From IMG/VR virus record IMGVR_UViG_3300042197_001004, positions 1 through 24,286 of that record: 24,286 nt of DNA; one strand, written 5' to 3'. Below, one piece after another: positions 1 through 24,286 of this stretch. The position numbers and the translations under genes were made by a program. The stretch's first letter is position 1, and every line of letters begins with the position of its first letter. Source of the stretch: a virus. The notes under the pieces are model-generated. The model made no database searches. It was not told the origin of the DNA and saw only the letters and a list, made by a program, of their open reading frames with translations.

Positions 1-1
1 T

Positions 2-568
2 CAAATAGAAGACATTCTTGACGATACTGCTATTGAGGCAGCCATTCTATCTGCAAGTCGTATGATTGATGAATATTGCCAAAGATTTTTTTATCAAGAG
101 GGTACAGCAGGAAGCCCATCTACAAGATACTACACAGCACTAAATCCATGGTCATTAGAGATAGATGATATTGTTACACTAACAGAAGTAGCCACAGATA
201 CAGGTTTTGATACACCTTTACAATATAACCAGGTATGGAATTTATCATCAGACATTATGGTAGAACCTGTAAATAATGACAAAAAGGGTTGGCCATATAC
301 AAGATTATTGGCGGTAGGAGAATATGTATGGCCATACTTCTTCCCACAAACATGTAGAATAAAAGGTGTATTTGGATTTCCAGAAATACCATATGAAGTA
401 GAATTAGCCTGCAAAATTCAGGCATCAAGATTATTTGTAAGAAAGCAATCACCATTTGGAATTGCTGGATCAGTAGAATTGGGTACAGTTAGACTTAATT
501 CAAGACTTGATCCAGATGTAGAAATGTTGTTAAAGACATTTAGACGGAATCAAGGATTAGCCTACTAA
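2..568 (+). CDS. Head-tail connector (gp6-like adaptor), 5' partial
   Basis: The reading frame is open from base 2, and the first ATG (62) sits inside it, so the gene begins outside the window and 188 codons are visible. The product starts with an acidic helix (EDILDDTAIEAAILSASRMID) followed by an aromatic-rich segment with YCQRFF, then a beta-rich middle and a C-terminal helix containing LLKTFRR. This helical start followed by a Y/F-rich segment is typical of the small head-tail connector family (HK97 gp6 / SPP1 gp15-like) that forms a ring between portal and tail. Its position just before a tail terminator-like gene and the tail tube fits. Its stop overlaps the next ATG (TAATG at 566-570). 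The family assignment is from pattern and position and is moderately secure. Confidence 0.62.
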   Translation, partial: QIEDILDDTAIEAAILSASRMIDEYCQRFFYQEGTAGSPSTRYYTALNPWSLEIDDIVTLTEVATDTGFDTPLQYNQVWNLSSDIMVEPVNNDKKGWPYTRLLAVGEYVWPYFFPQTCRIKGVFGFPEIPYEVELACKIQASRLFVRKQSPFGIAGSVELGTVRLNSRLDPDVEMLLKTFRRNQGLAY

Positions 569-969
569 TGATTAATATTAGTGGAGTAAGAGAAGCAATT
601 GGAAATAACCTACAGACAATTACAGGTATGCGTGTCTATGACATTATTCCTGATGTTGTGGTTCCACCTTGTGCAATTGTAGGTCAATTAGATTTCACAT
701 TTGATATTGATAATGCTCGTGGTTTAGACCAAGCATCTGTTGATGTTTATGTGATAGTTCAGAGAATATCTGAAAGATCAGGTCAAGATAAACTTGACGA
801 ATTATTAGCAGGAACAGGCACGAGGTCAATTAAGACAGCCTTAGAATCTGACAGGACATTAGGTGGACTTGTAAATACACTTAGAGTTCTTACTGCTGAA
901 AGTGGTACATATGTCTCAGGAGATGTTACCTTTTTGTCTTACCGTTACAACCTCGCAATTTGGGGATAG
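568..969 (+). CDS. Tail terminator / tail completion-like protein
   Basis: This 133-residue protein begins on an ATG that overlaps the upstream stop, implying translational coupling. It opens with a helix (INISGVREAIGNNLQ), then alternates beta strands (VYDIIPDVVVPPCAIVGQ, ASVDVYVIVQRISERSG) with a helix (QDKLDELLA) and ends on a strand (FLSYRYNLAIWG). This alpha/beta layout, the length of about 130 residues and the location between connector and tail tube match the tail terminator/completion proteins that cap the tube at the head end in siphoviruses. No diagnostic motif is present, so the call rests on size, predicted fold and gene order. A neck (head closure) protein is the alternative. Confidence 0.5.
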   Translation: MINISGVREAIGNNLQTITGMRVYDIIPDVVVPPCAIVGQLDFTFDIDNARGLDQASVDVYVIVQRISERSGQDKLDELLAGTGTRSIKTALESDRTLGGLVNTLRVLTAESGTYVSGDVTFLSYRYNLAIWG

Positions 970-977
970 GAGAAATA

Positions 978-1220
978 ATGGAATATATAGTTACCTCAAG
1001 TAAAAAAGTTTGCGGTAAGATTAATGGTGAAAAACTTACCGAATCTGATATAATTAGTGCAGGAGGAAGTGTTGAATTTCTTGTTGCATCAGGACATATC
1101 AAAAAAGTAGGACAGACACCAAAAGCAGTAAAAGAAGAAGTAAAAGAAGAACCACAAGTGCAGAAGGAAGAACCTCAAGCATTTGTTTTTAATAATATAA
1201 ACAATGAAGGAGATAAATAA
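978..1220 (+). CDS. Small hypothetical protein with charged C-terminal tail
   Basis: I choose the ATG at 978 because AGGAG at 968-972 lies five bases upstream. A TTG at 960 would give six more residues but overlaps the previous gene. The 80-residue product has a compact first half (MEYIVTSSKKVCGKINGEKL, then a GGSVEFLVASGHIKK segment). Its tail from about residue 48 is very rich in Lys, Glu, Val and Pro (KEEVKEEPQ, QKEEPQAF) and is probably disordered. I do not recognise the family. It sits in the tail operon directly before the tube genes and may be a minor virion or assembly protein. Nothing in the sequence shows an enzymatic role. Confidence 0.6.
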   Translation: MEYIVTSSKKVCGKINGEKLTESDIISAGGSVEFLVASGHIKKVGQTPKAVKEEVKEEPQVQKEEPQAFVFNNINNEGDK

Positions 1221-1222
1221 CA

Positions 1223-1684
1223 ATGGCACGAATAGTGTTAACAGATGTTGAAGTGATTATTGGAGGAGTAACCTTGAGCGATCATGTTGCCAGCGTTACC
1301 CTTGGAAGCACTTACGACATACTTGAAACGACAGCATTTGGAAATACGGGGCAAGTTGGCCCAACTGGTGCAGCAACAGGTGCAGCAGTTCCAAGCGCAG
1401 CAAAACAAAGAATAGCAGGTCTTGTAGATAACTCAGTAACTCTTGAATTTCACCAAGACTTTGCAGCAGCAGAAGTTGAGGCAACAATCTATCCACTATT
1501 GGGTACAGTTGTTGCGTGTTCGGTACAGCCAACAGCAGCAGCAAGCGCATCTGCAACGAACCCACAATACGACTTCTTTGCCCTGGTATCAGAATGGACA
1601 CCTTTAAATGGTGCAGTAGGAGAACTTTCAACTGCTTCAGTTACTTGGCCAATTTCTGGTCCAATTACAAAGACTGTTTCCTAA
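1223..1684 (+). CDS. Major tail (tube) protein, copy A
   Basis: This 153-residue protein starts MARIVLTDVEVIIGGVTLSD, the typical opening of a short actinophage tail protein family. It is followed by the strings SDHVASVTL, ETTAFG, RIAGL, LEFHQDFAA, SATNPQY and EWTPLNGAVGE. These mark an all-beta tube subunit in which successive hairpins build the hexameric ring of the tail. A Gly/Ala-rich insertion around residues 41-60 (GQVGPTGAATGAAVPSAAK) looks like a surface loop. AAGGAG at 1205-1210 is the likely ribosome binding site, though its spacing is long. The downstream gene is a clear paralogue two bases away, so the tube may use two subunit types. The family is supported by motif recall and position before the chaperone frameshift gene. 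Confidence 0.7.
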   Translation: MARIVLTDVEVIIGGVTLSDHVASVTLGSTYDILETTAFGNTGQVGPTGAATGAAVPSAAKQRIAGLVDNSVTLEFHQDFAAAEVEATIYPLLGTVVACSVQPTAAASASATNPQYDFFALVSEWTPLNGAVGELSTASVTWPISGPITKTVS

Positions 1685-1686
1685 AC

Positions 1687-2133
1687 ATGTCCCAAATAGT
1701 CTTAACTGATGTTTTAATAACATTTCAGGCACTTGATTTCTCAGTCACGCCTCCAGTACCAGTTGGTGCTGTGTATGATCTTAGTGACCATATTTCAAGT
1801 ATAACCCTGTCAACTGTTCATGAAATTGTTGAGACTACTGAAGTTGGACAAACTTATAAAAGAGTAATTGCGGGTCTTGGTACTAATTCAGTATCTTTTG
1901 AGTTTTACCAAGACTTCGCAAGCACTTCTGTTGAAAGTATTATTTATGATTTTATAGGATTAAGAGTGCTTTGCAAGGTTAAGCCTGTAAACACTACAAC
2001 ATCTGCTACTAATCCTGAATATGAATTTCAAGTTTTGATTACTGAATGGACTCCACTAAATGGTGCAGTTGGTCAGATATCAACAGCAACCGTTAATTGG
2101 CCAATCAATGGACCAATTACTAAAAACACATAA
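1687..2133 (+). CDS. Tail tube protein paralogue, copy B
   Basis: The frame is open from further upstream, but that part reads out of frame through copy A. The ATG at 1687, two bases after copy A's stop, gives MSQIVLTDV, aligning with MARIVLTDV of copy A. The 148-residue product shares LSDH, VETT, VIAGL, FEFYQDFAS, SATNPEY, EWTPLNGAVGQ and GPITK with it, roughly half identical by eye, and must come from tandem duplication. It lacks copy A's Gly/Ala loop and instead has an insertion of about 20 residues near the N-terminus (LDFSVTPPVPVGAVY). Whether it is a second tube subunit, a tail-tip adaptor or a decoration protein cannot be told from sequence. Confidence 0.7.
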   Translation: MSQIVLTDVLITFQALDFSVTPPVPVGAVYDLSDHISSITLSTVHEIVETTEVGQTYKRVIAGLGTNSVSFEFYQDFASTSVESIIYDFIGLRVLCKVKPVNTTTSATNPEYEFQVLITEWTPLNGAVGQISTATVNWPINGPITKNT

Positions 2134-2153
2134 CCTTAAAGGGGAAAAATATA

Positions 2154-2432
2154 ATGGATGGATTAAAAATAAAAGTAAAGACCAGCGACGGACAAGAAGG
2201 AAGTTATAGCCTTCGTCCAAAAACACTCGTTGCCTTTGAACAAAAATTTGGTAAGGGATTTTCTAAACTACTTAGCGAAGATCAAAAATTAGAGCATATC
2301 TATTTCCTTGCATGGGCAGCAATAAAGGATTCAGGTAAAGCGGTAAAGCCTTTTGGCGAAGCATTTCTTGATACACTTGAAAGTGTGGAATTAGATGCAG
2401 ACCCAAATTCCGAATCCACAGAGACAGTCTAA
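2154..2432 (+). CDS. Tail assembly chaperone, short form (G-like)
   Basis: The 92-residue product (start MDGLKIKVKTSDGQEGSYSL) resembles short tail assembly chaperones, with a small N-terminal beta domain, FEQKFGKGFSKLL, and a helical part containing YFLAWAAIKDSGK. AAAGGGG precedes the ATG by seven bases. It lies between the tube and tape-measure genes, the usual place of the chaperone pair that binds tape measure and recruits tube subunits. The zero frame ends at TAA 2430-2432, but a canonical slippery heptamer CCCAAAT at 2402-2408 gives access to an extended form. The short form should be the more abundant product. Confidence 0.72.
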   Translation: MDGLKIKVKTSDGQEGSYSLRPKTLVAFEQKFGKGFSKLLSEDQKLEHIYFLAWAAIKDSGKAVKPFGEAFLDTLESVELDADPNSESTETV

Positions 2433-2560
2433 CCTATACGGTAGCAATGATCTCTGTGGAGACAGGGCTTTCTCCAATTGATCTGCTTGAAGCACCTGAT
2501 GGTGTTTTAGAAGCAATAGTTATTTATCTCAAGGAGCGATCCAAGAATGCGAGCAGGTAG
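2154..2560 (+). CDS. Tail assembly chaperone, -1 frameshift fusion (GT-like)
   Basis: At C CCA AAT (2402-2408, zero-frame codons CCA and AAT) the ribosome can slip back one base. The -1 frame is then open from 2408 to TAG 2558-2560 without a stop and adds 50 residues to the 85 already made. The extension reads coherently, with VAMISVETGLSPIDLLEAP and GVLEAIVIYLKERSKN, a helical domain like the T part of gpG-gpGT pairs. Programmed -1 slippage at this position is nearly universal in long-tailed phages. The fusion ends where the next gene's GTG begins (2560). Frame, slippery sequence and location agree; slippage efficiency cannot be judged. Confidence 0.75.
2402..2408 (+). other. -1 ribosomal frameshift slippery site CCCAAAT
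   Basis: The heptamer has the X XXY YYZ form. In the zero frame it is read as CCA AAT; after slipping, as CCC AAA, keeping good base pairing for both tRNAs. It lies 22 bases before the zero-frame stop, and the -1 frame continues to 2560 with a protein-like sequence. Confidence 0.75.
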
Positions 2561-3099
2561 TGAGTAAAGATAGAGCAATAATTCTTACTGGTGTAAAAGA
2601 AACACAAAGAGATTTACAGAATTTTGACAAGGATGCTGTTAAGGCATTTAAGAAACTTGTTAATTCTGAACTTAATGTTGCCAAAAAAGATGCTTTAGGT
2701 TTTGTTCAATCATCTCCACCACTTAGTGGATGGAATACTCAGCCTGCTCGCAGACCAAGAACTCGTGGTGGTGCTGGATGGCCTGCTTGGGATCAAAGTA
2801 TTATTAAGGCTGGAATATCTGTCACTAAGGCAGAAAGAAAAGTTAGAAAAGATTACACCACAAGTGCTGGTGCATTAAAAAATAGATCAGCAGCAGGTGT
2901 TATTTATGAATTGGCTGGTAGAACAAATAAGACTGGCAACTTTATTAAGAATTTAGAAGGTAAAGTAGGAAATGCTTCTCGTTTAGTTTGGAGAGCGGTT
3001 GATAAAAATAGACCACAAATTGAACAAAATGTGGCAAAAGCATTAGATGAACTTAAAGCAAAATTACAAAAAAATTTAAACATGAGGAGGACTTCATAA
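2560..3099 (+). CDS. Hypothetical virion or assembly protein (possibly HK97 gp10-like)
   Basis: The GTG at 2560 overlaps the stop of the frameshifted chaperone and follows AAGGAG 2531-2536 at a distance, so coupling with the chaperone is likely. The 179-residue protein is strongly basic and helical at both ends: residues 1-45 contain GVKETQRDLQNFDKDAVKAF and the C-terminus has ALDELKAKLQKNLNMRR. Between them is a Gly/Arg/Trp-rich segment (GWNTQPARRPRTRGGAGWPA). A stretch AAGVIYELAGRTNKTG vaguely resembles HK97 gp10-type tail completion proteins, which have a helix, a loop and an I-E-x-G strand. Its position between chaperone and tape measure is unusual for gp10. I treat it as unassigned. Confidence 0.6.
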   Translation: MSKDRAIILTGVKETQRDLQNFDKDAVKAFKKLVNSELNVAKKDALGFVQSSPPLSGWNTQPARRPRTRGGAGWPAWDQSIIKAGISVTKAERKVRKDYTTSAGALKNRSAAGVIYELAGRTNKTGNFIKNLEGKVGNASRLVWRAVDKNRPQIEQNVAKALDELKAKLQKNLNMRRTS

Positions 3100-3100
3100 C

Positions 3101-5812
3101 ATGGCTACAGGTGCAGTAATTGCCAGAATCCTCACTCAGTATTCTGATAAAGGTTCAAAGGCTGCTCAAAAAGACATAGCAAGGCTTACTAAGAAATTTG
3201 ATGATTTTGGTAAAAAAGCCAAGAAATCATTTGGTATTGCTATAGCAGCAACAGCAACACTTGCCATTAAAATTGGTAAAGATGCAGTTGAGGCAGCAAT
3301 TGAGGATTCAAAGTCTCAGGCACAACTTGCACTGGCCATGAGAAATACTACTGGAGCCACAAAAGAAGCAATCGCTGCAGCAGAAACATATATTGAAAAG
3401 ACTATGTTCCGTACCAATACTGCGGACGATCAGTTGAGAACAAGTCTTGCACAACTTTATATTGCTACTGGCGATTTAACTAAGGCTCAAAAATTACAAG
3501 GGATTGCCCTTGATGTTGCAGCGTCACAAGGAAAAGATTTATCAGCAGTAACTATTGCAATGACAAAAGCACAGCAAGGCAATCTAACTGCTTTAAAGAG
3601 ATTATCTCCAGAATTATCAGGTCTTATTACTAAAGGAATGAAGGCTGAAGAAGCCTTTGCATTGCTTGGTCTAACCTATTATGGTAGCGCAGAAGCATTA
3701 GCAAATCTTGATCCATTGACAAACTTAAAATTACAATATGGAGAAATTCTTGAAACATTAGGATATGAACTTTTACCTGTAATAAAAGAATTTGCAAAAA
3801 TCCTTGAAAGTGATGTCATTCCAGTAATCAAAGAATGGATTGAAGCAAATGGAGATAAACTTAGACAAGGATTAGCGGATATTATTAATCTGTCAATGGG
3901 ATTCTTAAGTGCATTGATGGAGGTAGCAGGCTTCATACAAAGAAATAAGTTTTGGATAAATTTAGCACTTCAATTGTTTATTCTTGGAAGAGCATTCAAA
4001 ATAGCAGGCAGGGCAATGTCTCTTATTGATAAGGTTATGGGTTCCGTAATTGGAGTATTTAAAGGTGGAAAAAATGCTGTAAAGGGCTTAAGGGATCAAG
4101 TAAAAAAACTTAGTGATAAGTTTTCTGATTTTATTAAAACAACAGAAGATGGATATTTTGGTAGATTTGTTGAATTATTGGGCAAAGCCGTATCATATGC
4201 TTCACAACTTGTTACTGGATTTTTAGGATTAGGTGCTGCTTGGATTGCTGGTAAAAATGCATTAAAATCAATTCTTGGGCTTGAAGAAGACAGAGCAAAA
4301 CTTATTGGTGAAACAACCAAAAAGACCTATAATCAAATGAGAGCAGATCAAATTGCTGCAGCCGCTGAAAAAGAAAGAGCAAGATTAAGAGCATTGGCAG
4401 AAAAGGCTGCAGCAGCAGCAGCAGCAAAAGCAGCAGAAAAAGCGGCTAAACAAGCAAAAATAGAGGAAGCATTAGAAGAAAGAACAAATGCTCTTAAGAA
4501 AAAACTTAATATTACAAAACTAAGCGCTTTAGACGAAGGCACTGAAACCCTTATTCAGCGAGCAGCAGCAGAAAACTTGCTAAAAAAGCAAGGTGCTATT
4601 GCTAAAGAAGAAATTGATAAATTAAAAAGAATTAAAGAAGAAAATTTCCTATTAGATGCAAAAAATGTACTTGCTAAGAGATATCAAGATATTCAAAAAG
4701 CCATTGCTGATCAGAAACTTGACACCAAGGAAATTGAAGATTTATCTAAAAAGTGGGGCATCTCTAAAGAGGCTGTAGTAGCATACATTCATATTGTAAA
4801 GTCTGTTGAAGATCAAGTAATTAGTAGTGACGAAATTCAGGTTCTTGCAGATCTTTTTGGTACCAGCACACAAAATGCACACAAGTTCCTTGAAACATAC
4901 ATGCGTATTCAAGATGGTCTCTTAGATTCACAGGAAGTCTTTCAATTAATTAAACTGGGATTCTTTGAATCTGAAAGGGAAGCAAGAATATATGCTGACC
5001 TTGTTGCAACAGTTCATGATGGAATTGCTAAGGATGAGGACTTTGAAAAATTAAGAATTAAATGGGATCTTAGCAAAAAAGAGGTTAATGCTTATGTTTT
5101 AGCAATGGGTGCTGATTTTGATTATAAAGGAACATTTTTAGATCCAGTCGTACAATTGGCTATTAAATGGGATCTTGCTACTGCCGCTTTAGACAAATTC
5201 TTGAAGTTGCTAAATGGTGGTAAAGATATTAACTATGATAAATTTGCTCCACCTTCAATTATTCCTGCTGTTCCTGGCCCTGGTCCTGGCCCTGGTCCTG
5301 GTCCTAATCCTGCAGCAGCAGCAGCCGTAGCAGCAACCACAAAGATTCAAGAAGAGATTGCTACCCTTACAGAACTTCGTAAAACTACAGATCCTGGTAC
5401 AGGAATTAATTTCTTGCTCAAAGAACATATTGATGCATTACAACATAATTCAAAAGTGTATTCATCAGGAGTGGATGAGCAGTCAAAATTGAGGGCTATG
5501 GGCTTTTTTGACACTACTCAAGCCACCATTGCCGACTTCCGTAAGGCTGAAGAAGCATCTATGGCAAACTTTGAAGCAGCAATAGCCAAAAGTAATTATG
5601 ATGAACAATTTAGATTTGCTAATAGAGGAACCGTAGCAAATGCTGGTCCAAGCCTTGGTGCTGGCGATTTTCGTATGCGGGAGGCAGGTATAAATGTTAC
5701 TGTAAATGTGGCTGGCTCTGTAACATCAGAACAAGATTTAGTTCAAACTGTTAGAAATGGACTATTGGCAGCACAATATAACGGTGACAGCATAACATTG
5801 CAGGCGATATAA
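3101..5812 (+). CDS. Tail tape measure protein
   Basis: At 903 residues this is the longest protein here and lies right after the chaperone pair, as expected for the rod that sets tail length. Its N-terminus (ATGAVIARILTQYSDKGSKA, then AQKDIARLTKKFDDFGKKAKKSF) is the usual helical opening. Residues about 410-465 are a Lys/Glu/Ala-rich coiled coil with an Ala run. Residues about 535-705 contain about five degenerate 35-residue helical repeats. A (Pro-Gly)n hinge lies near residues 725-738. The C-terminus NVAGSVTSEQDLVQTVRNGL matches actinophage tape measures. A hydrophobic stretch near residues 275-300 may insert into membrane. GAGGAGG near 3082 is the likely ribosome binding site. Confidence 0.88.
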   Translation: MATGAVIARILTQYSDKGSKAAQKDIARLTKKFDDFGKKAKKSFGIAIAATATLAIKIGKDAVEAAIEDSKSQAQLALAMRNTTGATKEAIAAAETYIEKTMFRTNTADDQLRTSLAQLYIATGDLTKAQKLQGIALDVAASQGKDLSAVTIAMTKAQQGNLTALKRLSPELSGLITKGMKAEEAFALLGLTYYGSAEALANLDPLTNLKLQYGEILETLGYELLPVIKEFAKILESDVIPVIKEWIEANGDKLRQGLADIINLSMGFLSALMEVAGFIQRNKFWINLALQLFILGRAFKIAGRAMSLIDKVMGSVIGVFKGGKNAVKGLRDQVKKLSDKFSDFIKTTEDGYFGRFVELLGKAVSYASQLVTGFLGLGAAWIAGKNALKSILGLEEDRAKLIGETTKKTYNQMRADQIAAAAEKERARLRALAEKAAAAAAAKAAEKAAKQAKIEEALEERTNALKKKLNITKLSALDEGTETLIQRAAAENLLKKQGAIAKEEIDKLKRIKEENFLLDAKNVLAKRYQDIQKAIADQKLDTKEIEDLSKKWGISKEAVVAYIHIVKSVEDQVISSDEIQVLADLFGTSTQNAHKFLETYMRIQDGLLDSQEVFQLIKLGFFESEREARIYADLVATVHDGIAKDEDFEKLRIKWDLSKKEVNAYVLAMGADFDYKGTFLDPVVQLAIKWDLATAALDKFLKLLNGGKDINYDKFAPPSIIPAVPGPGPGPGPGPNPAAAAAVAATTKIQEEIATLTELRKTTDPGTGINFLLKEHIDALQHNSKVYSSGVDEQSKLRAMGFFDTTQATIADFRKAEEASMANFEAAIAKSNYDEQFRFANRGTVANAGPSLGAGDFRMREAGINVTVNVAGSVTSEQDLVQTVRNGLLAAQYNGDSITLQAI

Positions 5813-5813
5813 A

Positions 5814-7112
5814 ATGGCGAAACCAACACTTGGAGTAGAAATTGACTTTGCTAATGGACCATCATTTGGATATCCACTTATTCTTAATGACTCCGTATTC
5901 GGTAAGTTAGATGAAGAAAACATTCTTGCAGATGCTCCAGCAGACATTGAAGATATTACTGCTCAAGTTAGAAAAGTTTCTACTCGTAGAGGTCGTAACC
6001 GTATTCTTTCTAACTTTGAGGCTGGAACTGCGACGGTAGTGTTAAATGACCCTCAAGGTAATTTTAACCCTCAGAATGAAAATAGTGAGTATTGGGACCC
6101 AGTAACAGATAGCACAAAAGTGATCCCTCTTCGTAAAATAAGAATATATGCAGATCAAGACAGAGGCGATGGAGTAATTCAAAGATTCTTTATGTTCTCA
6201 GGCTATATTACTTCTTACGATACAAGTTTTTATAAAGGAACCAATGAGGATTCAATAGTTACACTACAATGTGTTGATGGCTTCCGTCTATTAGCAAATG
6301 TTGCTACAGGTGCTCTTCCTCTTACAGTAGATAATTTAAATACAGTTCAACTGTCTGGCGAAAGAATTAATTCATTATTAGATTTTGCTACCTGGCCAGA
6401 AGGACTTAGAAATATTGATACTGGAAATTCTTCAATGCAGGCAGATCCAGGTGGAGACAGATCAGTTTTACAAGCACTACAAACAGTAGAACAATCTGAA
6501 TTTGGTGCATTCTATATTCAGCCTACAGGAGTTGCAAGATTTTTAGATAGAACAGATGTTTCTGAATTGGCAGATCAACCACCTCGTGTATTTTCTGATC
6601 AGGTTGGAGTCGGTTTACCTTATGTTAATTTAGATATTGCTTTTGATGATCAACTTATTCTAAATGAGGTTACTGTTACAAGAGTTAACGGAGTAACTCC
6701 AGGATTTGCATTTGATCAAGATAGCATTGATAAATATTTTATTAAATCTGGACTAAGAAGTAATTTGCTTGTTACAACTGATCAAGAAGCACAAGACCAA
6801 GCAAATATGTTATTGACAGCAAGAAAAAATTCTGAACTTAGAGTTGATTCTATGACCCTAAATCTGTCTACTGACAATACCTTTTTAAATGTTGCTGGAC
6901 TAACCACAGACATTTATCGTGTGATATATGTTTATAAATCAATTTCTGGTGGTTCAACAATTCAAAAAGAATTGTTCGTGCAGGGTGTTCAGCACGATGT
7001 TACACCTACATCATGGACAACAAAGTTCTTTACACAAGAACCTATTATTCAAGCATTTATCCTGAATTCAACCACTCAGGGATTGCTTGATACTAACGCT
7101 TTATCATACTAA
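5814..7112 (+). CDS. Minor tail protein (distal tail / baseplate hub type)
   Basis: This 432-residue protein follows the tape measure by one base. It contains the string FEAGTATVVLNDPQGNFNPQ (residues about 65-85), a hallmark of actinophage minor tail proteins that begin the tail tip. The region before it (ITAQVRKVSTRRGRNRIL) and after it (PLRKIRIYA, FMFSGYI) are the beta strands of the same domain. The later half (residues about 190-430) is a beta-rich hub domain with GAFYIQPTGVARFLDRTD. It should form part of the tip complex linking tube to fibre. No peptidase or glycan-degrading motif is visible. Distal tail protein and hub (Tal) functions may be combined. Confidence 0.72.
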   Translation: MAKPTLGVEIDFANGPSFGYPLILNDSVFGKLDEENILADAPADIEDITAQVRKVSTRRGRNRILSNFEAGTATVVLNDPQGNFNPQNENSEYWDPVTDSTKVIPLRKIRIYADQDRGDGVIQRFFMFSGYITSYDTSFYKGTNEDSIVTLQCVDGFRLLANVATGALPLTVDNLNTVQLSGERINSLLDFATWPEGLRNIDTGNSSMQADPGGDRSVLQALQTVEQSEFGAFYIQPTGVARFLDRTDVSELADQPPRVFSDQVGVGLPYVNLDIAFDDQLILNEVTVTRVNGVTPGFAFDQDSIDKYFIKSGLRSNLLVTTDQEAQDQANMLLTARKNSELRVDSMTLNLSTDNTFLNVAGLTTDIYRVIYVYKSISGGSTIQKELFVQGVQHDVTPTSWTTKFFTQEPIIQAFILNSTTQGLLDTNALSY

Positions 7113-7127
7113 CATAAGGAGAAAACA

Positions 7128-7766
7128 ATGCCTACAGGCAGCCCAAACGCTGGCTATAAAACATTTAACTCAGGTGATGTTTTAACAGCAGCACAGGTTC
7201 AATACTACCTGCAAAATCAGTCAATCATGTTCTTTGCTGACGCTGCAGCGAGAGACGCTGCTCTCACAGCAGGTATAAAGCAAGAAGGTATGTTTGCATA
7301 TCTTGCTGATACAAATACATTAACATTTTATAATGGAGCATCTTGGGACAACTATGAAGATCAAACTCTTCCAACATTTGCTTCACCAAAGGAAATAAAT
7401 ACAACAGATATAGGTCCCGCTACAGGTACTGTAAATGTTGATGTTTCTACATCCTCAATATTAATTTATACAACAGATGCTTCAGGTAACTGGACGCTAA
7501 ATGTTAGAGGAAATAGCACAACCACTCTTAACTCAATTATGGACAGTGGTGAACAGATTACTGTAGTCTTTGAAACACCTAATGGTGCGATTGCTTATTA
7601 CCCTACCGATTTTACTATTGATGGATCAGCAGTAACTCCTAAATGGTTAGGTGGAACAGCACCTGTATCTGGTAATATTAACTCTACAGATGTATATATC
7701 TATACAATTAGAAAAACAGGAGCAAATACATATACTGTTCTTGCTTCACAAAATAAGTTTGCTTAA
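7128..7766 (+). CDS. Tail fibre / baseplate protein with actinophage-type N-terminus
   Basis: AAGGAG at 7116-7121 serves the ATG at 7128. The 212-residue product starts with a short anchor (YKTFNSGDVLTAAQVQYYL, then QSIMFFADAAARDAAL) that recurs at the N-terminus of many phage tail-tip proteins. It is followed by GMFAYLADTNTLTFYNGASW, the usual adhesion-type beta module in which a small plug displays W/Y residues. The C-terminal half is Thr/Ser-rich beta structure (STSSILIYTTDASGNWTLNV and YIYTIRKTGANTYTVLAS) ending in a likely receptor-facing or trimerising domain. It lies between the hub and the Ala-Pro protein, so it may be the attachment point for that fibre. Exact receptor role is unknown. 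Confidence 0.65.
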   Translation: MPTGSPNAGYKTFNSGDVLTAAQVQYYLQNQSIMFFADAAARDAALTAGIKQEGMFAYLADTNTLTFYNGASWDNYEDQTLPTFASPKEINTTDIGPATGTVNVDVSTSSILIYTTDASGNWTLNVRGNSTTTLNSIMDSGEQITVVFETPNGAIAYYPTDFTIDGSAVTPKWLGGTAPVSGNINSTDVYIYTIRKTGANTYTVLASQNKFA

Positions 7767-7786
7767 TAATTAACTAAGGAGTAGCA

Positions 7787-8398
7787 GTGAGTCCATTAGA
7801 GCGTCATCCAAGTGGCATAGGAATAGTGTTGCGAGCACCTGTCGCAGCACCAGTTCCTGCACCAGCCCCTGCACCTATACCTGTTCCCGCTCCTGCTCCT
7901 ATTCCTGTTCCAGCACCAGCACCTATTCCTGTGCCTGCTCCAGCACCTATTCCTGTGCCTGCTCCAGCACCTATTCCTGTGCCTGCACCTGCACCTGCCC
8001 CAGTAGCACCTTCACCAGCACCTATTCCTGTGCCTGCACCTGCACCTGCTCCAGTAGCCCCATCGCCTGCTCCTATACCTGTTCCTGCTCCAGCACCTAT
8101 TCCTGTGCCTGCACCTGCACCTATTCCTGTGCCTGCACCTGCACCTGCCCCAGTAGCACCTTCACCAGCACCTATTCCTGTGCCTGCACCTGCACCTGCT
8201 CCAGTAGCCCCATCGCCTGCTCCTGTTGGAGTAACCTGTGAAAGCCAAATCTGTGCTACAGTTTCTGGTGCAGGTACATCTTGCGGTGCTGCCACTGGAT
8301 GCTGTGACTGTTCCTTTGAAGCATGTACCAACGCTTATGGCGTATGCTGCGCTGGTTGCGGAGGAACATGGAATGGAAGCGAGTGTAATCCATGCTAA
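7787..8398 (+). CDS. Ala-Pro repeat fibre-like protein with 12-Cys C-terminal domain
   Basis: GTG at 7787 follows AAGGAG (7776-7781) by five bases. Of 203 residues, about 15-146 consist of units such as PAPAPIPV and APAPVAPSPAP. Alternate prolines force an extended, rigid rod; Ser-Pro occurs four times as APSPAP. From VGVTCESQ on, the last 57 residues hold 12 cysteines with CC pairs (GCCDCS, VCCAGCGG), a compact disulphide or metal-bound knob. It has no signal peptide or membrane segment and directly follows a tail-tip gene, so a spike or fibre role is likely. The repeats look like the glycomodules of plant hydroxyproline-rich proteins, and prolyl-hydroxylase-like and glycosyltransferase genes follow. 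Function is inferred; a host-targeted secreted protein is an alternative. Confidence 0.72.
   Translation: MSPLERHPSGIGIVLRAPVAAPVPAPAPAPIPVPAPAPIPVPAPAPIPVPAPAPIPVPAPAPIPVPAPAPAPVAPSPAPIPVPAPAPAPVAPSPAPIPVPAPAPIPVPAPAPIPVPAPAPAPVAPSPAPIPVPAPAPAPVAPSPAPVGVTCESQICATVSGAGTSCGAATGCCDCSFEACTNAYGVCCAGCGGTWNGSECNPC
7967..8224 (+). repeat. Perfect 108-bp direct repeat within the Ala-Pro gene
   Basis: Bases 7967-8074 are identical to 8117-8224, with copies offset by 150 bases (exactly 50 codons), so gain or loss keeps the frame. Shorter in-frame units (CCAGCACCTATTCCTGTGCC type) repeat upstream from about 7860. Synonymous changes separate the other units, but the 108-bp copies are identical, suggesting a recent duplication. 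Confidence 0.9.
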
Positions 8399-8444
8399 TG
8401 CAAGATAATATAAATTATGCTACACTACTACTAAGGAGAACTAA

Positions 8445-8672
8445 ATGAAAAGAAAAATTATATTCGTCGTTGATGGCGAAGTAGGAATGAACTTATATTT
8501 TGAAGACGAAGGCGATGGAACTGCCAAGTTTCAAAGAAATGCTGCTCATTATGCCTGCTTAACTTCTAATCCTGAAATTATTGAAGTTCCTGCAGCACAA
8601 GAGATTATTGAAGATGTTGACTATTTTGGATGGGGTTACAAAGATGGAAAACTCACAAAGCCAACCGAATAA
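8445..8672 (+). CDS. Small acidic hypothetical protein
   Basis: AAGGAG at 8433-8438 precedes ATG 8445 by six bases. The 75-residue acidic protein starts KRKIIFVVDGEVGMNLYFED, has a middle AHYACLTSNPEIIEVP and ends with DVDYFGWGYKDGKLTKP, which looks like a short beta-rich domain. Similar small proteins occur next to tail genes in aquatic phages, but I cannot assign a function. It is the first gene of the overlapping chain that leads into the oxygenases. A role as accessory tail or chaperone protein is a guess. Confidence 0.62.
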   Translation: MKRKIIFVVDGEVGMNLYFEDEGDGTAKFQRNAAHYACLTSNPEIIEVPAAQEIIEDVDYFGWGYKDGKLTKPTE

Positions 8673-8910
8673 ATCTGCTTGGCAAAAATGGAAAGAAAAT
8701 CTTGGAGAAACAAGACCATGGGACTTGGTAAATCCAAATGCTGATAGAGCACCAGAAGAAGAGGCTCAAAGAAGATTGGAAATATGTAAAGCCTGCCCAG
8801 AACTAATTAAATTAACTACACAATGTAAAAAATGTGGCTGTGTTATGGCTGGTAAAGTTAAATTAAGTAAAGCATCATGTCCATTAGGAAAGTGGGGTCA
8901 ATATGAATAA
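8644..8910 (+). CDS. Zinc-ribbon-like small protein (Cys-rich)
   Basis: I take ATG 8644, inside the end of the previous gene, giving 88 residues; the frame is open from 8581 but that part is a shadow. The first half is polar with two Trp-rich stretches (SAWQKWKENLGETRPWD). The second half has ICKACPE, then QCKKCGCVMAGK, then ASCPLGKW: two CxxC knuckles plus further cysteines that could bind one zinc. This arrangement is common in short proteins of cyanophage and pelagiphage glycan regions and sits directly upstream of 2OG oxygenases there too. Role unknown; an adaptor or regulator of the next enzymes is possible. It overlaps both neighbours by 29 and 8 bases. Confidence 0.68.
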   Translation: MENSQSQPNKSAWQKWKENLGETRPWDLVNPNADRAPEEEAQRRLEICKACPELIKLTTQCKKCGCVMAGKVKLSKASCPLGKWGQYE

Positions 8911-9499
8911 AGAAGAAATAGCACCTGGAATAGTTGTTTATAGCGATGTAATTCCTGATAGCGAAGATTTGTATAAAAATATAGAAGAAGGAATGAAGTC
9001 TGCTGGAATATCCTGGGAAGTAGCAAGGGTAAAAGAACAAGATGCTAATCATATTAATCCAGATTCAAGAGACACAAGCATTATAGGAGTTCCTTATAGG
9101 CCGTTGACTGAACTAAATTTAGCAAGTCCATCAGAATTATTTAACAAGAATCTTAGCGATTTGTTTTTTACTCATTTTGATCCATTAGAAAAAGATTATG
9201 CTGCAATGTATTCAGTTGATATGAATTGGCATGATAGTTTTGGAGTTTTAAAATATGGAAAAGGTCAAAAATTTACTAATCATGTAGACGACCATCAAGA
9301 ATTTCATAGACGAATATCTACAGTTTATTATTTGAATGAAAACTATACAGGTGGAGAAATTAACTTTCCTCGTTTTGGCATCACATTTAAGCCTAAAGCC
9401 AATCAAATGATTGTGTTTCCATCTACTTATGTTTATAATCACTCCGTATCTCCAGTCATTGAAGGCGAAAGATATGCTGTAGTTAGTTGGTTGCGATGA
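8903..9499 (+). CDS. 2-oxoglutarate/Fe(II)-dependent oxygenase (prolyl 4-hydroxylase-like)
   Basis: The 198-residue protein shows the full iron and cosubstrate set of the prolyl-hydroxylase-like superfamily: H127-V-D129 in FTNHVDD, H180 in VYNHSVSP, and R190 in GERYAVVSW ten residues later, which should bind 2-oxoglutarate. STVYYLNENYTGGEINFP between them is the usual strand pair with Gly-Gly-Glu. The reaction would be hydroxylation of a target (often a proline in protein) with O2 and 2-oxoglutarate, giving succinate and CO2. The substrate cannot be read from sequence. The Ala-Pro repeat protein encoded two genes upstream is an obvious candidate. The start overlaps the Zn-ribbon gene by eight bases. 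Confidence 0.88.
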   Translation: MNKEEIAPGIVVYSDVIPDSEDLYKNIEEGMKSAGISWEVARVKEQDANHINPDSRDTSIIGVPYRPLTELNLASPSELFNKNLSDLFFTHFDPLEKDYAAMYSVDMNWHDSFGVLKYGKGQKFTNHVDDHQEFHRRISTVYYLNENYTGGEINFPRFGITFKPKANQMIVFPSTYVYNHSVSPVIEGERYAVVSWLR

Positions 9500-10056
9500 C
9501 AGAGCCACTATTAGTAACTGATGTTTTAAATCAAGAAGACTATGATAGGCTTCTCCTTGCCGTAGCCAATCCTAAGAGTTTTGAATTTTCTGCGGGATTT
9601 AGTAGATACTGCATTGCAGATAATAGCCTACCTATTCTAAAAGAATTAGCAGATAAGTTAGTACCTAAAGCAAGAGAAGCATTTAATAGCGAAGGTCTAT
9701 TACCTACATATGCCTTGTTTGCACACTATGAGGGTCAAAACCCTGAGCCAAGTTTATACAAGCACAAAGACGATAACGCATGTACTTATACTCTTGATAT
9801 GTGTGTTTATCAGGTAGAGCCATGGGACCTATTTGTTGAGGATAAGGCATATACACTTTATCCTAATCAAGCCCTTGCCTACTATGGAAATGATCAATGG
9901 CACTGGAGAGAGAAGTTCCCTAATCCAGAAACTAATTATGTTGCTATGATTTTCTTCCACTTTGCAGAACCTGATCATTGGTATTTTACTAAGGGTCCAG
10001 ACTATTTAAGAGTAATTAGGGGCGAGATATCAGAAGATGAATGGAATAACAGATAA
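9496..10056 (+). CDS. Second 2OG-Fe(II) oxygenase-like protein
   Basis: ATG 9496 overlaps the upstream stop as ATGA. The 186-residue product has a clear H90-K-D92 motif (LYKHKDDNACTYTLDMCVYQ) and a likely distal histidine H136 in YGNDQWHWREKFPNP, then NYVAMIFFHFAEPDHW. The usual arginine about ten residues after the distal histidine is not obvious; that position falls near NPETNY, so cosubstrate binding may differ. It is not a recent duplicate of the neighbouring oxygenase, since similarity is confined to motifs. A hydroxylase acting on protein or sugar is likely. Two adjacent oxygenases could modify different positions or substrates in the same pathway. Confidence 0.75.
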   Translation: MTEPLLVTDVLNQEDYDRLLLAVANPKSFEFSAGFSRYCIADNSLPILKELADKLVPKAREAFNSEGLLPTYALFAHYEGQNPEPSLYKHKDDNACTYTLDMCVYQVEPWDLFVEDKAYTLYPNQALAYYGNDQWHWREKFPNPETNYVAMIFFHFAEPDHWYFTKGPDYLRVIRGEISEDEWNNR

Positions 10057-11077
10057 AATATTCTTCCAGTTATGGAATCCTACTGGACTAATAAATCAAG
10101 TAATGAGCCTGGAGTTAGCAGTAGGACTTTCACATGAGACGAATGCACCTGTAGTAGTTCATTATGTAAGTAACAATGGTGACAACCTATACGACTTTAA
10201 AAAAGTTCCAATATATACTCCAAGTAGGTGGTACAACAAACAAAGAGAAGGTTTTACTAATCCTGATCAGTTCCCACATCTTTTAGACCTTCTTGATTTT
10301 GATGCAAACATCATAGTTATTGATGAAAAAATAAATGCATTTAAACAAGAAGAAGTAGTCATAGACGACACAATGAATAACTACTACTATAGCAATCAGC
10401 CAGAAATAACAGAATATGAACTGGCATTTGCTGAGGGTAGACAAAGATTACCATTAGATAGACCAGTACATCTAAAAGGAACATTAGGCTGGTATTCAAG
10501 ATTCTTTTATGGCAGAACACCTGAACTAAATAAGACATTATCTTCAGTTAGATTTAAGAAGGAATATACTGATTTGGCTCAGAAAATATCTGCATCTTTG
10601 GGTACATTCCAAGGAATGCACTTAAGGTTATCTGATCATGTTAAGATGTTTAATACTACCCAAGAGATGTTTGAAGACTGGCTAAATAAATTTGAACAAA
10701 ATAACATGCCAATTGTAGTATCTACATGTGAGCCAGGTCATAAAATGGTTCAAGACAACAAGCATAGATTTATTTTATTAGATGAATATATCGTTAATAA
10801 CTTTGCAGATGATTTTAAAGACCTACCGTTTCAAGACGAGGTAGTATTTGGGCTTATATGTAATTTAGTTCTTCATGATTCCGTAAATTTTGTGGGTACA
10901 TCAGGAAGCACCTATACAGCCTACATACATAGAGTTAGAAATCAAAAGGGCATTGAGACATGGGATTTCTTTGATAATCCTCCTAAAGCAAATGGATGGG
11001 CATATTCCTGGTTCGGTTATCCATTAGACAATGGCAGAAAAATGTGGTGGCGAGAATGGGAAGAATCTAAATGCTAA
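10037..11077 (+). CDS. Fucosyltransferase-like glycosyltransferase (GDP-sugar dependent)
   Basis: The 346-residue protein overlaps the previous gene by 20 bases. It begins FFQLWNPTGLINQVMSLELA, the GxxNQ-type opening found in fucosyltransferase-fold enzymes, where the N-terminal loop binds the acceptor. The motif H195-L-R197-L-S-D-H corresponds to the HxRxSD donor-binding segment of alpha-1,6- and O-fucosyltransferases. Near the C-terminus FVGTSGSTYTAYIHRVR matches the GT(S)xSTF(T/S) loop that holds the GDP diphosphate. A GDP-fucose-like donor is therefore probable, perhaps GDP-L-galactose or another hexose. The acceptor could be a protein Ser/Thr or hydroxyproline, or a lipid-linked glycan. 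Confidence 0.72.
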   Translation: MNGITDKIFFQLWNPTGLINQVMSLELAVGLSHETNAPVVVHYVSNNGDNLYDFKKVPIYTPSRWYNKQREGFTNPDQFPHLLDLLDFDANIIVIDEKINAFKQEEVVIDDTMNNYYYSNQPEITEYELAFAEGRQRLPLDRPVHLKGTLGWYSRFFYGRTPELNKTLSSVRFKKEYTDLAQKISASLGTFQGMHLRLSDHVKMFNTTQEMFEDWLNKFEQNNMPIVVSTCEPGHKMVQDNKHRFILLDEYIVNNFADDFKDLPFQDEVVFGLICNLVLHDSVNFVGTSGSTYTAYIHRVRNQKGIETWDFFDNPPKANGWAYSWFGYPLDNGRKMWWREWEESKC

Positions 11078-11148
11078 AACGAATTAGATATAAATTTAAT
11101 ATGTGGCGTAAATACAGGAAAATCAAAAAGGGTCCTGTGATTTACTAA
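11071..11148 (+). CDS. 25-residue basic peptide, chained between two glycan genes
   Basis: ATG 11071 overlaps the fucosyltransferase-like stop (ATGCTAA), and its own TAA 11146-11148 shares a base with the next ATG. The 25 residues include ten Lys or Arg (KRIRYKFN, then RKYRKIKKG), giving a strongly cationic peptide with aromatic residues. This is the only reading that leaves no gap in a chain where every gene overlaps the next, which supports translation. It could simply act as a coupling bridge, or the peptide could bind membrane or nucleic acid. No homologue can be judged. Confidence 0.5.
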   Translation: MLKRIRYKFNMWRKYRKIKKGPVIY

Positions 11149-12086
11149 TGCTATTTGATGTATTTAATCCCAGAATAATCCCTCATGTTGGATATGATAA
11201 AACTAATCCTAAGAAAAATTATTCTCAATCCCAGCCAATTTTAGCAAGGCATTCTGAGATAGCCAGACCTGAATATAACTATCAATGGAATAGCGATGGA
11301 ATAAGATCCATAGAACTCTCTACAAGACCCTCTGTAATGGCTTTAGGATGCTCTATAACGCTTGGACAGGGCCTTCCTGTATCCCTACGCTGGACAGACC
11401 TTCTAAGTGCCTCTATGGGCCTCTCAGTGGCTAATTTGGCCTATTCTGGAGCCTCTGCTAACAAGGTGGTATCAAGTTTTTTTGGAGCCATACATCAGTA
11501 TCAATATAAGCCTGAAATAGTCATTGCTCATTTTGCTAATTTTGAGAGATTTTATTTTATTGATGGGTATGGAAGTGGGCTTAGAGATTGGTATGCTAAT
11601 CATAAGTCTAAGAAGACCAAGGTTTCTGCACCATGGGATTATGAAGAAATATTGCCTTATGAATGGGTCTATTATCAAAATCTTGATCATATAAAAATGC
11701 TTGAAGCATTCTGTGAGTCTAATAGAATTAGATTAATGTGGTCAACATGGTCAAATGGATTAACAGATGATCAAGAGCAATTCTTGAAAGATAATTTTAG
11801 ATATTATGTTCCTGATACAACCAAAAAAGATTTTCCTTCAAGTTTTGAATTTGAATTTAGAGTGCATGTTGACAGTATTTCAGAACTGACTCCACATTAT
11901 GAAATGATAAATTGGCAGGGCTGTCATAAAGACTGGAAATATAAACATCCAGATATATTTGACTATGCCTATGATTATCATAAGATTGCTGGCGAATGGG
12001 GTCCAGGTGCTCATTGGCCTCATCCAGGACTACATAAACATTTACATATTGCAGAGTTTTGGAAGGAACAACTATGCCAGAAGTAG
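11148..12086 (+). CDS. SGNH/GDSL-type hydrolase or O-acyltransferase
   Basis: The 312-residue product has the three blocks of the SGNH fold. Block I is MALGCSITLGQG with nucleophile S69; block II follows at NLAYSGASANKV with a Gly; block III is IVIAHFANFERF with an Asn; block V may be HWPHPGLHKHLHIAEFW, supplying His. Enzymes of this fold remove or transfer acyl groups on sugars, peptides or lipids. In this setting it could trim or add an acetyl group on the phage glycan, or deacylate host surface polysaccharide. The sequence has no signal peptide, so it probably works in the host cytoplasm. It overlaps the next gene by 13 bases. Confidence 0.75.
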   Translation: MLFDVFNPRIIPHVGYDKTNPKKNYSQSQPILARHSEIARPEYNYQWNSDGIRSIELSTRPSVMALGCSITLGQGLPVSLRWTDLLSASMGLSVANLAYSGASANKVVSSFFGAIHQYQYKPEIVIAHFANFERFYFIDGYGSGLRDWYANHKSKKTKVSAPWDYEEILPYEWVYYQNLDHIKMLEAFCESNRIRLMWSTWSNGLTDDQEQFLKDNFRYYVPDTTKKDFPSSFEFEFRVHVDSISELTPHYEMINWQGCHKDWKYKHPDIFDYAYDYHKIAGEWGPGAHWPHPGLHKHLHIAEFWKEQLCQK

Positions 12087-12961
12087 TTAAAGAGTTTCCA
12101 ACAATGGATGGATTAGGTGCAATGCTATGGAAGAAAATCTATGCCATGTCATATGCCAAATATCATAACAAGTTGTTTGAAGACACACCAATTAAATGGT
12201 TCTTAATACATTCGTCAGATAAAGTTGAAAGCGAAGATGACCCTAAATATACTGAAATGCTTGACAAGTTTAACAATTTACTTTTAAATCCCTGGAAAGA
12301 TATAGATTTTGATTCTGTTCCAGATAAAACTTTATGCCCTCATATTGGTCTTGGTTGGCCATGGCAGCCAGGTATTAATGGAGAAACAGATTATTTAGAA
12401 TCTGCTCCAGAATTTAATAGGTTCTCTGATACAGTTCACAACTCAATAGTTATTCATATCAGAAGAGGCAATGCCATTCCTGAAAATCCAAGGTACACAG
12501 AAGATGAATTCTACTTTAATGTACTAAAAGATATACCTAAAATTATTGATGACTTAAAATTAGATAATCCAAAAGTTATTATTACTACTGATTCCACAAG
12601 GGGAAAGCCATATACTCCTATAGGTGAAGACCAAGTAAGAATGAATCGTCAGCCATTTTTATATAGTGATCAGGCTGGTAGTTATGCAACAACTACAATT
12701 GATATAGACTTGCTTAAAAGTGCTTACCCTAATGTTGAAATAATAGATGATTTAGATACATATGATGCATTTATTCTTATGCTTACCGCAAAAGTTTTAA
12801 TAGTTGGAAGTTCTTCGTTTAGTCAGTCTGCAGGACTATTGTCTACAAACATGGTTATCGCTATGCAAAACAAAGAAAATATGAATCCTTCTTGGAACAC
12901 ATTTAAAAATAAAGTTGGACAGTTAGATAAATGGGGTCATTATGAAAATACTTGGAATTAA
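12074..12961 (+). CDS. GT11-like fucosyltransferase family glycosyltransferase
   Basis: I start at ATG 12074, with GGAAGGA at 12061-12067 seven bases upstream; a TTG at 12059 would add five residues. The 295-residue product has IVIHIRRGNAIPENPRY (H128-I-R130-R131), the HxRRxD/N signature of alpha-1,2-fucosyltransferases and related GT11/FUT8-like enzymes. It has VIITTDSTRG (the TDD-like segment) and the C-terminal loop VGSSSFSQSAGLLS that contacts the donor phosphate. The N-terminus lacks the usual GxGNQ string (here DGLGAMLWKK), so it is divergent. It likely uses a GDP-sugar. Together with the gene at 10037 it suggests a glycan of at least two residues. Confidence 0.72.
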   Translation: MPEVVKEFPTMDGLGAMLWKKIYAMSYAKYHNKLFEDTPIKWFLIHSSDKVESEDDPKYTEMLDKFNNLLLNPWKDIDFDSVPDKTLCPHIGLGWPWQPGINGETDYLESAPEFNRFSDTVHNSIVIHIRRGNAIPENPRYTEDEFYFNVLKDIPKIIDDLKLDNPKVIITTDSTRGKPYTPIGEDQVRMNRQPFLYSDQAGSYATTTIDIDLLKSAYPNVEIIDDLDTYDAFILMLTAKVLIVGSSSFSQSAGLLSTNMVIAMQNKENMNPSWNTFKNKVGQLDKWGHYENTWN

Positions 12962-14384
12962 CGAAACAACACATGACGCATCAGTTACCCTTATAGAAAA
13001 TGGAAACATATTATTTGCTGGACATGCTGAAAGATTTAGCAAAGAGAAAAACGACTGGTACACAAATGATGAATTAATTGATCATGCACTATCTTATGGA
13101 GAACCAGACAGAATTGCATACTACGAACACAGATGGTTAAAGAAAGCAAGAATAATAACTCGTGGTGGCTTTGGTGGAGACAAGCCTTATTATCTCAACA
13201 GAGCAGATCTAAAATGGGTACCAAGAGAATCATTTAGCCACCACTTTTCTCATGCAGCAGCAGGCTACTATACAAGTAAATTTGATGACGCAGTAATTGT
13301 AGTCTTAGACGCTATAGGTGAATTCAATACAACAAGTATCTGGGTTGGCGAGGGCAGTAATATAAAGCCTGTAAAGAAGAAAAACTACCCATTTAGTTTT
13401 GGTTTATTTTATTCAGCCTTCACAAATCTTGTAGGCCTAAAGCCTAATGAAGAAGAATATATATTCATGGGAATGGCTGCATATGGAGATTGGCGTAAAT
13501 ATTATAAAGATGTAGAAAGTTATTTCCCATCCAGAAAAGAACAAGCCTACAATTTCCACAAAGGAATAATTGATTGGCCACATCATATAGACGAACAGGC
13601 TAAGTTTGATATTGCAGCAGCAGTGCAACATATTTACACAGTTAGACTTGCAGAGTTTATGCAATATGCAAAGCAATTAACAGGCAAAAAGAATTTAGTA
13701 TTCATGGGTGGTTGTGCTTTAAACTGTTCAGCAAATACCAGACTTTGGGAGATATTTGATGATATCTGGATCATGCCTAACCCTGGTGATGCAGGCAGTT
13801 CTTTAGGTGCCGCCGCAGCAGCGTATGGCAAGCATATAAACTGGAAAGACCCATATCTTGGCTATGACTTAGGTGGTCCATATCCAGTAACTGAAATTAT
13901 TACAGGATTGATTAGAAATAAAATTGTGGCAGTAGCATCAGGAAAAGCGGAGTACGGTCCAAGAGCGTTAGGTAATAGAAGCATCTTGGCAGACCCAAGA
14001 GATCCTGATATCAAAGACAAAGTAAATTTAATTAAGAAGCGTGAACTATTTAGGCCATTTGCTCCTGTAGTGATGGAAGAACATGCCTCTAAATGGTTCA
14101 AGATGAACTTTGCAAGCCCATACATGCAGTATGCAGTAGAGTGTTTACAACCAGATAAGATTCCTGCTGTGGTTCACAAAGACGGTACTTCAAGAGTACA
14201 AACTGTTAATAAAGAACAACATCCAGGACTGTACGAAGTATTATCAAATTGGTATGCCATGACAGGTGTTCCTGTTTTGTTAAATACAAGCCTAAATATA
14301 AAAGGGCAACCTCTTCTCAATGACGAGAATGACATTGTTGAGTGGGAAAAAACTTACAATACAAAGATAGCGGGGCAAATATGA
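12942..14384 (+). CDS. O-carbamoyltransferase (NodU/CmcH/TobZ family)
   Basis: The 480-residue protein starts MKILGINETTHDASVTLIEN, the typical start of the N-terminal Kae1-like domain. It then has SHHFSHAAAGYYTSKFDDA (metal-binding His), GGCALNCSANTRLWE and NPGDAGSSLGAA. The C-terminal YrdC-like domain has EYGPRALGNRSILADPRD, RPFAPVVMEEHA and TGVPVLLNTSLNIKGQPL. All are diagnostic. The family uses carbamoyl phosphate and ATP to make carbamoyl-adenylate and then carbamoylates a hydroxyl group on a sugar (Nod factor, tobramycin, bleomycin mannose). At 480 residues it is shorter than most members but both domains are present. It overlaps its neighbours by 20 and 4 bases. Confidence 0.9.
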   Translation: MKILGINETTHDASVTLIENGNILFAGHAERFSKEKNDWYTNDELIDHALSYGEPDRIAYYEHRWLKKARIITRGGFGGDKPYYLNRADLKWVPRESFSHHFSHAAAGYYTSKFDDAVIVVLDAIGEFNTTSIWVGEGSNIKPVKKKNYPFSFGLFYSAFTNLVGLKPNEEEYIFMGMAAYGDWRKYYKDVESYFPSRKEQAYNFHKGIIDWPHHIDEQAKFDIAAAVQHIYTVRLAEFMQYAKQLTGKKNLVFMGGCALNCSANTRLWEIFDDIWIMPNPGDAGSSLGAAAAAYGKHINWKDPYLGYDLGGPYPVTEIITGLIRNKIVAVASGKAEYGPRALGNRSILADPRDPDIKDKVNLIKKRELFRPFAPVVMEEHASKWFKMNFASPYMQYAVECLQPDKIPAVVHKDGTSRVQTVNKEQHPGLYEVLSNWYAMTGVPVLLNTSLNIKGQPLLNDENDIVEWEKTYNTKIAGQI

Positions 14385-15337
14385 AAACAGCATTAGTACT
14401 TGGAGCAGGCGGATTTATAGGAAGCCACTTAGTCAAAAGACTAAAAGAAGACGGCTTTATAGTTCGTGGTGTAGATCTTAAATATCCAGAACACTGGAAG
14501 ACCTATGCTGATCAATTTATTATTGGTGATTTAAGAGATCCAAAGTTTGTAGAAGAAGTTTTCCACACAAGATATGATGAAGTTTATCAATTGGCTGCCG
14601 ATATGGGTGGAGCAGGCTACATTAATTCTGGTGATAATGATGCAGAAGTTATGGGTAATTCTATACTCATAAATGTTAATGTTTTAAAGCAAGCAGAAAA
14701 GGTAGGAGTTAAGTCCGTATTCTTTTCATCTACCGCTTGTGTATATCCAGAATACAATCAGATGGATGCAGGAAGTATAAATACTCGTGAAGACACAGTT
14801 TATCCAGCAGCACCTGACACAGAATATGGATGGGAAAAGTTATTTAGTGAGCGTCTATATCTTGCATACAATAGAAATTATGGCATGAAGAACAAGATAG
14901 CCAGATATCACAATGTTTACGGTCCATACGGTACATGGGATGGCGGTAAAGAAAAAGCACCAGCAGCCATTTGTCGCAAGGTAGCAAAAGCAACAGATGA
15001 AATAGAAATTTGGGGCAATGGAGAACAACACCGTTCATTTCTGTATATAGATGAATGTATCAAAGCAACAGTAGATTTTTATAGACAAGATAAATACTTT
15101 GAGCCAATAAATATTGGTTCTGAGAGAAATGTGTCTATAAATGAGTTGGTAGATATTGTCTGTAAGATAGCAGGCAAAGAACTGACAAAGAAGCATGTCC
15201 CAGGTCCTCTTGGAGTCCATGCAAGAACATCACACAATGAACTAATCAAATCTGTATTAGGTTATGCTCCAGATGAAGATTTGGAATATGGACTAACTCA
15301 GACTTATACATGGATACAAGGAGAACTAAACAAATGA
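14381..15337 (+). CDS. NAD-dependent SDR epimerase, GDP-mannose 3,5-epimerase-like
   Basis: ATG 14381 overlaps the carbamoyltransferase stop. The 318-residue product has the extended SDR fold: GAGGFIGSHLV near residue 7 for NAD, DLRDP, FFSSTACVYPE for the catalytic Ser/Thr, and Y149-x-x-x-K153 in EYGWEKLF. The string AADMGGAGYIN is characteristic of GDP-mannose 3,5-epimerases, whose plant versions have ADMGGMGFI. RYHNVYGPYGTWDGGKEKAPAA and RSFLYIDECI complete the match. Such enzymes convert GDP-D-mannose to GDP-L-galactose or GDP-L-gulose. It could supply the donor for the fucosyltransferase-like enzymes next to it; GDP-fucose synthase or another hexose epimerase is the main alternative. Confidence 0.82.
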   Translation: MKTALVLGAGGFIGSHLVKRLKEDGFIVRGVDLKYPEHWKTYADQFIIGDLRDPKFVEEVFHTRYDEVYQLAADMGGAGYINSGDNDAEVMGNSILINVNVLKQAEKVGVKSVFFSSTACVYPEYNQMDAGSINTREDTVYPAAPDTEYGWEKLFSERLYLAYNRNYGMKNKIARYHNVYGPYGTWDGGKEKAPAAICRKVAKATDEIEIWGNGEQHRSFLYIDECIKATVDFYRQDKYFEPINIGSERNVSINELVDIVCKIAGKELTKKHVPGPLGVHARTSHNELIKSVLGYAPDEDLEYGLTQTYTWIQGELNK

Positions 15338-15570
15338 CGATAGAACAATGGGCTGGCCTATTAGTGTCTGCAATCACCATAGCGGTAGCATTTGCGGGAT
15401 CTGTAAGGTTTCTCGTGAAACATTACCTATCTGAGTTAAAGCCAAATGGCGGAACAAGCATAAAAGATCAGGTAAATAGATTAGAGGCAAGAGTAGACGA
15501 AATAATGGTACTACTCATAGAAGCAAATACTAAGAAGAAGAAGACTCTAAAGCCTAAAGGCGAAGAATGA
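15334..15570 (+). CDS. Small membrane protein with one TM helix and coiled coil (holin-associated?)
   Basis: ATG 15334 overlaps the epimerase stop; AGGAG at 15319-15323 is upstream. The 78-residue product has one hydrophobic helix (WAGLLVSAITIAVAFAGSV), then a cytoplasmic-type stretch with a short coiled coil (IKDQVNRLEARVDEIMVLLI) and a Lys-rich tail. It is the first gene of the lysis block and overlaps the next. This pattern occurs in small phage membrane proteins next to holins, where they act as holin, antiholin or anchors. I cannot tell which. Confidence 0.65.
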   Translation: MTIEQWAGLLVSAITIAVAFAGSVRFLVKHYLSELKPNGGTSIKDQVNRLEARVDEIMVLLIEANTKKKKTLKPKGEE

Positions 15571-15752
15571 AATTTATCGTCTGCTTATTGATAGGACTTA
15601 GCCTCACAGGTTGCACTTATGATGGATGGGTTCGCTATCCCTGCCAAGAGTTTGAAAATTGGGAAAAGCCTGAGTGTAATCCTCCTCAATGCGAAGTGAC
15701 AGGAACTTGCTCTGCTGACTTACTACCAGGAGTGTTTGATGAAAAGGAATAG
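15567..15752 (+). CDS. Small predicted lipoprotein
   Basis: The 61-residue product begins MKFIVCLLIGLSLTGCTYDG, with positive residue, hydrophobic core and the lipobox LTGC, so cleavage and lipidation at Cys16 are expected. The mature part is short and Pro/Cys-rich (RYPCQEFENWEKPECNPPQC, EVTGTCS). Similar lipoproteins lie next to endolysin and holin genes in several aquatic phages. In Gram-negative hosts a phage lipoprotein here would suggest an outer-membrane spanin, but no matching inner-membrane spanin is evident. It could instead be a superinfection-exclusion lipoprotein. It overlaps neighbours at both ends. Confidence 0.68.
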   Translation: MKFIVCLLIGLSLTGCTYDGWVRYPCQEFENWEKPECNPPQCEVTGTCSADLLPGVFDEKE

Positions 15753-16005
15753 ATACACATCTGAAGAACTACACGCCAGATTAATTGTCAGTATTGGAAT
15801 CATTCTGGCTATTGTATTTGCTGGCTCAGTATTCGCTTTGCTATGGGCTTTGGTATTTGTGACTCAACCAATGAAGCAGGCTCCAAATGATGCAGCCTTC
15901 ATTGACCTTGTTTCAACTTTGACAGTCTTTTTGACAGGCACCTTGGCTGGTATTGTGTCTGCTAATGGAATAAAAAACAAACAGAAAGAAAAGGAAGATG
16001 AATGA
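15739..16005 (+). CDS. Holin-like membrane protein with two TM helices
   Basis: ATG 15739 has AGGAG at 15728-15732; a TTG at 15736 would add only one residue. The 88-residue protein has a charged start (KRNRYTSEELHARL), a first hydrophobic span (IVSIGIILAIVFAGSVFALL continuing to VFVT) and a second (LVSTLTVFLTGTLAGIVSA), and a polar Lys/Glu end. Two spans with both ends inside is the class II holin layout. Its place next to the endolysin fits. Since a second holin candidate exists at 16471, the two may be holin and antiholin. Confidence 0.62.
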   Translation: MKRNRYTSEELHARLIVSIGIILAIVFAGSVFALLWALVFVTQPMKQAPNDAAFIDLVSTLTVFLTGTLAGIVSANGIKNKQKEKEDE

Positions 16006-16478
16006 AAAAATCACAAAATGGTTGGCCTGCTTCTGAAGATCAGAAAGAAATAGATATAAAGATCTTCAAAGTCAAAGGCACTGACAGAAAAATGAGACTA
16101 CAGAAAGACGCTGGAGTAATCTTGGCTGCCTTTGCTGCAGATTTTCACGCTCAGATAGAACCTATTGATGAGGGAGTGTTTGACGATTGGGCATACGCCT
16201 ATAGGGATGTTAAAGGTAGTGATTCTGATTTATCAAATCACGCATCAGGAACAGCCATAGACCTCAACGCAACCAAGCATCCGCTACATGCTCAGAATAC
16301 TTTTACCAAGCAACAGGCTGTTATAATTAGAGAATTATGTAAGAAGTACGGCATTCGTTGGGGTGGAGACTACGCAAAGCGCAAAGACGAAATGCATTTT
16401 GAAATAGTTGAAACACCTGACGAAGTAAAAGCAAGAATAAAAGCAATGAAGTTAAAAAAGGAGAATAAAGATGGCTAA
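16002..16478 (+). CDS. M15-family peptidase endolysin (VanY/CwlK-like)
   Basis: The 158-residue protein carries the zinc ligands and motif of the M15 peptidases: SNHASGTAIDLNA with H80 and D87, and KDEMHFEI with H132 and an acidic residue at 129. The family cleaves D-Ala-D-Ala or L-Ala-D-Glu bonds in peptidoglycan peptides. The whole product is just the catalytic domain plus a short Lys-rich tail (MKLKKENKDG), with no separate cell-wall binding domain and no signal peptide, so release needs a holin. It overlaps both neighbours and is the main lysis enzyme candidate. Confidence 0.87.
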   Translation: MKKSQNGWPASEDQKEIDIKIFKVKGTDRKMRLQKDAGVILAAFAADFHAQIEPIDEGVFDDWAYAYRDVKGSDSDLSNHASGTAIDLNATKHPLHAQNTFTKQQAVIIRELCKKYGIRWGGDYAKRKDEMHFEIVETPDEVKARIKAMKLKKENKDG

Positions 16479-16686
16479 GGCCAAAATCGTAAAATCCAAT
16501 AAAGAAAAGGCAATTGCTATGGCTCAGTCATGGGCAAGAGCATCTCTCGCATCAGTTGTAGCCCTCTACATGAGCGGAATCACTGACTGGAAGGTATTAG
16601 GCAATGCATTTATTGCAGGCTTGCTTGGACCATTAGCAAAGGCTCTTGATCCAAAAGCAACAGAGTTTGGCAAAGGTAGTAAATAA
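16471..16686 (+). CDS. Holin (small actinophage type)
   Basis: The 71-residue product has a basic N-terminus (AKAKIVKSNKEKAIAMAQSW), one hydrophobic stretch (ASLASVVALYMSG), and a second (LGNAFIAGLLGPLAKAL) ending in DPKATEFGKGSK. This plan (ARS-type amphipathic helix, ITDWK turn, GPLxxALDP) is common in actinophage holins located after the endolysin. AAGGAG at 16458-16463 is seven bases before the ATG. A promoter overlaps its last codons (16667-16695). Its likely role is to open the cell membrane for the M15 endolysin. Confidence 0.75.
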   Translation: MAKAKIVKSNKEKAIAMAQSWARASLASVVALYMSGITDWKVLGNAFIAGLLGPLAKALDPKATEFGKGSK

Positions 16687-16695
16687 GAGTATAAT
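16667..16695 (+). promoter_or_regulatory. Sigma70/A-type promoter P1 (TTGGCA-17-TATAAT)
   Basis: TTGGCA at 16667-16672 and TATAAT at 16690-16695 are separated by 17 bases, and the -10 is a perfect match. It overlaps the end of the holin gene. Transcription should start near 16702, precisely at the first base of an 8-bp stem. Confidence 0.72.
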
Positions 16696-16701
16696 TAGAT
16701 A

Positions 16702-16788
16702 TTAAGATCACAACGCTACACACATCCACAAGGGAATTTTGAGCGATTCAGATCTTAAAGGTGGCCCTGGAGAAATCTGGGGCCATTT
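16702..16788 (+). ncRNA. Candidate small RNA 1 (about 87 nt)
   Basis: The expected start from promoter P1 begins TTAAGATC (16702-16709), which pairs with GATCTTAA (16751-16758). Inside it CGCT (16714-16717) can pair with AGCG (16742-16745). Immediately after comes a ten-pair hairpin with a GAAA tetraloop (16762-16785) followed by TTT. Promoter, closed outer stem and terminator-like hairpin fit within about 90 bases with no ORF. It is a compact RNA gene candidate; a structured leader for the downstream lysin is the alternative, with partial read-through. No known RNA family was recognised. Confidence 0.55.
16762..16788 (+). terminator. GAAA-capped hairpin, terminator-like
   Basis: TGGCCCTGGA (16762-16771) pairs with TCTGGGGCCA (16776-16785), including two G-T wobbles, with loop GAAA. 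Only three T follow (16786-16788), preceded by AAAGG on the other side, so termination may be weak. It would end the lysis operon and small RNA 1. Confidence 0.5.
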
Positions 16789-16917
16789 AAACTTAATATG
16801 GATATAGAGGGACAACCAAGGCCTGAAAGTGTCTTAAAAACAATCCTCGCAAGGATTTGAGGCATTTTGTAGACCACTCATGGGGCTATTTCATGGGGCT
16901 TAAAAAGGAGAAATCTA
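16789..16917 (+). other. Untranslated leader of the transglycosylase gene
   Basis: No ORF fits here. It holds two mutually exclusive small hairpins: AATCC/GGATT (16842-16857) and CCTC/GAGG (16845-16862), which share bases. A 10-bp direct repeat TCATGGGGCT occurs at 16878-16887 and 16891-16900. AAGGAG at 16905-16910 is the ribosome binding site of the next gene. No convincing promoter is seen within this stretch. Confidence 0.5.
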
Positions 16918-17322
16918 ATTATAAGCAAAAATACACTAATCGGAGGACTAATTGTATTAATAGTAGTTTTAATAGTACAATTAACAACTCCACAACCAGC
17001 AATACCAGTAATTTATAAAGACAGGCCACCTCTAATGCAGGTCAATGCAAAAGCGGTAGCCAAAGAATTACTGACCAAAGAACAATATTTATGCTTAACC
17101 AAGTTGATAGGAAAAGAATCAGCCTGGAATCCTAAAGCACAAAATCCTACATCCACAGCAAGTGGAATAGGACAAATGCTTGATTCTACATATAAAGGAT
17201 TGGGCATGAAAAAATCAGATGCAGGTGTCGTGCAATTAATGGCCACACTTGCTTACATTTCAAGAAGGCATGTAAATAGTTGCAATGCCCTTAGACATTT
17301 TCAAGACAAAGGATGGTACTGA
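16918..17322 (+). CDS. Membrane-anchored lytic transglycosylase (SLT-like), non-AUG start
   Basis: The lysozyme-like domain contains CLTKLIGKESAWNPKAQNP (catalytic Glu of the ES motif, residue 67 by this numbering), ASGIGQMLDSTYKGLG and a C-terminal WY, as in SLT-type phage enzymes that cleave the glycan of peptidoglycan. The first in-frame ATG (17035) has no ribosome binding site and would delete a strong membrane anchor, NTLIGGLIVLIVVLIVQL, in the same frame upstream. A good AAGGAG (16905-16910) lies seven bases before ATT 16918 and ten before ATA 16921; no ATG, GTG or TTG exists in frame back to the stop at 16870. I therefore place the start at AUU. A single-base sequence error is the other explanation. 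Confidence 0.65.
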   Translation: MISKNTLIGGLIVLIVVLIVQLTTPQPAIPVIYKDRPPLMQVNAKAVAKELLTKEQYLCLTKLIGKESAWNPKAQNPTSTASGIGQMLDSTYKGLGMKKSDAGVVQLMATLAYISRRHVNSCNALRHFQDKGWY

Positions 17323-17399
17323 TGGAAGAAAATGATCAACTCACTGAGGTTATTATAATTGGCCCTAATGGTGAGGAAATTAAAACATATTTGTTGTAG
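17322..17399 (+). CDS. 25-residue small ORF coupled to the transglycosylase
   Basis: ATG 17322 overlaps the transglycosylase stop (TGATG at 17320-17324). The 25 residues (MEENDQLTEVIIIGPNGEEI, then KTYLL) are acidic with a hydrophobic centre and look protein-like, but there is little to test. The stop at 17397-17399 lies one base before the -35 of the next promoter, so the end of this transcription unit is sharply defined. It may be a real small protein or only a coupling tail. The family is unknown. Confidence 0.38.
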   Translation: MEENDQLTEVIIIGPNGEEIKTYLL

Positions 17400-17400
17400 T

Positions 17401-17430
17401 TTGACAAACTTATATCACCAATGATATACT
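17401..17430 (+). promoter_or_regulatory. Strong promoter P2 (TTGACA-18-TGaTATACT)
   Basis: TTGACA at 17401-17406 is a perfect -35. TATACT at 17425-17430 is preceded by TGA, an extended -10. The spacer is 18 bases. The start is expected near 17437, at the beginning of a perfect hairpin. It drives small RNA candidate 2. Confidence 0.8.
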
Positions 17431-17436
17431 TAAGTT

Positions 17437-17526
17437 ATTCATGTTGCCATGAATATAAAAATGTCGCCTCCGAACGACAGCCTCCAGGTTTTTTATCTCC
17501 CGATTTCTTGCCTGGAGGTTTTTTTT
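17437..17526 (+). ncRNA. Candidate small RNA 2 (about 90 nt) with CCUCC and UCCC loops
   Basis: From the P2 start to a rho-independent terminator is about 90 bases. Hairpin 1 is TATTCATG-TTGC-CATGAATA (17436-17455). Hairpin 2 is TGTCG-CCTCCGAA-CGACA (17462-17479), with CCUCC exposed in the loop. The terminator stem is CCTCCAGG/CCTGGAGG (17481-17518) with a 22-base loop that contains ATC-TCCC-GAT, then T8. Both C-rich loops are complementary to Shine-Dalgarno sequences (GGAGG, GGGA), as in sRNAs such as RsaE/RoxS that block initiation. No significant ORF is present. Promoter and terminator support is strong; the targets are inferred. Confidence 0.72.
17481..17526 (+). terminator. Rho-independent terminator (CCTCCAGG...CCTGGAGG-T8)
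   Basis: Perfect 8-bp stem CCTCCAGG (17481-17488) with CCTGGAGG (17511-17518), loop of 22 bases, then eight T (17519-17526). The left arm CCTCC is repeated at 17467-17471 in the previous loop, so the right arm GGAGG could also pair there. Confidence 0.85.
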
Positions 17527-17533
17527 ATAGAGT

Positions 17534-17562
17534 TTGCACTTTTAAAAAGAATCTGATATACT
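17534..17562 (+). promoter_or_regulatory. Promoter P3 (TTGCAC-17-TGaTATACT)
   Basis: TTGCAC at 17534-17539, 17-base spacer, TGA plus TATACT at 17557-17562. It starts right after the preceding terminator. Start expected near 17569, giving a leader of about 175 bases before ATG 17745. Confidence 0.75.
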
Positions 17563-17568
17563 CTTTTT

Positions 17569-17744
17569 ACTGGAACAATGCGTTTGGAGATAATATCAAG
17601 GGTCGCACCAGCCAATAGACGGAAAGTTTCTTTCTGGAATTGATAATTCTAATCTGTTAAAGGGTTAGGGTTCCAATTCTGGAAAGTCCTTAAAAAGAAA
17701 AACAATATATATTATATATATTATATATTAAAGGGGCGAATGAG
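17569..17744 (+). ncRNA. Structured leader RNA or small RNA 3
   Basis: No ORF of credible quality is seen in this 176-base transcript start. Its core is a 13-pair stem, CTTTCTGGAATTG (17630-17642) with CAATTCTGGAAAG (17674-17686), with two wobbles. Inside it CTAATC (17649-17654) pairs with GGTTAG (17663-17668), loop TGTTAAAG. The CTTTC arm can instead pair with GAAAG 17622-17626 (loop TTT), and TGGAAC 17571-17576 can pair with GTTCCA 17670-17675; both exclude the 13-pair stem. Such alternative pairing is typical of regulatory leaders. It ends at an AT-rich repeat and the ribosome binding site of the next gene. No known riboswitch consensus was seen. Confidence 0.52.
17706..17730 (+). repeat. 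AT-only tandem repeat (TATATATTA)
   Basis: Two complete and one partial copies of the 9-base unit TATATATTA lie just upstream of AAAGGGG and ATG 17745. They would form an easily melted stretch or weak AU hairpin in the leader. Confidence 0.8.
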
Positions 17745-17945
17745 ATGAATAAGATATTTCCTGTAACAATTACTTACAAGGAACCAAATCCAGATTTACT
17801 GGTAGCGTATGAAGCATCATTGGATAAAAGAATTAAAGTTGGTCCAAGAGGTGGAAAATTAAGAAAGAAAAGAAAATCCACAAGGGCTGATGGAACAAAT
17901 CCAAGATCTAAGGGCACAAATCCAAAGGCAAAGAAAAATGATTAA
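17745..17945 (+). CDS. Small basic hypothetical protein
   Basis: AAAGGGG (17730-17736) precedes the ATG by eight bases. The first third of the 66-residue product is mixed (KIFPVTITYKEPNPDLLVAY) and the rest is highly basic: IKVGPRGGKLRKKRKSTRA, then TNPRSKGTNPKAKK, which repeats TNP-(R/K)-x-K. Such a tail should bind nucleic acid; a role in binding RNA or DNA early in infection is possible. Its gene is the first after the structured leader and may be controlled by it. It overlaps the next gene by eight bases. No known family was recognised. Confidence 0.62.
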   Translation: MNKIFPVTITYKEPNPDLLVAYEASLDKRIKVGPRGGKLRKKRKSTRADGTNPRSKGTNPKAKKND

Positions 17946-18045
17946 ATACATAATCGCTGGAACTGCTTTAAGCATAATGTTAGGCAATTTTGCAATTGGG
18001 CTTGGTGCTGCTTTTGTTTTGTATTTATGGACAGGTCAAAAATGA
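17938..18045 (+). CDS. 35-residue single-span membrane microprotein
   Basis: ATG 17938 lies within the end of the previous gene and its TGA (18043-18045) overlaps ATG 18042. The product, MIKYIIAGTALSIMLGN followed by FAIGLGAAFVLYLWTGQK, is almost wholly hydrophobic, giving one or two tight helices with Gly/Ala faces. Overlaps at both ends and coherent hydrophobic content support translation. It may disturb or regulate the host membrane (for example, superinfection control). It is below the usual length cut-off and would be missed by automated callers. Confidence 0.55.
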   Translation: MIKYIIAGTALSIMLGNFAIGLGAAFVLYLWTGQK

Positions 18046-18287
18046 AAGAGCCAGGACTTATATCCAGATTCTGGAAACATAATAATCCATCAGATCTAAA
18101 TAACATGACTGATGAACAAGTTTTACAATTAGTAGATGAATATCTTGATGGCTACATTAAAAGATTTGAGCAAAGAAATCCTGGAAAAGAATTACCTAAT
18201 CTTGGACCTACCCTTGCAGAAATTAGAAATAAAAGAACCAATGTTTCTAAAAAGCCAAAAATATCAGGAAGAAGAAGTTATGCCTGA
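18042..18287 (+). CDS. Small hypothetical protein, helical
   Basis: ATG 18042 overlaps the previous stop (ATGA); an in-frame ATG at 18027 would add five residues and has no better binding site. The 81-residue product is polar: KEPGLISRFWKHNNPSD, then a helix MTDEQVLQLVDEYLDGYIKR, FEQRNPGKELP, and a basic end with KKPKISGRRSYA. There are no cysteines or recognisable motifs. Its basic C-terminus may bind nucleic acid. It sits in the operon of small early-type genes behind promoter P3 and overlaps the next gene by eight bases. I do not recognise its family. Confidence 0.58.
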   Translation: MKEPGLISRFWKHNNPSDLNNMTDEQVLQLVDEYLDGYIKRFEQRNPGKELPNLGPTLAEIRNKRTNVSKKPKISGRRSYA

Positions 18288-18987
18288 GTTAAACGCTAAT
18301 ATTCCACCCATAGAATGTTATGTTCGTGGCAATTTTCTAAGAAATCAAAAAGACAGTCATGAGCAATACTTTCCTTGTGTAGTATTTGGAGTATCCAGCG
18401 TACCTAACCGAAGTCCTCTGTTTCACTTAATGATGGAAGACGGCGGTATCTGGTGGAGAATGCCTATAAATGCTTTCTGTATGGAACCTAATACTCCTGA
18501 AGAAGATATACACAACTTGGTATTGTGGAATTCATTTAGTCCTTTTGTTACTGTTACAAAATTCTCAAATCTTGCTAATCTTCGTATGACTTATATTGAT
18601 AGAACTAAAACTAAAGTTTCAGGTAAATATTTATTTACTCTGGATTGGTATGGCGGAGATCCTAATATCCTTGATGATGGCTATTCAGAAAATCCTGGAC
18701 AACATAAATGTGGACATGTCATACAAAGAGATGATGGTAATTTTGCCATACAGCCTAACAACAGAGTCTTTGTATTAGAGCCTTCTTTTGTTACTAAGCC
18801 AGGAAAACCACTACTGCATCGCTTGATCAATACTCATAAGTGGGATGTAGAGGATGCAAGCAAATGGGTAACAGAAGATTCAGATGCATATCATTATGAA
18901 GTGAGGAATCCACAAGTTATGGAGGAAATAAATGGGAGGACCAACGATGAACCAGAACAACTTGAATTACCAGAAGTCCCTTGCTGA
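18280..18987 (+). CDS. Conserved phage hypothetical protein (about 235 aa)
   Basis: The frame is open from 18136 but ATG 18280 fits the operon's overlaps (AGGAAG at 18267-18272). The 235-residue product starts MPELNANIPPIECYVRGNFL and contains PCVVFGVSSVPNRSPLFHLM, EDGGIWWRMPINAFC, and WNSFSPFVTVTKFSNL. In the second half GKYLFTLDWYGGDP and VIQRDDGNFAIQPNNRVFV are followed by an acidic end. Proteins of this style, with these aromatic-rich strings, occur widely in aquatic phages without a known role. The predicted fold is beta-rich with no membrane spans. It could be a nucleic-acid metabolism accessory or a virion protein; I cannot choose. Confidence 0.65.
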   Translation: MPELNANIPPIECYVRGNFLRNQKDSHEQYFPCVVFGVSSVPNRSPLFHLMMEDGGIWWRMPINAFCMEPNTPEEDIHNLVLWNSFSPFVTVTKFSNLANLRMTYIDRTKTKVSGKYLFTLDWYGGDPNILDDGYSENPGQHKCGHVIQRDDGNFAIQPNNRVFVLEPSFVTKPGKPLLHRLINTHKWDVEDASKWVTEDSDAYHYEVRNPQVMEEINGRTNDEPEQLELPEVPC

Positions 18988-19090
18988 TGATTTGTTAGCA
19001 GTTAAGGTTGCATTAATAAATGCCATTGAACAATTAGACTTCATCATTGATGGAGAAGAATGTGATTGTGAGGATGGTGGTTATCATTAG
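18947..19090 (+). CDS. 47-residue acidic small protein
   Basis: GGGAGG (18934-18939) is seven bases before ATG 18947, one of the best ribosome binding sites here. The 47 residues have a helix (YQKSLADDLLAVKVALINAI) and an acidic Cys-containing end (DGEECDCEDGGYH). It overlaps the previous gene (in another frame) by 41 bases and the next by 17. It is missed by a length cut-off but its start signal is strong. The ending resembles the acidic Cys tail of the protein at 22300, which suggests a related small family. Function is unknown. Confidence 0.58.
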   Translation: MNQNNLNYQKSLADDLLAVKVALINAIEQLDFIIDGEECDCEDGGYH

Positions 19091-20156
19091 ATTCCACATT
19101 GTGGCCCTACCTCATACACAAGTAACTAAAGCATTTAGTTCCTGTGCTTATACCGAAAAGACCTTAGAGTTTTGTAACATGATGACTTCTCTTGGTCATG
19201 AGACATATCTCTATGCTTCTGGGCCAGGTACTGAGGCAAAAGTAAAAGAATTTATTTCATGTCTATCAGAACAAAATAGATTAGATGCAGTTGGAGATAG
19301 GCACTACACATCAGCATCCTTTGATAATTCCCTTCCGCATTGGAGAAGTTTTAATAGTAAAGTAATACAGGAAATGAATAAAAGATTAGAGCAAAAAGAC
19401 TTCATCTGTTTGATAGGTGGAACAGCACAACAACCTATATCAGATGTATTTCCATCTCACCTGTCTGTTGAGTACGGCATAGGATATGCTGGAGTATTTG
19501 CTAAATACAAAGTCTTTGAATCTAATACTTGGAGATCAGCAGTGGCTGCTCAATACAGAAATGCAGCAGATATAGATATTAATTTCTTTGACACAGTTAT
19601 TAACGGATATTACAATGTTGAGAACTTTCCACCAGATTTTAATGTAGATCCATATTTCCAAGATTATTATTTATATATGGGTAGAATGACGCAACGCAAA
19701 GGTGTGGACATAGCCAGTCAAGCCTGTGAAGCAGCAGGAGTTAAATTAATCATGGCTGGTTCTGGAGACTACATTCCTAAGTATGGAGAATATATTGGTG
19801 AGGTTAAGGCAGAAGATAGGGCAAGATTATTTGCAGGAGCAATTGCTACCTTTACACCTACGATATATCAGGAACCTTTCTGTAATGTCCATATCCAGTC
19901 TATGGCCATGGGAACGCCTGTCATAACAACTGATATGGGTATCTTCACAGAAACCGTCCAAAACGGCTTTAATGGCTTTAGATGCAATACTCTGAAGGAG
20001 TTTATAAAAGCGACGGCAGATGTAAGAAGCCTTGATCCAAGAGCAATAGCCATAGATACATATAAGAAATATTCTACAGATATGATTAGATATAAATATG
20101 ATGCTTATTTTAAGAGATTATTGACCTTGTGGGATAAGGGCTGGTATTCAGTTTGA
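19074..20156 (+). CDS. GT4-family glycosyltransferase
   Basis: I take ATG 19074, giving MVVIIRFHIVALPHTQVTKA, the usual beginning of a GT-B N-terminal domain; ATG 19050 would add eight residues. The 360-residue product has the GT4 C-terminal domain: YLYMGRMTQRKGVDIASQAC, KLIMAGSGDY, then the E-x7-E-type region ATFTPTIYQEPFCNVHIQSM and AMGTPVITTDMGIFTE. It transfers a sugar from a nucleotide donor with retention. It is outside the main glycan cluster and follows early-type genes, so it could modify phage DNA or host surface, or extend the same glycan. The substrate cannot be told. It ends just before promoter P4. Confidence 0.85.
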   Translation: MVVIIRFHIVALPHTQVTKAFSSCAYTEKTLEFCNMMTSLGHETYLYASGPGTEAKVKEFISCLSEQNRLDAVGDRHYTSASFDNSLPHWRSFNSKVIQEMNKRLEQKDFICLIGGTAQQPISDVFPSHLSVEYGIGYAGVFAKYKVFESNTWRSAVAAQYRNAADIDINFFDTVINGYYNVENFPPDFNVDPYFQDYYLYMGRMTQRKGVDIASQACEAAGVKLIMAGSGDYIPKYGEYIGEVKAEDRARLFAGAIATFTPTIYQEPFCNVHIQSMAMGTPVITTDMGIFTETVQNGFNGFRCNTLKEFIKATADVRSLDPRAIAIDTYKKYSTDMIRYKYDAYFKRLLTLWDKGWYSV

Positions 20157-20181
20157 CACCTTAAAAAAGGTATGCTATACT
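20153..20181 (+). promoter_or_regulatory. Promoter P4 (TTGACA-17-TGcTATACT)
   Basis: TTGACA at 20153-20158, spacer of 17 bases, TGC plus TATACT at 20176-20181. It overlaps the stop region of the glycosyltransferase and drives the HNH/zinc-ribbon operon. Start expected near 20188. Confidence 0.82.
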
Positions 20182-20188
20182 TATGTTA

Positions 20189-20206
20189 TACAGTTGAAAG
20201 ACTGTA
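20189..20206 (+). promoter_or_regulatory. Perfect 6-bp dyad TACAGT-N6-ACTGTA at the P4 start
   Basis: TACAGT (20189-20194) and ACTGTA (20201-20206) are exact inverted repeats with a six-base centre TGAAAG. It starts at about +1 of P4. It could be an operator for a repressor dimer or a 5' hairpin that protects the mRNA. Only one copy was seen. Confidence 0.55.
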
Positions 20207-20231
20207 AATACGAGAAATCAGGAGAAATAAA

Positions 20232-20534
20232 ATGCCAGGTAGTAAGATTAGGAAAATGTGTGGTTGTGGAAAGCCTACCATGCAACATGGAATAAATGGT
20301 AAGGGTCAAGTTACCTATAAATCAACTTGTGCTAAATGTAGATATGAAGCAAGAAAACAGAAAAAAGATAACTGTGAAAATTGCGGGATTAGCAAAAAAG
20401 TTGCTGCATTAGAAATAGATCACATAGATGGTAATAGAAGAAATAACGATAACAAGAATTTACAAACACTTTGCACAAAATGTCATATTGCAAAGACCTT
20501 AAAGAATAAGGATAATCAAAAAAGATATGAATAA
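20232..20534 (+). CDS. HNH endonuclease, early-region copy
   Basis: AGGAG at 20220-20224 is seven bases from ATG 20232. The 100-residue product has four CxxC-type pairs: CGCGKPT, CAKC, CENCG and CTKC. Its HNH core is ALEIDHIDGNRRNNDNKNLQ then TLCTKCHIAK, with the D-H, N and H of the beta-beta-alpha-metal fold. Free-standing HNH proteins of this size nick or cut DNA, as homing enzymes or helpers. Its location first in an operon under a strong promoter suggests an early role. No intron or interrupted gene is seen around it, so a homing function is only one possibility. Confidence 0.82.
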   Translation: MPGSKIRKMCGCGKPTMQHGINGKGQVTYKSTCAKCRYEARKQKKDNCENCGISKKVAALEIDHIDGNRRNNDNKNLQTLCTKCHIAKTLKNKDNQKRYE

Positions 20535-20781
20535 GACATGCATTAAATGTAAATTAGAAAAGCCAGTATCTGAATATTATAAGAGTAAGCCTTTAAGAAA
20601 GACAGATGATGGATATGATTATTACTGCAAGAAATGTCGTAATTGGTCATTAAAAAAGACTTACCATACAAATAAGGTAAAATGTACAGTAGATGGCTGC
20701 AACAAGCCAAACTATGCTCTTCAAACATGTAAGGTTCATTACAATAAGAAGAGAAGAGAACAAAAACGAGCGAGCAAATGA
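20527..20781 (+). CDS. Zinc-binding protein (two Cys clusters)
   Basis: Overlaps the HNH gene by eight bases. The 84-residue product has a first ribbon (TCIKCKLEKPVSEYYKSKPL, then YYCKKCRNWSLKK) and a second cluster CTVDGCNKPNYALQTCKVHY followed by a basic tail. The second string (C-x4-CNKPNYA-x3-C-x2-HY) is common in phage and HNH-associated zinc modules. It lacks HNH catalytic residues, so it probably binds nucleic acid or a partner. It could be a split relative of HNH nucleases; the operon context with one supports joint use. Confidence 0.7.
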   Translation: MNKTCIKCKLEKPVSEYYKSKPLRKTDDGYDYYCKKCRNWSLKKTYHTNKVKCTVDGCNKPNYALQTCKVHYNKKRREQKRASK

Positions 20782-20782
20782 A

Positions 20783-21169
20783 ATGGATAAAAGAGTTTGT
20801 ATCAAGTGTAGCATTGCGTATCCGCTACAGGAAAAATACTTTGATCTTGCTCATGGCTCAAAGACAAGGTATCTTACCAAGTGTAGAGAATGTATCAGAG
20901 AGTATCAAGAAGAATACAGAAGCAAAAAACGAGAAGAAGAATCAGGGGAAATAATGTACGAGATAAAAGAAGTACCAGATTCAGTAAAGAAGCGTAATTT
21001 GGTTAAGGCTATTAATCATATTCATTTGCAAGCGTTTGGAGAACAATTAATGGAAGATATCTATTGGTGCAAGAAGGACGACTGTGTTCAGATAACTGAC
21101 AACATCTGCGGTAAATGTGATAAGACCATGGAAAAGATTGGCTTCGTAGATTACAATGAGGACAAGTAA
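20783..21169 (+). CDS. Zinc-ribbon protein with second Cys cluster
   Basis: ATG 20783 follows the previous stop by one base; the upstream open frame is a shadow. The 128-residue product starts MDKRVCIKCSIAYPLQEKYF, then YLTKCRECIREYQEEYRSKK: the same CxKC-x..-CREC ribbon as in the preceding gene, suggesting common origin. After a charged helical linker an internal second cluster, WCKKDDCVQ and ICGKCDKT, forms another zinc site. A nucleic-acid binding or scaffold function is likely. Its stop touches ATG 21170. No catalytic motif is seen. Confidence 0.68.
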   Translation: MDKRVCIKCSIAYPLQEKYFDLAHGSKTRYLTKCRECIREYQEEYRSKKREEESGEIMYEIKEVPDSVKKRNLVKAINHIHLQAFGEQLMEDIYWCKKDDCVQITDNICGKCDKTMEKIGFVDYNEDK

Positions 21170-21442
21170 ATGACTACATGGGAAGTAGCATGGTTAATTA
21201 CAGCAGTACTTGGTGCATTTATTGCTGGACGAAGTGTTTTAATTTGGGGAACGCTTACATATCTTATGGGTTGGCCAGTTGTTGTTCTTTTGCTTGCACT
21301 TGGATTTAAGCCAAAAGCATGGGAACGCAGAGGCGAAAAACTACAATCTTTAGTAGATAAGTTAGATAACATGTCAAAGCCAGAAGAATACAAAGACTTT
21401 GATACAGTTGATGACTTGATGAAACAATTAGATAATAAATAG
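21170..21442 (+). CDS. Small two-span membrane protein with helical tail
   Basis: ATG 21170 follows the stop directly. The 90-residue protein has two hydrophobic segments, WEVAWLITAVLGAFIAG and IWGTLTYLMGWPVVVLLLAL, then a cytoplasmic-type tail (KAWERRGEKLQSLVDKLDNM, KDFDTVDDLMKQLDN) likely helical. The pattern is not that of the lysis holins; it could anchor replication or exclusion factors to the membrane. It lies between zinc proteins and the Zn/HTH protein in the P4 operon. Its family is unknown. Confidence 0.66.
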   Translation: MTTWEVAWLITAVLGAFIAGRSVLIWGTLTYLMGWPVVVLLLALGFKPKAWERRGEKLQSLVDKLDNMSKPEEYKDFDTVDDLMKQLDNK

Positions 21443-21450
21443 GGGTAAGC

Positions 21451-22206
21451 GTGGAATGTCAATTATGTCAGCATCATGCAAGAGATGAACAATATCTCTG
21501 CAAACGATGTGAGTCTACATTAAGAGAGCAACTCTCTGACATTCCAACCCTGCAATCAGAAGCAAAAGGTTTCCTGGTTCCAGGTAGAACTGGGTCAGGA
21601 TCTCGCAATTCTGAAAGGTCATTAGGATTTAATGTGGCAGCAATGGATTATTCTACAGCAGTAGAGACTCTACCTATGCTACATAAATATGAAGCCTGGA
21701 TCAGAAAAGCAAGAAATCTAACACCACCAGCCCTGCTAAGACGAGAGCCAAGTACTGAGGCAGAAGTCGCTGCAACGACTCAGTTCCACATTACTCATTT
21801 AGGCTGGACTCTTAAGCAGGACTGGATTGGTGATTTTGCCAGGGATGTAAAAGTAATCCACTCTAAAGGACTATCAGTAACTAAATCCTTTATAGAAACT
21901 ACCAGAAGAATACCATGCCCTACAGATGGCTGTAAGAATAGGGTTGCTATAGATATTGAGAATATCTTGGCTGATGTATTTTGTCTGAAATGTAAGGGTT
22001 CTTGGACATTGTATAGACTACTACAATTGGCTATGAATAACCCAGATAAAAGGTTTTGGTTAGATATTGAGGCTATTTGTCTGTGGTTAAATATGACCAA
22101 GAGAGAGGTCTTGAAGGTAGTAGATACCTATGATATCCCTAAACGCAATGGGCTATATGACCTATCTGCTATCGTAAAGGTAAGGAATGAAGTTGCGAGT
22201 TTTTAG
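21451..22206 (+). CDS. Zinc-finger and helix-turn-helix DNA-binding protein
   Basis: GTG 21451 is preceded by AGGGG (21441-21445) at five bases. The 251-residue protein begins with a zinc ribbon, ECQLCQHHARDEQYLCKRCE. A long helical middle follows (DYSTAVETLPMLHKYEAWIR). A second ribbon is IPCPTDGCKNRVAI with VFCLKCKGSW. The end, LDIEAICLWLNMTKREVLKV then DIPKRNGLYDLSAIVKVR, looks like a winged or MerR-like helix-turn-helix. Actinophages commonly carry such combined proteins. Likely a DNA-binding regulator, perhaps of early transcription. Promoter P5 starts within its last codons. Confidence 0.75.
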   Translation: MECQLCQHHARDEQYLCKRCESTLREQLSDIPTLQSEAKGFLVPGRTGSGSRNSERSLGFNVAAMDYSTAVETLPMLHKYEAWIRKARNLTPPALLRREPSTEAEVAATTQFHITHLGWTLKQDWIGDFARDVKVIHSKGLSVTKSFIETTRRIPCPTDGCKNRVAIDIENILADVFCLKCKGSWTLYRLLQLAMNNPDKRFWLDIEAICLWLNMTKREVLKVVDTYDIPKRNGLYDLSAIVKVRNEVASF

Positions 22207-22221
22207 TTTATAGTGTATAAT
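22193..22221 (+). promoter_or_regulatory. Promoter P5 (TTGCGA-17-TATAAT)
   Basis: TTGCGA at 22193-22198, spacer of 17 bases, perfect TATAAT at 22216-22221. It overlaps the end of the Zn/HTH gene. Start expected near 22228; the 70-base leader has a short hairpin CTACC/GGTAG (22242-22262). It drives the small gene at 22300 and the HNH gene. Confidence 0.7.
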
Positions 22222-22299
22222 GATAAGCGATAGTGCAGAGCCTACCCAAAATCTGGCGGTAGAGATAAAGATAGCCAATAATACCAATAAAGGAATACT

Positions 22300-22530
22300 A
22301 TGTATAATATGCATCTAATTGTAGGTCCTGCTCAAGTACATATTGAAACAGATGAGAAGTTATCATTTGATGGTGTTGAGTCTCTATTAAATAGAGGAAC
22401 ACTAACAGCATTAACATTACTCAATGCACACATGGCTGCTATGTTTAAGTATGATCAAGCCCTGGATGGGGATCATGATTGTGAACAATGTGAAATAGAA
22501 AATAATAATATTAATAATGAATTAGAGTAG
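22300..22530 (+). CDS. Small acidic hypothetical protein with Cys pair
   Basis: AAAGGAA at 22288-22294 precedes the ATG by five bases. The 76-residue product starts MYNMHLIVGPAQVHIETDEK, has a helical middle (RGTLTALTLLNAHMAAMFKY) and a very acidic end with DHDCEQCEIENNNINNELE. The end holds a CxxC pair and resembles the acidic Cys tail of the protein at 18947. No domain is recognised. It may be a DNA mimic or regulator, but this is not evident. It is the first gene after P5. Confidence 0.6.
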   Translation: MYNMHLIVGPAQVHIETDEKLSFDGVESLLNRGTLTALTLLNAHMAAMFKYDQALDGDHDCEQCEIENNNINNELE

Positions 22531-22542
22531 GGTGGGTGGCAC

Positions 22543-22845
22543 ATGCCCAAGAAGTTTCTGTCACCATGTTTGTATTGTAATGTTATCTCCAGGGGTAGTG
22601 TATGCAAGGAGTGTCTGAATGCAATACAATCAAGAGATCCAAAGCGTAGAGAAAGAAATAAAAAATACGACCATGAGTGGAATAAGATAAGTAAAATTGC
22701 CAGGCAGATACAGCCATGGTGTAGTAGGTGCGGAAGTAAAAATGATTTGACTGCCGACCATATACTAAGTTTGGCAAATGGCGGAAGTAATATTATTGAG
22801 AATGTCATGGTTCTTTGTCGCAAGTGTAACTCATCTAAGAAATAA
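22543..22845 (+). CDS. HNH endonuclease, terminase-adjacent copy
   Basis: The 100-residue product has a first ribbon (SPCLYCNVISRGSVCKEC), a basic helical segment (RDPKRRERNKKYDHEWNKIS), and the HNH core WCSRCGSKNDLTADHILSLA, NGGSNIIENVMVLCRKCNSS. These supply the DH, N and H/N with a CxxC zinc site. HNH genes just upstream of terminases are known to cooperate with the terminase in cutting packaged DNA (HK97-type). Its position, followed by a terminator and the small terminase, supports that role. GGGTGGG at 22530-22536 is the likely binding site. Confidence 0.85.
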   Translation: MPKKFLSPCLYCNVISRGSVCKECLNAIQSRDPKRRERNKKYDHEWNKISKIARQIQPWCSRCGSKNDLTADHILSLANGGSNIIENVMVLCRKCNSSKK

Positions 22846-22874
22846 TAAATATAATTAATTTAAAATAAACACTT

Positions 22875-22921
22875 CCATACCTGGCACCTGCGGTGGCAAA
22901 TTCCCGTATGGGTCTTTTTTT
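22875..22921 (+). terminator. Rho-independent terminator after the HNH gene
   Basis: CCATAC (22875-22880) pairs with GTATGG (22906-22911), and inside it CACC/GGTG forms a second short stem around TGC. TCT and a run of seven T (22915-22921) follow. It separates the early operon from the packaging genes. Confidence 0.75.
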
Positions 22922-23038
22922 ACGCTCAAAAACTACAGCAGAACCCTGGCTGCCCTGTTCCGTATCTCTCTGCGATATTATAGAAACAGGATAAATAGAA
23001 TTAATTACGCAAAATGGACATTGGAGAATGGAAAAAAT
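22922..23038 (+). other. Non-coding region before the small terminase; possible packaging site
   Basis: These 117 bases hold no good ORF. CAGC/GCTG arms flank AGAACCCTG near 22936-22952, and CCTGTT (22954-22959) with AACAGG (22985-22990) forms a separate 6-bp dyad. A position just before the small terminase is where cos or pac sites often lie. No known cos motif was recognised, and no strong promoter was seen. Confidence 0.35.
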
Positions 23039-23557
23039 ATGAATGTTGGAAGGCCACCAAAACCAACGGAACTTAAAAGATTATTGGGCAATCCTGGTCA
23101 AAGACCCTTGCCTGATTTAAATAACATTACGCATTTGCCCATGGCAAAAGAAATTCCTGCGTATCCTGATACTCTTGGCGAGCAAGGAAAAAAACTTTGG
23201 GATCGTGCTTGGGCTATGGCGATTACATGGTTGTCACCAGTAAGCGATATTGATACAATTAGTAATGCGTCTTTCTTGGCTGATGCTTCAGAGGCAGCAC
23301 GAAATAAATATATGGCTACTCTGGACAATGCAGATGCGAAAGCGTATGTTGCGATTAATAAAGCCTACACTGATGCGTTAGCATCTCTTGGCTTTGATCC
23401 TATCTCACGATCTCGTCTTGGAGTTGCAGAAGTCAGAGCAGCAACTTCTTTGGATTTACTTTTGGAAAGAAGGCAGAATCGTGCCAAGGCCTTAGAGCCT
23501 GAAACGATAATCATAGAAAATGGGGCAATAAACAATAATGAAACAAATAGCAATTAA
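23039..23557 (+). CDS. terS: Terminase small subunit (P27 family)
   Basis: ATG 23039 gives MNVGRPPKPTELKRLLGNPG, the classic start of P27-type small terminases; a TTG at 23021 would add six residues. The 172-residue product continues RPLPDLNNI, then LGEQGKKLWDRAWAMAITWL and helices with EAARNKYMATLDNADAKAY, and FDPISRSRLGVAEVRAATSL. It should bind the packaging site and load the large subunit. The large terminase is not the next gene: an S1-domain gene overlaps its end by 20 bases. The large subunit presumably lies beyond the window. Confidence 0.85.
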   Translation: MNVGRPPKPTELKRLLGNPGQRPLPDLNNITHLPMAKEIPAYPDTLGEQGKKLWDRAWAMAITWLSPVSDIDTISNASFLADASEAARNKYMATLDNADAKAYVAINKAYTDALASLGFDPISRSRLGVAEVRAATSLDLLLERRQNRAKALEPETIIIENGAINNNETNSN

Positions 23558-24286
23558 CGATGTAGAGGACTTTATGGCAGCCATTGATGCGTCTATGAAA
23601 ACGCACAAGTCTGGCGATGTAGTCAAAGGCATTATAGTCCAAATAGATCGTGATGGAGCCTTAGTAGATATTAGCGGAAAGACAGAAGCCTTTATTCCTA
23701 AGAGTGAAATTAGCACTCGTAAGAATATTATAATTGAGGAAGTAATTCAAATTGGGCAGGAAATTGAAGCGGTAGTTATAGCAAAGAACAATGAAGAAGA
23801 CCAATATATATTATCCCTAAAACAGAATGAAGTAGAGTCTATTTGGAATGATATCCAAAATAGATTTGAATCATCTATACCTATTATGGGTAAAGTAGTC
23901 AAAATTGTTAAAGGTGGATTAATTGTTGATATTGGCGTTAAGGCCTTTTTGCCTGGTTCATTAATTGATGTAAATAGGGTAACAAATTTTGAGGCATATG
24001 TAGGCCATGAAGCCGAATTTATTATTAACTCAATTGATAGGGCTAAAGGAAGTATAGTTCTAAATCGCCGAGCACTTATTGAGCAAATGCAAAAAGAAGA
24101 CAAACAAATTGAATTTGCCAAATTAGCAGTAGGTCAAATACATAAAGGCTTAGTATCAGGTATTGCTGAATATGGTGTCTTTATTGAAATTGGTCTGCTC
24201 GCTGGACTTGTTCATAAAACTAAGATGGGTGAATTAACGCCTGATCAATTTACTGTTGGTCAAGAAGTAGAAGTTGAAATTATAGA
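23538..24286 (+). CDS. rpsA: Ribosomal protein S1-like (three or more S1 domains), 3' partial
   Basis: ATG 23538 lies within the end of the terminase gene; the frame is open to the window edge (249 full codons). Three OB-fold S1 motifs are clear. Domain 1, residues about 25-95, has GDVVKGIIVQIDRDGALVDI and AFIPKSE. Domain 2, about 112-178, has GKVVKIVKGGLIVDIGVKAF, LPGS, and ends VLNRRALIE. Domain 3, from about 198, has VGQIHKGLVSGIAEYGVFIE. The domain 1-2 strings AFIPKSE/AFLPGS and LNRRAL are those of bS1 proteins. S1 binds mRNA upstream of the start and helps it enter the 30S subunit. Aquatic phages are known to carry bS1 genes; the effect on host translation is inferred. Confidence 0.85.
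   Translation, partial: MKQIAINDVEDFMAAIDASMKTHKSGDVVKGIIVQIDRDGALVDISGKTEAFIPKSEISTRKNIIIEEVIQIGQEIEAVVIAKNNEEDQYILSLKQNEVESIWNDIQNRFESSIPIMGKVVKIVKGGLIVDIGVKAFLPGSLIDVNRVTNFEAYVGHEAEFIINSIDRAKGSIVLNRRALIEQMQKEDKQIEFAKLAVGQIHKGLVSGIAEYGVFIEIGLLAGLVHKTKMGELTPDQFTVGQEVEVEII

Follow-up and report, generated by a model that had tools for sequence, protein, structure and literature searches.

The sequence under study is an IMG/VR fragment of an uncultured water phage, and the window is the whole stretch analysed, 24,286 nt. The anatomy described in the initial annotation is real: a Pro-rich gene (7787-8398, + strand) is followed further downstream by a run of enzyme genes (8903-15337). As a whole, that observation was borne out, with corrections to individual genes (Table 1). 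The protein does contain a repeat stretch of about 130 residues; however, it does not lie directly upstream of the oxygenases, because two small genes (8445-8672 and the DUF6171 gene, 8623-8910) sit between the stalk gene and Oxy1. The tail-end protein upstream of the module has relatives in >100 viral contigs, and scanning genome contigs with it for hosts or prophages gave no match.

Table 1. Genes and protein regions of the module and its edges, in window positions.
Feature	Position	Strand	Evidence or remark
Tail-end protein, upstream of module	7128..7766	+	phrog_5906 1.8e-30; independent marker for tree
Repeat stalk protein, 203 aa: leader, Ala/Ile/Val-Pro repeat stalk, 12-Cys tip	7787..8398	+	
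Stalk leader MSPLERHPSGIGIVLR	7787..7834	+	conserved; per-position residue frequencies among relatives
Pro-rich repeat region	7835..8227	+	proposed substrate of oxygenases and, via Hyp/Ser, of glycosyltransferase
Cys-rich tip	8228..8398	+	tip family also found with other repeat classes
Small protein, no family	8445..8672	+	recurs in several relatives
DUF6171-like Cys-rich protein	8623..8910	+	PF19668 2e-5; phrog_13558 2e-16
Oxy1, prolyl-4-hydroxylase-like 2OG-Fe(II) oxygenase	8903..9499	+	PF13640 8e-19
Oxy2, second 2OG-Fe(II) oxygenase, divergent subfamily	9487..10056	+	predicted fold and invariant residues
Protein-O-fucosyltransferase-like (POFUT2-like) glycosyltransferase	10037..11077	+	PDB POFUT2 4ap5 E 0.0012 (profile)
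SGNH/GDSL-motif protein, possible sugar acylation/deacylation	11148..12086	+	GCSxTxGxG; weak GDSL matches
Putative second glycosyltransferase	12059..12961	+	invariant HIRRG
NodU/TobZ-type O-carbamoyltransferase	12942..14384	+	PF16861 5e-54; phrog_1601 1.6e-105; PDB 1e-53
GDP-mannose 3,5-epimerase, makes GDP-L-galactose	14342..15337	+	PDB 2c59 E 1.4e-86
Small conserved gene, right edge of swapped region, outside cassette	15310..15570	+	

The stalk gene begins at a GTG codon with AAGGAG 5 bases upstream and contains 65 Pro codons. Its seven PAPAPIPV units differ from one another only by synonymous changes, and Tandem Repeats Finder detects the array; the repeat gene is therefore not noise. An antisense ORF (7804-8331) mirrors the repeat. 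The leader consensus MSPLxRxPS(G)IG is kept in 44 relatives. The window stalk has the spaced Ala-Pro and Ser-Pro repeats of AGP/extensin-like Hyp-rich glycoproteins, with Ser retained in VAPSPAP units. From gene order alone, we infer that the stalk protein is part of the virion.

The two genes initially annotated as 2OG-Fe(II) oxygenases were both upheld, Oxy1 by its Pfam match and Oxy2 by its predicted fold. The best PDB match of the Oxy1 profile is Bacillus anthracis prolyl 4-hydroxylase (P4H; E 1.4e-9), the top Foldseek matches of its AF2 model (pLDDT 93) are prolyl hydroxylases, and the matches by profile or fold include an algal P4H with a (Ser-Pro)5 peptide and chlorovirus vCPH. Thus, its closest solved relatives by both sequence and fold are prolyl hydroxylases. 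Residues H127, D129, H180 and R190, the HxD...H iron triad and the 2OG-binding Arg, are invariant in 29 relatives. These results mark Oxy1 as a clear 2OG-Fe(II) oxygenase that is predicted to be P4H-like; it matches phrog_61, with identity <60% in every phage record. Oxy2 has no Pfam match of its own, and its PDB profile search gave no usable match. Its model (pLDDT 93.7; Foldseek matches to NMAD-1/PHD2 at ~1e-7) and the residues H93, D95, H139 and R141, invariant among relatives, indicate that it is a 2OG-Fe(II) oxygenase with a predicted double-stranded beta-helix fold carrying HxD...H.

The genes for handling sugars were matched to varying degrees. Two fucosyltransferase-like enzymes had been proposed, and the first of them (10037-11077) is probably O-FucT/POFUT2-like: among 18 relatives PF10250 is detected in nine, with a best value of 1e-4, the window protein itself falling under the curated cut-off of that family, and no isolated phage carries the enzyme. 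The second (12059-12961) shows the HIRRG motif only, with neither a family match nor a usable PDB match in profile searches. The SGNH hydrolase is reduced to an SGNH-like protein, since the invariant motif resembles block I alone of the four SGNH blocks and the profile found no usable PDB match. The carbamoyltransferase is upheld and also matches PF02543, so that both N- and C-terminal domains are there, and the GDP-sugar epimerase proved to be a GDP-mannose 3,5-epimerase, matching 2c59 over residues 12-330. The latter accompanies the O-FucT-like enzyme (19/22 versus 6/48; p 3e-9). DUF6171 occurs in nearly all cassettes, both those with oxygenases and those with the glycosyltransferase GT60. 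In those isolated phages that were examined, its relatives (several of which lie near genes for adhesins or fibres) are not accompanied by Pro/Thr-rich stalks, and consequently no isolate was found as a ready test system. GT60 (PF11397) is absent from the window cassette and present in Thr-containing relatives; among isolated phages it matched only two, at 28% identity, and its profile gave no usable PDB match.

The main comparison covered 95 dereplicated viral contigs, many of them fetched through the enzymes themselves, a bias that is absent only from the subset reached through the tail protein. Oxy1/Oxy2 were present in 73 of 74 Pro-rich contigs versus 4 of 21 low-Pro/Thr-rich ones (Fisher 4e-14). 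Contigs with the leader gave 40/41 versus 0/9 (4e-9), and those among them reached via the tail protein gave 31/32 versus 0/4 (8.5e-5). Carrier proteins without the leader followed the same rule (33/33 versus 4/12). In addition, starting from a close Oxy1, a Pro-rich protein lay ≤4.5 kb upstream in 34 of 37 dereplicated contigs. The association of a Pro-rich fibre with the oxygenases, originally drawn from adjacency alone, is thus strengthened: the pairing recurs in related contigs, while Thr-rich close relatives have GT60 in place of the oxygenases. Any oxygenase was missing in 17/21 low-Pro/Thr-rich contigs, where Thr-rich repeats in the same slot carry a GT60-family enzyme; relatives with Thr only have GT60 and radical SAM (PF11397 1e-34). 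Among Pro-rich contigs GT60 tracks Thr content (p 7e-4), and no contig has both GT60 and the O-FucT-like enzyme. Thr content was also tried as a predictor of the O-FucT-like enzyme and dropped. Repeat chemistry and enzyme set switch together, matched to each other.

There are exceptions. Contig L173 has (TP)n repeats, lacks an oxygenase and carries DUF6171 fused to GT60. Contig L018 has a close Oxy1, no adjoining Pro-rich protein and an FFPP-repeat fibre elsewhere, and four Thr-rich contigs carry a distant Oxy1-like enzyme. In marine phages, distant homologues of Oxy1/Oxy2 lie beside Gly-rich fibres, and the oxygenase superfamily as a whole is therefore not tied to proline.

On the tail-protein tree, Pro-richness changes seven times and oxygenase presence seven times. 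Of five supported independent pairs, an average of 3.8 changed the same way and none the opposite way, which with so few supported switches is non-significant on its own (p 0.125). The tip, encoded between repeats and enzymes, reassorts, and the repeat-enzyme match persists: within tips, repeats and enzymes were matched in 48 of 49 cases versus 39.9 expected from shuffling (p 1e-4). This result disfavours plain hitch-hiking on one island, although the module is a recombination island, with flanks alike and middle not in blastn of contig pairs with different cassettes. Similarity resumes near the small gene at the right edge, which is clustered in 49/115 dereplicated contigs.

We consider it probable that the module is a swappable virion stalk-and-tip together with its own stalk-modifying enzymes, for which the repeats are the substrate. 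Hydroxylation of the stalk prolines is very likely: Oxy1, probably with the help of Oxy2, would act on the X-Pro repeats. O-glycosylation of the stalk is likely; the epimerase would supply GDP-L-galactose, the 6-hydroxy analogue of GDP-L-fucose, and the POFUT2-like enzyme would move the L-sugar onto stalk Hyp or Ser. The carbamoyltransferase and the SGNH-like protein may then decorate this sugar, and, more speculatively, DUF6171 might gather enzymes and stalk. The result would be a glycosylated rod, stiff and hydrophilic, on which the Cys-rich tip is held at a distance from the tail. More tentatively, with a little less than even confidence, we propose Hyp-linked (in relatives, Thr-linked) glycoprotein stalks built by a modular code, in which repeats, enzymes and tip are exchanged semi-independently of one another and the match between repeats and enzymes is maintained by selection.

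A sub-case of this explanation, somewhat doubtful in our judgement, is that hydroxylation only stiffens a polyproline-II rod while the glycosyltransferases have as their targets Ser/Thr in the stalk or tip, or other virion proteins, with no Hyp-linked glycan. The (VVPP)n contigs, which have oxygenases and radical SAM and none of the glycosyltransferase families scored, fit such a role, as do the action of POFUT2 on Ser/Thr (PMC6939170) and the Ser kept in the window stalk. However, the richest glycosylation cassette accompanies the (AP/IP/VP)n stalks, in which Thr is almost absent, so that few acceptors remain besides Hyp and Ser.

It is unlikely that the cassette instead serves to remodel the host's surface glycans or the DNA of the phage, for superinfection exclusion or restriction evasion, with the repeat protein as a spacer that stays unmodified and travels with it only through a shared hypervariable island. 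The island structure agrees with such co-travel, NodU-type carbamoyltransferases are generally known to act on small glycans elsewhere, and one account of the glycosyltransferases in freshwater actinophages attributes them to glycosylation of DNA or the cell wall (PMC10202952). Nevertheless, the enzymes are predicted by repeat composition and not by the intervening tip, the rule extends to unrelated carrier proteins, and no DNA-modification enzyme was recognised within the module. The chemistry also suits the repeats: Pro goes with P4H-like enzymes, Thr with GT60, and many repeats containing both with both. Hydroxylation of non-Pro residues (Val, Ile, Ala, Asn or Lys) of low-complexity fibres generally is very unlikely; the Gly-rich fibres beside distant homologues, and the extra oxygenases and JmjC-like protein often found with V/I-containing repeats, are in its favour, but close Oxy1/Oxy2 follow Pro content and the best sequence and fold matches of Oxy1 are prolyl hydroxylases.

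The viral use of prolyl 4-hydroxylase "remains cryptic" according to a 2022 survey (PMC9301287), and our searches of the open-access literature turned up no report of phage fibres containing hydroxyproline. 2OG oxygenases are common and unexplained in aquatic phages, and here a likely substrate is encoded close by. The relatives, with Pro alone, Thr alone or both, serve as natural controls, which makes phage prolyl hydroxylation, and with it a plant-like glycoprotein pathway in a bacterial virus, directly testable. The module suggests a way in which phages diversify their receptor-facing stalks, and its family is a source of numerous small enzymes whose paired substrates are simple repeats. 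If true, the modular stalk code would mean that bacterial viruses possess a Hyp-O-glycan pathway, and it would provide a natural library in which substrates come paired with enzymes.

Several known systems share parts of this arrangement. Chlorovirus PBCV-1 encodes a P4H, vCPH, whose structure (5c5t) the Oxy1 model matches with a TM of 0.63. The viral peptide substrates of vCPH were reportedly of the Pro-rich repeat type. As cited in PMC7019647 and PMC9301287, Eriksson et al. (1999) studied the enzyme with viral peptide substrates; a passage in a chlorovirus review cites a report that hydroxyproline was undetected in PBCV-1 particles. Unlike the phage module, vCPH belongs to a eukaryotic virus, and the passages concerned describe no adjoining substrate gene with matched switching enzymes. 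Phage glycosyltransferases modify the phage's own virion proteins in mycobacteriophages Che8, Corndog and Myrna (Freeman et al. 2023, as cited in PMC12363180), but the targets are capsid and tail-tube proteins, and the citing text describes neither a repeat stalk nor a prolyl hydroxylase, nor any matching of repeats to enzymes. Cyanophage PHROG 61 oxygenases resembling EGLN3 share the prolyl-hydroxylase fold, although no substrate is proposed for them in PMC12774648. In the Skp1 prolyl-hydroxylase/Gnt1 system and the Trypanosoma cruzi mucin GlcNAc-transferase, GT60 enzymes act on Hyp or mucin-type Ser/Thr (PMC6939170, PMC8724618). These systems are eukaryotic and the window cassette itself lacks GT60, but the phage stalks that are Thr-rich and come with GT60 are similar to the mucin case. 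Finally, the Hyp-rich glycoproteins of plants and green algae (AGPs, extensins) likewise combine Ala-Pro/Ser-Pro repeats, P4H and subsequent O-glycosylation (PMC8724618); they form a cell-wall system with Gal and L-Ara transferases of other families, whereas the phage has a POFUT2-like enzyme and a GDP-mannose 3,5-epimerase.

The window, a 24,286-base IMG/VR fragment of an uncultured virus, carries tailed-phage structural genes in its left part, where PHROGs identify a head-tail adaptor, a tail terminator and a major tail protein, followed by tail-region genes without an assignment. Lysis-type genes, an M15 peptidase and an SLT domain, lie in its right part. The stalk protein consists of a leader, proline repeats and a tip carrying 12 cysteines, and its PAPAPIPV units differ solely by synonymous changes. 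The initial annotation, a Pro-rich stalk with an enzyme run, was right apart from adjacency, two labels and the name of the epimerase. Two genes intervene between the stalk and the oxygenases, which had been placed side by side. Of the two proposed fucosyltransferases, the first is POFUT2-like by sequence, while the label of the second found little support, as did the SGNH label; the carbamoyltransferase is of the NodU/TobZ type, and the epimerase is more precisely a GDP-mannose 3,5-epimerase.

Features of the stalk region and its surroundings
Feature	Position	Remark
Tail-end protein	7128-7766	Between structural and lysis-type genes
Stalk gene	7787-8398	Shine-Dalgarno sequence present
Small gene	8445-8672	Between stalk and oxygenases
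DUF6171-like small gene	8623-8910	Between stalk and oxygenases
Seven enzyme genes (cassette)	up to 15337	Run without break
Oxy1	8903-9499
Oxy2	9487-10056
O-FucT-like (POFUT2-like)	10037-11077
SGNH-labelled gene	11148-12086
Putative glycosyltransferase	12059-12961
Group-1 glycosyltransferase (PF00534)	19047-20156	Additional, outside cassette; common to some relatives
Ribosomal protein S1-like phage protein	23538-24284	Repeated S1 RNA-binding domains (PF00575, 1.6e-33); truncated by contig end

The first oxygenase, Oxy1, matches PF13640 (8e-19), and its iron and 2OG residues are invariant across 29 relatives. In a profile comparison with the PDB, the B. anthracis prolyl 4-hydroxylase (P4H) ranked first (1.4e-9), followed by EGLN1 and other P4Hs. 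The AlphaFold model (pLDDT 93) suggests the same kinship: its top structural matches are prolyl hydroxylases, first among them a Pseudomonas P4H (TM 0.74) and an algal P4H in a structure that includes a (Ser-Pro)5 peptide; chlorovirus vCPH comes lower in the list. Oxy2 has the 2OG-oxygenase fold with invariant HxD and H. The GDP-mannose 3,5-epimerase family supplies GDP-L-galactose, a close analogue of GDP-L-fucose, the donor used by POFUT-type enzymes; the O-FucT-like and epimerase genes co-occur across contigs (19/22 versus 6/48, p = 3e-9).

Using Oxy1, the O-FucT-like enzyme, GT60 and two versions of the tail protein as queries, we gathered 295 sequences, window included, which gave 157 groups after dereplication. 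A low-complexity stalk gene lies a short way upstream of DUF6171 in almost all contigs. Leader-type phages share an almost invariant leader, MSPLxRxPS(G)IG, and the repeats differ greatly: (TP)n, (VAPTP)n, (AP)n, (VVPP)n, (IIATPPP)n and (PPPVAP)n. Three Pro-rich or FFPP-repeat fibres in related contigs (L018:15275-16558, L095:5989-7398, L164:8544-10277) have an apparent C-terminal intein/Hint-type self-processing domain, two of them terminating in SHNK or THNK.

In some phages slot, leader, tip family and DUF6171 are unchanged, but the repeats are Thr-rich and mucin-like, (APTTTTA)n being one example. Oxy1 and Oxy2 are absent from these phages, which instead carry a radical SAM protein together with a glycosyltransferase of PF11397, the GT60-type family. 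GT60 members include the Trypanosoma cruzi polypeptide GlcNAc-transferase and the Skp1 hydroxyproline GlcNAc-transferase (PMC6939170, PMC8724618). An oxygenase was present/absent in 73/1 Pro-rich against 4/17 Thr-rich or low-Pro contigs overall, in 40/1 against 0/9 leader-type contigs, and in 31/1 against 0/4 of those reached via the tail protein. In the four Thr-rich contigs with an Oxy1 match, the homologue is short and only distantly related, scoring 80-95 bits where close Oxy1 scores >220. Among Pro-rich contigs, Thr content tracks GT60 presence (p = 7e-4; threshold-robust), and GT60 and the O-FucT-like enzyme never shared a contig among those compared. Loci combining Thr-rich stalks, GT60-type (PF11397) enzyme, radical SAM/SPASM protein and epimerase (L139, L140 (= L198), L153, L258-L294) are possibly a separate phage mucin system. 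The (VVPP)n phages (L121, L149, L162, L200, L208, L218, L220, L233) mostly have additional copies of Oxy2; their radical SAM protein is a different one and may also modify the stalk.

Contiguity on one swapped island would produce this association with no need for function, and pairwise DNA comparisons do show island swaps: similarity spans the leader, disappears in the repeats, resumes at DUF6171 and disappears once more, up to the gene that follows the cassette. However, the tip coding sits between repeats and enzymes, and stalks of the Thr-rich, (VVPP)n, (TP)n and (VP/AP)n kinds can all bear a tip of one and the same family. Shuffling the enzyme labels within tip families lowered Pro/oxygenase matching from 48/49 to 39.9/49 and Thr/GT60 matching from 43 to 33.4 (p = 1e-4 each). 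Non-leader carrier proteins with other N-termini obey the rule too (33/33 versus 4/12), and on the tail-protein tree Pro-richness and oxygenase presence each change seven times, nearly always jointly. Five supported independent tree pairs (mean 3.8 concordant, 0 opposite) agree with function, although so few do not reach significance alone. Tip shuffle, non-leader carriers and tree thus argue that the matching reflects function.

Approached from the oxygenase side, the link held in 34 of the 37 contigs that have a close Oxy1 and 3 kb or more of sequence upstream of it: a Pro-rich protein lies no further than 4.5 kb away. Among the other three, the Oxy1 of L042 is a second copy far along an extended cassette and L065 shows short runs of TP, whereas L018 is a genuine exception as far as nearby genes go. 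Against the rule, L173 has (TP)n repeats and no oxygenase; its DUF6171 is naturally fused to a GT60-type glycosyltransferase (9825-11027), which hints that DUF6171 acts directly with stalk-modifying enzymes. In marine phages, distant Oxy1/Oxy2 homologues accompany Gly-rich fibres, so the oxygenase superfamily has broader uses; at L178, L187, L190 and similar marine loci, several distant 2OG oxygenases adjoin Gly-rich fibre genes. In the freshwater Synechococcus phage S-SRM01 (L298:4399-5856), an annotated flavin-dependent halogenase has genes for an adhesin tip and a DUF6171-like protein beside it, and adhesin halogenation is possible.

The genes, the enzyme families and the matched switching of repeats and enzymes are direct observations. 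From them we infer that the stalk is most likely a rod located on the virion. Oxy1, and Oxy2, would hydroxylate its prolines, favouring a stiff polyproline-II rod and creating hydroxyls; the epimerase would provide GDP-L-galactose, and the POFUT2-like enzyme would place the L-sugar on Hyp or Ser, where it may then be carbamoylated. The benefit could lie in reach, stiffness, or protease or receptor effects. Hydroxylation alone may suffice in the (VVPP)n phages, because none of the glycosyltransferase families compared was found there.

Virion glycosylation is already known in mycobacteriophages (PMC12363180), as are hypervariable host-recognition islands with collagen-like genes in freshwater actinophages (PMC10202952). 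The open-access literature yielded no account of hydroxyproline in phages, and none of a modification cassette that matches the repeats of a stalk. In its proposed working, the phage stalk system resembles both the plant hydroxyproline-rich glycoproteins and the chlorovirus P4H system.

Follow-up and report, generated by a model that had tools for sequence, protein, structure and literature searches.

A candidate trans-acting anti-Shine-Dalgarno small RNA encoded in the lysis gene cluster of environmental phages

Positions 17401-17526 of a viral DNA stretch of 24,286 nucleotides (a virus record of 24.3 kb, hereafter the window) comprise what is, on well-supported grounds, an autonomous phage small RNA (sRNA) gene with a predicted product of about 90 nt. 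We favor, with moderate confidence, the reading of this product as a phage-encoded, trans-acting anti-Shine-Dalgarno (anti-SD) sRNA that would block translation initiation. Such anti-SD loop sRNAs have previously been described in bacterial chromosomes, and the family reported here is conserved in an environmental phage lineage. If the reading is correct, the phages possess a compact RNA route for controlling translation initiation during infection.

Anatomy and orthologs of the sRNA gene

All elements of the gene lie on the plus strand. Its promoter (17401-17430) reads in full TTGACA-18-TGATATACT, with the TTGACA hexamer at 17401-17406 separated by a spacer of 18 from TATACT, and the extended -10 element TGA-TATACT ending at 17430. 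It is followed by a first hairpin (17436-17455; TATTCATG-TTGC-CATGAATA) bearing a conserved GUUGCCAU in or at its loop, a second hairpin (17462-17479; TGTCG-CCTCCGAA-CGACA) displaying the anti-SD loop CCUCCGAA, and an intrinsic terminator (17480-17526; GCCTCCAGG...CCTGGAGG with T8 as its U-tract), inside whose loop a mini-hairpin AUC-UCCC-GAU can be read at 17495-17504. The CCUCC of the second hairpin occupies 17467-17471 and has a predicted unpaired probability of 1.0. The near-consensus promoter, two hairpins and terminator described by the first-pass annotation were each found in place when the sequence was read and indexed.

The region 17436-17530 folds at -31.9 kcal/mol (z = -6.6) and the 91-nt transcript interval 17437-17527 yields z = -5.3, with none of the shuffles equally stable in either case. 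A simple pattern scan returned 11 promoter-like matches in the region against 14.1 expected, i.e. not above chance, and the count of terminator patterns was likewise at chance level; the latter scan overlooked the sRNA terminator because its loop is long. Hence, the case for an sRNA gene rests on comparison and conservation.

Using the endolysin (16002-16475), the transglycosylase (17035-17319) and one downstream protein as baits for related viral contigs, we assembled from related IMG/VR phages an ortholog set of 46 distinct sequences, which form 19 clusters at 80% identity. They occupy a single syntenic place in the lysis gene cluster of these environmental phages, following the transglycosylase gene either directly or with one to two acidic mini-ORFs in between. 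Nearly all possess the TTGACA and extended -10 elements, followed by the terminator and then by a new promoter. The fold z-scores of the clusters range from -4 to -7.6, though the clusters are not fully independent, every member coming from a single phage lineage. A mechanically called ORF (17421-17618) is, by inspection, not retained in the relatives, and the proposal of an autonomous phage sRNA gene lacking a conserved ORF is upheld across this set. Known phage records contained no DNA relative of the sRNA interval, and motif scans of viral contigs recovered the element together with its promoter solely in known members of the clade, the other matches being devoid of the promoter.

The orthologs vary in length (83-125 nt), number of hairpins and stem sequence; the promoter and an unpaired RCCUCC remain constant, and the loop of the terminator is usually rich in pyrimidines (UCCC or CUCUC). 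Three architectural classes can be recognized. Class I has one TTCTATG...CATAGAA hairpin enclosing the motif plus the terminator; class II has a GTTGA...TCAAC hairpin enclosing the motif, usually a second hairpin, and the terminator; and class III, to which the window belongs along with others making up 14 of the 46 orthologs, has the GUUGCCAU hairpin, then the motif (carried either by a separate hairpin or by a linker), then the terminator. On the less favorable side, RNAalifold recovered few pairs from the class I and class III alignments because the stems align poorly, the exception being the class III terminator, in which nine of ten pairs show double changes.

The place of the terminator between two promoters also bears on a possible role in cis. 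The first-pass annotation had proposed that the GGAGG of the terminator arm could pair with either of two CCUCC segments, and such a leader or attenuator, with GGAGG alternatively pairing with CCUCC, might control read-through into the next gene. GGAGG is indeed found in the terminator arm of the window and at the 3' end of nine other clusters, but these 10 of 19 clusters are the only ones with it, so that the switch does not hold as a general feature, and the sequences downstream are unrelated among relatives. Moreover, in the window a promoter (17533-17562; TTTGCA-18-TATACT) directly follows the terminator and sets the sRNA apart from the downstream unit, which makes a cis-acting leader very improbable.

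Class III further invites a reading of the opposite strand, as its reverse complement shows an SD, a short spacer and then AUGGCAAC, so that a small gene might be read there, with GGAGGTG...ATGGCAAC supplying its SD and initiation codon. However, the reverse frames end within a few codons (Met-Ala-Thr-stop in the window), the ATG is missing from classes I and II, and the conserved promoter and terminator are those of the plus strand. A minus-strand gene is hence the least credible of the explanations considered here.

The exposed RCCUCC stretch and the 16S rRNA tail

An accessible RCCUCC, taken as one whose predicted probability of being unpaired is 0.6 or higher, is present in 18 of the 19 clusters, as against 0.7 expected from dinucleotide shuffles of the same sequences. 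The one exception, L105, has GCUCCC in place of CCUCC, two members (L162 and L163) have two CCUCC hairpins or loops each, and in L174, L025, L084 and L100 the motif lies in a single-stranded linker. Stems are exchanged between orthologs while the RCCUCC motif persists. The first-pass annotation had named unconserved loops on random stems as the pattern that would speak against an sRNA; the opposite is seen, with the CCUCC and the UCCC-type terminator loop kept while the stems change. This swapping of stems around a retained loop also offers a search rule for RNAs that sequence-based families miss.

The 3' tail of 16S rRNA reads GGAUCACCUCCUUUCU. The loop consensus over the 18 clusters is GATCACCTCCT, or in its longer form GATCACCTCCTGAA, of which the first 11 letters are identical to this tail; the consensus of the exposed stretches, GAUCACCUCCU, equals it. 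The window's own copy is GCCUCC, and its match to the 16S tail is shorter than that of the consensus. Computed duplexes of the loops with a full SD (AAGGAGGUGAUCA) have energies of -16 to -17.5 kcal/mol. The correspondence of the loop consensus to the 16S tail, and the retention of GUUGCCAU in hairpin 1 of class III, were not part of the earlier annotation.

Two secondary motifs accompany the exposed stretch. In the class I terminator loop UCCC is invariant across 20 aligned members, and the terminator loops of the other classes are CUCUC-like. In class III, GTTGCCA is invariant in 13 aligned members although the arms differ, and part of it is predicted to be weakly paired in some of them. GUUGCCAU precedes CCUCC on the 5' side, as antiparallel pairing to an SD...AUGGC arrangement would require, and in class III it may thus contact the AUGGC of start codons.

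Given that the consensus reaches beyond CCUCC to GAUCACCUCCU, the sRNA might alternatively be a global mimic of the 16S tail, one that titrates strong SDs rather than particular mRNAs, or that titrates a binder of the 16S 3' end (for instance a factor for initiation or ribosome maturation, or an anti-SD-cutting toxin), and thereby shifts translation late in infection. Anti-SD-removing toxins are known from actinobacteria (PMC12274833). Nevertheless, complementarity to the SD would by itself select the same sequence, the additional GUUGCCAU and UCCC motifs hint at something beyond a copied tail, and loop energy does not clearly separate phage start regions from others; we accordingly regard this alternative as unlikely. 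A broader proposal, which we hold to be speculative and rather unlikely, is of a phage mimic of the 16S 3' tail that would reprogram initiation in the whole infected cell, or serve as a decoy for factors or toxins that act on the anti-SD; in part of the family it would make a bipartite contact with the SD and the start codon (CACCUCC plus GUUGCCAU).

The C-rich stretch could also serve as a sponge for a G-rich sRNA of the host or the phage, with precedents in the phage sponges AgvB and AsxR and in the CrfA/SisA-D pair of Caulobacter (PMC12559287). No partner RNA is known, however, and pairing with the SD explains the 11-nt match to the 16S tail more simply, which leaves the sponge improbable.

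Proposed action, targets and comparison with known RNAs

Under the favored reading, a trans-acting anti-SD sRNA, the gene would be transcribed from its own promoter to its own terminator and the product would act in trans, presenting an unpaired copy of the 16S tail (GAUCACCUCCU) between or within variable hairpins. This exposed stretch is predicted to base-pair with the SD sequences of target mRNAs, with possible assistance from the UCCC/CUCUC terminator loop and, in class III (14/46), from contacts between GUUGCCAU and AUGGC-type starts that lie shortly after the SD. By competing with the ribosome the sRNA would repress translation initiation, and it probably blocks the translation of chosen messages during infection, which may be those of the host, the phage or both. 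Because the sRNA is small and offers an obvious seed and obvious mutants, this proposal lends itself to direct testing.

Among phage targets, a search for an SD with AUGGC or for GGAGGUG gave scattered matches, none of them conserved. A single recurrent GGAGGUG 5'UTR (GAATTTCTGGAGGTGTATGCATA) has CGAGGTG in some relatives and shows no covariation with the sRNA loop; it constitutes a conserved 5'UTR before differing zinc-ribbon or HNH-like ORFs in relatives (e.g. L171:5030, L172:5051 and L201:10156). Phage start regions mostly carry AAGGAG (61 versus 7 with GGAGGT). We considered selective sparing of phage mRNAs and rejected it: the binding energies on phage start regions are similar for the loops and the 16S tail, and as they are not clearly different we make no claim that phage mRNAs are spared. 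As to the host, relatives of the transglycosylase are almost all found in actinobacteriophages and those of the endolysin are mixed; no WhiB was present in the 23 records examined, and a host genome search gave no usable match.

In actinobacteria, 6C RNA (RF01066) is a small RNA with C-rich loops and a proposed action at SD sites, and in Firmicutes RsaE/RoxS uses UCCC-type motifs to pair with SDs. The loops of 6C are runs of C, in contrast to the CACCUCC of the phage sRNA, and its model gave no match in the window's record and none at gathering in the window or 10 relatives. The likeness to RsaE/RoxS drawn by the first-pass annotation survives as a functional analogy, seen in the UCCC of class I terminator loops; the architecture and main motif differ, and no Rfam match to it was obtained at gathering in the window or 10 relatives. 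More generally, no Rfam family matched, either at gathering (window plus 10 relatives) or at E<=10, and the alpha-r15 (RF02345) covariance model scored 13.5-17.1 bits against a gathering threshold of 40. A term search of a 2025 review of phage sRNAs found no mention of anti-SD.

The alpha-r14 RNAs, whose three hairpins have divergent stems yet display the same anti-SD motif in unpaired parts, provide a published precedent (PMC10746234). Like the phage sRNA, these alphaproteobacterial alpha-r14/cuckoo RNAs (NfeR1) keep an unpaired, ultraconserved anti-SD motif on strongly differing stems (PMC10746234), but their motif is CCUCCUCCC in each of the three hairpins, whereas the phage sRNA has GAUCACCUCCU, usually once. 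They are moreover encoded on bacterial chromosomes, the phage sRNA has neither sequence homology nor an Rfam match to alpha-r14, and its loops read CACCUCC or GCCUCC, which places it outside this group. The alpha-r8 SisA-D RNAs of Caulobacter have an anti-SD core that is single-stranded and flanked by a hairpin and the terminator (PMC12559287), like the linker type of L174 and L025, and differ in their core (UUUCCUCCCU), association with Hfq and chromosomal location. Also phage-encoded is the c4 RNA of P1/P7, in which complementary loop stretches block a ribosome binding site (PMC12197685); c4 specifically targets the ant mRNA, whereas the sRNA described here is preceded by a promoter of its own and displays an anti-SD stretch of generic type. 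On present sequence comparisons the phage sRNA thus resembles alpha-r14/cuckoo, SisA-D and 6C functionally, without homology. With its own promoter and terminator, no ORF, and a conserved unpaired anti-SD on variable stems, it shows, at the sequence level, features expected of trans-encoded anti-SD sRNAs.

Neighboring features of the lysis cluster

In the SLT transglycosylase gene of the window no in-frame ATG, GTG or TTG is present upstream of the domain (16907-17034). A conserved AUU at 16918, 7-8 nt after GGAG, opens a signal-anchor segment (ISKNTLIGGLIVLIVVLIVQL). This AUU is kept in about 60 related loci, including nearly all the sRNA-bearing relatives and a second group, and the equivalent position is AUC in L115 and L116 and AUG in L117-L130. 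The relatives and the spacing point to AUU as the start codon of the transglycosylase. An acidic mini-ORF (17322-17399; MEENDQLTEVIIIGPNGEEIKTYLL) precedes the sRNA promoter, and similar acidic mini-ORFs, sometimes two, are found at the same place in most relatives and are missing in some.

Two other stretches resemble non-coding RNAs. The first (16667-16795; z = -6.4) is about 85-92% identical in more than 10 relatives. In the window it is preceded by TTGGCA-17-TATAAT, and its 3' end bears a GGCCC...GGGCC hairpin. The second (17533-17744) has its own promoter and a fold z of only -2.3. An 8-nt match between the sRNA terminator loop and this second stretch (GGAGATAA) was discarded, as inspection showed that it is not kept in relatives. 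In the relatives the slot of the second stretch is taken either by sequences of three or more unrelated types or by a coding gene.
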